In this document: piece after piece, positions 1-36,783 of the stretch
Layout of the letters: each line of letters begins with the position of its first letter
Numbering within the stretch: position 1 is the stretch's first letter
IMG/VR virus record: IMGVR_UViG_3300035670_000681
Coordinates: 1 to 36,783 of that record
From: a virus
Length of the DNA: 36,783 nt
Direction: 5' to 3' (one strand)
Notes under the pieces: model-generated
Told to the model about the DNA's origin: nothing
Database searches by the model: none
What the model saw: only the letters and a program-made list of their open reading frames with translations
Made by a program: the position numbers and the translations under genes

Positions 1-127
1 GGTTGTCTTTGTCTTCAAACATGGCCCCTGAGTGCTTGTACAGCTTTTGTACTAATTTAGCAATGACGTCACGAACTTCAATGCCTTCCTCCTCGAACAG
101 CATGTAATGCTTTGGTTTACTTATTAC
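1..127. repeat. Terminal direct repeat, left copy
   Basis: Bases 1-127 are identical to 36657-36783. The repeat starts and stops inside a protein-coding gene (DUF3310) and the reading frame continues across the join. It therefore looks like the overlap left by an assembler closing a circle rather than a biological long terminal repeat. The length of 127 equals a commonly used maximum k-mer size (general knowledge). The non-redundant genome would be 36,656 bp. Confidence 0.95.
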
Positions 128-190
128 ATTGTACAAGTCCTCAGCGGTTGTACCGTTTAAGCCTTTCTCAGGTAATCCTAAAGTACTCAT
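1..190 (-). CDS. DUF3310/SaV-like protein, N-terminal part
   Basis: This is the 5' part of a gene cut by the contig start. The ATG at 190 has an upstream GAGGAG. The frame runs to base 1 and continues at 36656 after joining the circle, ending at 36535, for about 103 residues in all. The N-terminal half contains the KPKHYMLFEEEGIEVRDVI-type segment, with the PxHY and IEVxDVI signature of the DUF3310 (SaV-like) family. That family is often labelled a phage nucleotide kinase, though its activity is poorly established. The Shine-Dalgarno sequence overlaps the stop codon of the metallophosphoesterase gene upstream, so the two are probably translationally coupled. The next gene after the join is the ribonucleotide reductase, and a nucleotide-metabolism role would fit. 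Confidence 0.85.
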   Translation of the reverse strand, partial: MSTLGLPEKGLNGTTAEDLYNVISKPKHYMLFEEEGIEVRDVIAKLVQKLYKHSGAMFEDKDN

Positions 191-197
191 ATACTCC

Positions 198-980
198 TCA
201 ACTGATAACTTCAGTGGTTTGTCCATATTTCCTCTCCAAATATTCAATTGACAGGAACATCTCGTCAAAGTGTCCATCGTTGACTTCGTTCATTACCAGC
301 AAACCCCGCCAGTGTCTATTGGAAAGTTGATCCATGTAAGACTCATCGTGAAGGTAATAACTACCGACAACGATAGCAGTGATAGGCTTCCCGTCAGCAC
401 GTTTACCATAAGCTACTTGTTTACCTTGTTGATGGCCGGCGACACAAGACATATGAAGCTTGCTAATAATAGCGGCAGGTGAAGCAGCAGGACGGCCCAT
501 AGCTCCAACAGGCCAATAATGGTTGAAGCCAACACCATTGATAAATACTGGATGCAGAAAAGAGTGTACTTCCCAATCTTTGTCATATTCCAAGTCCTCA
601 ATAGATATTAAGCCTTCAAGCATAGGATTGTTGTTTACAGCCCTGTCGATACGGTTCTCGTGGTTCCCTAAGGTCAATACCATACGAGGCTTGTATACCT
701 TGTGTTTGTCTTCCTTTTGCTTCTTCTGGAGGTCACGAAGAGGCTTCAGGAGCATAGACATACCCAACTTAGCTGCATCAATGTCTTTCTGGTAGCGAAG
801 ACCTTCAAAGTACTTACTACCCTTGACATCGTGGCTAGATAGGCTAGGCATGTCTGCATGGTCGCCCAAGTGAACAACTACATCAGGCTTGTACTCACAG
901 ATAGCTTTACCAGCCCAAGTGAGGTGATCCATAGGGATACCTTCCTTGACCTGAGTATCTGGCACTACTAAGATCCTCAT
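198..980 (-). CDS. Calcineurin-like metallophosphoesterase
   Basis: A 260-residue protein with the metal-binding motifs of the calcineurin-like phosphoesterase superfamily in order: PDTQ (D8), GDHAD (D40), GNHE (N106, H107, E108) and AGHQQGKQ (H183). These ligands bind a dinuclear metal centre that hydrolyses phosphomono- or diesters. Such proteins are common in the nucleotide-metabolism end of T7-like and other phage replication modules, where the substrate is usually unknown. No signal peptide or membrane segment is visible, so it should be cytoplasmic. The stop codon lies within the ribosome binding site of the DUF3310 gene, and the gene upstream ends one base away, so all are likely on one leftward transcript. 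Confidence 0.85.
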   Translation of the reverse strand: MRILVVPDTQVKEGIPMDHLTWAGKAICEYKPDVVVHLGDHADMPSLSSHDVKGSKYFEGLRYQKDIDAAKLGMSMLLKPLRDLQKKQKEDKHKVYKPRMVLTLGNHENRIDRAVNNNPMLEGLISIEDLEYDKDWEVHSFLHPVFINGVGFNHYWPVGAMGRPAASPAAIISKLHMSCVAGHQQGKQVAYGKRADGKPITAIVVGSYYLHDESYMDQLSNRHWRGLLVMNEVNDGHFDEMFLSIEYLERKYGQTTEVIS

Positions 981-981
981 G

Positions 982-1329
982 TTAGCTCAAGTCCTTGGTG
1001 AACATCTGAGCTGCCAAGGCACGATCTCCGCTTTCCTCTTCAGCTTCGATAATCAGCTTGTGTACGTTAAAGAACACCTTCTCTTTGAGAGCATAGCCGT
1101 ACTGAGCCTCGATTACCTTCAAGAGTTCCCACACAACCTCATGCCATGTAGCACCGTCTTTCCACTCAATACTTGCAGTGTGCTCATTTGCAGGGTACTG
1201 CTCAAATGCTGGACTACGGATTGAAAAGTAGATTGTTGTCAAAGCTTCTTCATCTTGTTTCCATACTGTCATGTCTTGTTTCTCCTTGTTAATCTGGTGG
1301 AAGTAGTCTTCCAAAGGCTCATGTGTCAT
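982..1329 (-). CDS. Hypothetical phage protein
   Basis: About 115 residues from an ATG at 1329 preceded by GGAGA at five bases. Further upstream ATGs (to 1374) lack a good ribosome binding site and would lengthen the overlap with the previous gene, so the shorter start is preferred. The protein is acidic, with a central segment reading IEWKDGATWHEVVWELLKVIE. I recognise no catalytic motif. It lies between an unknown small protein and the metallophosphoesterase in the leftward replication/nucleotide module, overlapping the former's stop by 11 bases. Function unknown. Confidence 0.7.
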   Translation of the reverse strand: MTHEPLEDYFHQINKEKQDMTVWKQDEEALTTIYFSIRSPAFEQYPANEHTASIEWKDGATWHEVVWELLKVIEAQYGYALKEKVFFNVHKLIIEAEEESGDRALAAQMFTKDLS

Positions 1330-1528
1330 TGAAGTCTCCATCAATCGGGTGATACACAGCATATTGTGTCTCAAATATACCGTTAGGATATTCCTTTACC
1401 ACCTTCGTTGTTGTAATCAACCTACACCCAAGTCTAGGATGATCTACCACATACAGTTTAAGACAACCATCCATCCAATCAGGCTTGAACGGAGGGGGCT
1501 TGTAGTGTACTACTATCTTCGTTGCCAT
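1319..1528 (-). CDS. Hypothetical small phage protein
   Basis: 69 residues from an ATG at 1528 (MATKIVVHYKPPPFKPD...), with a weak GGGA upstream. An earlier in-frame ATG at 1576 would overlap the preceding gene by nearly 100 bases and is less likely. The sequence is mixed beta-like with several tyrosines and prolines and no motif I recognise. It overlaps both neighbours, which is typical of this tightly packed leftward module. Confidence 0.55.
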   Translation of the reverse strand: MATKIVVHYKPPPFKPDWMDGCLKLYVVDHPRLGCRLITTTKVVKEYPNGIFETQYAVYHPIDGDFNDT

Positions 1529-1691
1529 CAGCTTGTTCCCGTTCTGCCACGTACAGTTTACCCTCTTCGATACCACGTTTGATGCCTGTCAAGATGCCTA
1601 GACAAAGGAGGGCTTCCTTTTCTTGGTCAGACAGGTCAAAGCTGAAGTCTGCACTACCGTCAGGGTTCTCACGAATCAATTTTACTTCCAT
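1479..1691 (-). CDS. Hypothetical small phage protein
   Basis: 70 residues from an ATG at 1691 (MEVKLIRENPDGSADFSFDL...). The N-terminal part looks like a short beta strand plus an acidic stretch. It is followed by an amphipathic helix (DQEKEALLCLGILTGIKRGIE) and a polar tail. Proteins of this pattern recur in phage replication modules without a known role (general recollection). The start lies inside the 3' end of the endonuclease I gene, 23 bases before that gene's stop. A longer start at 1769 would overlap that gene by 100 bases and is disfavoured. Confidence 0.6.
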   Translation of the reverse strand: MEVKLIRENPDGSADFSFDLSDQEKEALLCLGILTGIKRGIEEGKLYVAEREQADGNEDSSTLQAPSVQA

Positions 1692-2115
1692 CTGATACTC
1701 GCTTTCTACGTTCTTTAATCCAATGAATAGGTACTTCTTTGTCAGCGTACTGAAACCCATTCTTTTCACACCACTGAGCGTAGGTTGTCCTACTTGCCTT
1801 ACTTATCTTCTGCTTGCTGTTAGAGAACACAAAGCGGATGTCTAAGTGAGGGTGTTGTCTCTTGATGAGAATGTGCTTCTTACGATCTGCAATTAAGAAC
1901 CTTCCTTTTGTTTCAATGATGATACCATTGTCAAGCACAAAGTCAGGGGTGTACTCTCGTTCAGTAGCAGGTTGAAGGTATCGAATCTTCATCTTCTCAT
2001 ACGTGAACGTAGCACCGTTAGCGGATAGGAACTTTGAAGTCTCTTCCTCTAACCCTGATCTGAATCCATGCTTTAGGGCCACTGCCCGTTTAGTCATTGT
2101 TTTTCTTGTTACCAT
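1669..2115 (-). CDS. T7-like endonuclease I (Holliday junction resolvase)
   Basis: A 148-residue protein closely matching the T7 gp3 family. Conserved blocks are FRSGLE (E23), YTPDFVLDNG (D58), ETKG (E68, K70), DRKKHILIKRQHP and IRFVFSNS. The spacing E23-D58-E68-K70 is the same as the T7 catalytic set E20-D55-E65-K67. The T7 enzyme resolves branched DNA, debranching replication/recombination intermediates before packaging and helping degrade host DNA. The protein has the usual family length and a basic C-terminal tail. It sits with the exonuclease and polymerase genes, as in T7, although in a different order. The C-terminal codons overlap the next small gene. Confidence 0.92.
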   Translation of the reverse strand: MVTRKTMTKRAVALKHGFRSGLEEETSKFLSANGATFTYEKMKIRYLQPATEREYTPDFVLDNGIIIETKGRFLIADRKKHILIKRQHPHLDIRFVFSNSKQKISKASRTTYAQWCEKNGFQYADKEVPIHWIKERRKRVSDGSKIDS

Positions 2116-2315
2116 ATTTTTTCTGTAGGTGGCACTACTGTTGCTTTAAGTTTAGAAAGTTTTTCCTGAACTGCATCAAAAATCTTCTCAGCTTCCATCC
2201 ATTCTTTAAGAAGCTCTGGAGAGACATCTACGACTAATTGACGCAAATAAGGTCTATCTTCCTCAGAAAGACCATATACAGGATACCACTCATCTCGTGT
2301 AAGATACATTTTCAT
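2109..2315 (-). CDS. Hypothetical small phage protein
   Basis: 68 residues from an ATG at 2315 preceded by GGTGAT at five bases. A second ATG two codons on has worse spacing, and a longer start at 2384 lacks support. The sequence opens MKMYLTRDEWYPVYGLSEED and continues with a helical segment rich in E, K and L. No recognised domain is present. It lies between the HExxH protease-like gene and endonuclease I, overlapping the latter by seven bases, in the leftward replication operon. Function unknown. Confidence 0.65.
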   Translation of the reverse strand: MKMYLTRDEWYPVYGLSEEDRPYLRQLVVDVSPELLKEWMEAEKIFDAVQEKLSKLKATVVPPTEKIW

Positions 2316-2319
2316 AAGA

Positions 2320-2619
2320 TCACCATTTACCTGTCTTGTGAAATTGGTGGAGAAAGACACCGAAGGCATCAGTGTATTGCTCATCGTGGTTCATGTGGCC
2401 CATTGTGAACAGAATAGCATGAACTAACTCATGGTAGAAGGTCTGTAGTGTAGTCTGTTCACTCATCCCGTTACGGATTGTAATGGTCTGATTGTGACAA
2501 TCACACTTACCTAGCTCTGTGAGGTCGTCTGATCCGATGACTCGCCACTCGAATCCCCCGAGTTCAAAGTAACTGGGCACGGAGGATACCAAGTCTGATT
2601 TGGTGTTCTTCTTAACCAT
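2320..2619 (-). CDS. HExxH metallopeptidase-like protein (ImmA/IrrE-like)
   Basis: A 99-residue protein with a clear zincin helix, FYHELVHAILF (H63, E64, H67). It is followed about 13 residues later by acidic residues (D79, E80, D85) that could supply the third metal ligand. This arrangement is seen in the ImmA/IrrE-like metallopeptidase group. Small phage members are widespread, and their substrates are unknown. The N-terminal third (residues 1-36) overlaps the exonuclease gene by 109 bases in another frame, an unusually long overlap. The only nearby ATG upstream of the conserved part is at 2619, with just a weak GGA upstream, so the true start is less sure than the domain. Confidence 0.75.
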   Translation of the reverse strand: MVKKNTKSDLVSSVPSYFELGGFEWRVIGSDDLTELGKCDCHNQTITIRNGMSEQTTLQTFYHELVHAILFTMGHMNHDEQYTDAFGVFLHQFHKTGKW

Positions 2620-3263
2620 AAGAGAGATCCGTTCTCTGTAACACGTTCAACATTACCGTCATAAGCTTTAACACAAGCATCGTACATCTCCCGTTCAGTC
2701 TTACAATCAGCTAAGATCTTTGCAGCCTTAACTGGCCCTATGCCTTTCAAGCCAATGATGTTGTCAATACGATCCCCTGTGAGGATCTGAGAGTAAAAGT
2801 TCTTGAGTCCTTCAAACTCAGTGACATAGTACTCTTCCTTCTTTACGAAGTTGTAATGCCAACCTTCAACTTGATCTAGGTCTTTGTCGATGGAGACAAT
2901 CCAGCCCCCATTGGTACTTGCTTCAATAGCCACTGCATCATCAGCTTCTTGTCCTTCAACCAGTTCTGCACCAAGGCGTTGGAGATGGGATCTGATAGCT
3001 TCGTAATGCACTGGCCTCTTAGCATCCTTACGATTCCCTTTGTAAGGCTCAGTAACTGCAATATCGTATCTAAAGTTTCCTTTGCCGGTGATGTACGCTT
3101 TGTAGTCATCACACTTGAGATCAAAGTAAACAATGTCATGCAATAGTTCAGTTACACGAGCAAGACAAAGAGCTTCATCGACATCCTCTGAGGCAAAACC
3201 AACACGATAACAAATGATGTCAGCGTCGATTAAGGCCACAGAGGGTTTTGTCAGTATTTCCAT
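2511..3263 (-). CDS. 5'-3' exonuclease (T7 gp6-like)
   Basis: A 250-residue member of the FEN/PIN-like 5' nuclease family. Acidic metal ligands are visible: LIDADIICY (D13, D15), GQEADDA (E106, D108, D109), SIDKDLDQ (D126, D128) and GDRIDN (D164, D167). They are followed by a helix-hairpin-helix DNA clamp, GLKGIGPVKAAKIL, at about 171-184. In T7-like phages this enzyme removes RNA primers and degrades host DNA to supply nucleotides. The last 30 residues are low-complexity Ser/Thr/Asp and coincide with the overlap by the downstream protease-like gene. The gene starts 13 bases inside the end of the candidate Acb2/Tad1 gene. Confidence 0.9.
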   Translation of the reverse strand: MEILTKPSVALIDADIICYRVGFASEDVDEALCLARVTELLHDIVYFDLKCDDYKAYITGKGNFRYDIAVTEPYKGNRKDAKRPVHYEAIRSHLQRLGAELVEGQEADDAVAIEASTNGGWIVSIDKDLDQVEGWHYNFVKKEEYYVTEFEGLKNFYSQILTGDRIDNIIGLKGIGPVKAAKILADCKTEREMYDACVKAYDGNVERVTENGSLLWLRRTPNQTWYPPCPVTLNSGDSSGESSDQTTSQS

Positions 3264-3490
3264 GTAACAGCTTTAACTGCCCACATCTGTGCTGTCTGCG
3301 CTTCTGTGATAGCAATAGATAACATCCGTTTTTCTTCTGTGTTGTCAGTAGAACTACGGTAGTTATTTAAAGTATCTACAACTTGTGCAAACTGCTCTTT
3401 GATGATAGACACAGCATCGTCATTACTGGGGTTAAAAGAAACACCACAGGCTTTTTCGCCAAAAGTAAGTTGTCGTTGTTCAGCTTGCAT
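3251..3490 (-). CDS. Candidate Acb2/Tad1-family cyclic-nucleotide sponge
   Basis: A 79-residue protein. I recognise the pattern LTFGEKACGVSFNPS, then VSIIKEQFAQVVDTL, then RMLSIAITEAQTAQMWAVKA as the short helical-hairpin family known as the Acb2/Tad1 hairpin domain. Characterised members (Acb2, Tad1) bind the cyclic oligonucleotide or gcADPR-type signals of bacterial CBASS and Thoeris and so block abortive defence. Here the family assignment is from memory of the motif; ligand binding is inference. It sits between the SSB-like gene and the exonuclease, overlapping the latter by 13 bases, and would be expressed with the early replication genes, when defence must be blocked. The ATG at 3490 has GAGGA upstream. 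Confidence 0.6.
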   Translation of the reverse strand: MQAEQRQLTFGEKACGVSFNPSNDDAVSIIKEQFAQVVDTLNNYRSSTDNTEEKRMLSIAITEAQTAQMWAVKAVTWKY

Positions 3491-3894
3491 TACAGAGATT
3501 CCTCAGTATCTGGGACATAAGTGACCACTTGCGTGACCATGAAGTTCTTCAGCGATGGTGCTTTACCGTGCATCTTGCTCATCTTATGTTCGTATGAGCT
3601 AACAACAGCAACAACCTTAGAACCGTTACCCAAGTCCTCAACTGCAATCTCTTTCATGTCTTCACCGATAGGCTTGAAGGCATACTTAGACTTACAGACA
3701 ATGTAGTTGCCCATAGAGTCTTTATTCTTGACCTTGATACCCAAAGCAGTCAACTTAGCTGCATCGTTGTCTGAGATGTTACCGATGGTACATTCGTACT
3801 TGTCGTTAGCCTCGTTGAACTTAGTGTTCAGGTTATTCATCCACTTAGTCCAGAACAACTCACCGTTGATTTTTGCTGGTTTCAAATCACTCAT
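3490..3894 (-). CDS. Single-stranded DNA-binding protein-like
   Basis: 134 residues from the ATG at 3894, which has AAGGA seven bases upstream. The ATG at 3909 has no ribosome binding site. The sequence (ELFWTKWMNNLNTKFNEAN, then CTIGNISDNDAAKL, then DLGNGSKVVAVVSSY) resembles the OB-fold ssDNA-binding proteins that T7-like phages encode in the slot of gp2.5, including the GNGSKV strand. The C-terminus is acidic (PDTEESL), which in SSB proteins recruits partners. Gene order next to polymerase and exonuclease supports a role coating ssDNA at the fork. The assignment rests on pattern and context; a general hypothetical protein remains possible. Confidence 0.6.
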   Translation of the reverse strand: MSDLKPAKINGELFWTKWMNNLNTKFNEANDKYECTIGNISDNDAAKLTALGIKVKNKDSMGNYIVCKSKYAFKPIGEDMKEIAVEDLGNGSKVVAVVSSYEHKMSKMHGKAPSLKNFMVTQVVTYVPDTEESL

Positions 3895-3895
3895 T

Positions 3896-4045
3896 TCAAT
3901 TTCCTTCATTAGGTTGGTTATTAGCGGCCTGTAATTGGCCTTCGATTTTCTGTACGAGTACGAAAGCGCCTGTCTTAGTTGGCAGCTCCCCTAGTACTTG
4001 TAACAAGAATTGTACTTCATTTGGTTCAAGATCCAGTTTAATCAT
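3896..4045 (-). CDS. Small phage protein, 49 residues
   Basis: A short reading frame beginning MIKLDLEPNEVQFLLQVLGE, with AAGGGAAA about eight bases before the ATG. It ends two bases upstream of the preferred SSB-like start. Its ATG overlaps the stop of the upstream gene as ATGA, strong support for translational coupling. The sequence looks like a compact two-helix protein (VQFLLQVLGELPT, then AFVLVQKIEGQLQAA). Similar small proteins are common in phage genomes (general recollection), with no known function. Confidence 0.7.
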   Translation of the reverse strand: MIKLDLEPNEVQFLLQVLGELPTKTGAFVLVQKIEGQLQAANNQPNEGN

Positions 4046-4239
4046 TGCAAATATTTCCCTTCATGTTTAGCTAGTCCGGTTGCTTCTTCCTCAATGTACT
4101 CTATGGCTGCGATCAGCACTAAGTATACATCTAGTAGATCCATTGTATCAGTATGGTGGATGATAAACGAATCTTCCCCAATATTTAACAAGATCTGTTG
4201 TTTTATTGCATCATCCTTCTTGTTAGTGAGTCTCGACAT
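4042..4239 (-). CDS. Small hypothetical phage protein
   Basis: 65 residues, mostly helical and acidic toward the C-terminus (LIAAIEYIEEEATGLAKH), with no transmembrane segment or catalytic motif. AAAGG lies upstream of the ATG. The first 17 bases overlap the 3' end of the HNH gene inserted after the polymerase. Its stop overlaps the next start (ATGA). It was probably the direct neighbour of the polymerase gene before the HNH gene arrived. Confidence 0.65.
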   Translation of the reverse strand: MSRLTNKKDDAIKQQILLNIGEDSFIIHHTDTMDLLDVYLVLIAAIEYIEEEATGLAKHEGKYLQ

Positions 4240-4609
4240 ATTCAGCGGCCTTTCTTATTAATTCTGGATTATCTTGGAATAGGCCAAGTGCTCGGTTACA
4301 GTTGTGGCAAAGAAGTTTCCTAACTTTACCTGTCTTGTGATCGTGATCCACTGCAAGTTTTTCATTGTGGTTGTTTTTACCAATAAGAAACCCTTCAGAT
4401 CCGCACAAATAACACTTGTTGTCTTGTTCCTTCTTCATTGCTTCTAAGACAGAATCGTCAATACCATATGTTCGTCGGTAGTAGGCGTTCTTTCCTTTGC
4501 ATTTAGGAGAGCAATATACATTGCAAGGGTTTGTAGGAGTGAACACTTCTTTACAAGTTTTACACTCTTTATCTTTGAAATACCCATTAGGATACTTAGT
4601 GACAGTCAT
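4223..4609 (-). CDS. HNH endonuclease, endonuclease VII-like
   Basis: 128 residues. The C-terminal half has the recombination endonuclease VII/HNH signature: CYLCG (C66, C69), LAVDHDHKTGKVRKLLC (D88, H89, H91) and CHNCNRALG (C101, C104, N105). The N-terminal third carries further cysteines (16, 19, 29, 33, 37), probably a zinc-binding target-recognition module. Such free-standing HNH enzymes spread as homing elements in phages. It starts inside the last codons of the polymerase gene (ATG within the TGGTATGAC segment) and ends overlapping the next gene's start, so it sits exactly on a gene boundary. The polymerase C-terminus is intact. HNH and polymerase both end with CAC TAA. Confidence 0.88.
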   Translation of the reverse strand: MTVTKYPNGYFKDKECKTCKEVFTPTNPCNVYCSPKCKGKNAYYRRTYGIDDSVLEAMKKEQDNKCYLCGSEGFLIGKNNHNEKLAVDHDHKTGKVRKLLCHNCNRALGLFQDNPELIRKAAEYVETH

Positions 4610-6290
4610 ACCAATTAGCCCCTATTTTATATTCTGCACCCACAGGACATCTAAACTTCAAGATCTCCCCTGCTTCTTTTGCTGATTCTACCACAATTTT
4701 TCCAAGTTCTTCTGCGTAACCCGCTTCTGTTTCAAATTGTACTTCGTCGTGTACCCATGCAAGGAGCTTGTACGGAATCTTGGCCCTGTCGAGTTTCTTA
4801 GAAAAACAGACAAGCCATTGTTTAGAGATAATGGCTCCAGCCGATTGTAGAAGAGTATTGAGCGCACTGTGTTCCGATCTGACTGACAGTTTACGCCCAT
4901 CAAGACCCGGTAACCACCCTTTTTCAGCGTACTTAGCAACCTTGTTTTGAAGAACGGCGTAAGCAGGGATTGATTTTTGAAAGCGAGCAATAATGGCACG
5001 CCCTTTCGCTTCTGAAGCACCAATAATTGACCCGATCTTGGCAGGCGATGCCCCATAGAGACTGGCATAAAGTATTGTTTTTGCATCATTTCGTGAATCA
5101 ACACCAAACGCTTGCTGGTTTCTTGTATGGACATCACCATAAACTACTTCCTTTATGTAATCTTCATCGTTTAAGTAATGGGCAAAGCACCGAAGTTCAA
5201 TACCCGACAAATCAACACCAACCTGAACCATTCCTTCTTCCACAGTCCAGCATTGTCTACACTCCTTACCATACGGACTACCTGAGTTTGGTATTTGTGC
5301 CATGTTTGGTTTAGAGTGCGTAGCCCTGCCTGTTACAGCACCGTTAGTGATGACTCTACCGTGTACTCTACCGTCCTTACCTACAGCATCCATCCAAGAC
5401 TCAACCTGAGCTACTCGTTTCTGTAGCATCAAGTATTCAGCGATGATCTTTGCTTCAGGGAAGTCTAAGGCTACAAGCACTGCTTCGTCTACGATGGGCT
5501 GACCAGTAGGTGTGAACTTCTTAGGCTTCCAGCCTAGCTCAATTAGCTTTTCCCCGATCTGCTGTCTGCTTGCTGGATTAAAGGTAATTGTCTCATCCTT
5601 GAGTCTTTTTCCTGTCTTCTCGGAATATCGTTCCTTGGTGACGGGAGGCCACTGCTCCTGCATCTGCTCATAGATTCCTGCCATCTTTCCTTTGAGGTCA
5701 GCAAGTAAGCAAGTTGCGTAGATTGTGTCAAGTTTGAATCCATTGCGTTCCTGTTTAGCTATGATGCTTGCTACTTGGTGTTCGAGGGTAACAGACTCTT
5801 GAGAAAATCCTTTAGATTCGAGATCACTACAAAGACGCACAAAAAGATCCCGTAGAACAGCAACATCACGTACGCAGTAATGCTCAAGCAAATTAGGGAT
5901 AGGTTTATCAAAAGCTTCACCAGAGTATTCTTCAGGTCTACCAACCATCCAAGACCATACTTTTCCATAATCAATCTTTTCCTTTCCTAATTCGTTTCCC
6001 CATGCCTCTAGAGAGTGTCCTTTCTCCCTCGTCGGTTCTAGGAGCCTTGACACTACGAGAGTATCGTAGCCCTGCTTCAAGCCAATCTTCGTCCCCCAGA
6101 GCTTGTTCAACAGAGGAAAATCGAAGTTGATCCCGTGATGGGCTACTATCAACGTAGCGTCCTTTAAGTAGTCCCATAGGCCGTTTGGAGCTTTCCATAC
6201 TCTTACTTCCCCTGTGTCAATGTCCTGAGTTACGCACAAATGGATCGTATCGTGTGCCAAGTTCGTCTCTATGTCGAGAGCAATTCTCAT
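4596..6290 (-). CDS. Family A DNA polymerase (T7-like)
   Basis: A 564-residue replicative polymerase with 3'-5' exonuclease. Exonuclease ligands: ALDIET (D6, E8), NFDFP (D57) and YCVRDV (D142). Polymerase motif A is GVDLSGIELR (D360), motif B is RNDAKTILYASLYG (R400, K404, Y408) and motif C is WVHDEV (D515, E516). The region LDGRKLSVRSEHSALNTLLQ and the C-terminal NWYDCH match the T7 gp5 family. It is about 140 residues shorter than T7 gp5 (704). The shortfall lies before motif A, where T7 has its thioredoxin-binding insertion, so host thioredoxin may not be used (inference). The 5' end overlaps a small coiled-coil gene, and an HNH gene abuts the 3' end. Confidence 0.96.
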   Translation of the reverse strand: MRIALDIETNLAHDTIHLCVTQDIDTGEVRVWKAPNGLWDYLKDATLIVAHHGINFDFPLLNKLWGTKIGLKQGYDTLVVSRLLEPTREKGHSLEAWGNELGKEKIDYGKVWSWMVGRPEEYSGEAFDKPIPNLLEHYCVRDVAVLRDLFVRLCSDLESKGFSQESVTLEHQVASIIAKQERNGFKLDTIYATCLLADLKGKMAGIYEQMQEQWPPVTKERYSEKTGKRLKDETITFNPASRQQIGEKLIELGWKPKKFTPTGQPIVDEAVLVALDFPEAKIIAEYLMLQKRVAQVESWMDAVGKDGRVHGRVITNGAVTGRATHSKPNMAQIPNSGSPYGKECRQCWTVEEGMVQVGVDLSGIELRCFAHYLNDEDYIKEVVYGDVHTRNQQAFGVDSRNDAKTILYASLYGASPAKIGSIIGASEAKGRAIIARFQKSIPAYAVLQNKVAKYAEKGWLPGLDGRKLSVRSEHSALNTLLQSAGAIISKQWLVCFSKKLDRAKIPYKLLAWVHDEVQFETEAGYAEELGKIVVESAKEAGEILKFRCPVGAEYKIGANWYDCH

Positions 6291-6417
6291 GTGTTTCTTT
6301 CAGCTTTTCGTAAGAGTCTATCAGGTTTTGATACTTGTCTTGTAGTTCATAGAATTTAGTCTCTAAGTCCATGAGTCTACCAACTAAGCGTTCGTAGTTG
6401 TCAAGCATACTTGTCAT
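6217..6417 (-). CDS. Small coiled-coil protein
   Basis: 66 residues, almost entirely predicted coiled coil by eye, with a heptad-like run of L, Y and E/K residues (LVGRLMDLETKFYELQDKY, then LIDSYEKLKE). It has AGGA upstream of the ATG at 6417; an ATG at 6408 is also possible. It overlaps the polymerase gene by 74 bases at its 3' end and the upstream gene by 17 bases at its 5' end. Such overlap is common in this operon, but it lowers confidence that the whole frame is translated. Function unknown. Confidence 0.55.
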   Translation of the reverse strand: MTSMLDNYERLVGRLMDLETKFYELQDKYQNLIDSYEKLKETHENCSRHRDELGTRYDPFVRNSGH

Positions 6418-6604
6418 CCTTGAAGTCCTGATCTGTAATGCGTTGCTTAGACTTATACCACTTGATAGCAGCTATCCACGCAGCAGATACAGCTGGTTGA
6501 CCAAACCAAGGATCGTAAGGTACTCCGTAGTCCTTAGCCCATTTGAGATATGCTTTCTGAGTCTCTTCGTCCCACATATCTTTGATGTCGTGTTCATTGA
6601 TCAT
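6401..6604 (-). CDS. Small hypothetical phage protein
   Basis: 67 residues starting MINEHDIKDMWDEETQKAY, with TAGGA six bases before the ATG. Its tryptophan-rich middle (YDPWFGQPAVSAAWIAAIKWYKSK) suggests a small folded helical protein, possibly DNA- or protein-binding. There are no catalytic motifs. It lies between the small membrane protein following the helicase and the coiled-coil protein before the polymerase, and so belongs to the replication block. Confidence 0.65.
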   Translation of the reverse strand: MINEHDIKDMWDEETQKAYLKWAKDYGVPYDPWFGQPAVSAAWIAAIKWYKSKQRITDQDFKDDKYA

Positions 6605-6630
6605 AGTATTCCTACTTTCACGTAACTTCG

Positions 6631-6777
6631 TTACTTAAGGTTAAGAAACAAACCAACCTGTGCAATAGAGTAACCTAGCCAGATAGCCATGTTACTGTAT
6701 TCCCCTTTAAGCCCTTGGAGTACACCAACTACAGCGTAACCAATGCCTGTGCTACCTACAATGAGCATCTCTGTCAT
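6631..6777 (-). CDS. Small membrane protein, 48 residues
   Basis: A short frame with an excellent ribosome binding site (GGAGGA five bases upstream) and a start that overlaps the primase-helicase stop as ATGA. The peptide has two hydrophobic segments, MLIVGSTGIGYAVVGVL near the N-terminus and MAIWLGYSIAQVGLFL near the C-terminus, joined by a short LKGEYS turn, suggesting a helical hairpin in the inner membrane. No family is recognised. Coupling to helicase translation implies co-expression with the replisome. Confidence 0.7.
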   Translation of the reverse strand: MTEMLIVGSTGIGYAVVGVLQGLKGEYSNMAIWLGYSIAQVGLFLNLK

Positions 6778-8375
6778 AGTTCCTCCATAGTCACTTCGTA
6801 CATTCTACCAGTATCCAAGTCATACTTCAACGAGCAAGCAGGGCCAGTAAGACCATTGTACCTGTTCTTAGCAACTGCTACTTTAGTAGTATGTCGTATA
6901 TTAGCATCAGGACTCATAGAGTTACGTTCCAAGGTAATCACTGCATCTGACAACTGAGCGATAGCGCCTGAGCCACGTAGCTGAGACAGAGATACTGCCT
7001 GACCATCTTCATGGCCTTTGTCGGTGTTAGGTCGTTTCAGGTGTGAAACACAGATAAGGGTAATCTCAAGTTCCTGCACCAAAGTACGTAACTTAGTCAT
7101 CAATACATCAATAGCTTTCCTATCGTCATTCCCATCCATACCACTGACAAGCAAGCTAATATGGTCAAGAAAGATAACACGACAATCGCAAGCCTTGGCC
7201 ATGTATCGAATACGATTAAGCACGTTGTCAAGAGCAAGGGAGCCGAAATGATCAAACAAAAAGATACGGTCAGTACCAAGAGTAGCATTGAAAGCCTCCT
7301 TCAGTTCTTGTTCTGACACTGGTGTGTCGGGCAGGTGCAACTTTTTATTTGCATGGAGAGACATAATACTTCTAGCAGTCTTTCGTACCGACTCCTCCAG
7401 AAACATTCCTCCGATGTTCCAATCTGTTGTTTTAAGAATGTTGAAAAGGATTTCTCTGAGGAATTGAGACTTTCCCAATCCACTTCCCGCAGTGACTGTA
7501 ATAAGTTCTGCTTTTCTGAGGCCGTATAGGAGGTCGTTGAGTCCTTTGAATGGATAGAAAGCCTCAGCTGCTGGTTCCGGAGTGTTGACTGCTGTCCATA
7601 GGGAAGACGCTGCCACAATTCCATCGGGCACGAAAGTTTCAGCTCTCCACCATTGATTAACAAATTCAGCTGTTCGTCCGTTACTGAGATAGTCGCAAGC
7701 ATCTTTAAAATCCTTCAAGTGTTTAACAATCTTACTCTTACTGCCAAAGAGTTCTGCTACTTCATTGGCTGCTTTAACCCCTGCCTCATCTGCATCAAAA
7801 CAGATCACAATAGCATCAAAGCTATCAAGGTATTCGTAGTTGGCCTTGCAGTCCTTCAAGGCTGCTGAAGCACCGTTACGGATAGACACAACAGGCCACT
7901 TAGATCCTGTCATCTGATAGGCTGCTAGAGCGTCTAGTTCCCCTTCACAGAGGGTGATGTACTTCCCACCTTTCTGGAAGAGTTGTTGACCGAATAAGGC
8001 CGCCTGTGACCAGCTACCCTCCACGTTAAAGTTCTTCAGTTCAACATGACGTACCTTAGCAGCTACTTCCTTACCATCTTTGTCAAAATAAGGGTAGTAG
8101 TGTTTACCTTCACCTTGTCGTACACCATAGGCCTCACAGGTCTGCTGTGTAATCCCTCGATCTGGGATAGCCTTAATTTCACCACTTTTGTTGCTAATCA
8201 TAGGTTTAACTTTCGATTTGTACGGTACTTGTTCATAACTACCTACGTTTTGATAGGTTTGACACACATGGCAGTACGTATGCCCGTCATCGTAGAGACT
8301 GTTGCCGTCTGAGGAGCCACAGGCTTCACATGGTATGTGTTTTAGGAACTTTGAAGCTATCTTAACTGCACTCAT
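6774..8375 (-). CDS. Primase-helicase (T7 gp4-like)
   Basis: 533 residues in the T7 gp4 arrangement. An N-terminal zinc-binding domain (C16, C19, C35, C38 in HIPCEACG and YCHVC) reads the priming site. It is followed by a TOPRIM primase domain (CEGELDAL, E144; CFDADEAG, D194 and D196). A RecA-type hexameric helicase domain carries Walker A GSGLGKS (297-303), Walker B IFLDH (401-405) and a C-terminal AKNRYNG segment. It unwinds the fork and makes primers for the family A polymerase encoded just downstream. Length is close to T7 gp4 (566). The start overlaps the preceding gene's stop by one base. Confidence 0.95.
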   Translation of the reverse strand: MSAVKIASKFLKHIPCEACGSSDGNSLYDDGHTYCHVCQTYQNVGSYEQVPYKSKVKPMISNKSGEIKAIPDRGITQQTCEAYGVRQGEGKHYYPYFDKDGKEVAAKVRHVELKNFNVEGSWSQAALFGQQLFQKGGKYITLCEGELDALAAYQMTGSKWPVVSIRNGASAALKDCKANYEYLDSFDAIVICFDADEAGVKAANEVAELFGSKSKIVKHLKDFKDACDYLSNGRTAEFVNQWWRAETFVPDGIVAASSLWTAVNTPEPAAEAFYPFKGLNDLLYGLRKAELITVTAGSGLGKSQFLREILFNILKTTDWNIGGMFLEESVRKTARSIMSLHANKKLHLPDTPVSEQELKEAFNATLGTDRIFLFDHFGSLALDNVLNRIRYMAKACDCRVIFLDHISLLVSGMDGNDDRKAIDVLMTKLRTLVQELEITLICVSHLKRPNTDKGHEDGQAVSLSQLRGSGAIAQLSDAVITLERNSMSPDANIRHTTKVAVAKNRYNGLTGPACSLKYDLDTGRMYEVTMEEL

Positions 8376-8599
8376 TATGTAGCCCCTCGTGATCGGATTG
8401 CTTCAGCACATTCGTTTGCATAACAGCCTTCCCATGAATGTTTTTTAGACAGTTCATCACAAATCTTTGCACACGCCTCTCTTTCGGCTTCAGCTACCAG
8501 TTTGGCAAAGTCTGTTAATGCTTGTTCCCATTTGAGGGCTTCAAACGGAGTATAACCCACCTGTCTTGCCATAAGTAGAATTTCACCTTGTGTCATCAT
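8375..8599 (-). CDS. Small hypothetical phage protein
   Basis: 74 residues (MMTQGEILLMARQVGYTPFE...). It contains the helical stretch FAKLVAEAEREACAKICDEL followed by ANECAEAIRSRG, a pattern seen in many small phage proteins of unknown role. Two adjacent ATGs overlap the upstream gene's stop. Its own stop shares a base with the start of the primase-helicase gene, so translation is probably coupled. No catalytic residues or membrane segments are seen. Confidence 0.7.
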   Translation of the reverse strand: MMTQGEILLMARQVGYTPFEALKWEQALTDFAKLVAEAEREACAKICDELSKKHSWEGCYANECAEAIRSRGAT

Positions 8600-8850
8600 A
8601 CGTCAACTTCCAGCTTTTGAGTGTATCCGCATTGATCACACAGGTTATATGTCCAATGAGGTCTACGATACATTGTGTCTACACCACCACAGGCAGGACA
8701 TTGCAAGCTATCCTCATCGTGTTCTTCCTGCGGGTCTTCTTCTTCAACGTCTCTACCGAATATTGCGTCCCAACGCTTATCGTATTCCTCTTGAGATACG
8801 CTAAAAGGGCGAGGGCTTGAACCTTTACCGCCATCACTTGACTTGCTCAT
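8596..8850 (-). CDS. Zinc-ribbon protein
   Basis: 84 residues from the ATG at 8850, which has GAGG six bases upstream. Longer starts (to 8925) lack one and overlap the previous gene. The N-terminus (MSKSSDGGKGSSPRPFSVSQ) is a recurrent phage sequence. It is followed by an acidic linker (EEEDPQEEHDED) and a C-terminal zinc ribbon with C51-x2-C54 and C71-x2-C74 (CPACGG and CDQCGY). Nucleic-acid binding next to the helicase gene is a reasonable inference, but the role is unknown. Confidence 0.75.
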   Translation of the reverse strand: MSKSSDGGKGSSPRPFSVSQEEYDKRWDAIFGRDVEEEDPQEEHDEDSLQCPACGGVDTMYRRPHWTYNLCDQCGYTQKLEVDV

Positions 8851-8872
8851 AATTTGCCTCTTTCTCCAAAAT

Positions 8873-9082
8873 TTAGCTGACATGGTTAGATTTCTTCCAT
8901 CGCAAGAGTGTATCGTACAGATCAACTAAACAGGCCTCAGGCGTTGTTTTCTTGCCCATGTATAGGTCGATACTATCCTGCAACGATTCGAGCATATAGA
9001 AGGCTTCTACGGCCCTCTGTGAGCATTTATATGCGTGAGCATCAGTAGGATTTGTTAGGTCATAAATTACATTGACTCGCAT
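8873..9082 (-). CDS. Hypothetical phage protein
   Basis: 69 residues from an ATG at 9082 (MRVNVIYDLTNPTDAHAYKC...), preceded by GAGGGAAA at about ten bases. A longer frame to 9136 would overlap the upstream gene by 70 bases and is disfavoured. It is helical and acidic, with a central LESLQDSIDLYMGK segment. No domain recognised. It overlaps the preceding small basic protein by 16 bases, and 22 bases separate it from the zinc-ribbon gene. Confidence 0.6.
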   Translation of the reverse strand: MRVNVIYDLTNPTDAHAYKCSQRAVEAFYMLESLQDSIDLYMGKKTTPEACLVDLYDTLLRWKKSNHVS

Positions 9083-9267
9083 TGCTGTCTTTCCCTCATA
9101 AGTTTTCTGTCTTTGGCCTGTTGCTTCTTCAACCACTTGTAAAAGTTGTCTGTTGTCTGTGCAGGGTCTGATTTCCCCGGCTTAGTCCTGTACTTGTGTG
9201 GGTTCTTCTTCTTCTTTTCCTTGGGATACCAAGGTGCCCCCGGTGCTAAGACTGTCTTAATTTTCAT
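9067..9267 (-). CDS. Small basic protein
   Basis: 66 residues, strongly basic: PWYPKEKKKKNPHKYRTKPG near the N-terminus and KWLKKQQAKDRKLMRERQQ near the C-terminus. A positively charged, likely disordered or helical protein of this kind could bind nucleic acid, but no family is recognised. Its ATG overlaps the stop of the upstream gene (ATGA), which supports translation by coupling even though the ribosome binding site is weak. Confidence 0.55.
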   Translation of the reverse strand: MKIKTVLAPGAPWYPKEKKKKNPHKYRTKPGKSDPAQTTDNFYKWLKKQQAKDRKLMRERQQCESM

Positions 9268-9461
9268 GCTACTGTCTCAACCTCAGTCCACGCTGCAAAG
9301 TAGTGTACTGTACCCTCTGAATCTAGGACGTTGGCGTACATCCCATCGACTTTCTTGTACGTATACACGCTGTTTTTATCCCCTTCAGGGGCTGCTGGAG
9401 GAATAGCTGCATCCTCTAAGAGCTTGAAGTTATCCCCTTTGTTCAATTCGTATAGTTTCAT
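9264..9461 (-). CDS. Hypothetical phage protein
   Basis: 65 residues from an ATG at 9461 (MKLYELNKGDNFKLLED...). The sequence alternates hydrophobic and polar residues like a small beta barrel (VYTYKKVDGMYANVLDSEGTVHYFAAWTEVETV). The composition resembles small SH3- or PilZ-like folds, but I do not recognise the family. The upstream ribosome binding site is weak. A longer frame to 9521 would fill part of the gap toward the previous gene, so the start is uncertain. Confidence 0.6.
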   Translation of the reverse strand: MKLYELNKGDNFKLLEDAAIPPAAPEGDKNSVYTYKKVDGMYANVLDSEGTVHYFAAWTEVETVA

Positions 9462-9536
9462 TACTTGAGACTCACTTTCAACAAAGTTAATACGAAAATA
9501 CACAATGACATGATCATACACCCCCTCCGTTCCTGC

Positions 9537-9707
9537 TCATTCTTTGATCTCCGCATGAATGATGTCCTTGAGCACTTGTTCCCATCCATAGACAGAAATT
9601 AACTCAGCTACATCTTGAATTGTGTGGTGGTAGTGGGCTTCCTCTTTGAAACACCATTCATCAATGTAATGATCTTCAAATTCATAGTTATTCTTTGGTT
9701 CGTTCAT
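9537..9707 (-). CDS. Small hypothetical protein, 56 residues
   Basis: A short frame beginning MNEPKNNYEFEDHYIDEWCF, with AAGGA seven bases upstream of the ATG, overlapping the 3' end of the preceding gene by 20 bases. It is rich in acidic and histidine residues (HYHHTIQDVAELI) and ends in an amphipathic helix. No motif is diagnostic. It fills what would otherwise be a gap of over 200 bases in the leftward module, and the good ribosome binding site supports it. Confidence 0.6.
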   Translation of the reverse strand: MNEPKNNYEFEDHYIDEWCFKEEAHYHHTIQDVAELISVYGWEQVLKDIIHAEIKE

Positions 9708-9912
9708 ACTTTAATCCTTTCAAAGTAATACCATTGTATTCAGCTACCAACTTAAAGGCATCCCTGTAACGCTTACACTCCCTTTTGTTTTCCTCTTTGT
9801 CCCCTGAAAACATGGGAACCCTGCCAATGTAGGGAGACAACCCATCATATTGTTCCTTCAAGACAGAACAAAATACATTATTGGCAGTTTCGTAATCAAT
9901 TTCAATTTTCAT
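9688..9912 (-). CDS. Small hypothetical protein behind the repeated leader
   Basis: 74 residues (MKIEIDYETANNVFCSVLKEQYD...) with a strong AGAGGA eight bases before the ATG. It ends in a basic helix (KRECKRYRDAFKLVAEYNG). It is the first gene after the short-repeat leader at 9913-10010, which is shared with the start of the rightward late module, so its transcription may be controlled together with the structural genes. Related small proteins appear in many phages without known function (general recollection). Confidence 0.7.
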   Translation of the reverse strand: MKIEIDYETANNVFCSVLKEQYDGLSPYIGRVPMFSGDKEENKRECKRYRDAFKLVAEYNGITLKGLKYERTKE

Positions 9913-10010
9913 TTGTGTGTTCCTCTACTTTAAAGTTCTTTAATGACATAAGATGTTTAAGGTATCTTTAATAGTGTATTTACTTATAAAGTGTATTTTA
10001 CTTATAAGTA
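9913..10010 (-). promoter_or_regulatory. Repeated AT-rich leader, leftward copy
   Basis: Read on the - strand, this stretch contains ATACTTATAAGTAA, AATACACTTTATAAGT, AATACACTATTAAAG, ATACCTTAAAC and CTTTAAAGTAGAGGAAC in that order just before an ATG. The same words in the same order occur on the + strand at 13911-14028 before the first rightward gene. The units are degenerate copies of roughly 15-19 bp, several nearly palindromic (ACTTATAAGT). This looks like an array of protein-binding sites or a phage promoter/operator. The function is inferred from position and duplication. Confidence 0.65.
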
Positions 10011-10255
10011 TCACTATCTCCATAGGTATCATTAGATACTATATAGTCTATATAGTCTCTACAATCCCCTGTGTCCGTTTCCCTAGAGTCTAGCACATCT
10101 TCGTCACCTTCCAAGTCTAAATCCGACTGAGTTAGTAGGTCTTTCCTCTCCAACACTGGAAATAAACCCTTAACATCCTCAAAGCATACCCGACAAAGGT
10201 CGATGTAGTCTCCGGTAATAGCGTTTTTCCTTGTTGCCTCAAATTCTGACAACAA
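9998..10255 (-). CDS. Zinc-finger protein with displaced 5' end
   Basis: The frame from a TTG at 10255 gives 85 residues (LSEFEATRKNAITGDYIDL, then CRVCFED, then a very acidic tail). In the same frame, immediately upstream, lies IHCIACDRL, supplying the first CxxC of what would be a CxxC...CxxC zinc finger. The open frame reaches only to a stop at 10313-10315 and contains no ATG, GTG or TTG before that CxxC. An ATT at 10279 with GGGACGG upstream would give an intact finger of about 93 residues. The adjacent HNH gene ends at 10296, so its insertion may have removed the original ATG. Either a rare ATT start or a truncated protein results. Confidence 0.6.
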   Translation of the reverse strand: MLSEFEATRKNAITGDYIDLCRVCFEDVKGLFPVLERKDLLTQSDLDLEGDEDVLDSRETDTGDCRDYIDYIVSNDTYGDSDTYK

Positions 10256-10295
10256 CCTATCACAAGCGATACAATGAATTTTCCGTCCCTGCCTT

Positions 10296-10748
10296 TCATT
10301 TCCAAATCTGGTTTAAAACAACTCTACAAATTTGTTGTTTGCTTTGTTGGTATTTCGTTTGCAGTTCAGCATAAGATAAACCTTCTTTGTGGTCTTTCCT
10401 AATCAAATCTGCAATTTCTTTGCTTAAGTGACGATGTTTAGGATTGCGTCCGAATCTGTTTCTTCCCTTCCTTGTAGCATCGTCCGAGTTTTCTTTGTGT
10501 GTTCCGGCAAACAGATGTTCAGGGTTCACACAAGATGGATTGTCGCATGTGTGACAGATAACACACCCTGATGGAATACTTCCTTTGAAATACTCGTAAC
10601 TGTAGCGATGAGACTTAGCCATTTTCCACTTCCCATCAACTAAACGCCTAAAATGACCGTAACCCCCACGATATTTGCCTGCTTGCCATAGCCAACAAGT
10701 ATCAGTTTTCTGTACTTTTTCAATAAATCTATCAAATTCGTTACGCAT
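10296..10748 (-). CDS. HNH endonuclease (HNH_3 type)
   Basis: 150 residues of a free-standing homing-type nuclease. The N-terminal region contains CWLWQAG and GGYGHF. The core is [11 protein letters not shown], then [22 protein letters not shown] with C62, C65, H66, C68, C73 and H78, which is the HNH_3 zinc/active-site pattern. The C-terminal portion ([29 protein letters not shown]) looks like a helix-turn-helix for DNA recognition. AAAGGAGT precedes the ATG, and a sigma70-like promoter lies 28-55 bases upstream, so it may be expressed independently. It sits directly before a zinc-finger gene that has lost a normal start codon. Confidence 0.88.
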
Positions 10749-10750
10749 GT

Positions 10751-10831
10751 TTACTCCTTTTGTTGTAACAAGCCACTATAGCATATGCTACACAAAATGT
10801 CAATACCTGTAACAACTATTTTTAAAGGCAT
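10751..10831 (-). CDS. Possible tiny peptide, 26 residues
   Basis: ATG at 10831 with a strong AGAGGAG about six bases upstream, encoding a short hydrophobic peptide ([20 protein letters not shown] and six more residues). It ends within the ribosome binding site of the HNH gene. That site (AAAGGAGTAAAC) closely resembles this one (AGAGGAGTAAAA). The frame spans the sigma70-like promoter, so the two signals may be alternatives. It could be a remnant of a gene displaced by the HNH insertion. Support is limited to the ribosome binding site. Confidence 0.35.
10775..10803 (-). promoter_or_regulatory. Sigma70-like promoter upstream of HNH gene
   Basis: On the - strand: TTGACA (10803-10798), a 17-base spacer, then TATAGT (10780-10775). 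Both boxes are near consensus. The start of transcription would fall about 20 bases before the HNH ATG. Two other promoters in the window share the TTGACA-N17 arrangement exactly, on the + strand. Confidence 0.7.
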
Positions 10832-10888
10832 TTTTACTCCTCTAGGCTACCTAGCCATTAGTCAATGTTGAAACAGGCCTTCATGGGG

Positions 10889-11104
10889 CTAAAAAGGGGC
10901 TTCCTGAGCATTGTTTACATAGTCAACCTTCACAGGGTTATCGTTCAATGGTTTTTTAACCAATGATGTTGGAAAAGGCCACGACATCATCCCCATAATG
11001 TCAGGGAAAAGATAGCCACAGTCTAGGCACACCATAGCCCCCGGTAAACCTACTGTGGCAGGGTCTACATCGTGAGAGTTGCATTTAGGACACTTTATCA
11101 CCAT
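10889..11104 (-). CDS. Small zinc-ribbon protein
   Basis: 71 residues with an N-terminal zinc ribbon: C5-x2-C8 (IKCPKCNSHDVDP) and C26-x2-C29 (MVCLDCGY). A Trp/Pro-containing tail of unknown role follows. GGAG lies eight bases before the ATG. Small zinc ribbons of this type are frequent in phage early regions and probably bind nucleic acid or a host protein; the target cannot be told from sequence. Confidence 0.7.
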   Translation of the reverse strand: MVIKCPKCNSHDVDPATVGLPGAMVCLDCGYLFPDIMGMMSWPFPTSLVKKPLNDNPVKVDYVNNAQEAPF

Positions 11105-11157
11105 AGGTCATACTCCACAATTAAGTCAATGGTATAGTAAATGAGAATCATTGTCAT

Positions 11158-11406
11158 TTAGTCCTCTCCCAAGTCTCTTTCAAGACTATCAATATGATTA
11201 ATGAATGTTGCCCATAGTGCAGTAGAGGCATAATCGTCTCTGTCAAAGGCGTTATTGACTACACCGTCATAGCGTGAAGCCACAGATTGTGCAATTCTAA
11301 GCACTTGCAGTAATTCATTACGTGTAGAGACTAGTTCAGGATGCAAAGGGTTGTTATCCCTCCATGCCATGCGTTCTAGTTCGTGAAATTCAAGTTTAGA
11401 CTTCAT
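11158..11406 (-). CDS. Small hypothetical helical protein
   Basis: 82 residues (MKSKLEFHELERMAWRDNNP...), with GGAG eight bases upstream. It is mostly amphipathic helix (LVSTRNELLQVLRIAQSVAS and ALWATFINHIDSLERDLGED). The start overlaps the upstream stop (ATGA). No recognised domain. It belongs to the cluster of small promoter-proximal leftward genes, a position where phages often place host-takeover proteins (inference). Confidence 0.65.
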   Translation of the reverse strand: MKSKLEFHELERMAWRDNNPLHPELVSTRNELLQVLRIAQSVASRYDGVVNNAFDRDDYASTALWATFINHIDSLERDLGED

Positions 11407-11603
11407 GATTGATGCTCCAATTCTTTCGCTATTCTTTCCTCTAAATCTCTAAAAACAGATGCAGCACAAAAAAATGTAATGTTTACATTGTCAACAAAAA
11501 TTTCTTGCACATAAGGATAAACTAAAAAATTAGGGTCAATATTTGCTTTAACATTTTTACCTAAATATAGATAAGTGAATGAGGTTTTAGGCCATTTTGT
11601 CAT
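11403..11603 (-). CDS. Small hypothetical protein
   Basis: 66 residues with an AAGGA upstream of the ATG and ATGA overlaps at both ends, giving good translational support. The sequence is beta-like and rich in V, F and Y (TSFTYLYLGKNVKANIDPNF, then VQEIFVDNVNITFFCAASVF) with a short helical C-terminus (RDLEERIAKEL). No family recognised. Confidence 0.65.
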   Translation of the reverse strand: MTKWPKTSFTYLYLGKNVKANIDPNFLVYPYVQEIFVDNVNITFFCAASVFRDLEERIAKELEHQS

Positions 11604-11767
11604 TTTGTTTTATCCTTTACCCATTGAGAATCCCTGCTAATGATTCGTTTAGCTGAAAGTAATGATTTAGCATTACACCAATGCCCGCCTTTCGGCAGGA
11701 TAACGCTACATTCTGGTTTGTCAATGTAGCAGGTAATCCACCAGCCCTTATAAGCGATAGTAAACAT
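11600..11767 (-). CDS. Small hypothetical protein, 55 residues
   Basis: A short frame starting MFTIAYKGWWITCYIDKPEC, with AAAGGGG upstream of the ATG and an ATGA overlap with the following gene. It reads as a small beta protein with paired cysteines and a basic tail (SLLSAKRIISRD). Proteins of this type recur in phage genomes (general recollection) with no assigned function. Confidence 0.7.
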   Translation of the reverse strand: MFTIAYKGWWITCYIDKPECSVILPKGGHWCNAKSLLSAKRIISRDSQWVKDKTK

Positions 11768-11769
11768 AA

Positions 11770-11952
11770 TTAAGCCCCTTTGTTCAATAGACTATTGACT
11801 AGGTCAGCGGTGGACTTATAGCCCATCACTTGAATTTTAGGGTCTGTCAAACCCTCTAAAAACTTATTGGCTTCGGTTTCCGTGGTGAACGCCTTAATAA
11901 GTGACTTATTTGTAAATGAGTTGTACCCATGGGCAATGTAAAGTTTTTTCAT
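11770..11952 (-). CDS. Small hypothetical protein, 60 residues
   Basis: 60 residues (MKKLYIAHGYNSFTNKSLIK...), with a strong GGAGG ribosome binding site ten bases before the ATG. The pattern of an N-terminal strand followed by TETEANKFLEGLTD resembles small alpha/beta proteins; no family is recognised. It lies two bases upstream of the next gene. Confidence 0.7.
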   Translation of the reverse strand: MKKLYIAHGYNSFTNKSLIKAFTTETEANKFLEGLTDPKIQVMGYKSTADLVNSLLNKGA

Positions 11953-11969
11953 AATTCAAACCTCCAAAA

Positions 11970-12293
11970 TTAACAGTTAAACAGTTCTTCAAGGGCTTCG
12001 TCAAGGCCGATAGTATCGGTGTACGCTTCGGTGTAACTATCACCCCACCAGTGGCCCTCTACAGTCTTTGTGCGTGTGTTAATCCAGATATTTGGCCCAC
12101 CGAAGGCCACTAGTATGCGAGCGCCTAAGTAGGTTTTACGGTCTGATGCGACAATATATTCAATATCTAAGGCGTCCTGAAGATAGTCGAAGGCCGTCAT
12201 AGGCTCATCGTCACAGTTCAAGTCATCATCGGTAAAGCCCTCCGATAACAGTTTGACTACAGATTGAACGTTGATTTTGATATCTTGAGACAT
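11970..12293 (-). CDS. Hypothetical acidic phage protein
   Basis: 107 residues starting MSQDIKINVQSVVKLLSEGF, with GAGGGA upstream. It is acidic (TDDDLNCDDEP) and has a conserved-looking core, YLGARILVAFGGPNIWINT followed by VEGHWWGDSYTEAY. Its position in the promoter-proximal leftward cluster and net negative charge make an anti-host or DNA-mimic role conceivable, but nothing in the sequence proves it. It is separated from the previous gene by a 93-base intergenic stretch containing a hairpin. Confidence 0.7.
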   Translation of the reverse strand: MSQDIKINVQSVVKLLSEGFTDDDLNCDDEPMTAFDYLQDALDIEYIVASDRKTYLGARILVAFGGPNIWINTRTKTVEGHWWGDSYTEAYTDTIGLDEALEELFNC

Positions 12294-12340
12294 GGTTTAT
12301 CCCTCACTGGGTTAGTTAATAAAGACTGGGCAAAATAGCC

Positions 12341-12372
12341 CCCATAAAGCCCCATTGTAGAGGCTTTATAGG
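12341..12372. other. Intergenic hairpin
   Basis: CCCATAAAGCC (12341-12351) pairs with GGCTTTATAGG (12362-12372) with one mismatch, leaving a ten-base loop. The hairpin sits between two small leftward genes. There is no long T run on the - strand side, so it is not a classical terminator; a processing or mRNA-stability element is possible. Confidence 0.4.
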
Positions 12373-12386
12373 TGTTATTCTAGCGC

Positions 12387-12644
12387 TTATGCGGCTTTTT
12401 GTTTGTTTAGTTCATACCAGTCTAAAAGCCATTGTTTAGCCTCTTTTGTGGTCTTAAAGATAAACGGCTCAATGTGAGAACCGTGAGCAACTTGATAGTG
12501 TGTGTTGAAGTCCAACACAGTCAAATCATAAGAGGCAAAGCCGTTTTCACGCATTTCACACTCTAAGACCGCATCATAGTTTTTTAGGCCATGAGGGTTA
12601 AAACAATGCTCTGTATATGGACTAGCGGTTTTGAATTGTGACAT
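12387..12644 (-). CDS. Hypothetical phage protein
   Basis: 85 residues (MSQFKTASPYTEHCFNPHGL...), with AAGGGGA upstream of the ATG. It ends in an amphipathic helix (KTTKEAKQWLLDWYELNKQK). The middle is beta-like with several aromatic residues. No family recognised. It belongs to the cluster of small leftward genes nearest the divergence region. Confidence 0.7.
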   Translation of the reverse strand: MSQFKTASPYTEHCFNPHGLKNYDAVLECEMRENGFASYDLTVLDFNTHYQVAHGSHIEPFIFKTTKEAKQWLLDWYELNKQKAA

Positions 12645-12656
12645 GGTTTTATCCCC

Positions 12657-12752
12657 TTACGCCGTAAGCCACACAATGATAAGGGCGACAAAGCCCAAAG
12701 CGTAAATTGTAAAGTCTACGGCACGATGTGCCTTAATGATTCGATTTTGCAT
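12657..12752 (-). CDS. Small single-pass membrane peptide, 31 residues
   Basis: ATG at 12752 with AGAGGG nine bases upstream. The peptide has a basic N-terminus (MQNRIIKAHRAVD) followed by one hydrophobic helix (FTIYALGFVALIIVWLTA), the layout of a small inner-membrane protein. It explains the otherwise empty 127-base gap between its neighbours. No family recognised; the start-site signal and clear membrane segment support it. Confidence 0.6.
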   Translation of the reverse strand: MQNRIIKAHRAVDFTIYALGFVALIIVWLTA

Positions 12753-12771
12753 GATATTAGCCCTCTTGTGT

Positions 12772-12969
12772 TCAGAAATTGTTGTTGACGTATTGGGTGA
12801 GTTTTGCGACACCAGATTCTATTGTGTCATTGTGTGCGCACTGTGTGAGCATTGTACAGAACCCGTCATCCTCTAAGAGAATGTTGCGGTCAACGTAAGT
12901 ATCGCCGGATACCATACCAAGCATTGTGCGAGCTTTGGCAACGTTCATGTTTACAGATAAGTCTTGCAT
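12772..12969 (-). CDS. First leftward gene, hypothetical protein
   Basis: 65 residues from an ATG at 12969 (MQDLSVNMNVAKARTMLGMV...), preceded by GGGGGA five bases upstream. A longer frame to 13056 lacks a ribosome binding site. It is the first gene of the leftward module, directly beside the origin-like region. The helical content and short length are compatible with a regulator or host-takeover protein, but no motif identifies it. Confidence 0.65.
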   Translation of the reverse strand: MQDLSVNMNVAKARTMLGMVSGDTYVDRNILLEDDGFCTMLTQCAHNDTIESGVAKLTQYVNNNF

Positions 12970-13133
12970 TGTTTCCCCCGTACTAGGTGAGTTGTTTGTC
13001 GGTTGACGTATGATATATTGCACGTACCATGCCAGCCTTGATTTATTAATACTCAAGTATTACAATTACAAATACAATGTAAACTATTCACCAGTAAGTC
13101 ACACTAACTGTAACCTTTTGTATACATTATTGA

Positions 13134-13346
13134 TGCACCAAAGTGGTTCATTTTAGTGCATGATGCACTGTTTTGGTGTACTTTCATGCACCAAGTTGGT
13201 TAGTCTGTGGATAACTCAGCACTTATCAACAGGTTATACAGTCAAGCTGTGGATAACTTCTGGACTAGGTGTTTACCCTAATATCTGACATGCATTATAG
13301 TGCACATGGTAGTGCTAAATAGCACCTACAATGACATGCACTATAG
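13134..13346. repeat. Short direct and inverted repeats (iteron-like)
   Basis: TGCACCAAAGTGGTT (13134-13148) and TGCACCAAGTTGGTT (13187-13201) match at 13 of 15 bases. TGACATGCATTATAG (13286-13300) and TGACATGCACTATAG (13332-13346) match at 14 of 15. Between the latter lies the inverted repeat GTGCTA-AA-TAGCAC (13312-13325). AGTGCAT-G-ATGCACT (about 13155-13169) is another perfect dyad. These lie among the DnaA boxes in non-coding DNA, as iterons do in replication origins. Confidence 0.65.
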
Positions 13347-13410
13347 TTCCTGTGGATAACTTAGTTATGTTTTATAACTATATTGGCCTCTGTGGATAAG
13401 CTGTGGATAA
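13206..13410. other. DnaA-box cluster, putative replication origin
   Basis: Five exact copies of TGTGGATAA (complement TTATCCACA, the bacterial DnaA box) lie at 13206, 13248, 13351, 13391 and 13402, all in one orientation within 205 bases. A one-mismatch box, TTATCAACA, is at 13223 on the other strand, and TGTGGATAG is at 13818. Two spacings are close to four helical turns (42 and 40 bases). The cluster is in the non-coding divergence region, as expected for an origin using host DnaA. Confidence 0.75.
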
Positions 13411-13418
13411 CTTTAATG

Positions 13419-13432
13419 ACTGACTGGTCAGT
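13419..13432. promoter_or_regulatory. Inverted repeat next to parS-like site
   Basis: ACTGAC-TG-GTCAGT is a perfect 14-base dyad that ends four bases before the parS-like palindrome and follows the last DnaA box by eight bases. It may be an operator for a phage or host regulator; no binding protein is identified. Confidence 0.5.
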
Positions 13433-13436
13433 AACT

Positions 13437-13452
13437 TGTTTCACGTGGAACA
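13437..13452. other. parS-like 16-bp site
   Basis: TGTTTCACGTGGAACA matches all 16 positions of the bacterial chromosomal ParB-binding site when written TGTTYCACGTGRAACA. Half of it is the TGTTTCAC form and half the GTGGAACA form seen in known parS sites. It is in non-coding DNA beside the DnaA-box cluster. No ParA or ParB gene is present in the phage, so host ParB would be the binder. Confidence 0.7.
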
Positions 13453-13789
13453 TCATAGGGGGGAGGGGTAGGGACTTTGGTGTTACTTTTGCTGGAGCCT
13501 CTAAAGTACACAAAAGAGTGTAATTAAAAAGATGACTACAGATAGTAAAAAATGAAGTAAAATCAACGAAGTTAGCTACAGATAAATTGGGGACAGGTTA
13601 GGCTGTGGGAAATAGTGGTGGTTAACTACGGGAATCCAGTAGTAAAGACCAAAGGAATCCGTCCACGAGGGGCTGACATAGGGCCTTGTGAGAGTCTCTA
13701 AAGTGCCCACAAGGGGCTATGAAGTAGGGGTAGGATGGGTGTCTAGACCAATGAAATGTAAAATAATTGAAAATAATTGAAGAAAAAGC
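13453..13789. other. Non-coding stretch with G-rich run
   Basis: No credible gene on either strand. It opens with a G-rich run (13458-13473: six Gs, A, four Gs, TA, three Gs) that could form a G-quadruplex-like structure. The rest is AT-rich with scattered short repeats such as CTCTAAAGT (about 13499 and 13696), and shows no convincing ribosome binding sites. Confidence 0.5.
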
Positions 13790-13818
13790 TTGACAAATGA
13801 CTAAAAGTCTGATAGAGT
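13790..13818 (+). promoter_or_regulatory. Sigma70-like promoter for the rightward module
   Basis: TTGACA (13790-13795), a 17-base spacer, then TAGAGT (13813-13818). The same -35, spacer length and -10 occur at 18341-18369. A perfect TATAAT at 13828-13833 lies just downstream but lacks a matching -35. Transcription would enter the repeated leader and then the terminase genes. One DnaA-like box (TGTGGATAG) overlaps the start region, which could link replication and transcription. Confidence 0.7.
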
Positions 13819-13910
13819 GTGGATAGTTATAATATTCTATGAAGATCACTAGGGATGAATCTAAGTAGTTAACTAAAGTACTAATAAGGTCACAGGAGGC
13901 CGAAGAAGTT

Positions 13911-14028
13911 AATACACTTTATAAGTAATAATACTTTATAAGAAAATACACTATTAAAGTAATACTACTATTAAAGATACCTTAAACCTAAGTAAATTGA
14001 CGTTAAACATACTTTAAAGTAGAGAACC
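13911..14028 (+). promoter_or_regulatory. Repeated AT-rich leader, rightward copy
   Basis: A tandem run of degenerate units begins at about 13911, 13930, 13945, 13961 and 13977: AATACACTTTATAAGT, AATACTTTATAAG, AATACACTATTAAAGT, AATACTACTATTAAAG and ATACCTTAAAC. It ends with TACTTTAAAGTAGAGAAC just before the ATG. The same elements in the same order precede the - strand gene starting at 9912. A TTGACG-N17-TAGAGA (13998-14026) overlaps the end and could be a promoter giving an almost leaderless transcript, although the TAGAG part may simply be the ribosome binding site. Confidence 0.65.
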
Positions 14029-14031
14029 TTG

Positions 14032-14238
14032 ATGAAAAATAAAACTCTTAAAGAAGTTAGGTTTGATGTTTGGTCTAAGAATAAGAATACCCCTGTTGTT
14101 TGTCTTACTACAGGGCAGGTCTTTCACTCAGCAAGGGAAGCAGAAAGACGTACGGGTATCTGGGGAGCCAGTATCCTGAAAGCATGTGATGGTAAGACGA
14201 GGCTTGCTGGAAACAAGGAGTGGGCCTACCACAATTAA
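14032..14238 (+). CDS. NUMOD1-like DNA-binding protein
   Basis: 68 residues from the ATG at 14032. The core (VVCLTTGQVFHSAREAERRTGI, then SILKACDGKTRLAG, then KEWAY) resembles the NUMOD1/IENR helix-turn-helix module that homing endonucleases use to bind DNA, but no nuclease domain is attached. It is the first gene of the rightward module, right behind the repeated leader, so it might be an autoregulator of that leader, or a terminase accessory. The family call is by pattern and the regulatory role is speculative. The 3' end lies 35 bases before the terminase small subunit start. Confidence 0.55.
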   Translation: MKNKTLKEVRFDVWSKNKNTPVVCLTTGQVFHSAREAERRTGIWGASILKACDGKTRLAGNKEWAYHN

Positions 14239-14273
14239 TTAACAACAAGAAAACATCTCCTATAAGGACAAAG

Positions 14274-14768
14274 ATGGAACCAAAAGCAGTAGAAACAGTA
14301 GATTATCATCCAAGCGAAGAAGCCTTAGTCAAGGAAGCCAAGTCTATCCTTAATGAGCGTGAGCGTGAGCCAGAAGTTAAGCGTAAGGCAGGTAGACCCA
14401 AGAAGGGTGAGATTGTAGCCAAGAAGACTAAGAACAAGGGTGTCTTAGGTCGTCCCAAAGGGGATACAGCTATTATCAATGAATACAAGGCTAGGATGTT
14501 AAACAGTCCTAAGTCAGCTAAAGTCCTAGAGGCTATCTACGATGCAGCCCTTAACGATGACCACAAGAACCAAGCTGCTGCGTGGAAGTTGATTGTAGAT
14601 CGTATTGTGCCTGTGTCTGCCTTTGAAGCTACTAAGTCAGCAGGAGGAACCCCACAGATCAGTATTAACATTAGTTCTTTGGGAGCTCCGACAGTTGAAA
14701 CCGTTGAGGACATCACGGATATTGAAATAAAAGAGTATACTGAGGAAGACCAAGATGGCGAATCTTAA
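14274..14768 (+). CDS. Terminase small subunit-like protein
   Basis: 164 residues from the ATG at 14274, with AAGGAC six bases upstream. Two AT-hook-like motifs are visible in a lysine-rich stretch (KRKAGRPKKGE and GVLGRPKGD), followed by a helical region (INEYKARMLNSPKSAKVLEA, then QAAAWKLIVDRIVPVSAFEA) and an acidic tail. Its place directly before the large terminase, overlapping it by 14 bases, and its DNA-binding composition fit the small subunit that recognises phage DNA for packaging. The sequence is not diagnostic by itself. Confidence 0.7.
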   Translation: MEPKAVETVDYHPSEEALVKEAKSILNEREREPEVKRKAGRPKKGEIVAKKTKNKGVLGRPKGDTAIINEYKARMLNSPKSAKVLEAIYDAALNDDHKNQAAAWKLIVDRIVPVSAFEATKSAGGTPQISINISSLGAPTVETVEDITDIEIKEYTEEDQDGES

Positions 14769-16026
14769 TTGGTCTTTGCTCCCTTGGCAAATTGAAGTTT
14801 GGCAGGCAAAGCAACGGTTCAAAGTTATTGTTGCTGGGCGACGGACAGGTAAATCCAATCTTTCTATTAAGAAAATTATTGCGGCTGGTTTAGAAGCCCC
14901 TCCGGGATCAGCCGTTTTGTATGTTGGCCCTACACAGGCTCAGACCCGTCAGATCGCTTGGGACGCTATTCTTGAGCAAGGCCGTGAGGTGATTAAGTCA
15001 TCCCACATAAACTCAATGGACATAACTTTGGTGAATAATGTTAAGATTCACCTAAGATCCGCTGAGAATCCTGACACCCTACGGGGCTTAAAGCTGTTCT
15101 TTGCCGTTATTGACGAAGCTGCTTTTATTAAAGATAACAAGATTTGGGCAGAAAGTATTCGTCCAGCTTTGTCCGACTTAAAAGGCGAGGCTTGGTTTAT
15201 TAGCTCACCTTCAGGCCGTAACTGGTTATATGATCTTTACCAGTATGCGTTAGAAAGTGGGGATCCTGATTGGGGAGCGTGGCATAAGACTACTTTTGAT
15301 AACCCCACGATTGACCCAAAAGAAATTGAATCAGCCCAGAGGACATTAAGTTCTTTTGCGTTTAAGGCTGAATTTCTAGCCAGTTTTGACAATGCAGGGC
15401 AGGAGGTGTTCAAGGAGGACTGGATTAAATTTGCTCCTGAGCCTGCTTACGGGTCGTATGTGATAGCGATTGACTTGGCTGGTTTTGAGGATGTAGCTAA
15501 AAATGCAGGTGCTGCCAAGAAAAGACTAGACGAAAGTGCCATCTCAATCGTTAAGGTAGAGGACAACGGTAACTGGTGGATCAAGGACATCATTCATGGA
15601 CGTTGGGACATTCGTGAAACTGCTAGTAGGATTCTTATGGCTGTGCGTGACCATCAGCCCATTGCTGTTGGAATTGAACGAGGAGCTTTGAAGAACGCAG
15701 TTCAGCCTTACCTCAATGACTTGATGAGGAAGAACAATGTGTACTGTCATGTGACAGACCTGACACACGGGAACAAGAAGAAGACTGACAGGGTTGTTTG
15801 GTCTTTACAAGGTAGGTTTGAACACGGCAGGATTACCCTGAACGATAAGCTTGATAAGAGTGACTGGAAGGAGTTCATTGATCAATTCCTGATGTTCCCT
15901 ACAGCTGGCGTTCACGATGACTTAATAGATAGTTTGTCTTACATTGACCAGCTCGCTGTAACCAGTTATAATACAGATTACTATGAAGACGATTACGAAG
16001 TACTTGACCCTATAAGTGGATATTGA
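14755..16026 (+). CDS. Terminase large subunit
   Basis: A 423-residue packaging motor. The ATPase domain has Walker A GRRTGKS (28-34) and Walker B LFFAVIDEAAF (D120, E121), followed by a coupling motif region ISSPSGRNW. The C-terminal RNase H-like nuclease has AIDLAG (D240), GIERG (E308) and HDDLIDSLSY (D388, D389). The enzyme cuts concatemeric DNA and drives it into the prohead through the portal. Its length is on the short side for terminases, typical of small podovirus-like genomes. The small terminase precedes it with an overlap, and the portal gene follows after one small gene. Confidence 0.94.
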   Translation: MANLNWSLLPWQIEVWQAKQRFKVIVAGRRTGKSNLSIKKIIAAGLEAPPGSAVLYVGPTQAQTRQIAWDAILEQGREVIKSSHINSMDITLVNNVKIHLRSAENPDTLRGLKLFFAVIDEAAFIKDNKIWAESIRPALSDLKGEAWFISSPSGRNWLYDLYQYALESGDPDWGAWHKTTFDNPTIDPKEIESAQRTLSSFAFKAEFLASFDNAGQEVFKEDWIKFAPEPAYGSYVIAIDLAGFEDVAKNAGAAKKRLDESAISIVKVEDNGNWWIKDIIHGRWDIRETASRILMAVRDHQPIAVGIERGALKNAVQPYLNDLMRKNNVYCHVTDLTHGNKKKTDRVVWSLQGRFEHGRITLNDKLDKSDWKEFIDQFLMFPTAGVHDDLIDSLSYIDQLAVTSYNTDYYEDDYEVLDPISGY

Positions 16027-16028
16027 CT

Positions 16029-16283
16029 ATGACAGTAAAAAGAGGCACTGAAGAGTTTGAAGGCTACAACAAGCCTAAACGTACACCTAAACACCCAACT
16101 AAGAGTCATGCTGTCTTGGCTCGTGAAGGTGACGAAGTAAAGCTTATCAGGTTCGGTCAGCAAGGCGTGACAGGCTCTCCTGAAGGTACAGCACGTAACA
16201 AGTCCTTCAAGGCTAGACACGCTAAGAACATCGACAAAGGCCGTATGTCAGCTGCTTACTGGGCTGACAAGGTTAAGTGGTGA
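16029..16283 (+). CDS. Conserved phage protein between terminase and portal
   Basis: 84 residues from the ATG at 16029, two bases after the terminase stop. It is basic, with the string KSHAVLAREGDEVKLIRFGQQGV and the ending NKSFKARHAKNI, then MSAAYWADKVKW. I recall very similar small proteins next to terminase or portal genes in many marine and freshwater podoviruses. A DNA-packaging or head role is inferred from position only. The last codons overlap the region upstream of the portal start. Confidence 0.75.
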   Translation: MTVKRGTEEFEGYNKPKRTPKHPTKSHAVLAREGDEVKLIRFGQQGVTGSPEGTARNKSFKARHAKNIDKGRMSAAYWADKVKW

Positions 16284-16303
16284 TGAGGATAACAAGGAAC
16301 TAC

Positions 16304-18322
16304 ATGGAAAATTATAAAGAGAACGAAAACGGCGCACCAGAGTTCGAGGAACCAACAGAGGCTGACAAAGATCTAGTCTCTTTTGTTGTTGGTCAGTGCG
16401 ACAACTGGCGTGATTGGAGAGACACAAACTACCTTGAGCTGTGGGACGAATACGAGCGTATCTTCCGTGGTATCTGGGCTTCTGAGGACAAGACTCGTGA
16501 TTCTGAGCGTTCACGCATTATCTCTCCTGCCACCCAGCAAGCAGTGGAGACTCGTCACGCTGAGATCATGGAAGCTATCTTCGGTAACGGAGACTTCTTC
16601 GACATTGAGGATGACGTAACCGATGTAAATGGTACTGAGTTGGATGTCAACCAGATCAAAGCTCAGTTGATGGATGACTTCAAGAAAGACAAGATCCGTA
16701 AGGCTATCGACCAGATTGAGTTGATGGCTGAGATCTACGGTACTGGCATTGGTGAGATCATCGTCAAGACTGAGAAAGAGTACGTTCCTGCTACCCAGCC
16801 TATCCCCGGTGTTATTGGTCAAGCAGCCATTGGCGTACAAGAGCGTGACCGTACAGCAGTCAAGATCATGCCTGTCAACCCTAAGAACTTCCTGTTTGAC
16901 CCTAACGGTACATCGGTGGATGACTGCTTGGGTGTAGCTATTGAGAAGTACGTTGGCTTACACAAGGTTGTCAAGGGTATCGAAGACGGTATCTACCGTA
17001 AAGTCAATGTTGGCCCTATGTACGACACTGAGGACTTGGAAGTTACTCAGGAAGACACCCAGTACCAGACTGACAAAGTTAAGCTCTTGACCTACTACGG
17101 TCTAGTCCCCCGTGAATACCTCATGGAGATGGGTGACAAAGAAGAGATGATGGACTTGTTCCCTGAAGAGAGTGACGCTGATGAGTACACAGACATGGTG
17201 GAAGCTATTGTCGTGATTGTCAACGACTCTACTCTCCTCAAGGCTGAAGAGAATCCTTACATGATGAAGGATCGTCCTGTTGTCCTGTACCAAGACGATA
17301 CAGTTCCTAACCGTATCCTAGGCCGTGGCACAGTCGAGAAGGCCTACAACATGCAAAAGGCTATTGACGCTCAGATGCGTAGCCATTTGGACTCTCTGGC
17401 CTTGACCACAGCCCCTATGATCGGTATTGACGCTACTCGTCTGCCCCGTGGTGCTAAGTTCGAGGTTCGCCCCGGTAAGGCAATCCTGACCAATGGTAAT
17501 CCCAACGAGATCCTCCAGCCGTTCAAGTTCGGTCAGACAGACGGTAACAACATGACCACTGCTCAAGCCTTCGAGCGTATGCTGTTGCAGGCTACTGGAA
17601 CCTTGGACTCTCAGGGTATGGTGTCTCAGGTTGCTCGTGACGCTGGTGGGGCTGGTATGTCGGCAGCTATGGCTTCTATTATCAAGAAGTACAAGCGTAC
17701 CCTGACCAACTTCCAAGAGGACTTCCTGATCCCATTCATCAAGAAGGCTGCTTTCCGTTACATGCAGTTCGATCCTGAGCGTTACCCCTCAGTGGACATG
17801 AACTTCGTGCCTACAGCTACCTTGGGCATCATGGCACGTGAGTACGAACAACAGCAGTTTATCGCTCTGTTGCAGACTTTAGGCCCTGATACCCCTGTTT
17901 TGCCTGTGATCTTGAAGGGTATCGTCCAGAATAGCTCACTCAGCAACAAGAATGAGATGTTGGCTGGTTTGGATCGTATGGCACAACCTAACCCCGAGCA
18001 ACAACAGCTCCAGATGACCCAACAAATGCTTGCAATGCAGACAGCACAGGCTCAGTTGGCTCTGTTGCAGGCTCAGACAGCTGAAAGAGCTGCAAATGCC
18101 CAACAAACTCAGGTTGAGACTGCGATGATGCCAGAGGAACTGCGAGTTAAGGTGGTTCAGGCTGCTTCTAACAACCTAGACCGTGGCGATGACTTCGGTA
18201 AACGCCTCCAATTGGCTGATCGGGTGCTGAAAGAGAAGGAAATTAACCTTAAAGCAGCAGATATTCAGTCAAATGAACGTATCGCTGCCCTCCAAATGAT
18301 GAAAAAAGCATCAAATAGTTAA
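16304..18322 (+). CDS. Portal protein
   Basis: 672 residues from the ATG at 16304, which has AAGGA five bases upstream. An earlier GTG-initiated frame from 16277 is less likely. The N-terminal region (NWRDWRDTNYLELWDEYERI, then SRIISPATQQAVETRHAEI), size and position after the large terminase fit the head-tail connector ring through which DNA enters and leaves. The middle contains LGRGTVEKAYNMQKAIDAQM, and the C-terminus is glutamine-rich and helical (QQLQMTQQMLAMQTAQAQLA), like the barrel/crown of podovirus portals. A promoter for the following genes starts right after its stop. Confidence 0.88.
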   Translation: MENYKENENGAPEFEEPTEADKDLVSFVVGQCDNWRDWRDTNYLELWDEYERIFRGIWASEDKTRDSERSRIISPATQQAVETRHAEIMEAIFGNGDFFDIEDDVTDVNGTELDVNQIKAQLMDDFKKDKIRKAIDQIELMAEIYGTGIGEIIVKTEKEYVPATQPIPGVIGQAAIGVQERDRTAVKIMPVNPKNFLFDPNGTSVDDCLGVAIEKYVGLHKVVKGIEDGIYRKVNVGPMYDTEDLEVTQEDTQYQTDKVKLLTYYGLVPREYLMEMGDKEEMMDLFPEESDADEYTDMVEAIVVIVNDSTLLKAEENPYMMKDRPVVLYQDDTVPNRILGRGTVEKAYNMQKAIDAQMRSHLDSLALTTAPMIGIDATRLPRGAKFEVRPGKAILTNGNPNEILQPFKFGQTDGNNMTTAQAFERMLLQATGTLDSQGMVSQVARDAGGAGMSAAMASIIKKYKRTLTNFQEDFLIPFIKKAAFRYMQFDPERYPSVDMNFVPTATLGIMAREYEQQQFIALLQTLGPDTPVLPVILKGIVQNSSLSNKNEMLAGLDRMAQPNPEQQQLQMTQQMLAMQTAQAQLALLQAQTAERAANAQQTQVETAMMPEELRVKVVQAASNNLDRGDDFGKRLQLADRVLKEKEINLKAADIQSNERIAALQMMKKASNS

Positions 18323-18340
18323 AAATTTATAAAATAAGTA

Positions 18341-18369
18341 TTGACAAAGTGCTACTTTTATGCTAGAGT
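18341..18369 (+). promoter_or_regulatory. Sigma70-like promoter before head genes
   Basis: TTGACA (18341-18346), a 17-base spacer and TAGAGT (18364-18369), identical in boxes and spacing to the promoter at 13790-13818. It lies in the 76-base gap after the portal gene and would boost expression of scaffold and capsid. ATG of the next gene is about 30 bases past the -10. Confidence 0.75.
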
Positions 18370-18398
18370 AGCATTATTGTAACTAATAGGTTCTCCTT

Positions 18399-18641
18399 AT
18401 GGACAAAGAACTAGCGAAATTTTATGAAGAAGCGTTCTCTATGATGGCTACCTTAGGGTGGAAAGACTTCATGGAGGACATTCAAAAGGTTAAAACCAGT
18501 TATAACGATCTGTCAACTGTCACGGACACACAAGAACTTTATTTCCGTAAAGGACAGCTTGACATCTTGAATTGGCTTTTAGGGCTGAAAGGCTCGTATG
18601 AGAAGACTTACGAAGATCTTCAGGCATCGGGGGACATTTAA
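18399..18641 (+). CDS. Small conserved head-module protein
   Basis: 80 residues, acidic and helical (FYEEAFSMMATLGWKDFMED, then YFRKGQLDILNWLLGLKGSY). Similar small proteins follow portal genes in related podoviruses (general recollection). It is the first gene after the internal promoter and is two bases from the next gene. A structural-accessory role is possible, but no motif proves it. Confidence 0.7.
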   Translation: MDKELAKFYEEAFSMMATLGWKDFMEDIQKVKTSYNDLSTVTDTQELYFRKGQLDILNWLLGLKGSYEKTYEDLQASGDI

Positions 18642-18643
18642 CT

Positions 18644-18880
18644 ATGGCTCGACGATTCTTTGATTTCCTTTGTGACAATTCCCATAAAACCGAGGCTTTC
18701 GTTGATGCTGACTCAACTTACACCCTTCCTTGCAGTGTGTGCGGTTGTGAAGCTAAACGATTAGTCTCTGCTCCTATGATGAAGTTAGAAGGCATTACAG
18801 GCTCTTTTCCAAGTGCCTATGACGCATGGGAGCGTAAACGGGCTGAAAAGCTCGTGCAAGAGAGAAAACAAAACTCATAA
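18644..18880 (+). CDS. Zinc-ribbon protein, FmdB-like
   Basis: 78 residues. The N-terminal RRFFDFLCDNSHKTEAFVDA and the CSVCGCEAKRLVSAP segment (C30, C33, C35; also C10) resemble the FmdB-type regulatory zinc ribbon, with a charged helical tail (AWERKRAEKLVQERK). GGGGGAC precedes the ATG. Such proteins are common near the head genes of podoviruses, with unknown role; DNA or protein binding is inferred. A 77-base gap follows before the scaffold gene. Confidence 0.72.
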   Translation: MARRFFDFLCDNSHKTEAFVDADSTYTLPCSVCGCEAKRLVSAPMMKLEGITGSFPSAYDAWERKRAEKLVQERKQNS

Positions 18881-18957
18881 GCATTTATACGCCGAGAAGT
18901 AGTTTTTATTTTTAAATACTCCTAGAACCGTTATACCGGCAGGAAAGGAAATTCAAT

Positions 18958-19731
18958 ATGTTAGTAGATGATAACGAAGAGTTAGGTACAGGTAGTGAAC
19001 TGGAAGCTGTTGAACAAAATCAACAACAGACAGCCCCTGAACCCCAACAACCCTCTTTTGAAGTCCCCGAGAAATATAAGGGTAAGACAGCAGAAGACAT
19101 CATTAAGATGCACCAAGAGGCTGAAAAGCTTATTGGAAAGCAAGCTCAAGAGGTTGGTGAGGTTCGTAAGTTAGCCGATGAACTCCTGAAACAGAGCCTC
19201 GCATCTAAGACTCAGCATGTTGAACAACAAGAGCCTGAAATTGACTTCTTTGAAGATCCCAAGAAAGCAATTCAGAAAGAACTGTCATCTCACCCTGACG
19301 TAATTGCTGCTCGTGAAGCAGCGTTGCAGTTCAAGAAGATGCAGATTCAGCAGAAGTTGAACTCAGATCACCCTGATTTCACACAAGTAGTACAAGATCC
19401 AGAGTTTGTTAACTGGGTTAAATCTTCTCCCGTTCGCATGGGCTTGTACGCTAAGGCAGATGCTGAATATGATTATGACAGTGCCAATGAGTTGTTGTCT
19501 ACATTTAAACAGATCAAGTCTGTAAAAGCACAAGAGACTAAAGCAGCCGGAGAGGTTGCCCGTCAGAGTGCCTTGAAGAGTGCAGCTGTTGATGTAGGCG
19601 GTACTGGTGAATCCTCTAAGAAAGTTTATCGACGGGCTGATCTAATCCGTCTACGTATGACTGACCCAGCTCGATATGAAGCTCTGTCTGACGACATTAT
19701 GAGAGCATATCAAGAAGGTCGTGTTAAATAA
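18958..19731 (+). CDS. Scaffolding protein
   Basis: 257 residues with the typical composition of a capsid scaffold: an acidic, glutamine- and proline-rich N-terminus (NQQQTAPEPQQPSFEVPE), then KYKGKTAEDIIKMHQEAEKL and long charged helices with an ISN-like coiled-coil character, ending in a basic helix (LIRLRMTDPARYEALSDDIM). It lies directly before the major capsid protein gene, the standard place for scaffold in podoviruses. AGGAAAGGAA precedes the ATG. It would guide prohead assembly and leave before or during packaging. Confidence 0.85.
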   Translation: MLVDDNEELGTGSELEAVEQNQQQTAPEPQQPSFEVPEKYKGKTAEDIIKMHQEAEKLIGKQAQEVGEVRKLADELLKQSLASKTQHVEQQEPEIDFFEDPKKAIQKELSSHPDVIAAREAALQFKKMQIQQKLNSDHPDFTQVVQDPEFVNWVKSSPVRMGLYAKADAEYDYDSANELLSTFKQIKSVKAQETKAAGEVARQSALKSAAVDVGGTGESSKKVYRRADLIRLRMTDPARYEALSDDIMRAYQEGRVK

Positions 19732-19762
19732 TTTATTTTAATATTTATTAGGAGCTTTAAAA

Positions 19763-20710
19763 ATGGCCGCTACTTTTGCAGCAACCAATGCTGTTACAAC
19801 TTCTAACGCTGATGCGTTTATCCCAGAGATTTGGTCTGATGAGATCGTTGCCGCATACAAGAAGAACTTGGTTGCAGCTAACCTCATCAAGAAAATGTCT
19901 CACCGTGGCAAGAAAGGTGACACCGTTCACATTCCTAGCCCCACCCGTGGTTCTGCCTCTGCCAAGACTGCTGCTAACGCAGTGACCTTGATTGCTAACA
20001 CAGATAGCGATATCCCTGTGTACATCAACAAGCACTACGAATACAGCCGTTTGATCGAAGACATCGTTGCTACTCAAGCTTTGACTAGTTTGCGTTCTTT
20101 CTACACTGAAGACGCTGGTTACGCTTTGGGCAAGCAAGTTGACTCTGACATCATCCAGTTGGGTCGTACTGTTAACGGTGGTGCTGGTGCTCGTTACGCT
20201 GGTGCTTACATCGGTTCTGACGGTACTACTGCCTATGACTACACCACTGACAACCAAGCTGCTTTGACTGATGCTGCTATCCGTCGCACCATTCAGCGTT
20301 TGGATGACGTGGATACTCCTATGGACAACCGTTTCTTCATCATTCCTCCTTCAAGCCGTAACACCTTGATGGGTTTGGCTCGTTACACTGAGCAAGCTTT
20401 CGTTGGTGAAGCTGGCCAAGGTAACACCATCCGTAACGGTGAAGTTGGTAGCTTGTATGGCGTGTCTGTGTTTGTGTCTAGCAACGCTGATACCCCTAAC
20501 GACGCTAACGATGGTTCTGGTACTGCTCAATCAGCCCGTGTGTGCTTGATGGGTCACCGTGATGCCTTCGTGTTGGTGGAACAAATGGGTGTGCGTTCGC
20601 AGACTCAGTACCAACAGCAATTCTTGGCTAACTTGTTCACTGCTGATACTCTGTACGGCGTGGCTGAGTTGCGTGACGACGGTGCTGTTGCTCTGGTTGT
20701 TCCTGCCTAA
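19763..20710 (+). CDS. Major capsid protein
   Basis: 315 residues, strongly biased to preferred codons, as in highly expressed genes. Sequence features: an N-terminal Ala/Thr-rich segment, then PEIWSDEIVAAYKKNLVAAN, KKGDTVHIPSPTRGSA, HYEYSRLIEDIVATQAL and YTEDAGYALGKQVDSDI. This arrangement is typical of HK97-fold capsid proteins of small podoviruses. The C-terminal part (LLGVAEL-type segment GVAELRDDGAVALVVPA) fits the P domain end. AGGAGC precedes the ATG. A rho-independent-like hairpin follows the stop, which may raise capsid message levels relative to downstream genes. Confidence 0.92.
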   Translation: MAATFAATNAVTTSNADAFIPEIWSDEIVAAYKKNLVAANLIKKMSHRGKKGDTVHIPSPTRGSASAKTAANAVTLIANTDSDIPVYINKHYEYSRLIEDIVATQALTSLRSFYTEDAGYALGKQVDSDIIQLGRTVNGGAGARYAGAYIGSDGTTAYDYTTDNQAALTDAAIRRTIQRLDDVDTPMDNRFFIIPPSSRNTLMGLARYTEQAFVGEAGQGNTIRNGEVGSLYGVSVFVSSNADTPNDANDGSGTAQSARVCLMGHRDAFVLVEQMGVRSQTQYQQQFLANLFTADTLYGVAELRDDGAVALVVPA

Positions 20711-20721
20711 TTGAACTGAGT

Positions 20722-20742
20722 AGGCCCTTCGGGGCCTCTCTT
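20722..20742 (+). terminator. Hairpin after capsid gene
   Basis: AGGCCC (20722-20727), a TTCG tetraloop and GGGCCT (20732-20737), followed by CTCTTCTTAACTT. The stem is GC-rich with a stable tetraloop, and the downstream tract is pyrimidine-rich but not a pure T run. It is probably a partial terminator or an mRNA-stabilising element. Confidence 0.65.
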
Positions 20743-20775
20743 CTTAACTTCAATCAATTAGAAAAGGAATAAATC

Positions 20776-21099
20776 ATGGCTGCTGCTTCCGCTGTTGTGG
20801 TTGAGCGTGGTACTAAGCAATTTCAGGGCATGTTCTCTGAAATGTGGAAAGTAACTGCCACTCTTGACGCAGGTTCATTGTCTGACGGTGCTGGTGAAAC
20901 AGACACTGTTGCCGTTCCCGGTGTTGCCATCGGTGATATGGTTCTTGGCGCATCTTTCGGTGTTGATGTTGCTGGCTTGAGCGTTACTGGTTATGTGAGT
21001 GCTGCTGATGTGGTGTCTCTGCGTGTCCAGAACGAATCAGGTGGTACTGTTAACTTGGACTCTACTACCATTAAGTTGGTTGTGGGCCGTCTGAGCTAA
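20776..21099 (+). CDS. Capsid decoration-like structural protein
   Basis: 107 residues (MAAASAVVVERGTKQFQGMF...), beta-rich with many small residues (VPGVAIGDMVLGASFGVDVA, then YVSAADVVSLRVQNESGGTV), and codon use like the capsid gene. It is bracketed by two hairpins just after the capsid gene, a common position for decoration or head-fibre proteins. No conserved family is recognised, so the structural role rests on position and composition. Confidence 0.65.
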   Translation: MAAASAVVVERGTKQFQGMFSEMWKVTATLDAGSLSDGAGETDTVAVPGVAIGDMVLGASFGVDVAGLSVTGYVSAADVVSLRVQNESGGTVNLDSTTIKLVVGRLS

Positions 21100-21132
21100 G
21101 ATAAAAACAAATAATAACAATTATAAGTTTTA

Positions 21133-21167
21133 CCCCTTCTCTACTTTATACGGAGAGGGGGCTTTTT
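21133..21167 (+). terminator. Rho-independent terminator
   Basis: CCCCTTCTC (21133-21141) pairs with GAGAGGGGG (21153-21161) with one G-T pair. A short loop separates them and CTTTTT follows. It is a good intrinsic terminator downstream of the capsid and decoration genes; downstream tail genes would need read-through or another promoter. Confidence 0.8.
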
Positions 21168-21207
21168 AAAGACTACAAGGTGTGGTTTTTAGAAAGTAGA
21201 AGGTAAT

Positions 21208-21396
21208 ATGGCTAAATTTAGATGTCTGATTTCAGGGAACATCGTCGAATTTACTCAACAAGTAGATATTGACAGTATGGAAGGTCACGACGGTTACGAG
21301 TGGGTTGATGAAGAGGACTATGAAGAACAAGAACAAGAAGTCCTTACTCCACCGAAGAAGCGTATGGGTAGACCTCCTAAAAACAAGGACAAATAA
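21208..21396 (+). CDS. Small AT-hook-like protein
   Basis: 62 residues. The N-terminal half (KFRCLISGNIVEFTQQVDID) is a short beta segment, followed by a very acidic middle (EWVDEEDYEEQEQE). The basic tail contains an AT-hook-like core (KKRMGRPPKNKDK). Similar small proteins occur near head and tail genes of many phages, and DNA binding is inferred from the tail. The stop lies three bases before the fibre gene, and the AAGGAC within its last codons serves as that gene's ribosome binding site. Confidence 0.7.
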   Translation: MAKFRCLISGNIVEFTQQVDIDSMEGHDGYEWVDEEDYEEQEQEVLTPPKKRMGRPPKNKDK

Positions 21397-21399
21397 ATA

Positions 21400-22584
21400 A
21401 TGAGCATATATCGTGGTGATGGGGGAAGCGTAAGCGGACTTACAGAGTCCGAAGTTATCCTCATTGCTATTTCCCAAGGCGGTACAGGGTCTTCTACGGC
21501 CTCTGGTGCTAGGACTAACTTAGGTCTTGGTACTGCTGCAACCACTGATGCCTCAGCTTACGCTACAGCTGCTCAGGGGGCCTTGGCTGACAGCGCTACT
21601 CAGCCGGGAGACTTAGCTACAGTTGCTACTTCAGGTGACTACGATGATCTGTCGAATAAGCCCACGTTGGGCACAGCAGCCGCTGAGGATGTAGGATACT
21701 TTGCTACTGCCGCACAAGGTACATTGGCTGATTCAGCTGTACAACCCGGTGATTTGGCTACAGTAGCTACTACAGGCTCATACAATGATCTTACTGATCT
21801 TCCCACAGCTGGCTCTGGTACTGTTACTTCAGTTGCTTTGTCTGTTCCAACAGGGTTGTCTGTCTCAGGTAGTCCAGTAACTACTTCAGGTACTCTTGCT
21901 GTTACCTTAACATCAGGTTACAGTATCCCTACCACAGCTAAACAAACTGAGTGGGATACAGCATACGGATGGGGCAATCACGCCTCAGCTGGGTATCTCA
22001 CAAGTGAAACTTACACTGGCACAGTAACAAGCGTAGCTGCTACAGTCCCTACTGGTTTTACAGTCTCTGGCTCACCTATCACAAGCTCAGGGACTCTTGC
22101 ACTAGGGTTTGATACAGGTTATTCGCTACCTACAACTGCAAAGCAGACTAATTGGGATACTGCCTATGGATGGGGTAACCACGCTAGTGCAGGTTATCTG
22201 ACCTCTGAGACTTATACAGGTACTGTTACCAGCGTAGCCCTTACCGTACCCACAGGTTTGTCTGTATCTGGAAGCCCAGTGACTAGCTCAGGTACTTTAG
22301 CTGTAACGCTTACCTCTGGTTACTCAATCCCCACTACATCTAGTCAGACTAACTGGGATACAGCTTATTCGTGGGGTAATCATGCAAGTGCTGGTTACTT
22401 GACTAGCTACACAGAGACTGATCCTGTATATGTAGCTTCTAGCTGGTATAGCACAACTAATAACTCAGGTAACTGGAACACTGCTTACGGATGGGGAAAC
22501 CATGCTTCAGCAGGATATTTAACTTCTTCGTCTACTCTAGACGCATCAAAACTCTCAGGCACTATCGACGGGGGAACCTACTAA
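21400..22584 (+). CDS. Repeat-containing tail fibre/appendage protein
   Basis: 394 residues rich in G, S, T and A. Two kinds of tandem repeats are visible. A 47-residue unit (ATAAQG...LADSA.QPGDLATVAT) begins near residues 55 and 102. A 67-residue unit (TGTVTSVA...VPTGLSVSGSPVTSSGTLAV...WDTAYGWGNHASAGYLTSET) begins at about 140, 207 and 274. A last partial NWNTAYGWGNHASAGYLTS lies near 358. These triple-beta type repeats are typical of trimeric phage fibres that bind the host surface. It ends LDASKLSGTIDGGTY, as do many short fibres. No autochaperone is present. Confidence 0.8.
   Translation: MSIYRGDGGSVSGLTESEVILIAISQGGTGSSTASGARTNLGLGTAATTDASAYATAAQGALADSATQPGDLATVATSGDYDDLSNKPTLGTAAAEDVGYFATAAQGTLADSAVQPGDLATVATTGSYNDLTDLPTAGSGTVTSVALSVPTGLSVSGSPVTTSGTLAVTLTSGYSIPTTAKQTEWDTAYGWGNHASAGYLTSETYTGTVTSVAATVPTGFTVSGSPITSSGTLALGFDTGYSLPTTAKQTNWDTAYGWGNHASAGYLTSETYTGTVTSVALTVPTGLSVSGSPVTSSGTLAVTLTSGYSIPTTSSQTNWDTAYSWGNHASAGYLTSYTETDPVYVASSWYSTTNNSGNWNTAYGWGNHASAGYLTSSSTLDASKLSGTIDGGTY
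21817..22419 (+). repeat. Three 201-bp repeats inside fibre gene
   Basis: Three tandem units of 67 codons begin at about 21817, 22018 and 22219, with a shorter partial unit near 22471. The protein repeats are nearly identical but the DNA differs at many third positions, so the copies are old or selected against recombination. Confidence 0.8.
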
Positions 22585-22613
22585 CGTACTTACGTACTGA
22601 AGGATAAATAAAC

Positions 22614-23903
22614 ATGGCAGCAACAATTAAGATTAAGAATAGCTCTACAGCCTCAGCTGTACCTACATCCAGTGACCTAGTACAAGGTGAACTGGCTGTT
22701 AACGTAACTGATAAGCGTATCTTCACTGAAAATGCTTCAGGTACTGTCGTTGAATTGGGTACTAATCCTAGCACCTTGACTGTGACTGCTGGAGCTACCA
22801 TTCAAGGTCTAACAGTCGGCAAAGGCGCTGGCTCAGTATCTACAAACACCGCTGTTGGTGCTAGTGCTTTGGCGGCTAATACAACAGGTGGTGGCAATCA
22901 GGCGTTCGGTGTTTCTGCTGGTGCGGCACTAACCACAGGCAACAACAACACTGCTTTAGGTCGCTTGGCATTGGCAACCGCCACAACCCCTGACCAAAAC
23001 ACAGCAGTTGGTTATGCTTCTTTGTATCTGACAACAACAGGGCAATACAACACAAGCGTTGGTGGCGGCGCTCTGCAGAACAACACCACAGCAAGCAACA
23101 ACACAGCCGTGGGTTATCAGGCGGGTTATACGAATACAACTGGCACTCAAAACACATTCATCGGGTATCAGGCTGGATACCTAACTACTAGCTCTTACAA
23201 CTGTTTTGTTGGGCTTCATGCTGGATACAGCACTACAGGAACGCTAAATAACTTTTTTGGCTACGGTGCAGGAACAAGCATCACTTCTGGGGCAAAAAAC
23301 ACAGTCGTCGGTTCTTACTCAGGCAACCAAGGCGGCTTAGACATTCGCACATCCAATAACCTTGTTGTCTTGAGCGATGGAGATGGTCAGTTGCTGTTCT
23401 TGGGCTATGGGACTGCAACGACAGGTAGATATGTTATCAATGATGGCGGATACTTCTATTGCGCTACTGATAATGTGATGGGTCTTGGAGCATCGTCAAA
23501 GCGTTGGACAACTGTTTACGCAACAACTGGAACAATCAACACTTCAGACGCCACTCAGAAGCAAGACATTGCAGAACTTGATGACGCTGAAAAGCGTGTT
23601 GCCACATCTATCAAGTCACTCATCAAAAAGTATCGTTTCAAAGATGCTGTGGCTGAAAAGGGTGATGCTGCCCGTATCCACATTGGTGCTGTTGCTCAAG
23701 AGGTGGCGGCTGCTTTTGCGGCGGAAGGTCTTGACGCATCACGCTACGCATTGTTCTGTTCAGACACTTGGTACGAAGTAGACGGTAAGCCTGCTCAAGA
23801 CTTAAGAAACCCATACACAGCAGAAACACCCAACGCAGTTAAAGTCACTCGACTTGGCTTGCGCTACGAAGAACTGTTGGCTTTTGTAATTGCAGCATTG
23901 TGA
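22614..23903 (+). CDS. Tail fibre with S74 autochaperone domain
   Basis: 429 residues. The start (MAATIKIKNSSTASAVPTSS) is a common fibre N-terminus. Residues of about 78-240 hold short GxNTAVGxxAG-type repeats, as in YadA-head/collagen-like trimeric stalks. The last 123 residues (from about 307) form a Peptidase_S74 intramolecular chaperone: TSDATQKQDI with the S311-D312...K316 catalytic pattern, RIHIGAVAQEV and LRYEELLAFVIAAL. In characterised proteins this domain folds the trimer and then cuts itself off before the Ser. It is likely a receptor-binding fibre. GAAGGA precedes the ATG. Confidence 0.9.
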   Translation: MAATIKIKNSSTASAVPTSSDLVQGELAVNVTDKRIFTENASGTVVELGTNPSTLTVTAGATIQGLTVGKGAGSVSTNTAVGASALAANTTGGGNQAFGVSAGAALTTGNNNTALGRLALATATTPDQNTAVGYASLYLTTTGQYNTSVGGGALQNNTTASNNTAVGYQAGYTNTTGTQNTFIGYQAGYLTTSSYNCFVGLHAGYSTTGTLNNFFGYGAGTSITSGAKNTVVGSYSGNQGGLDIRTSNNLVVLSDGDGQLLFLGYGTATTGRYVINDGGYFYCATDNVMGLGASSKRWTTVYATTGTINTSDATQKQDIAELDDAEKRVATSIKSLIKKYRFKDAVAEKGDAARIHIGAVAQEVAAAFAAEGLDASRYALFCSDTWYEVDGKPAQDLRNPYTAETPNAVKVTRLGLRYEELLAFVIAAL

Positions 23904-23911
23904 GGACTGAC

Positions 23912-24127
23912 ATGAACGACTTAACACCCGAAGAACAAATCGCCAAGCACTACGCTGCTTGCATGGACAGCGTGAACCTTATCAACTCTGAAAAACCAGA
24001 GCGCACCACCGATGAGGAATGGTCTGCAACTGTTGAGCGCAACAAAGAGCACCTGCGTATAATGCTGGCTAAAGACTTTTGGACTAATGAGGATTTAACC
24101 CCCCTACAAGCCGCTGTAGGAGCTTAA
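23912..24127 (+). CDS. Small protein following the fibre
   Basis: 71 residues from the ATG at 23912, which has GAGGA six bases upstream. The GTG at 23900 overlaps the fibre stop and is less likely. It is acidic and helical (EEQIAKHYAACMDSVNLINS, then NKEHLRIMLAKDFWTNEDL). A protein of this type often follows fibres with an S74 domain (general recollection). Possible roles are fibre assembly or a virion component; not proven. Confidence 0.7.
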   Translation: MNDLTPEEQIAKHYAACMDSVNLINSEKPERTTDEEWSATVERNKEHLRIMLAKDFWTNEDLTPLQAAVGA

Positions 24128-24129
24128 AG

Positions 24130-24342
24130 GTGACTGAACATCAGGTAGACACAGCAGCCGCTGTAGTAGCTAAGACAGCCCCTCCTGTAGGAGTTTCCTT
24201 GGCTACAGTGGCTGGTTATCAGGTAAGTGAATTAGTACTTTGGGCTACTCTTGTGTACACCATCTTAATGATTGGTCATAAAGTGTACCAGATTTACCAA
24301 GATGTCAGTGGAAACGTAACTAAAACTCTTGACAAACAGTAA
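24130..24342 (+). CDS. Holin-like membrane protein
   Basis: 70 residues with a GTG start at 24130 and GGAG upstream. The N-terminus is short and polar (TEHQVDTAAAVVAKTAPPVG). One or two hydrophobic stretches follow, VSLATVAGYQVSELVLWATLVYTILMIGHK, then a polar tail. The size and layout resemble small holins of T7-like and marine podoviruses, which permeabilise the inner membrane at lysis. Other membrane candidates lie at 32.3-33.8 kb, so which one triggers lysis is uncertain. Confidence 0.6.
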   Translation: MTEHQVDTAAAVVAKTAPPVGVSLATVAGYQVSELVLWATLVYTILMIGHKVYQIYQDVSGNVTKTLDKQ

Positions 24343-24357
24343 AAATTAAGATAGGAT
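24329..24357 (+). promoter_or_regulatory. Sigma70-like promoter before tail genes
   Basis: TTGACA (24329-24334), a 17-base spacer and TAGGAT (24352-24357). It overlaps the last codons of the holin-like gene, eight bases before the next ATG, so the message would be nearly leaderless for that gene. It is the third + strand promoter of this form. Confidence 0.6.
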
Positions 24358-24364
24358 AGTACAC

Positions 24365-24556
24365 ATGGCAACAAAGAAACAGACAAACAAGATGGGTAAG
24401 GTCATGGGTGAGTACAAAGAAGGTACTCTCCATAGCGGTAAAGGCGGCCCTGTAGTGAAGAACCGTAAGCAGGCTATCGCAATAGCACTCAGCGAGGCCA
24501 ATATGCCCATGCGTGGACAGCGTACAGCTAAGAATAAGGCTAAGAAAGCTAAATGA
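24365..24556 (+). CDS. DUF6496-like small basic protein
   Basis: 63 residues, strongly basic. The string KVMGEYKEGTLHSGKGGPVV, then NRKQAIAIALSEA, followed by a Lys-rich tail, matches what I recall as the DUF6496 family, widespread in phages and bacteria. Its role is unknown; a basic protein in the tail module might bind DNA or a virion component. The stop overlaps the next start (ATGA). Confidence 0.75.
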   Translation: MATKKQTNKMGKVMGEYKEGTLHSGKGGPVVKNRKQAIAIALSEANMPMRGQRTAKNKAKKAK

Positions 24557-24888
24557 GATCAATTACCGTAGGTGGTAACTTAACTGCTGCCACTGAAACA
24601 ACAGTCTACACAGTTCCAACTGGCTACTATGCTAAGTGGAACTTGATGTACTTGTTGAATGGTACAGGATCTACTAAGCACATGACTGTTGTATGGCGTG
24701 ATGCTAGTGCAAGTACAGATATTTACATATTGAACACATATTCTGTTAGTTCCAAAGAGTTTTTGAAGCTGGATGGTGGGGCTTACATGGTATTGGAAGC
24801 TGGAGACACAATTAAGATGACTTCAGAATCAGGTAGCTCATTCTCTTATATCTGTACCTTTGAAGTTGAAAAGAAAGAAGGTATCTAA
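24553..24888 (+). CDS. Putative structural protein
   Basis: 111 residues, beta-rich (MRSITVGGNLTAATETTVYT, then GYYAKWNLMYLLNGTGSTKH, ending CTFEVEKKEGI). The composition is like small jelly-roll or beta-sandwich virion proteins. It sits just before the adaptor gene, coupled to the preceding gene by an ATGA overlap. A head-completion or tail-associated role is plausible from location only. Confidence 0.65.
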   Translation: MRSITVGGNLTAATETTVYTVPTGYYAKWNLMYLLNGTGSTKHMTVVWRDASASTDIYILNTYSVSSKEFLKLDGGAYMVLEAGDTIKMTSESGSSFSYICTFEVEKKEGI

Positions 24889-24891
24889 TCT

Positions 24892-25545
24892 ATGGCTACT
24901 TACTTAGATGTAGTTAACAATGTACTGCGTAGGTTACGTGAGCCTACAGTGCAGAGTGTTGACGACACCCCTTATTCCTCTATGATTGGTGTCTTGGTTA
25001 ATGATGCCAAACGTGAAGTTGAAGATGCTACTGAGTGGAATGTACTGTCTTCCACTGTGACAATTAACACTGTTGCTGGCACTTACAACTACACCTTGAC
25101 AGATGCAGGTACTAGATTCCGTGTTATTGATGTTGTTAACGACACAGATAACATTGTGCTTCAGAATGCACCTACACACTGGATGACACAGCAGTTCCTG
25201 TTTACAGCTGATACTGACCGTGGTTCTCCTCTGTATTACAACTTTAACGGTGTAGACAATAACGGAGACACTCAAGTTGACCTTTATCAACGTCCTTCAG
25301 GTGTGTTTACCATCCGTTTTAACCTGATTGTCCCTCAGCCTACCTTGACATCAGACACAACCCGTATCTTGGTTCCTGACCACTTGGTGTCTATGTTGGC
25401 CTATGCTAAGGCTATCGCTGAACGTGGTGAAGATGGCGGTAACTTGTCATCAGAGGCCTATGCCCTGTACAAGAACTCCTTGGCTAACGAGATTGCCATT
25501 GAGCGTAATCGTTACTCTGAAGAGATGAACTGGGTGGCTCCTTAA
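24892..25545 (+). CDS. Tail adaptor protein (tubular protein A-like)
   Basis: 217 residues (MATYLDVVNNVLRRLREPTV...), with VNDAKREVEDATEWNVLSST and LPD-type PDHLVSMLAYAKAIAERGED near the C-terminus. Length and pattern match the gatekeeper/adaptor family that sits under the podovirus portal (T7 gp11, 196 residues). In T7 order it is followed by the nozzle protein, as here once the inserted HNH gene is discounted. It would link the portal to the short tail. Confidence 0.82.
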   Translation: MATYLDVVNNVLRRLREPTVQSVDDTPYSSMIGVLVNDAKREVEDATEWNVLSSTVTINTVAGTYNYTLTDAGTRFRVIDVVNDTDNIVLQNAPTHWMTQQFLFTADTDRGSPLYYNFNGVDNNGDTQVDLYQRPSGVFTIRFNLIVPQPTLTSDTTRILVPDHLVSMLAYAKAIAERGEDGGNLSSEAYALYKNSLANEIAIERNRYSEEMNWVAP

Positions 25546-25547
25546 TC

Positions 25548-26021
25548 ATGGCTGAACAACTCGTAGGATCATCCATTGCAGCTCCCGGCTTTAAGTTGAA
25601 ATGTTCGACTTGCAAAGAAGAAAAGGATACAACAAGCTTTTATAAAGCCTCCAATAAAAAAAGAGGTTATCAATGGAGCTGTATTTCTTGTTGTAAAGAC
25701 AAAAGAGATGAACATAAAAATAGCATGTCCTCAGAAGAATGGGCATTGCTCAATAAACAATACTGGCTAAAAACTGAATACGGCATTTCATTAGAAGACT
25801 ATAACCAACTGTTAAAACAACAAGAACATAAGTGTGCTATTTGTAAAACAGATGAGACTGATATTTTCCGTCAGACATTATATGTCGACCATTGTCATTT
25901 AACTGGGGTTGTCAGAGGTCTTCTATGTATGCAGTGTAATTCTGGACTAGGAAAATTTAAAGATTCTTTAGAACGCTTAGAAGCAGCTAAAGAATATCTA
26001 AGAAAGGTGACAAATGGCTGA
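25548..26021 (+). CDS. HNH endonuclease fused to a copied nozzle N-terminus
   Basis: 157 residues. Its first 16 (MAEQLVGSSIAAPGFK) are identical to the first 16 of the next gene, then a nuclease begins. It has a zinc-finger-like pair (C19, C22, C45, C48) and an endonuclease VII/HNH core (C96, C99, LYVDHCHLTG with D114, H115, H117, then C127, C130, N131). The gene is more AT-rich than its neighbours. It evidently inserted at codon 16 of the nozzle gene, using that gene's start signals, while a synonymously recoded copy of those 16 codons restores the nozzle start at 26014. The two genes overlap by eight bases. Confidence 0.9.
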   Translation: MAEQLVGSSIAAPGFKLKCSTCKEEKDTTSFYKASNKKRGYQWSCISCCKDKRDEHKNSMSSEEWALLNKQYWLKTEYGISLEDYNQLLKQQEHKCAICKTDETDIFRQTLYVDHCHLTGVVRGLLCMQCNSGLGKFKDSLERLEAAKEYLRKVTNG

Positions 26022-27552
26022 GCAGTTAGTAGGCTCTTCAATAGCTGCGCCGGGATTCAAAGGCTGCAATACTCAAGATAGTTCTGTAACTCTTGAGTCA
26101 GGGTTTGCCACGATTGCTAATAACTGTGTAATTGATAAGTTTGGTCGTATTGGTGCTCGTAAGGGTTGGTTGGCTAAGAACTCAACCAGCACTGACTTAG
26201 GTAGCAACCCTATTCAGGCCATTGGTGAACTTATCGGTAATGACGGTACTAGCTACACAATCTGTGCAGGAAATAATAAGCTGTTCTCCCTCTCAGGCGG
26301 TACACTGACTACTTTGACATACGGTGGTGGTGGATCAGCCCCTACAATCACAACTAACAACTGGCAGATGGCTCCTTTGAATGGGGTCTTGTATCTGTAC
26401 CAAGGCGGTTATGACCCCCTGATCTTTGATCCTGCTGTGTCTACAACCACGTTTAGGCGTGTTAATGAGAAGACAGGATCTCTAGGTACAGTAGCTCAGA
26501 ACAACTGTGCTATCAGTGCTTATGGTCGTATCTGGTCAGCTAACAACGCTACAAGTAAATCAATCATCCAGTTTAGTGACCTCCTTGCTGGACATATTGT
26601 GTCTACAGGTACTTCAGGTACTCTGGATGTTTCTGAGGTGTGGCCTAACGGTGCAGATGAGATTATTGCTCTAGCTGCTCACAACGGTTTCCTGTACATC
26701 TTTGGTCGTCGTCAGATCCTAGTGTACACAGGCGCTAACGATCCTGCTGCTATGTCTCTCCATGACACAGTATCTGGTATTGGCTGCTGTGCTCGTGACT
26801 CTGTAGCTTTGACTGGCACTGACGTTATTTTCTTGTCTGACAGCGGTGTACGTAGTCTCTCACGTACTATCCAAGAGAAGAGTGCTCCTTTCCGTGACAT
26901 TAGCGCTAATGTGCGTGATGATTTAGTAGAGGATCTTAATGCTGAAACATTGGCTAATATCAAGTCTGTATACTCGGACAGCAACGCTTTCTACCTTATT
27001 ACCTTCCCTACTAAGGGCAGAACATATTGTTTTGATACAAGGGCTGTACTCCCCAATGGTGCTGCAAGGGCTACAACATGGAGTCTAGTTCCTAAAGCCT
27101 TGTTCTCTAATCGTGCCAAAGAAGTCCTTATGGGCTTTACCAGCTACGTAGGTTATTACACTGGTAACTTAGACCGTACAGCTACCTACCGTATGGCCTA
27201 CTACTCTAACTGGTTTGACTTGGGACAATCTCAGGCAATCAAGATCTTGAAGAAGCTAGGCTTTACCCTTATCGGCGGTAATCAAGCTGACGTTATCGTT
27301 AAATATGCCTTTGATTACAACCCTACATATCAGACTAGAAACATCACTATGGGTTCTAGGTCAGTATCTGAGTACGGTACAGCTGAATGGGGATTAGCTG
27401 AGTGGACAGCAGGTGTTGTCTTTGATAATCAACGTATTCAAGGCTCTGGTAGCGGTACTGTATTCCAGTTTGGTATTGAGGTAGACATCAGTGATTTTGA
27501 ATTAAGCGTCCAGAAGATGGATTTGTTTGCGAAGATGGGACGGACAATTTAA
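26014..27552 (+). CDS. Tail nozzle/stabilisation-type protein
   Basis: 512 residues. The N-terminal signature APGFKGCNTQDSSVTLESGF, then NCVIDKFGRIGARKGW, is typical of the tubular protein B/stabilisation family of short-tailed phages (T7 gp12-like in position). A beta-propeller-like body follows, with repeated LYIFGRR and AYGRIWSA type blades. It would form the tail nozzle below the adaptor. HNH genes flank it on both sides, each carrying a recoded copy of one end of this gene. The C-terminal GRTI recurs at the end of the downstream HNH protein. Confidence 0.82.
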   Translation: MAEQLVGSSIAAPGFKGCNTQDSSVTLESGFATIANNCVIDKFGRIGARKGWLAKNSTSTDLGSNPIQAIGELIGNDGTSYTICAGNNKLFSLSGGTLTTLTYGGGGSAPTITTNNWQMAPLNGVLYLYQGGYDPLIFDPAVSTTTFRRVNEKTGSLGTVAQNNCAISAYGRIWSANNATSKSIIQFSDLLAGHIVSTGTSGTLDVSEVWPNGADEIIALAAHNGFLYIFGRRQILVYTGANDPAAMSLHDTVSGIGCCARDSVALTGTDVIFLSDSGVRSLSRTIQEKSAPFRDISANVRDDLVEDLNAETLANIKSVYSDSNAFYLITFPTKGRTYCFDTRAVLPNGAARATTWSLVPKALFSNRAKEVLMGFTSYVGYYTGNLDRTATYRMAYYSNWFDLGQSQAIKILKKLGFTLIGGNQADVIVKYAFDYNPTYQTRNITMGSRSVSEYGTAEWGLAEWTAGVVFDNQRIQGSGSGTVFQFGIEVDISDFELSVQKMDLFAKMGRTI

Positions 27553-27989
27553 TGTATACTTGTAAAAGATGCAATGAAGAAAAACCGTTAACCGAATACT
27601 ATAAAACAACTGATAGAAAATCAGGACATAAAACAATTTGTAAAGCTTGTATAAAAAAAGATCCGCTAAGCGAAAAAAAGAAAAAATACATGAGAGAATA
27701 TTCAAAAAAATATTCTTTAAAGACAAAATATAACTTAACTGAAAAAGACTATACGGATCTTTTAATAAAACAAAACCATAAGTGTGCAATTTGTGGGATA
27801 GATGCACAACAGCTTTCAAATAAAAAACTGTATGTTGACCATAACCATGAAACAGGAAAAGTTCGAGAACTTCTGTGTCATAATTGTAATGTAAGTTTAG
27901 GGCTAATGAAAGAATCTATTCAGACATTATCTAAGGCTATTGCCTATCTTGATAAACACAATGAACAGAAATTAGGACGGACTATATAA
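27552..27989 (+). CDS. HNH endonuclease fused to a copied nozzle C-terminus
   Basis: 145 residues. An N-terminal zinc-binding pair (C4, C7, C30, C33) is followed by a very Lys-rich linker and then an endonuclease VII/HNH core: C78, C81, LYVDHNHETGKVRELLC (D96, H97, H99), then C109, C112, N113. Its last four codons spell GRTI, as in the nozzle gene, with two third-position changes. The ATG overlaps the nozzle stop (TAATG). The gene is AT-rich, unlike its neighbours, indicating separate origin. It sits exactly at the boundary between the nozzle and the short fibre gene, and its copied end supplies the latter's upstream sequence. Confidence 0.9.
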   Translation: MYTCKRCNEEKPLTEYYKTTDRKSGHKTICKACIKKDPLSEKKKKYMREYSKKYSLKTKYNLTEKDYTDLLIKQNHKCAICGIDAQQLSNKKLYVDHNHETGKVRELLCHNCNVSLGLMKESIQTLSKAIAYLDKHNEQKLGRTI

Positions 27990-27990
27990 T

Positions 27991-28194
27991 ATGAGTAATT
28001 ACACTATTGCAACGGATTTTGCAGCTAAGGATGCCTTGGCTACAGGTAATCCATCTAAACTGGTTAAAGGCACTGAAGTAACAGCTGAATTGGAAGCTAT
28101 TGCTACAGCTGTTAACTCTAAAGCTGATGCTGCTGATGCTGCTTTGTCAGGCACTCTCAGCGGTACTTATACCATTGACTGTGGAAGTTATTAA
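27991..28194 (+). CDS. Short fibre-like protein
   Basis: 67 residues (MSNYTIATDFAAKDALATGN...). It resembles the N-terminus of tail fibre proteins (virion attachment segment, then VNSKADAADAALSGTLSGTY) and ends like the 394-residue fibre. It may be a short adaptor fibre or a truncated fibre that has lost its distal part; no frame continuing it was found downstream. The sequence before the start (TAGGACGGAC) derives from the recoded end of the nozzle gene. Confidence 0.6.
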   Translation: MSNYTIATDFAAKDALATGNPSKLVKGTEVTAELEAIATAVNSKADAADAALSGTLSGTYTIDCGSY

Positions 28195-28489
28195 TAAAAG
28201 TGTAAAGACACCAGTAGTTGTCCGGCCTTGGTATGTGATGTATTTGGAGTTTTGGGACAATCACTTGTGGTTCCATACAGATGTGTTTAAGTGGACAGCT
28301 AAAATAAAGCAAGAGTTTATAAAAGATTTAAAGACTTTACAATCCCTACTCCCGCTACCGTTAATTGCAATAGTCGAAGAAGACAACAGTAAATTAGCTA
28401 AGTTTGGTGAAAGTGTAGGCTGGACTAAGAAGGAAATAATTATGTTAAACAATGGCTCTAAAGCCTATATTTATAACTGGAGTAACTAA
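28181..28489 (+). CDS. Internal virion-type small protein (gp13-like position)
   Basis: 102 residues from a GTG at 28181, overlapping the previous gene by 14 bases. Upstream in-frame codons to 28100 are the shadow of the preceding gene. The body (TPVVVRPWYVMYLEFWDNHL, then FHTDVFKWTAKIKQEFIKDL, then PLIAIVEEDNSKLAKFGESV) resembles small N-acetyltransferase-like proteins found before the internal virion proteins of T7-like phages. The start codon is uncertain, as there is no good ribosome binding site. Function is inferred from position. Confidence 0.6.
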   Translation: MEVINKSVKTPVVVRPWYVMYLEFWDNHLWFHTDVFKWTAKIKQEFIKDLKTLQSLLPLPLIAIVEEDNSKLAKFGESVGWTKKEIIMLNNGSKAYIYNWSN

Positions 28490-28490
28490 T

Positions 28491-29696
28491 ATGGGTGGTC
28501 TTGTTTCAGGTGTTACAGACGCTATTGGTGATGTGGTAGGTGGTGTTGGCGATGCCGCAGGCGGTGTCCTTAAAGCTGCTGCTCCTTTTGGTAGCTTGAT
28601 TGGCGCAGCTACTGGTGTTCCGTATGGCGCTCTGTTGGGAGGTCTTGCAGGATCAGCTTTAGGCGGTGCAGGGACTACTCCACAAAGCCAAGCTGCTTAC
28701 GGTAACCTATTCCAAGGTAGCTTAGGTATTGGTGGTCAACTGGCTCAGAATAGAGTCTCTCGTGAAGCTGCTCAGGCTGCTCAACAACAAGCCTTGGCAG
28801 GCGGTCAGACAGCGGCTAATATGGCTCAGTTCCGTCCAGTAGGTACTACCACTCGCTTTGGTACTTCATCTTACTCTATCGACCCTGCTACTGGTGGTCT
28901 TAAAGCTGACTACTCTTTGTCTCCTCTGGCAGCAGGTTATCAACAGTCTTTGGCTGGCATGACAGGTCAAGGCTTGATGCAAGGACAACAACTTCAGAAT
29001 CTTGCCTCTCAGTATCTTGGTGAGTCTCCTGAAGCTGTGCGTCAGCGTTACGTTGAACAACAGACTGCTTTGCTGGCTCCCGGACAAGAGCAACAGTTGG
29101 CAGGTATCCGTAACCGTCTATTCCAAACAGGACGTGGTGGTCTAGCTACAGGCGCTACTGAAGCTGGCGGTTTGGCTGCTACTAACCCTGAGATGGCTGC
29201 TTACTACAATGCTTTGGCTAACCAACAGCGTCAGATTGCGGCAGGGGCAGACCAAGCAGCTCAACAACAAGTTCAGTTTGGTCAACAGCTTGCAGGTCAG
29301 GCTTACAACCCGTTCTTGGCTGGCTTTGGTGCTCAAGGGTCTGTCGAATCTGCTGCACAGCAGCCATTGACTTTGGCTCAAGAGATTGCTAAACTACAAG
29401 CTGCCTCAGGTGCTCAACAAGGTCAGTTGTACGGTCAAGGCGCTCAATCAGCAGCACGTATTGGCTTGCTACCTGAAATGCAGACAAGCAATGCAGCTAC
29501 TATCCTTGGTGGTCTTGCAAGTCCTACTTCTGGCCTCAGCGGTCTATTTAGTGGCTTAGGTGGCGGTGGTTTTGCTGGTAACCCTTCCGGGCTAGGCATT
29601 GGAGGTATTGACTACGGTAACCTATCAACAATATATTCAGGTGGTAACCCGTTTGAGGGTATATTAGGCGCTGGTGAAACTTGGTACGGAGAATAA
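28491..29696 (+). CDS. Internal virion/DNA ejection protein
   Basis: 401 residues from the ATG at 28491, with GGAG upstream. It begins with a glycine/valine-rich hydrophobic region (MGGLVSGVTDAIGDVVGGVG, then APFGSLIGAATGVPYGALLG) able to enter membranes. A long Ala/Gln-rich helical part (AAQAAQQQALAGGQTAANMA, then QQQVQFGQQLAG) and a glycine-rich C-terminus follow. Podoviruses place their ejected internal proteins here, between the tail and lysis genes; they form the channel through the host envelope. The specific equivalent among T7 gp14-16 or P22 proteins cannot be told. Confidence 0.75.
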   Translation: MGGLVSGVTDAIGDVVGGVGDAAGGVLKAAAPFGSLIGAATGVPYGALLGGLAGSALGGAGTTPQSQAAYGNLFQGSLGIGGQLAQNRVSREAAQAAQQQALAGGQTAANMAQFRPVGTTTRFGTSSYSIDPATGGLKADYSLSPLAAGYQQSLAGMTGQGLMQGQQLQNLASQYLGESPEAVRQRYVEQQTALLAPGQEQQLAGIRNRLFQTGRGGLATGATEAGGLAATNPEMAAYYNALANQQRQIAAGADQAAQQQVQFGQQLAGQAYNPFLAGFGAQGSVESAAQQPLTLAQEIAKLQAASGAQQGQLYGQGAQSAARIGLLPEMQTSNAATILGGLASPTSGLSGLFSGLGGGGFAGNPSGLGIGGIDYGNLSTIYSGGNPFEGILGAGETWYGE

Positions 29697-29702
29697 ATAA
29701 AC

Positions 29703-30740
29703 ATGGCTACAGATTCTATTTTAGGTTTGTTTACAAGCCCACAACAATACCAGCAAGCTCTTCAGACTGAAGCTCTAGGCCAAGGTATCAAGATGGCTCA
29801 GTTGTCTCCTCTGGAGGCAGGACGTGCTATGGGATACGCTGGCGCTGCTCAAGTAGGTCGTGGTTTGGTAGGGGCTATGGGCGTTGAAGATCCAATGCTT
29901 CAGCGAATTAGCCAGCAACAACAAATACTGAGTAATGTAGACTTTACAGACTTGCGTTCTTTGTCGGATGCTGCCCGTTTAGCCACTGCTCAAGGCCGTC
30001 CTGATATTGCTCAAGCTTTGGCATCACGAGCTTTAGAGCTACAAACTAAAGTTGAAGATCGTCAGGCAGCTATGGCTCAACAGCTTCAGATTGCTAAGAT
30101 GAATAACGAAGCTCGTATTGAACAGGCACGTATGCGTGGCGAGGATGCTAAGACTATTGCTCAAATGCAAATAGAAGGCCGTAAAGAGATGGCTGCTATG
30201 GCTGCTGCTTTGCGTCAAGGTATGCAAGCTAACAAACCTTTGCCAGCAAGTCTGCAAAAAGACGAGAGCAAGGATCTTGAGACAATCGACACATACACAG
30301 CACAGCAACAAGCTTTGCAGCCTGCTATTGCTTCTTTGACACCTAATGAAAAAGGTGTGCGTAAATTGGAACTTGGCCCAGTTAAGAACCTTCAGTACGC
30401 TGCTCAAAACTTGGCAGGTAACTCTACCCCTGAGAGCCGAGCTTACGAAGGTCTGAAGTCTGCTGTGGATACTGCTGTTAACTTGCAGGTAAGCGCAGAA
30501 AAGGGCGTACAGACAGATAAAGACGTATTGCGTTTTGCTCAGGCTTTGATTGCAGCTTATGGCCGTAACGATAGTGAAGCTACTTTGCAGGCTTTGAAAC
30601 GATATAACGATGCCTTGGCTAATGCACAAGAACGTACTAAAACACGGTTGGAATCCCGTAGAAAGTCTCAAGGGGTGGAATCTTACTTCCAAGGGCAGCG
30701 TCCTATGGGAACAATGGAAAACCCAATCGTTTTGAAATAA
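29703..30740 (+). CDS. Internal virion protein
   Basis: 345 residues, mostly helical and Gln/Ala-rich (MATDSILGLFTSPQQYQQAL, then LARLATAQ-like segments DAARLATAQGRPDIAQALAS). A long coiled-coil region lies at roughly 95-180 (QTKVEDRQAAMAQQLQIAKM). It sits between two other internal virion protein candidates, in the order expected for ejection proteins of podoviruses. No enzymatic motif, such as a transglycosylase, was seen. Confidence 0.72.
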   Translation: MATDSILGLFTSPQQYQQALQTEALGQGIKMAQLSPLEAGRAMGYAGAAQVGRGLVGAMGVEDPMLQRISQQQQILSNVDFTDLRSLSDAARLATAQGRPDIAQALASRALELQTKVEDRQAAMAQQLQIAKMNNEARIEQARMRGEDAKTIAQMQIEGRKEMAAMAAALRQGMQANKPLPASLQKDESKDLETIDTYTAQQQALQPAIASLTPNEKGVRKLELGPVKNLQYAAQNLAGNSTPESRAYEGLKSAVDTAVNLQVSAEKGVQTDKDVLRFAQALIAAYGRNDSEATLQALKRYNDALANAQERTKTRLESRRKSQGVESYFQGQRPMGTMENPIVLK

Positions 30741-30748
30741 GGGATAAC

Positions 30749-32266
30749 ATGCCTATCTATCAATATGAAGGACAGTATTTTGATCTTCCTGAAGGTTTGT
30801 CTAAAGAACAAGCAATCTCAAAAATTGAGACACACTTAGGTAAATCAGCTGCTCCGACTCAGACACAAGCTCCTGCGGCTCCTCAACAACGATCTATGTT
30901 GGATGAGTTAGGTCGTCAAGTAGGCTTAACAGGTCGTGCAGCTTACGAGGCATTTACTGCTCCTGCTACTGCGGCCCTTGAGTTTGGACGTAATGTAGCT
31001 AACGTTGGTGCTAATTTACTGGGTCTGGAAGGTCGAGTACCTTCTGTGGCAGAAGCACAAAGCAGAATGTTGACACAAGCTGGCCTACCTACGCCAGAAA
31101 CAGGCGTTGAGCGAGCTGTGCAAGCAGGCACTCAGGCTATGGCTTCTACGGCTGGTATGGCTGCGGCTGCTCCTAAAATTCCTGCGTTGGCTGCTGACTT
31201 GGTTCGACAGATCCCCGCAGCAGGTGCGGCAGGTGTTGCTGGACAAGCAGGCGCTGAAAAAGTTAAGGAATTGACAGGAAGCGATGCAGCAGCTACTTTG
31301 GCTGGTATTGGTCTAGGTGCTTTGGCAGCAGGGGCTACAGGACGTGCAGCGGGCGCTATTGCAGGTGAAAAGCCGCAACTGTATACCATGCAGGAAGTAA
31401 AACAACGTGCTTCTCGTGCTTATAACGCTATGGACGAAGCTGGAGTCACCTTGAAGCCACAAAGTGCTTTAAACATGGTTGGTGACATCCGTTCCAAGCT
31501 TGACGATGCCCGTATGGTTCCCGGAACTGACCAAGCAAAAGAAGTTAATGCTCGTCTTGACCAGATCACCAAGATGATCGGAACAACCCGTGTATCTTTT
31601 ACTGAGCTTGAAAAGATGCGTGGCATGTTGAACGACCTCAAGGCAAGTAAAGATGCAGACGTTCAACGCTTGGGTAAAGTGGCTGTAGACCAAGTAGACA
31701 ACTATATCGCTAATCTGTCTGGACGTGACATTATTGCTGGTAAGGCTGGACTTGATGACGCAGTAAAGAACGTTGTTAATGCCCGTAAGGATTGGCGTAA
31801 CGCTTCTAGGTCTTCCATTTTGGAAGATGCTCTGAATGTGGCGGAAGCTCGTGCTCTTGACCCTAAAGCATCTGAGAGTGAACTTATCCGTAGAGGGTTC
31901 ATTAACCTTGCTGCAAACAAAGACAAGATGCGTCTATTTTCTGAGAATGAGCAGAACTTGATTAAAGCCGTTGCCAAGGGCGGTAGTCTGGATCCTTTGC
32001 TGTCATTCCTAGCACGTTTTAACCCTGAGCGTCCCGGTATTGCTTTGATTGGAACTGCTGGCATTGCTGCTGGTAATCCTGCTTTGGCGGCTGGCGTTGC
32101 AGGCGGCGGTTTCTTGGCAGATAAACTTCAAGCACAGTTACGTAGACAAGCCGCTGAACAAGCCTCACGCACTATTGCATCAGGAGCTGCTAGAGCACCA
32201 CAGACTAATTTGGCGTATCGTGGTCTTCTGACAGGAGGCCTTATCCCACCAGAACCTAATCAGTAA
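30749..32266 (+). CDS. Internal virion protein, Ala-rich
   Basis: 505 residues. The start (MPIYQYEGQYFDLPEGLSKE) is a short conserved segment found in several phage virion proteins (general recollection). A proline/glutamine linker and long Ala/Gly-rich hydrophobic stretches follow (AAAPKIPALAADLVRQIPAA, then LAGIGLGALAAGATGRAAGA), which could be membrane-active during ejection. A helical domain lies at 215-400. No lytic transglycosylase or peptidase motif is visible. It ends the virion-protein series and is followed by the lysis/membrane cluster. Confidence 0.7.
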   Translation: MPIYQYEGQYFDLPEGLSKEQAISKIETHLGKSAAPTQTQAPAAPQQRSMLDELGRQVGLTGRAAYEAFTAPATAALEFGRNVANVGANLLGLEGRVPSVAEAQSRMLTQAGLPTPETGVERAVQAGTQAMASTAGMAAAAPKIPALAADLVRQIPAAGAAGVAGQAGAEKVKELTGSDAAATLAGIGLGALAAGATGRAAGAIAGEKPQLYTMQEVKQRASRAYNAMDEAGVTLKPQSALNMVGDIRSKLDDARMVPGTDQAKEVNARLDQITKMIGTTRVSFTELEKMRGMLNDLKASKDADVQRLGKVAVDQVDNYIANLSGRDIIAGKAGLDDAVKNVVNARKDWRNASRSSILEDALNVAEARALDPKASESELIRRGFINLAANKDKMRLFSENEQNLIKAVAKGGSLDPLLSFLARFNPERPGIALIGTAGIAAGNPALAAGVAGGGFLADKLQAQLRRQAAEQASRTIASGAARAPQTNLAYRGLLTGGLIPPEPNQ

Positions 32267-32267
32267 T

Positions 32268-33059
32268 GTGGATCCAATCTCTGCAATGCTCATGCTTGGC
32301 AGTGCGCTCAAGGGCATACGCTCTTGTTGTGAAATGCTATCCGAGGGCAAAGCAGAGATCCAAAGGATAAAGAAGGGTGTTGAAGATGCTAAAGCTATCG
32401 TCAAAGACGTTTCCGGCTTGTTTGGCTGGCTTAAAGGGCTATTCGTATCAGAGGATAAGCAGAATACAAACACTGTCCAAGCTACGGTTAAAGAGACACC
32501 TAAGAAGACAGCAACAGACGAATACGTAGACTATATCCCCGATGAGGATGCCATTGTAGATCAGTTCATCAAGCACGTAGGTGACTTCTTCAAGGCTCAA
32601 GCCTACTTAATATCGTACAAGGAAGAGTTAGAGCAAAAGGTATTTGGAAGTGCCCATGGGGACAATAACATAGGGGCCTTAGAGCTTATCTCCATCGAGT
32701 CTAAGCTTATCAAGTGTGGGGCAGAGCTAAGGGAGCTTATGAATGAGGCTCCACCACAGCTAGGGCCTTTATACAGCAGATACAAGGATATGTACTCCAA
32801 GATCCTAGTTGAACAAAAGAAGACTAGGGAACGAGAGAGAAGGAATGAGAAGCAAAAGAGGATAGATGCTGTCAAGGCTTTTAATGACAGGATTGACCGT
32901 TGTGTACCTCATTGGGTAATCTTAGGTTTAGTTATTATTTTTTGGTTATCCGCATGGCAAATATATCGAACTACGACGCAAAGATCTATTTTTGGGGAAT
33001 GGTCTTCTTTGCCACAGTTAGCTTTATCGCATTACCCCTCACAGCATTTATCTACATAG
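32268..33059 (+). CDS. Phage protein with C-terminal membrane anchor
   Basis: 263 residues from a GTG at 32268, one base after the previous stop, with AGGAGG about 35 bases upstream and no close ribosome binding site. The N-terminal VDPISAMLMLGSALKGIRSC is followed by a charged helical region and a coiled coil (KTRERERRNEKQKRIDAVKA). A transmembrane helix lies near 217-235 (VPHWVILGLVIIFWLSAWQI). It may be a membrane-associated lysis accessory or an early-inserted virion protein. The C-terminal 35 residues overlap the next gene in another frame. Confidence 0.65.
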   Translation: MDPISAMLMLGSALKGIRSCCEMLSEGKAEIQRIKKGVEDAKAIVKDVSGLFGWLKGLFVSEDKQNTNTVQATVKETPKKTATDEYVDYIPDEDAIVDQFIKHVGDFFKAQAYLISYKEELEQKVFGSAHGDNNIGALELISIESKLIKCGAELRELMNEAPPQLGPLYSRYKDMYSKILVEQKKTRERERRNEKQKRIDAVKAFNDRIDRCVPHWVILGLVIIFWLSAWQIYRTTTQRSIFGEWSSLPQLALSHYPSQHLST

Positions 33060-33193
33060 ACAATCTAGTGCTTAATGCAACTATAGACAAGAAACTTCAA
33101 CAACTAGAGAACCAAAGGGAGAAAAAGAAGGATGGACGAGCTACACAAACAAAAGTGGACGTACCTGATGGGCCTGACTTACATGATCGTTAA
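32954..33193 (+). CDS. Single-pass membrane protein, spanin-like layout
   Basis: 79 residues from the ATG at 32954 (longer starts to 32900 have no support), starting inside the previous gene. One hydrophobic segment (IYFWGMVFFATVSFIALPLT and AFIYIDN) is followed by a short coiled coil (NATIDKKLQQLENQREKKKD) and a polar tail. An inner-membrane spanin has this layout, but no lipoprotein partner with a lipobox was seen nearby, so this is only suggestive. It overlaps the next gene by 62 bases. Confidence 0.55.
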   Translation: MANISNYDAKIYFWGMVFFATVSFIALPLTAFIYIDNLVLNATIDKKLQQLENQREKKKDGRATQTKVDVPDGPDLHDR

Positions 33194-33401
33194 CATTGCT
33201 GACTTTGTGGCATTTCCGATTATGTTTACCATTGTACAGTTCTGGGAAACACAAGCTGCTAACGATGCTTTCCGTCAGTGGGTTCCTCTGACCTTGACTA
33301 ATGGCGGGTTTATCCACATTGCTTTTGCTGCTATTCTAGGTATCTCTGCCTTTAATAAGACAGAAAAGAAAGAAGAAAGCAAAGATGGACAGCCTTCTTA
33401 A
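33132..33401 (+). CDS. Small membrane protein of the lysis cluster
   Basis: 89 residues (MDELHKQKWTYLMGLTYMIV...). Two hydrophobic segments (LTYMIVNIADFVAFPIMFTI and GGFIHIAFAAILGISAF) flank a polar loop with WVPLTLTNGG, and the tail is charged. Proteins of this kind sit beside 3TM holins in many phages and are sometimes annotated as holins (general recollection). Its 3' end overlaps the holin start by 17 bases, implying coupled expression. Confidence 0.65.
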   Translation: MDELHKQKWTYLMGLTYMIVNIADFVAFPIMFTIVQFWETQAANDAFRQWVPLTLTNGGFIHIAFAAILGISAFNKTEKKEESKDGQPS

Positions 33402-33837
33402 TATCCTCAAAGGGGCTGCTCCAGCCCTTGCAACAGCCGTAGGAGGCCCTCTAGGGGGCATGGCTGTCAAAGCTATAGCTGATAAGCTAGGGGTTCCTCC
33501 ATCAGTCTCTGAGGTCACTAAGGCCCTTGAGTCCAACCCTGAGTTAGCTTTGAAGCTCAAGGAAATAGACACCAAGGCCTTTGAGGTTGAACAACAGAAT
33601 GTAACTGATCGTTGGAAGGCTGATATGTCTTCTGACTCTTGGTTGTCTAAGAATATTCGACCTATGACCCTTGTGGCTATATTGGGTGCTTACTTCTTGT
33701 TTGCAATGATGTCAGCTTTTAACGTCAATGTGAACGAGTCCTACGTCAAGCTCTTGGGTGAGTGGGGACAGTTAATTATGTTGGCCTACTTTGGTGGCCG
33801 AACAGCGGAAAAAATCATGGAGAAGAAAAACAAATGA
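33385..33837 (+). CDS. Holin of the GTA_holin_3TM family
   Basis: 150 residues. The N-terminal half is a helical region with an Ala/Gly hydrophobic stretch (GAAPALATAVGGPLGGMAVK). The conserved block TDRWKADMSSDSWLSKNIRP is followed by hydrophobic helices (MTLVAILGAYFLFAMMSAFN and QLIMLAYFGGRTAEKI). This WKADMxSDSWLSKxxRP signature is what I associate with the three-transmembrane holins (GTA_holin_3TM). It would form the inner-membrane lesion that frees the peptidase encoded right after it, whose ATG overlaps its stop. Confidence 0.8.
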   Translation: MDSLLNILKGAAPALATAVGGPLGGMAVKAIADKLGVPPSVSEVTKALESNPELALKLKEIDTKAFEVEQQNVTDRWKADMSSDSWLSKNIRPMTLVAILGAYFLFAMMSAFNVNVNESYVKLLGEWGQLIMLAYFGGRTAEKIMEKKNK

Positions 33838-34286
33838 ACCTGAGCGAACACTTTACACTTGAGGAGGCTACTTATTCTGAGACAGCTATCCGTAACGGTA
33901 TTGACAACCAACCTTCTACACTCCAGTTGGAGAACATGAAGACAGCAGCTAAGTGTCTGGAGCAACTGAGAGCTGTTACAGGCCCTCTACGCATCAATTC
34001 ATGGCTACGTCTACCAGCAGTTAACATTGCTGTTGGAGGCTCTGCTAAGTCCTCTCACATGGATGGTTGGGCTATTGATGTCTCTAGCTCCAAGCTGACT
34101 CCTTACCAACTGTGTCAGGAAGTCAAGAAGGCAGGTATCAAGTTTGACCAGATGATCCATGAGTTTGGTCGTTGGATGCACATCAGCTTTGACCCTGCTA
34201 TGCGCCAGCAAGAACTGACTATCTTCAAGCCTGAGAATAAGTATAAAGCAGGAATCCTTACCGAAGAAGAATATCACAAAGCTTAA
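33834..34286 (+). CDS. Endolysin, M15-type peptidase
   Basis: 150 residues from the ATG at 33834, which overlaps the holin stop (ATGA); a longer frame from 33762 is the holin's shadow. The zinc site of the M15 D-Ala-D-Ala carboxypeptidase/L-Ala-D-Glu family is visible: SSHMDGWAIDV (H75, D82) and WMHISF (H116), preceded by INSWLRLPAVN. It would cut peptidoglycan stem peptides at lysis. There is no signal peptide, consistent with release through the neighbouring holin. A strong terminator follows 20 bases later. Confidence 0.88.
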   Translation: MNLSEHFTLEEATYSETAIRNGIDNQPSTLQLENMKTAAKCLEQLRAVTGPLRINSWLRLPAVNIAVGGSAKSSHMDGWAIDVSSSKLTPYQLCQEVKKAGIKFDQMIHEFGRWMHISFDPAMRQQELTIFKPENKYKAGILTEEEYHKA

Positions 34287-34306
34287 ACAATAAGCTAGAA
34301 ACAAAG

Positions 34307-34332
34307 AAGGCCCTCACAAGGGGCCTTTTTTT
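34307..34332 (+). terminator. Rho-independent terminator, end of rightward module
   Basis: AAGGCCC (34307-34313) and GGGGCCTT (34320-34327) form a GC-rich stem over a short loop, followed by a run of Ts to 34332. It terminates the rightward module between convergent genes. The opposing gene ends five bases beyond, so it may also work in the other direction, though with a weaker T tract. Confidence 0.88.
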
Positions 34333-34336
34333 ATTA

Positions 34337-34498
34337 TTAGTCTCCTAAAACAAAGATGATTGATATTGTAAAGAATCCTAGATGTAGCATGATTGCATTG
34401 GCAAACTCAAAGTCATCATCTCCTGTCTGTAGGATTGCCTCTTCAGTGTGATTTAATCCGAAGACTAAACCCCCTGACCAGCTTATATCGAATATCAT
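34337..34498 (-). CDS. Small hypothetical protein, 53 residues
   Basis: The last gene of the leftward module: ATG at 34498 with GGAGG about ten bases upstream. It starts MIFDISWSGGLVFGLNHTEE, has an acidic middle (TGDDDFEF) and ends in a hydrophobic stretch (AIMLHLGFFTISIIFVLGD). This pattern recurs in small phage proteins next to nucleotide-metabolism genes (general recollection), with unknown role. It may be membrane-associated at the C-terminus. Confidence 0.65.
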   Translation of the reverse strand: MIFDISWSGGLVFGLNHTEEAILQTGDDDFEFANAIMLHLGFFTISIIFVLGD

Positions 34499-34575
34499 GT
34501 TACCAGTGCCTCCATGTGTTAGCTATGATGTGAACGCAGGTGATCATTTCGACCACCCGCATAAGGATCATTACC

Positions 34576-36489
34576 TTAGAAGGCAATTTCACAAGCGCCA
34601 GCAGTGCAGGAGAGCATTTGAGCACCTTCCACATTGTCTGTGTTCTCGCTCATCGCTTCCCAATTGATCTCAGTCGGCATTCCAGCCACCAGTTGAGCAT
34701 ACGTATCTTCGTCAATGGCTTCATAGGGAGTTTGCCGATAAGTGCCAAGATCAGTCGGAAGAAAAGAGACACCAGTAACTTCATCGAAATGCTCCCATGT
34801 CCATGCGCCAACAGCAGGCCACTCATTTTCATTAACAGAGATAGTCACTGAAGGTTTGTGTTCACACCAGTGACGCTGAAAGATCAACCATAGACGCAAG
34901 TGTTCAATAGCTGACAAGTCCTCACGCAACACTGCACCTTTCTCAACCTTCATTGGGAAAGAGAATACTGTTGTAGAGTCAGGCTTCATAACACAAGGCT
35001 CAGACGGAAACCCTGAGTTCTTCAGGAAAGCAGTCAATGGGTCTTTATTGTCAGATCGTACACGCCGAATGAAATAAGAGCTATGCTGAGGATGAATACC
35101 ACTAGCAGTACCTGTAAGCTGACTGACAGTTCCTTCTGGCTTAACGCAGGTAATTGCAGCACTGACATTAATACCCAGCTCAGCAGCCAAACTAGCATTA
35201 GTAGAGATAGCCACGTCACGGAGAGCCTCCAATCGTTTAGGTAAGTCAAGGTCGTTAGCTGAGTTCAACAATGGGTTATCCAAGATACCTGTCATTGAGA
35301 CACCCAACAAGCGTTCTTCCTCAGTGTTAGTCTGCCAGATCTTACGCAAGTAAGGAAAGTTGGTCATCGTCGATTGGAAGGTTCCCAAGATTGTCGCAAT
35401 AGTGACTTTTTCTTTAAGAGACTCCACATCATCATTCGCACGAACAATAACTGAAGAGAGGTTGCAGAATTGGTAAGGACGGAGGATAATTTCACTACAA
35501 GGGTTAGTGCCCCATTCTTTACCGAGTACACGACGCCCATTCTTAGCCGCCTGAAGTTCCGAAGCATAGCGGTTAAAGATTCCACGCTCCCCTGAATGAC
35601 TTTCATAGATATTGCTCCATTCACGCATAAACTGACCTACATCCGGCTTAACCTCGTAGACCGCTGAGTTGTTAGCCAATGCTCGTTGGCCTTGACCGTC
35701 CCACCAATTACCTGCCTTAGCGTGAGCCATACGGTCATCACCCAAGTCAGATAAGCTAATCATAGCAGAGCGTCGTACTCCACCCACCACGACAACTTCT
35801 CCGATCTTGCAGAGGATGTCATGGGCTTCAAGGGAGGTGAGTCTTCGTCCTGTAGCTCCTTTAAACTTAGCCACAACATACTTGAACAAGTCAACCAAAG
35901 GTTCTGGCCCAGATGCACGGCCTCCAAAAGTCTTAAGCCGTGTACCCGCTGGGCGTACCGCAGAGACATCCCACCTAGGAACTTCACCTGCCCATAGGAG
36001 AGCAAGGACTTGTCGTAGGGCCTTTGCCCATCCTTCTTTGGAGTCTTTAACGTGAACCACAGTATTAGACTCATAAAGCTTTTCAGGAATCTCAGGGAGT
36101 TTGTTGACATATTTCTGCTCCACGCTAAAGCCTACACCAGTGCCACACAAGAGGATATACATAGCCTCATCGAAGGCTTTGGGGTCGTCAATAGGGAGGT
36201 AGCTACAGTTGTAACCAGCAATATTCTGACGCTCTAGGGCTTCTCCAGCAGTCATAATTGAGCGCATTGAGGGGAGTACTTCACGATTCACTACAGCGTT
36301 TTCCAACCTGTTGCGAAGTTCTGCCGACAACACATAGTTATTGTTCTTTAGGAGGTGTTTCTCCATAAAGTCAAAATAACGCTTAACTGTCTCGTCCCAA
36401 TGTTCACGACGGCCTTTGTCGTCAAGATACCGTGAATATCTCGACTTGGCTATGTAAGTCTCATAGGGTGTCATTTGTTTGTAAGTCAT
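34576..36489 (-). CDS. Class II (B12-dependent) ribonucleotide reductase
   Basis: A 637-residue monomeric-type reductase that makes deoxyribonucleotides for phage DNA synthesis. Key residues keep the spacing of the Lactobacillus leichmannii enzyme: C95 in AGYNCSYLP, C331 and E333 in NPCSEI, C342 in YQFCNLS (11 residues after C331, as in C408/C419), and a C-terminal pair C628/C633 in SCTAGAC for re-reduction. No separate radical-generating subunit gene is present, which fits use of adenosylcobalamin. It works with the DUF3310 and metallophosphoesterase neighbours in the leftward module. AAGGA precedes the ATG. The enzyme needs cobalamin from the host or medium. Confidence 0.92.
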   Translation of the reverse strand: MTYKQMTPYETYIAKSRYSRYLDDKGRREHWDETVKRYFDFMEKHLLKNNNYVLSAELRNRLENAVVNREVLPSMRSIMTAGEALERQNIAGYNCSYLPIDDPKAFDEAMYILLCGTGVGFSVEQKYVNKLPEIPEKLYESNTVVHVKDSKEGWAKALRQVLALLWAGEVPRWDVSAVRPAGTRLKTFGGRASGPEPLVDLFKYVVAKFKGATGRRLTSLEAHDILCKIGEVVVVGGVRRSAMISLSDLGDDRMAHAKAGNWWDGQGQRALANNSAVYEVKPDVGQFMREWSNIYESHSGERGIFNRYASELQAAKNGRRVLGKEWGTNPCSEIILRPYQFCNLSSVIVRANDDVESLKEKVTIATILGTFQSTMTNFPYLRKIWQTNTEEERLLGVSMTGILDNPLLNSANDLDLPKRLEALRDVAISTNASLAAELGINVSAAITCVKPEGTVSQLTGTASGIHPQHSSYFIRRVRSDNKDPLTAFLKNSGFPSEPCVMKPDSTTVFSFPMKVEKGAVLREDLSAIEHLRLWLIFQRHWCEHKPSVTISVNENEWPAVGAWTWEHFDEVTGVSFLPTDLGTYRQTPYEAIDEDTYAQLVAGMPTEINWEAMSENTDNVEGAQMLSCTAGACEIAF

Positions 36490-36534
36490 TCTTCTTATCC
36501 TTGTTGTTAGGGTTATTTTTGGAGGGCAGGCATT

Positions 36535-36783
36535 TTAATACGATTCGATCATCTTGTCAAGATACCAACGGGCTTTTTTGAGGTCTTCTACCCCATTTTT
36601 GTCCATGAATCTCATTAAGTACTGCATAAGTTGTACATAATCTGACTCAAACAGTGGGTTGTCTTTGTCTTCAAACATGGCCCCTGAGTGCTTGTACAGC
36701 TTTTGTACTAATTTAGCAATGACGTCACGAACTTCAATGCCTTCCTCCTCGAACAGCATGTAATGCTTTGGTTTACTTATTAC
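36535..36783 (-). CDS. DUF3310/SaV-like protein, C-terminal part
   Basis: This is the 3' part of the gene that begins at 190 beyond the circular join. The frame is open to the window end (the last eight codons read VISKPKHY). The ATG at 36759 is internal and has no ribosome binding site. The C-terminal motif (YLMRFMDKNGVEDLKKARWYLDKMI) is the hallmark of DUF3310, which typically ends in DLKKAxWYLxxxI. Function in nucleotide metabolism is often assumed but unproven. The stop is 45 bases before the ribonucleotide reductase start, probably in the same transcript. Confidence 0.88.
   Translation of the reverse strand, partial: VISKPKHYMLFEEEGIEVRDVIAKLVQKLYKHSGAMFEDKDNPLFESDYVQLMQYLMRFMDKNGVEDLKKARWYLDKMIESY
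36657..36783. repeat. Terminal direct repeat, right copy
   Basis: Identical to bases 1-127. It shows that the two window ends join, giving a circular map in which the DUF3310 gene is intact. Confidence 0.95.

Follow-up and report, generated by a model that had tools for sequence, protein, structure and literature searches.

The window analysed here, 36,783 nucleotides of viral DNA from IMG/VR record IMGVR_UViG_3300035670_000681 (its phage is called WIN below, and L-numbers denote the loci or contigs compared with it), probably carries a free-standing homing endonuclease element of the DHHRN type that brings its own recoded 5′ rescue segment. Judged against relatives without the insertion, a nuclease gene is shown to have entered a nozzle-like gene at codon 16/17, leaving the native first 16 codons upstream as the N-terminus of the nuclease. 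A synonymously different start (codons 1–18), equipped with its own Shine-Dalgarno-like motif, is shown by the same comparison to precede the remainder of the native gene.

Layout of the nozzle locus

The features of the locus are the following, in window coordinates:

24892..25545, plus strand: SU10_adaptor gene (Pfam PF24175, 1.2e-14), directly 5′ of HNH1
25548..25595, plus strand: copy 1, native nozzle codons 1–16, now the HNH1 N-terminus; most close relatives without the insertion differ at 0 to 2 bases
25596..26021, plus strand: HNH1 body, Endonuclease VII-type (DHHRN); PF02945, 4.4e-25; catalytic residues invariant
26003..26010, plus strand: putative Shine-Dalgarno-like AAAGGTGA inside the HNH1 3′ end, for the rebuilt nozzle start
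26014..26067, plus strand: copy 2, rebuilt and recoded nozzle start, codons 1–18; 16/51 versus 6/126 differences from L003
26068..27552, plus strand: remaining nozzle-like gene, native from codon 19; codons 19–40 almost identical to relatives
27552..27989, plus strand: HNH2, a further Endo VII-type gene inserted at the 3′ end of the nozzle; PF02945, 3e-23
27969..27989, plus strand: native-looking nozzle 3′ end (KLGRTI and stop), now the HNH2 tail; AAATTAGGACGG...TAATATGAG matches the nozzle 3′ ends of relatives

The whole HNH1 gene thus spans 25548–26021 and the nozzle-like gene 26014–27552. The name nozzle is putative, taken from position and from PHROG connector and virion families that match weakly; the protein had only weak Rhizobium phage matches, and a DNA search of the isolate phage collection found no relative of the window. 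The adaptor stop adjoins the nozzle ATG in uninserted relatives, making the adaptor the native context of the start that HNH1 now uses. The HNH1 stop codon TGA lies within the rebuilt start ATGGCTGA, so that HNH1 ends 8 bases into the nozzle gene, an overlap that is ordinary because the same kind of 8-base overlap precedes unrelated genes. Elsewhere in the window, an Endo VII-type gene (4226–4609, minus strand) overlaps the end of a DNA polymerase gene, with no end duplication evident in the scan, and the fourth nuclease gene, which belongs to another type (HNH_3), occupies 10299–10748 on the minus strand.

Codons 1–16 at 25548–25595 and at 26014–26061 encode the same peptide, MAEQLVGSSIAAPGFK, with 14/48 bases and 13/16 codons differing, every change synonymous, and the similarity ends at codon 17. 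The shared start and its synonymous differences had been described in a sequence-only reading of this DNA and were reproduced here at the same coordinates; the recoding it described is real, but the altered tract extends past the 16 codons it had proposed to codon 18, since codons 17–18 read GGC TGC (G-C) in the window and GGG ATC (G-I) in relatives. In a scan for start duplications at 35 loci with Endo_7-type HNH open reading frames, the window gave the best start-to-start ungapped protein score, 77 where background scores are usually about 30 at most, which rules out chance similarity. Assembly error was likewise ruled out: the arrangement recurs in L083, a near-identical, independent contig, and two other phages, L084 and L085, share the architecture.

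The residues of the DHHRN motif in HNH1 (D114, H115, H117, R123 and N131) and the cysteine pairs C96/C99 and C127/C130 are invariant in nine sequences; the Endo VII motif is C-terminal, and its D–R and R–N spacing equals that of F-CphI (D101-R110-N118). The structural model of HNH1 has a mean pLDDT of 82, and Foldseek with this model returned Hpy99I and T4 endonuclease VII at modest TM-scores. The first nine residues are predicted to be disordered, so the model suggests that the borrowed leader is a passenger. An Rfam search at E<=1 gave no intron RNA family, and splicing is unnecessary because HNH1 ends at a stop codon of its own and the nozzle begins at a separate start; a group I intron or intein was rejected on these grounds, in keeping with the earlier view of an element that uses neither.

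The native start and the boundaries of the altered tract

The 80 top-ranked relatives of the nozzle gene were taken from viral contigs, and these samples are top-ranked hits and no census. Among the uninserted close relatives, the head of L010 is identical to copy 1 (0/48) and most others are 1–2 bases off, whereas copy 2 differs from them by 13–14 bases; copy 1, on the HNH1 side, is therefore native and the nozzle start is the replacement. The earlier proposal that the insertion took over the translation start of its target and rebuilt the nozzle start synonymously is borne out, since relatives without the nuclease have the HNH-side version only and none has both. The direction it gave to the copying is reversed: rather than the HNH gene having copied and recoded its target, it is HNH1 that retains the native codons, and the recoded copy belongs to the nozzle gene. 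As in mobile-ORF gene hybrids, a native part has been displaced and a diverged, foreign copy stands in its place.

In the window, codons 3–18 are unlike those of relatives and the native sequence returns exactly at codon 19. Codon 18 encodes Cys in place of the Ile or other aliphatic residue found in relatives. Compared with L003, the window has 16/51 differences in codons 2–18 and 6/126 in codons 19–60 (p=6e-6); here and in the other head/body tests the reference is the nearest relative, picked after the tract had been seen. The left junction follows codon 16 and the right junction follows codon 18; native codons 17–18 are therefore missing. Scored for atypical codon choice against 87 distinct native heads, the recoded copies of WIN, L084 and L085 are exceeded by 1, 2 and 3 natives, respectively, and the L055 head is moderate, with nine natives more atypical. 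A pattern for the head version with ATA and Cys18 had only three matches in the viral collection (L083, L084 and the contig of L015). With its few amino-acid changes, the recoded copy is probably a segment of a divergent ortholog brought in with the element and not a mutated local start.

Other carriers, nuclease-free heads and a second gene

Among about 160 nozzle loci examined, five phages (WIN, L084, L085, L055 and L212) carry the same nuclease family at the same site, and relatives lack it there, the presence/absence pattern of a free-standing homing endonuclease. Every carrier has an altered nozzle head of 18–28 codons, sharply bounded in four of the five. The architecture that the earlier reading had suggested seeking in other phages was found in L084 and L085, which share the fused 16-codon start with WIN. 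In L055 and L212 the nuclease begins at the native ATG and there is no copy 1, so fusion to the native start is dispensable; the altered tract of this second subtype is codons 2–28, versus 3–18 in the window. L212 and the uninserted L057 are the cleanest occupied/empty pair in the sequences compared, with 3/300 differences upstream, 28/81 in the head (codons 2–28) and 2/216 in the body (p=8e-16). L055 differs from L156 at 26/81 bases in codons 2–28 and 1/216 thereafter (p=2e-15). The WIN and L055 pairs are not isogenic, because their upstream flanks differ from those of the best available relatives. The signal is weaker in L084 (11–12/51 versus 6–8/126, p=0.0005–0.005), and for L085, which has no close uninserted relative to compare, the head boundary is indistinct (p=0.012). 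Amino-acid changes in the rebuilt heads comprise C18 in WIN and A11, Q16 and D28 in L055; in L084 the two copies are identical in amino acids, copy 2 matching the local residues I5, A7 and M16. An AAGG-type motif precedes the rebuilt ATG in all five carriers and is absent at the native starts compared; we infer that this Shine-Dalgarno-like motif serves the rebuilt nozzle start. In L085 a different HNH-like open reading frame (4960–5499) lies directly 3′ of the nozzle, so that there, too, the gene is flanked by nuclease-like genes. In L012 and L016, and likewise in L028, about 50 extra bases with a small open frame and no nuclease lie between adaptor and nozzle.

Recoded heads also occur without such a nuclease in the available contig sequence of L015, L073, L074, L079 and L081; a head-versus-body screen flagged these five together with the carriers L055 and L084, in a list that also contained a few pairs with small counts. 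L015 differs from L008 at 15/51 bases in codons 2–18 and 0/126 in codons 19–60 (p=1.5e-9). Codons 1–4 are native in L015 and codons 1–7 in L073, L079 and L081, the rest of the head being recoded. The head of L074 is identical to that of L212 (0/81) on the same background as L057, which suggests that the nuclease can be lost and the recoded allele retained. Overall, the nuclease-free heads could reflect nuclease loss, or transfer of the recoded tract by itself through recombination. The earlier idea that recoding prevents loss by recombination is doubtful, since five nuclease-free relatives have the recoded start; apparently the nuclease can be lost, or the start can spread independently of it.

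Three phages, each with a different HNH type, have a related layout at the start of DUF5131, a gene unrelated to the nozzle. In L102, from the scan of Endo VII loci, the nuclease starts VGEATKIEWTDS and the next gene, DUF5131, starts VAEETKIEWCDS; its closest uninserted relative stands at just 67%. Scanning 80 DUF5131 loci yielded L263 and L300, whose first copies are the same as the starts of the uninserted L298 and L284 over 11–12 codons. In L263 a NUMOD3/HNH gene (804–1508), encoded on the opposite strand, separates a truncated native DUF5131 start from the rebuilt one, so the layout needs no fusion to the nuclease; compared with L274, the rebuilt head has 21/51 base differences and the sequence after it 13/126 (p=7e-6), and the head includes several amino-acid changes. 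The L300 insert has a PHROG HNH match (1e-8) and no Pfam match, its altered head is about six codons long, and genome contigs scanned with its nuclease gave no relative. No start duplication was present in seven isolate DUF5131 loci or at T7-like gene 13.5 nucleases; of the other Endo VII loci that were examined, L102 alone had one. The DUF5131 cases are supportive of the nozzle case and are not exact repeats of it.

At the other end of the gene, the nozzle ends in KMGRTI (27532–27552), and the HNH2 tail, KLGRTI and stop, resembles native nozzle ends with few base changes. The sequence may thus mean that the last ~7 codons of the nozzle were rebuilt by HNH2, a mirror-image arrangement with a short tract. 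A homolog of HNH2 lies at the same site in L016, with its tail in another frame.

Mechanism, alternatives and known systems

In the mechanism we propose, the nuclease would cut the native head of the nozzle-like gene, the element would be copied into the native allele by break repair, and the recoded segment would both restore the gene and remove the target. The specificity region is predicted to be codons ~10–18 and just beyond, because the sharply bounded heads and the nuclease-free heads share recoding there. A 29-base native string (codons 11–20), which may correspond to the real target, is present in uninserted relatives; a search of the window that allowed up to 3 mismatches did not find it. 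The left native part survives in copy 1, and copy 2 is native only from codon 19, so that an intact site is present nowhere in the carrier; if the nuclease reads across codons 16–19, as the layout would allow, neither copy would be cut. The earlier proposal that recoding would protect the restored site from the nuclease is compatible with what the carriers show. Nuclease loss would then leave a recoded, presumably immune, allele.

The presence of recoded heads in nuclease-free phages would also be expected of ordinary mosaic recombination, in which HNH genes mark the boundaries of recombined segments and the head is a divergent allele that came along from another phage and plays no part in resistance. 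Nuclease genes have been reported at phage genetic exchange boundaries (PMC10448857), and the residues C18 in WIN and A11, Q16 and D28 in L055 suggest a foreign ortholog; however, the foreign tract is just 18–28 codons long, ends abruptly, is mostly synonymous and recurs directly 3′ of the nuclease in carriers. Mosaic recombination accounts for the origin of the copy but not for its repeated link to the nuclease, and we regard it as unlikely. Much less probable is a local duplication of the start at insertion, after which the second copy drifted by neutral synonymous change; this would explain why the copies in WIN and L084 are identical in amino acids. Copy 1 lies 0–2 changes from relatives versus 13–14 for copy 2, the altered tract takes in codons 17–18, which are absent from copy 1, and the unusual codons and C18 are common to WIN, L084 and L015 in a version that only three stretches of the viral collection match; in its simple form, duplication with drift is already refuted.

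It is hardly credible that the nuclease is no homing enzyme at all (a junction resolvase, for example) and that its position is incidental. Pfam and PHROGs do label the HNH1 domain as recombination endonuclease VII, but the patchy presence at one exact site, the linked head replacement and the C-terminal motif with its F-CphI-like spacing argue against this. Several points weigh against the homing element with a rescue segment that we prefer: the recoded heads could be ordinary divergent alleles that arrived by recombination, without selection for resistance, and the local amino acids in copy 2 of L084 are unexpected from a purely foreign segment unless it was later adapted. The missing copy 1 in L055 and L212, the indistinct boundary in L085 and the non-isogenic WIN and L055 pairs count on the same side, and among the viral contigs compared none emerged as a donor of the recoded heads.

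Several known systems share parts of this arrangement. The HNH insertion in the methylase of phage ShiLan (PMC11855218) likewise lies in a coding gene with no intron or intein; it stays open in the frame of its host gene, whereas here the gene restarts with a rebuilt 5′ end. T4 SegF, SegG and the mob genes (PMC2988022) are also free-standing and intron-free and co-convert their flanks; they cut at some distance from their own insertions, and the text searched mentions no duplicated recoded gene start for them. F-CphI (PMC6083498) is a free-standing phage nuclease with the same C-terminal catalytic motif and matching residues; it spares its own genome by means of an intron in the target gene (collaborative homing), whereas no intron RNA family was detected here.

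The closest precedent is the mobile-ORF gene hybrids of fungal mitochondria, in which mobile ORFs bring foreign C-termini that restore the gene, as in Glomus atp6, atp9, cox2 and nad3 (PMC3630166). In both, an endonuclease ORF is accompanied by a diverged stretch of its target gene by which that gene is made whole again, most of the differences are synonymous, and the displaced native piece matches close relatives (PMC3630166). The fungal hybrids concern the C-terminus, mitochondria and LAGLIDADG or GIY-YIG enzymes, whereas here the replaced part is an N-terminus and translation start, the genome is that of a phage, the enzyme is of the DHHRN type and carries the displaced native start as a fusion, and nuclease-free recoded alleles are also seen. 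HNH1 thus replaces an N-terminus and not, as in the fungal type, a C-terminus, with HNH2 as a possible 3′ version of ~7 codons. A hybrid of this kind, Allomyces atp6, was reportedly described by Paquin in 1994. No phage example of a rebuilt start was found in the literature searched, most subscription papers falling outside its scope.

Reworded repair would add to introns and inteins another route by which a nuclease can occupy a conserved, probably essential coding site. Since empty, occupied and nuclease-free recoded states exist in close relatives, the gain/loss cycle of homing and the evolution of resistance become directly testable. The engineered home-and-rescue gene drive HomeR reportedly places a nuclease in an essential gene together with a recoded, cleavage-resistant rescue; it is synthetic, Cas9-based and made for insects, so the shared design logic is an analogy without homology. 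Whether phages harbour natural home-and-rescue drives more generally, with different nuclease types at different genes and with recoded alleles as transferable immunity, we judge to be evenly poised on these sequences; such elements would be a natural precedent for recoded-rescue gene drives.
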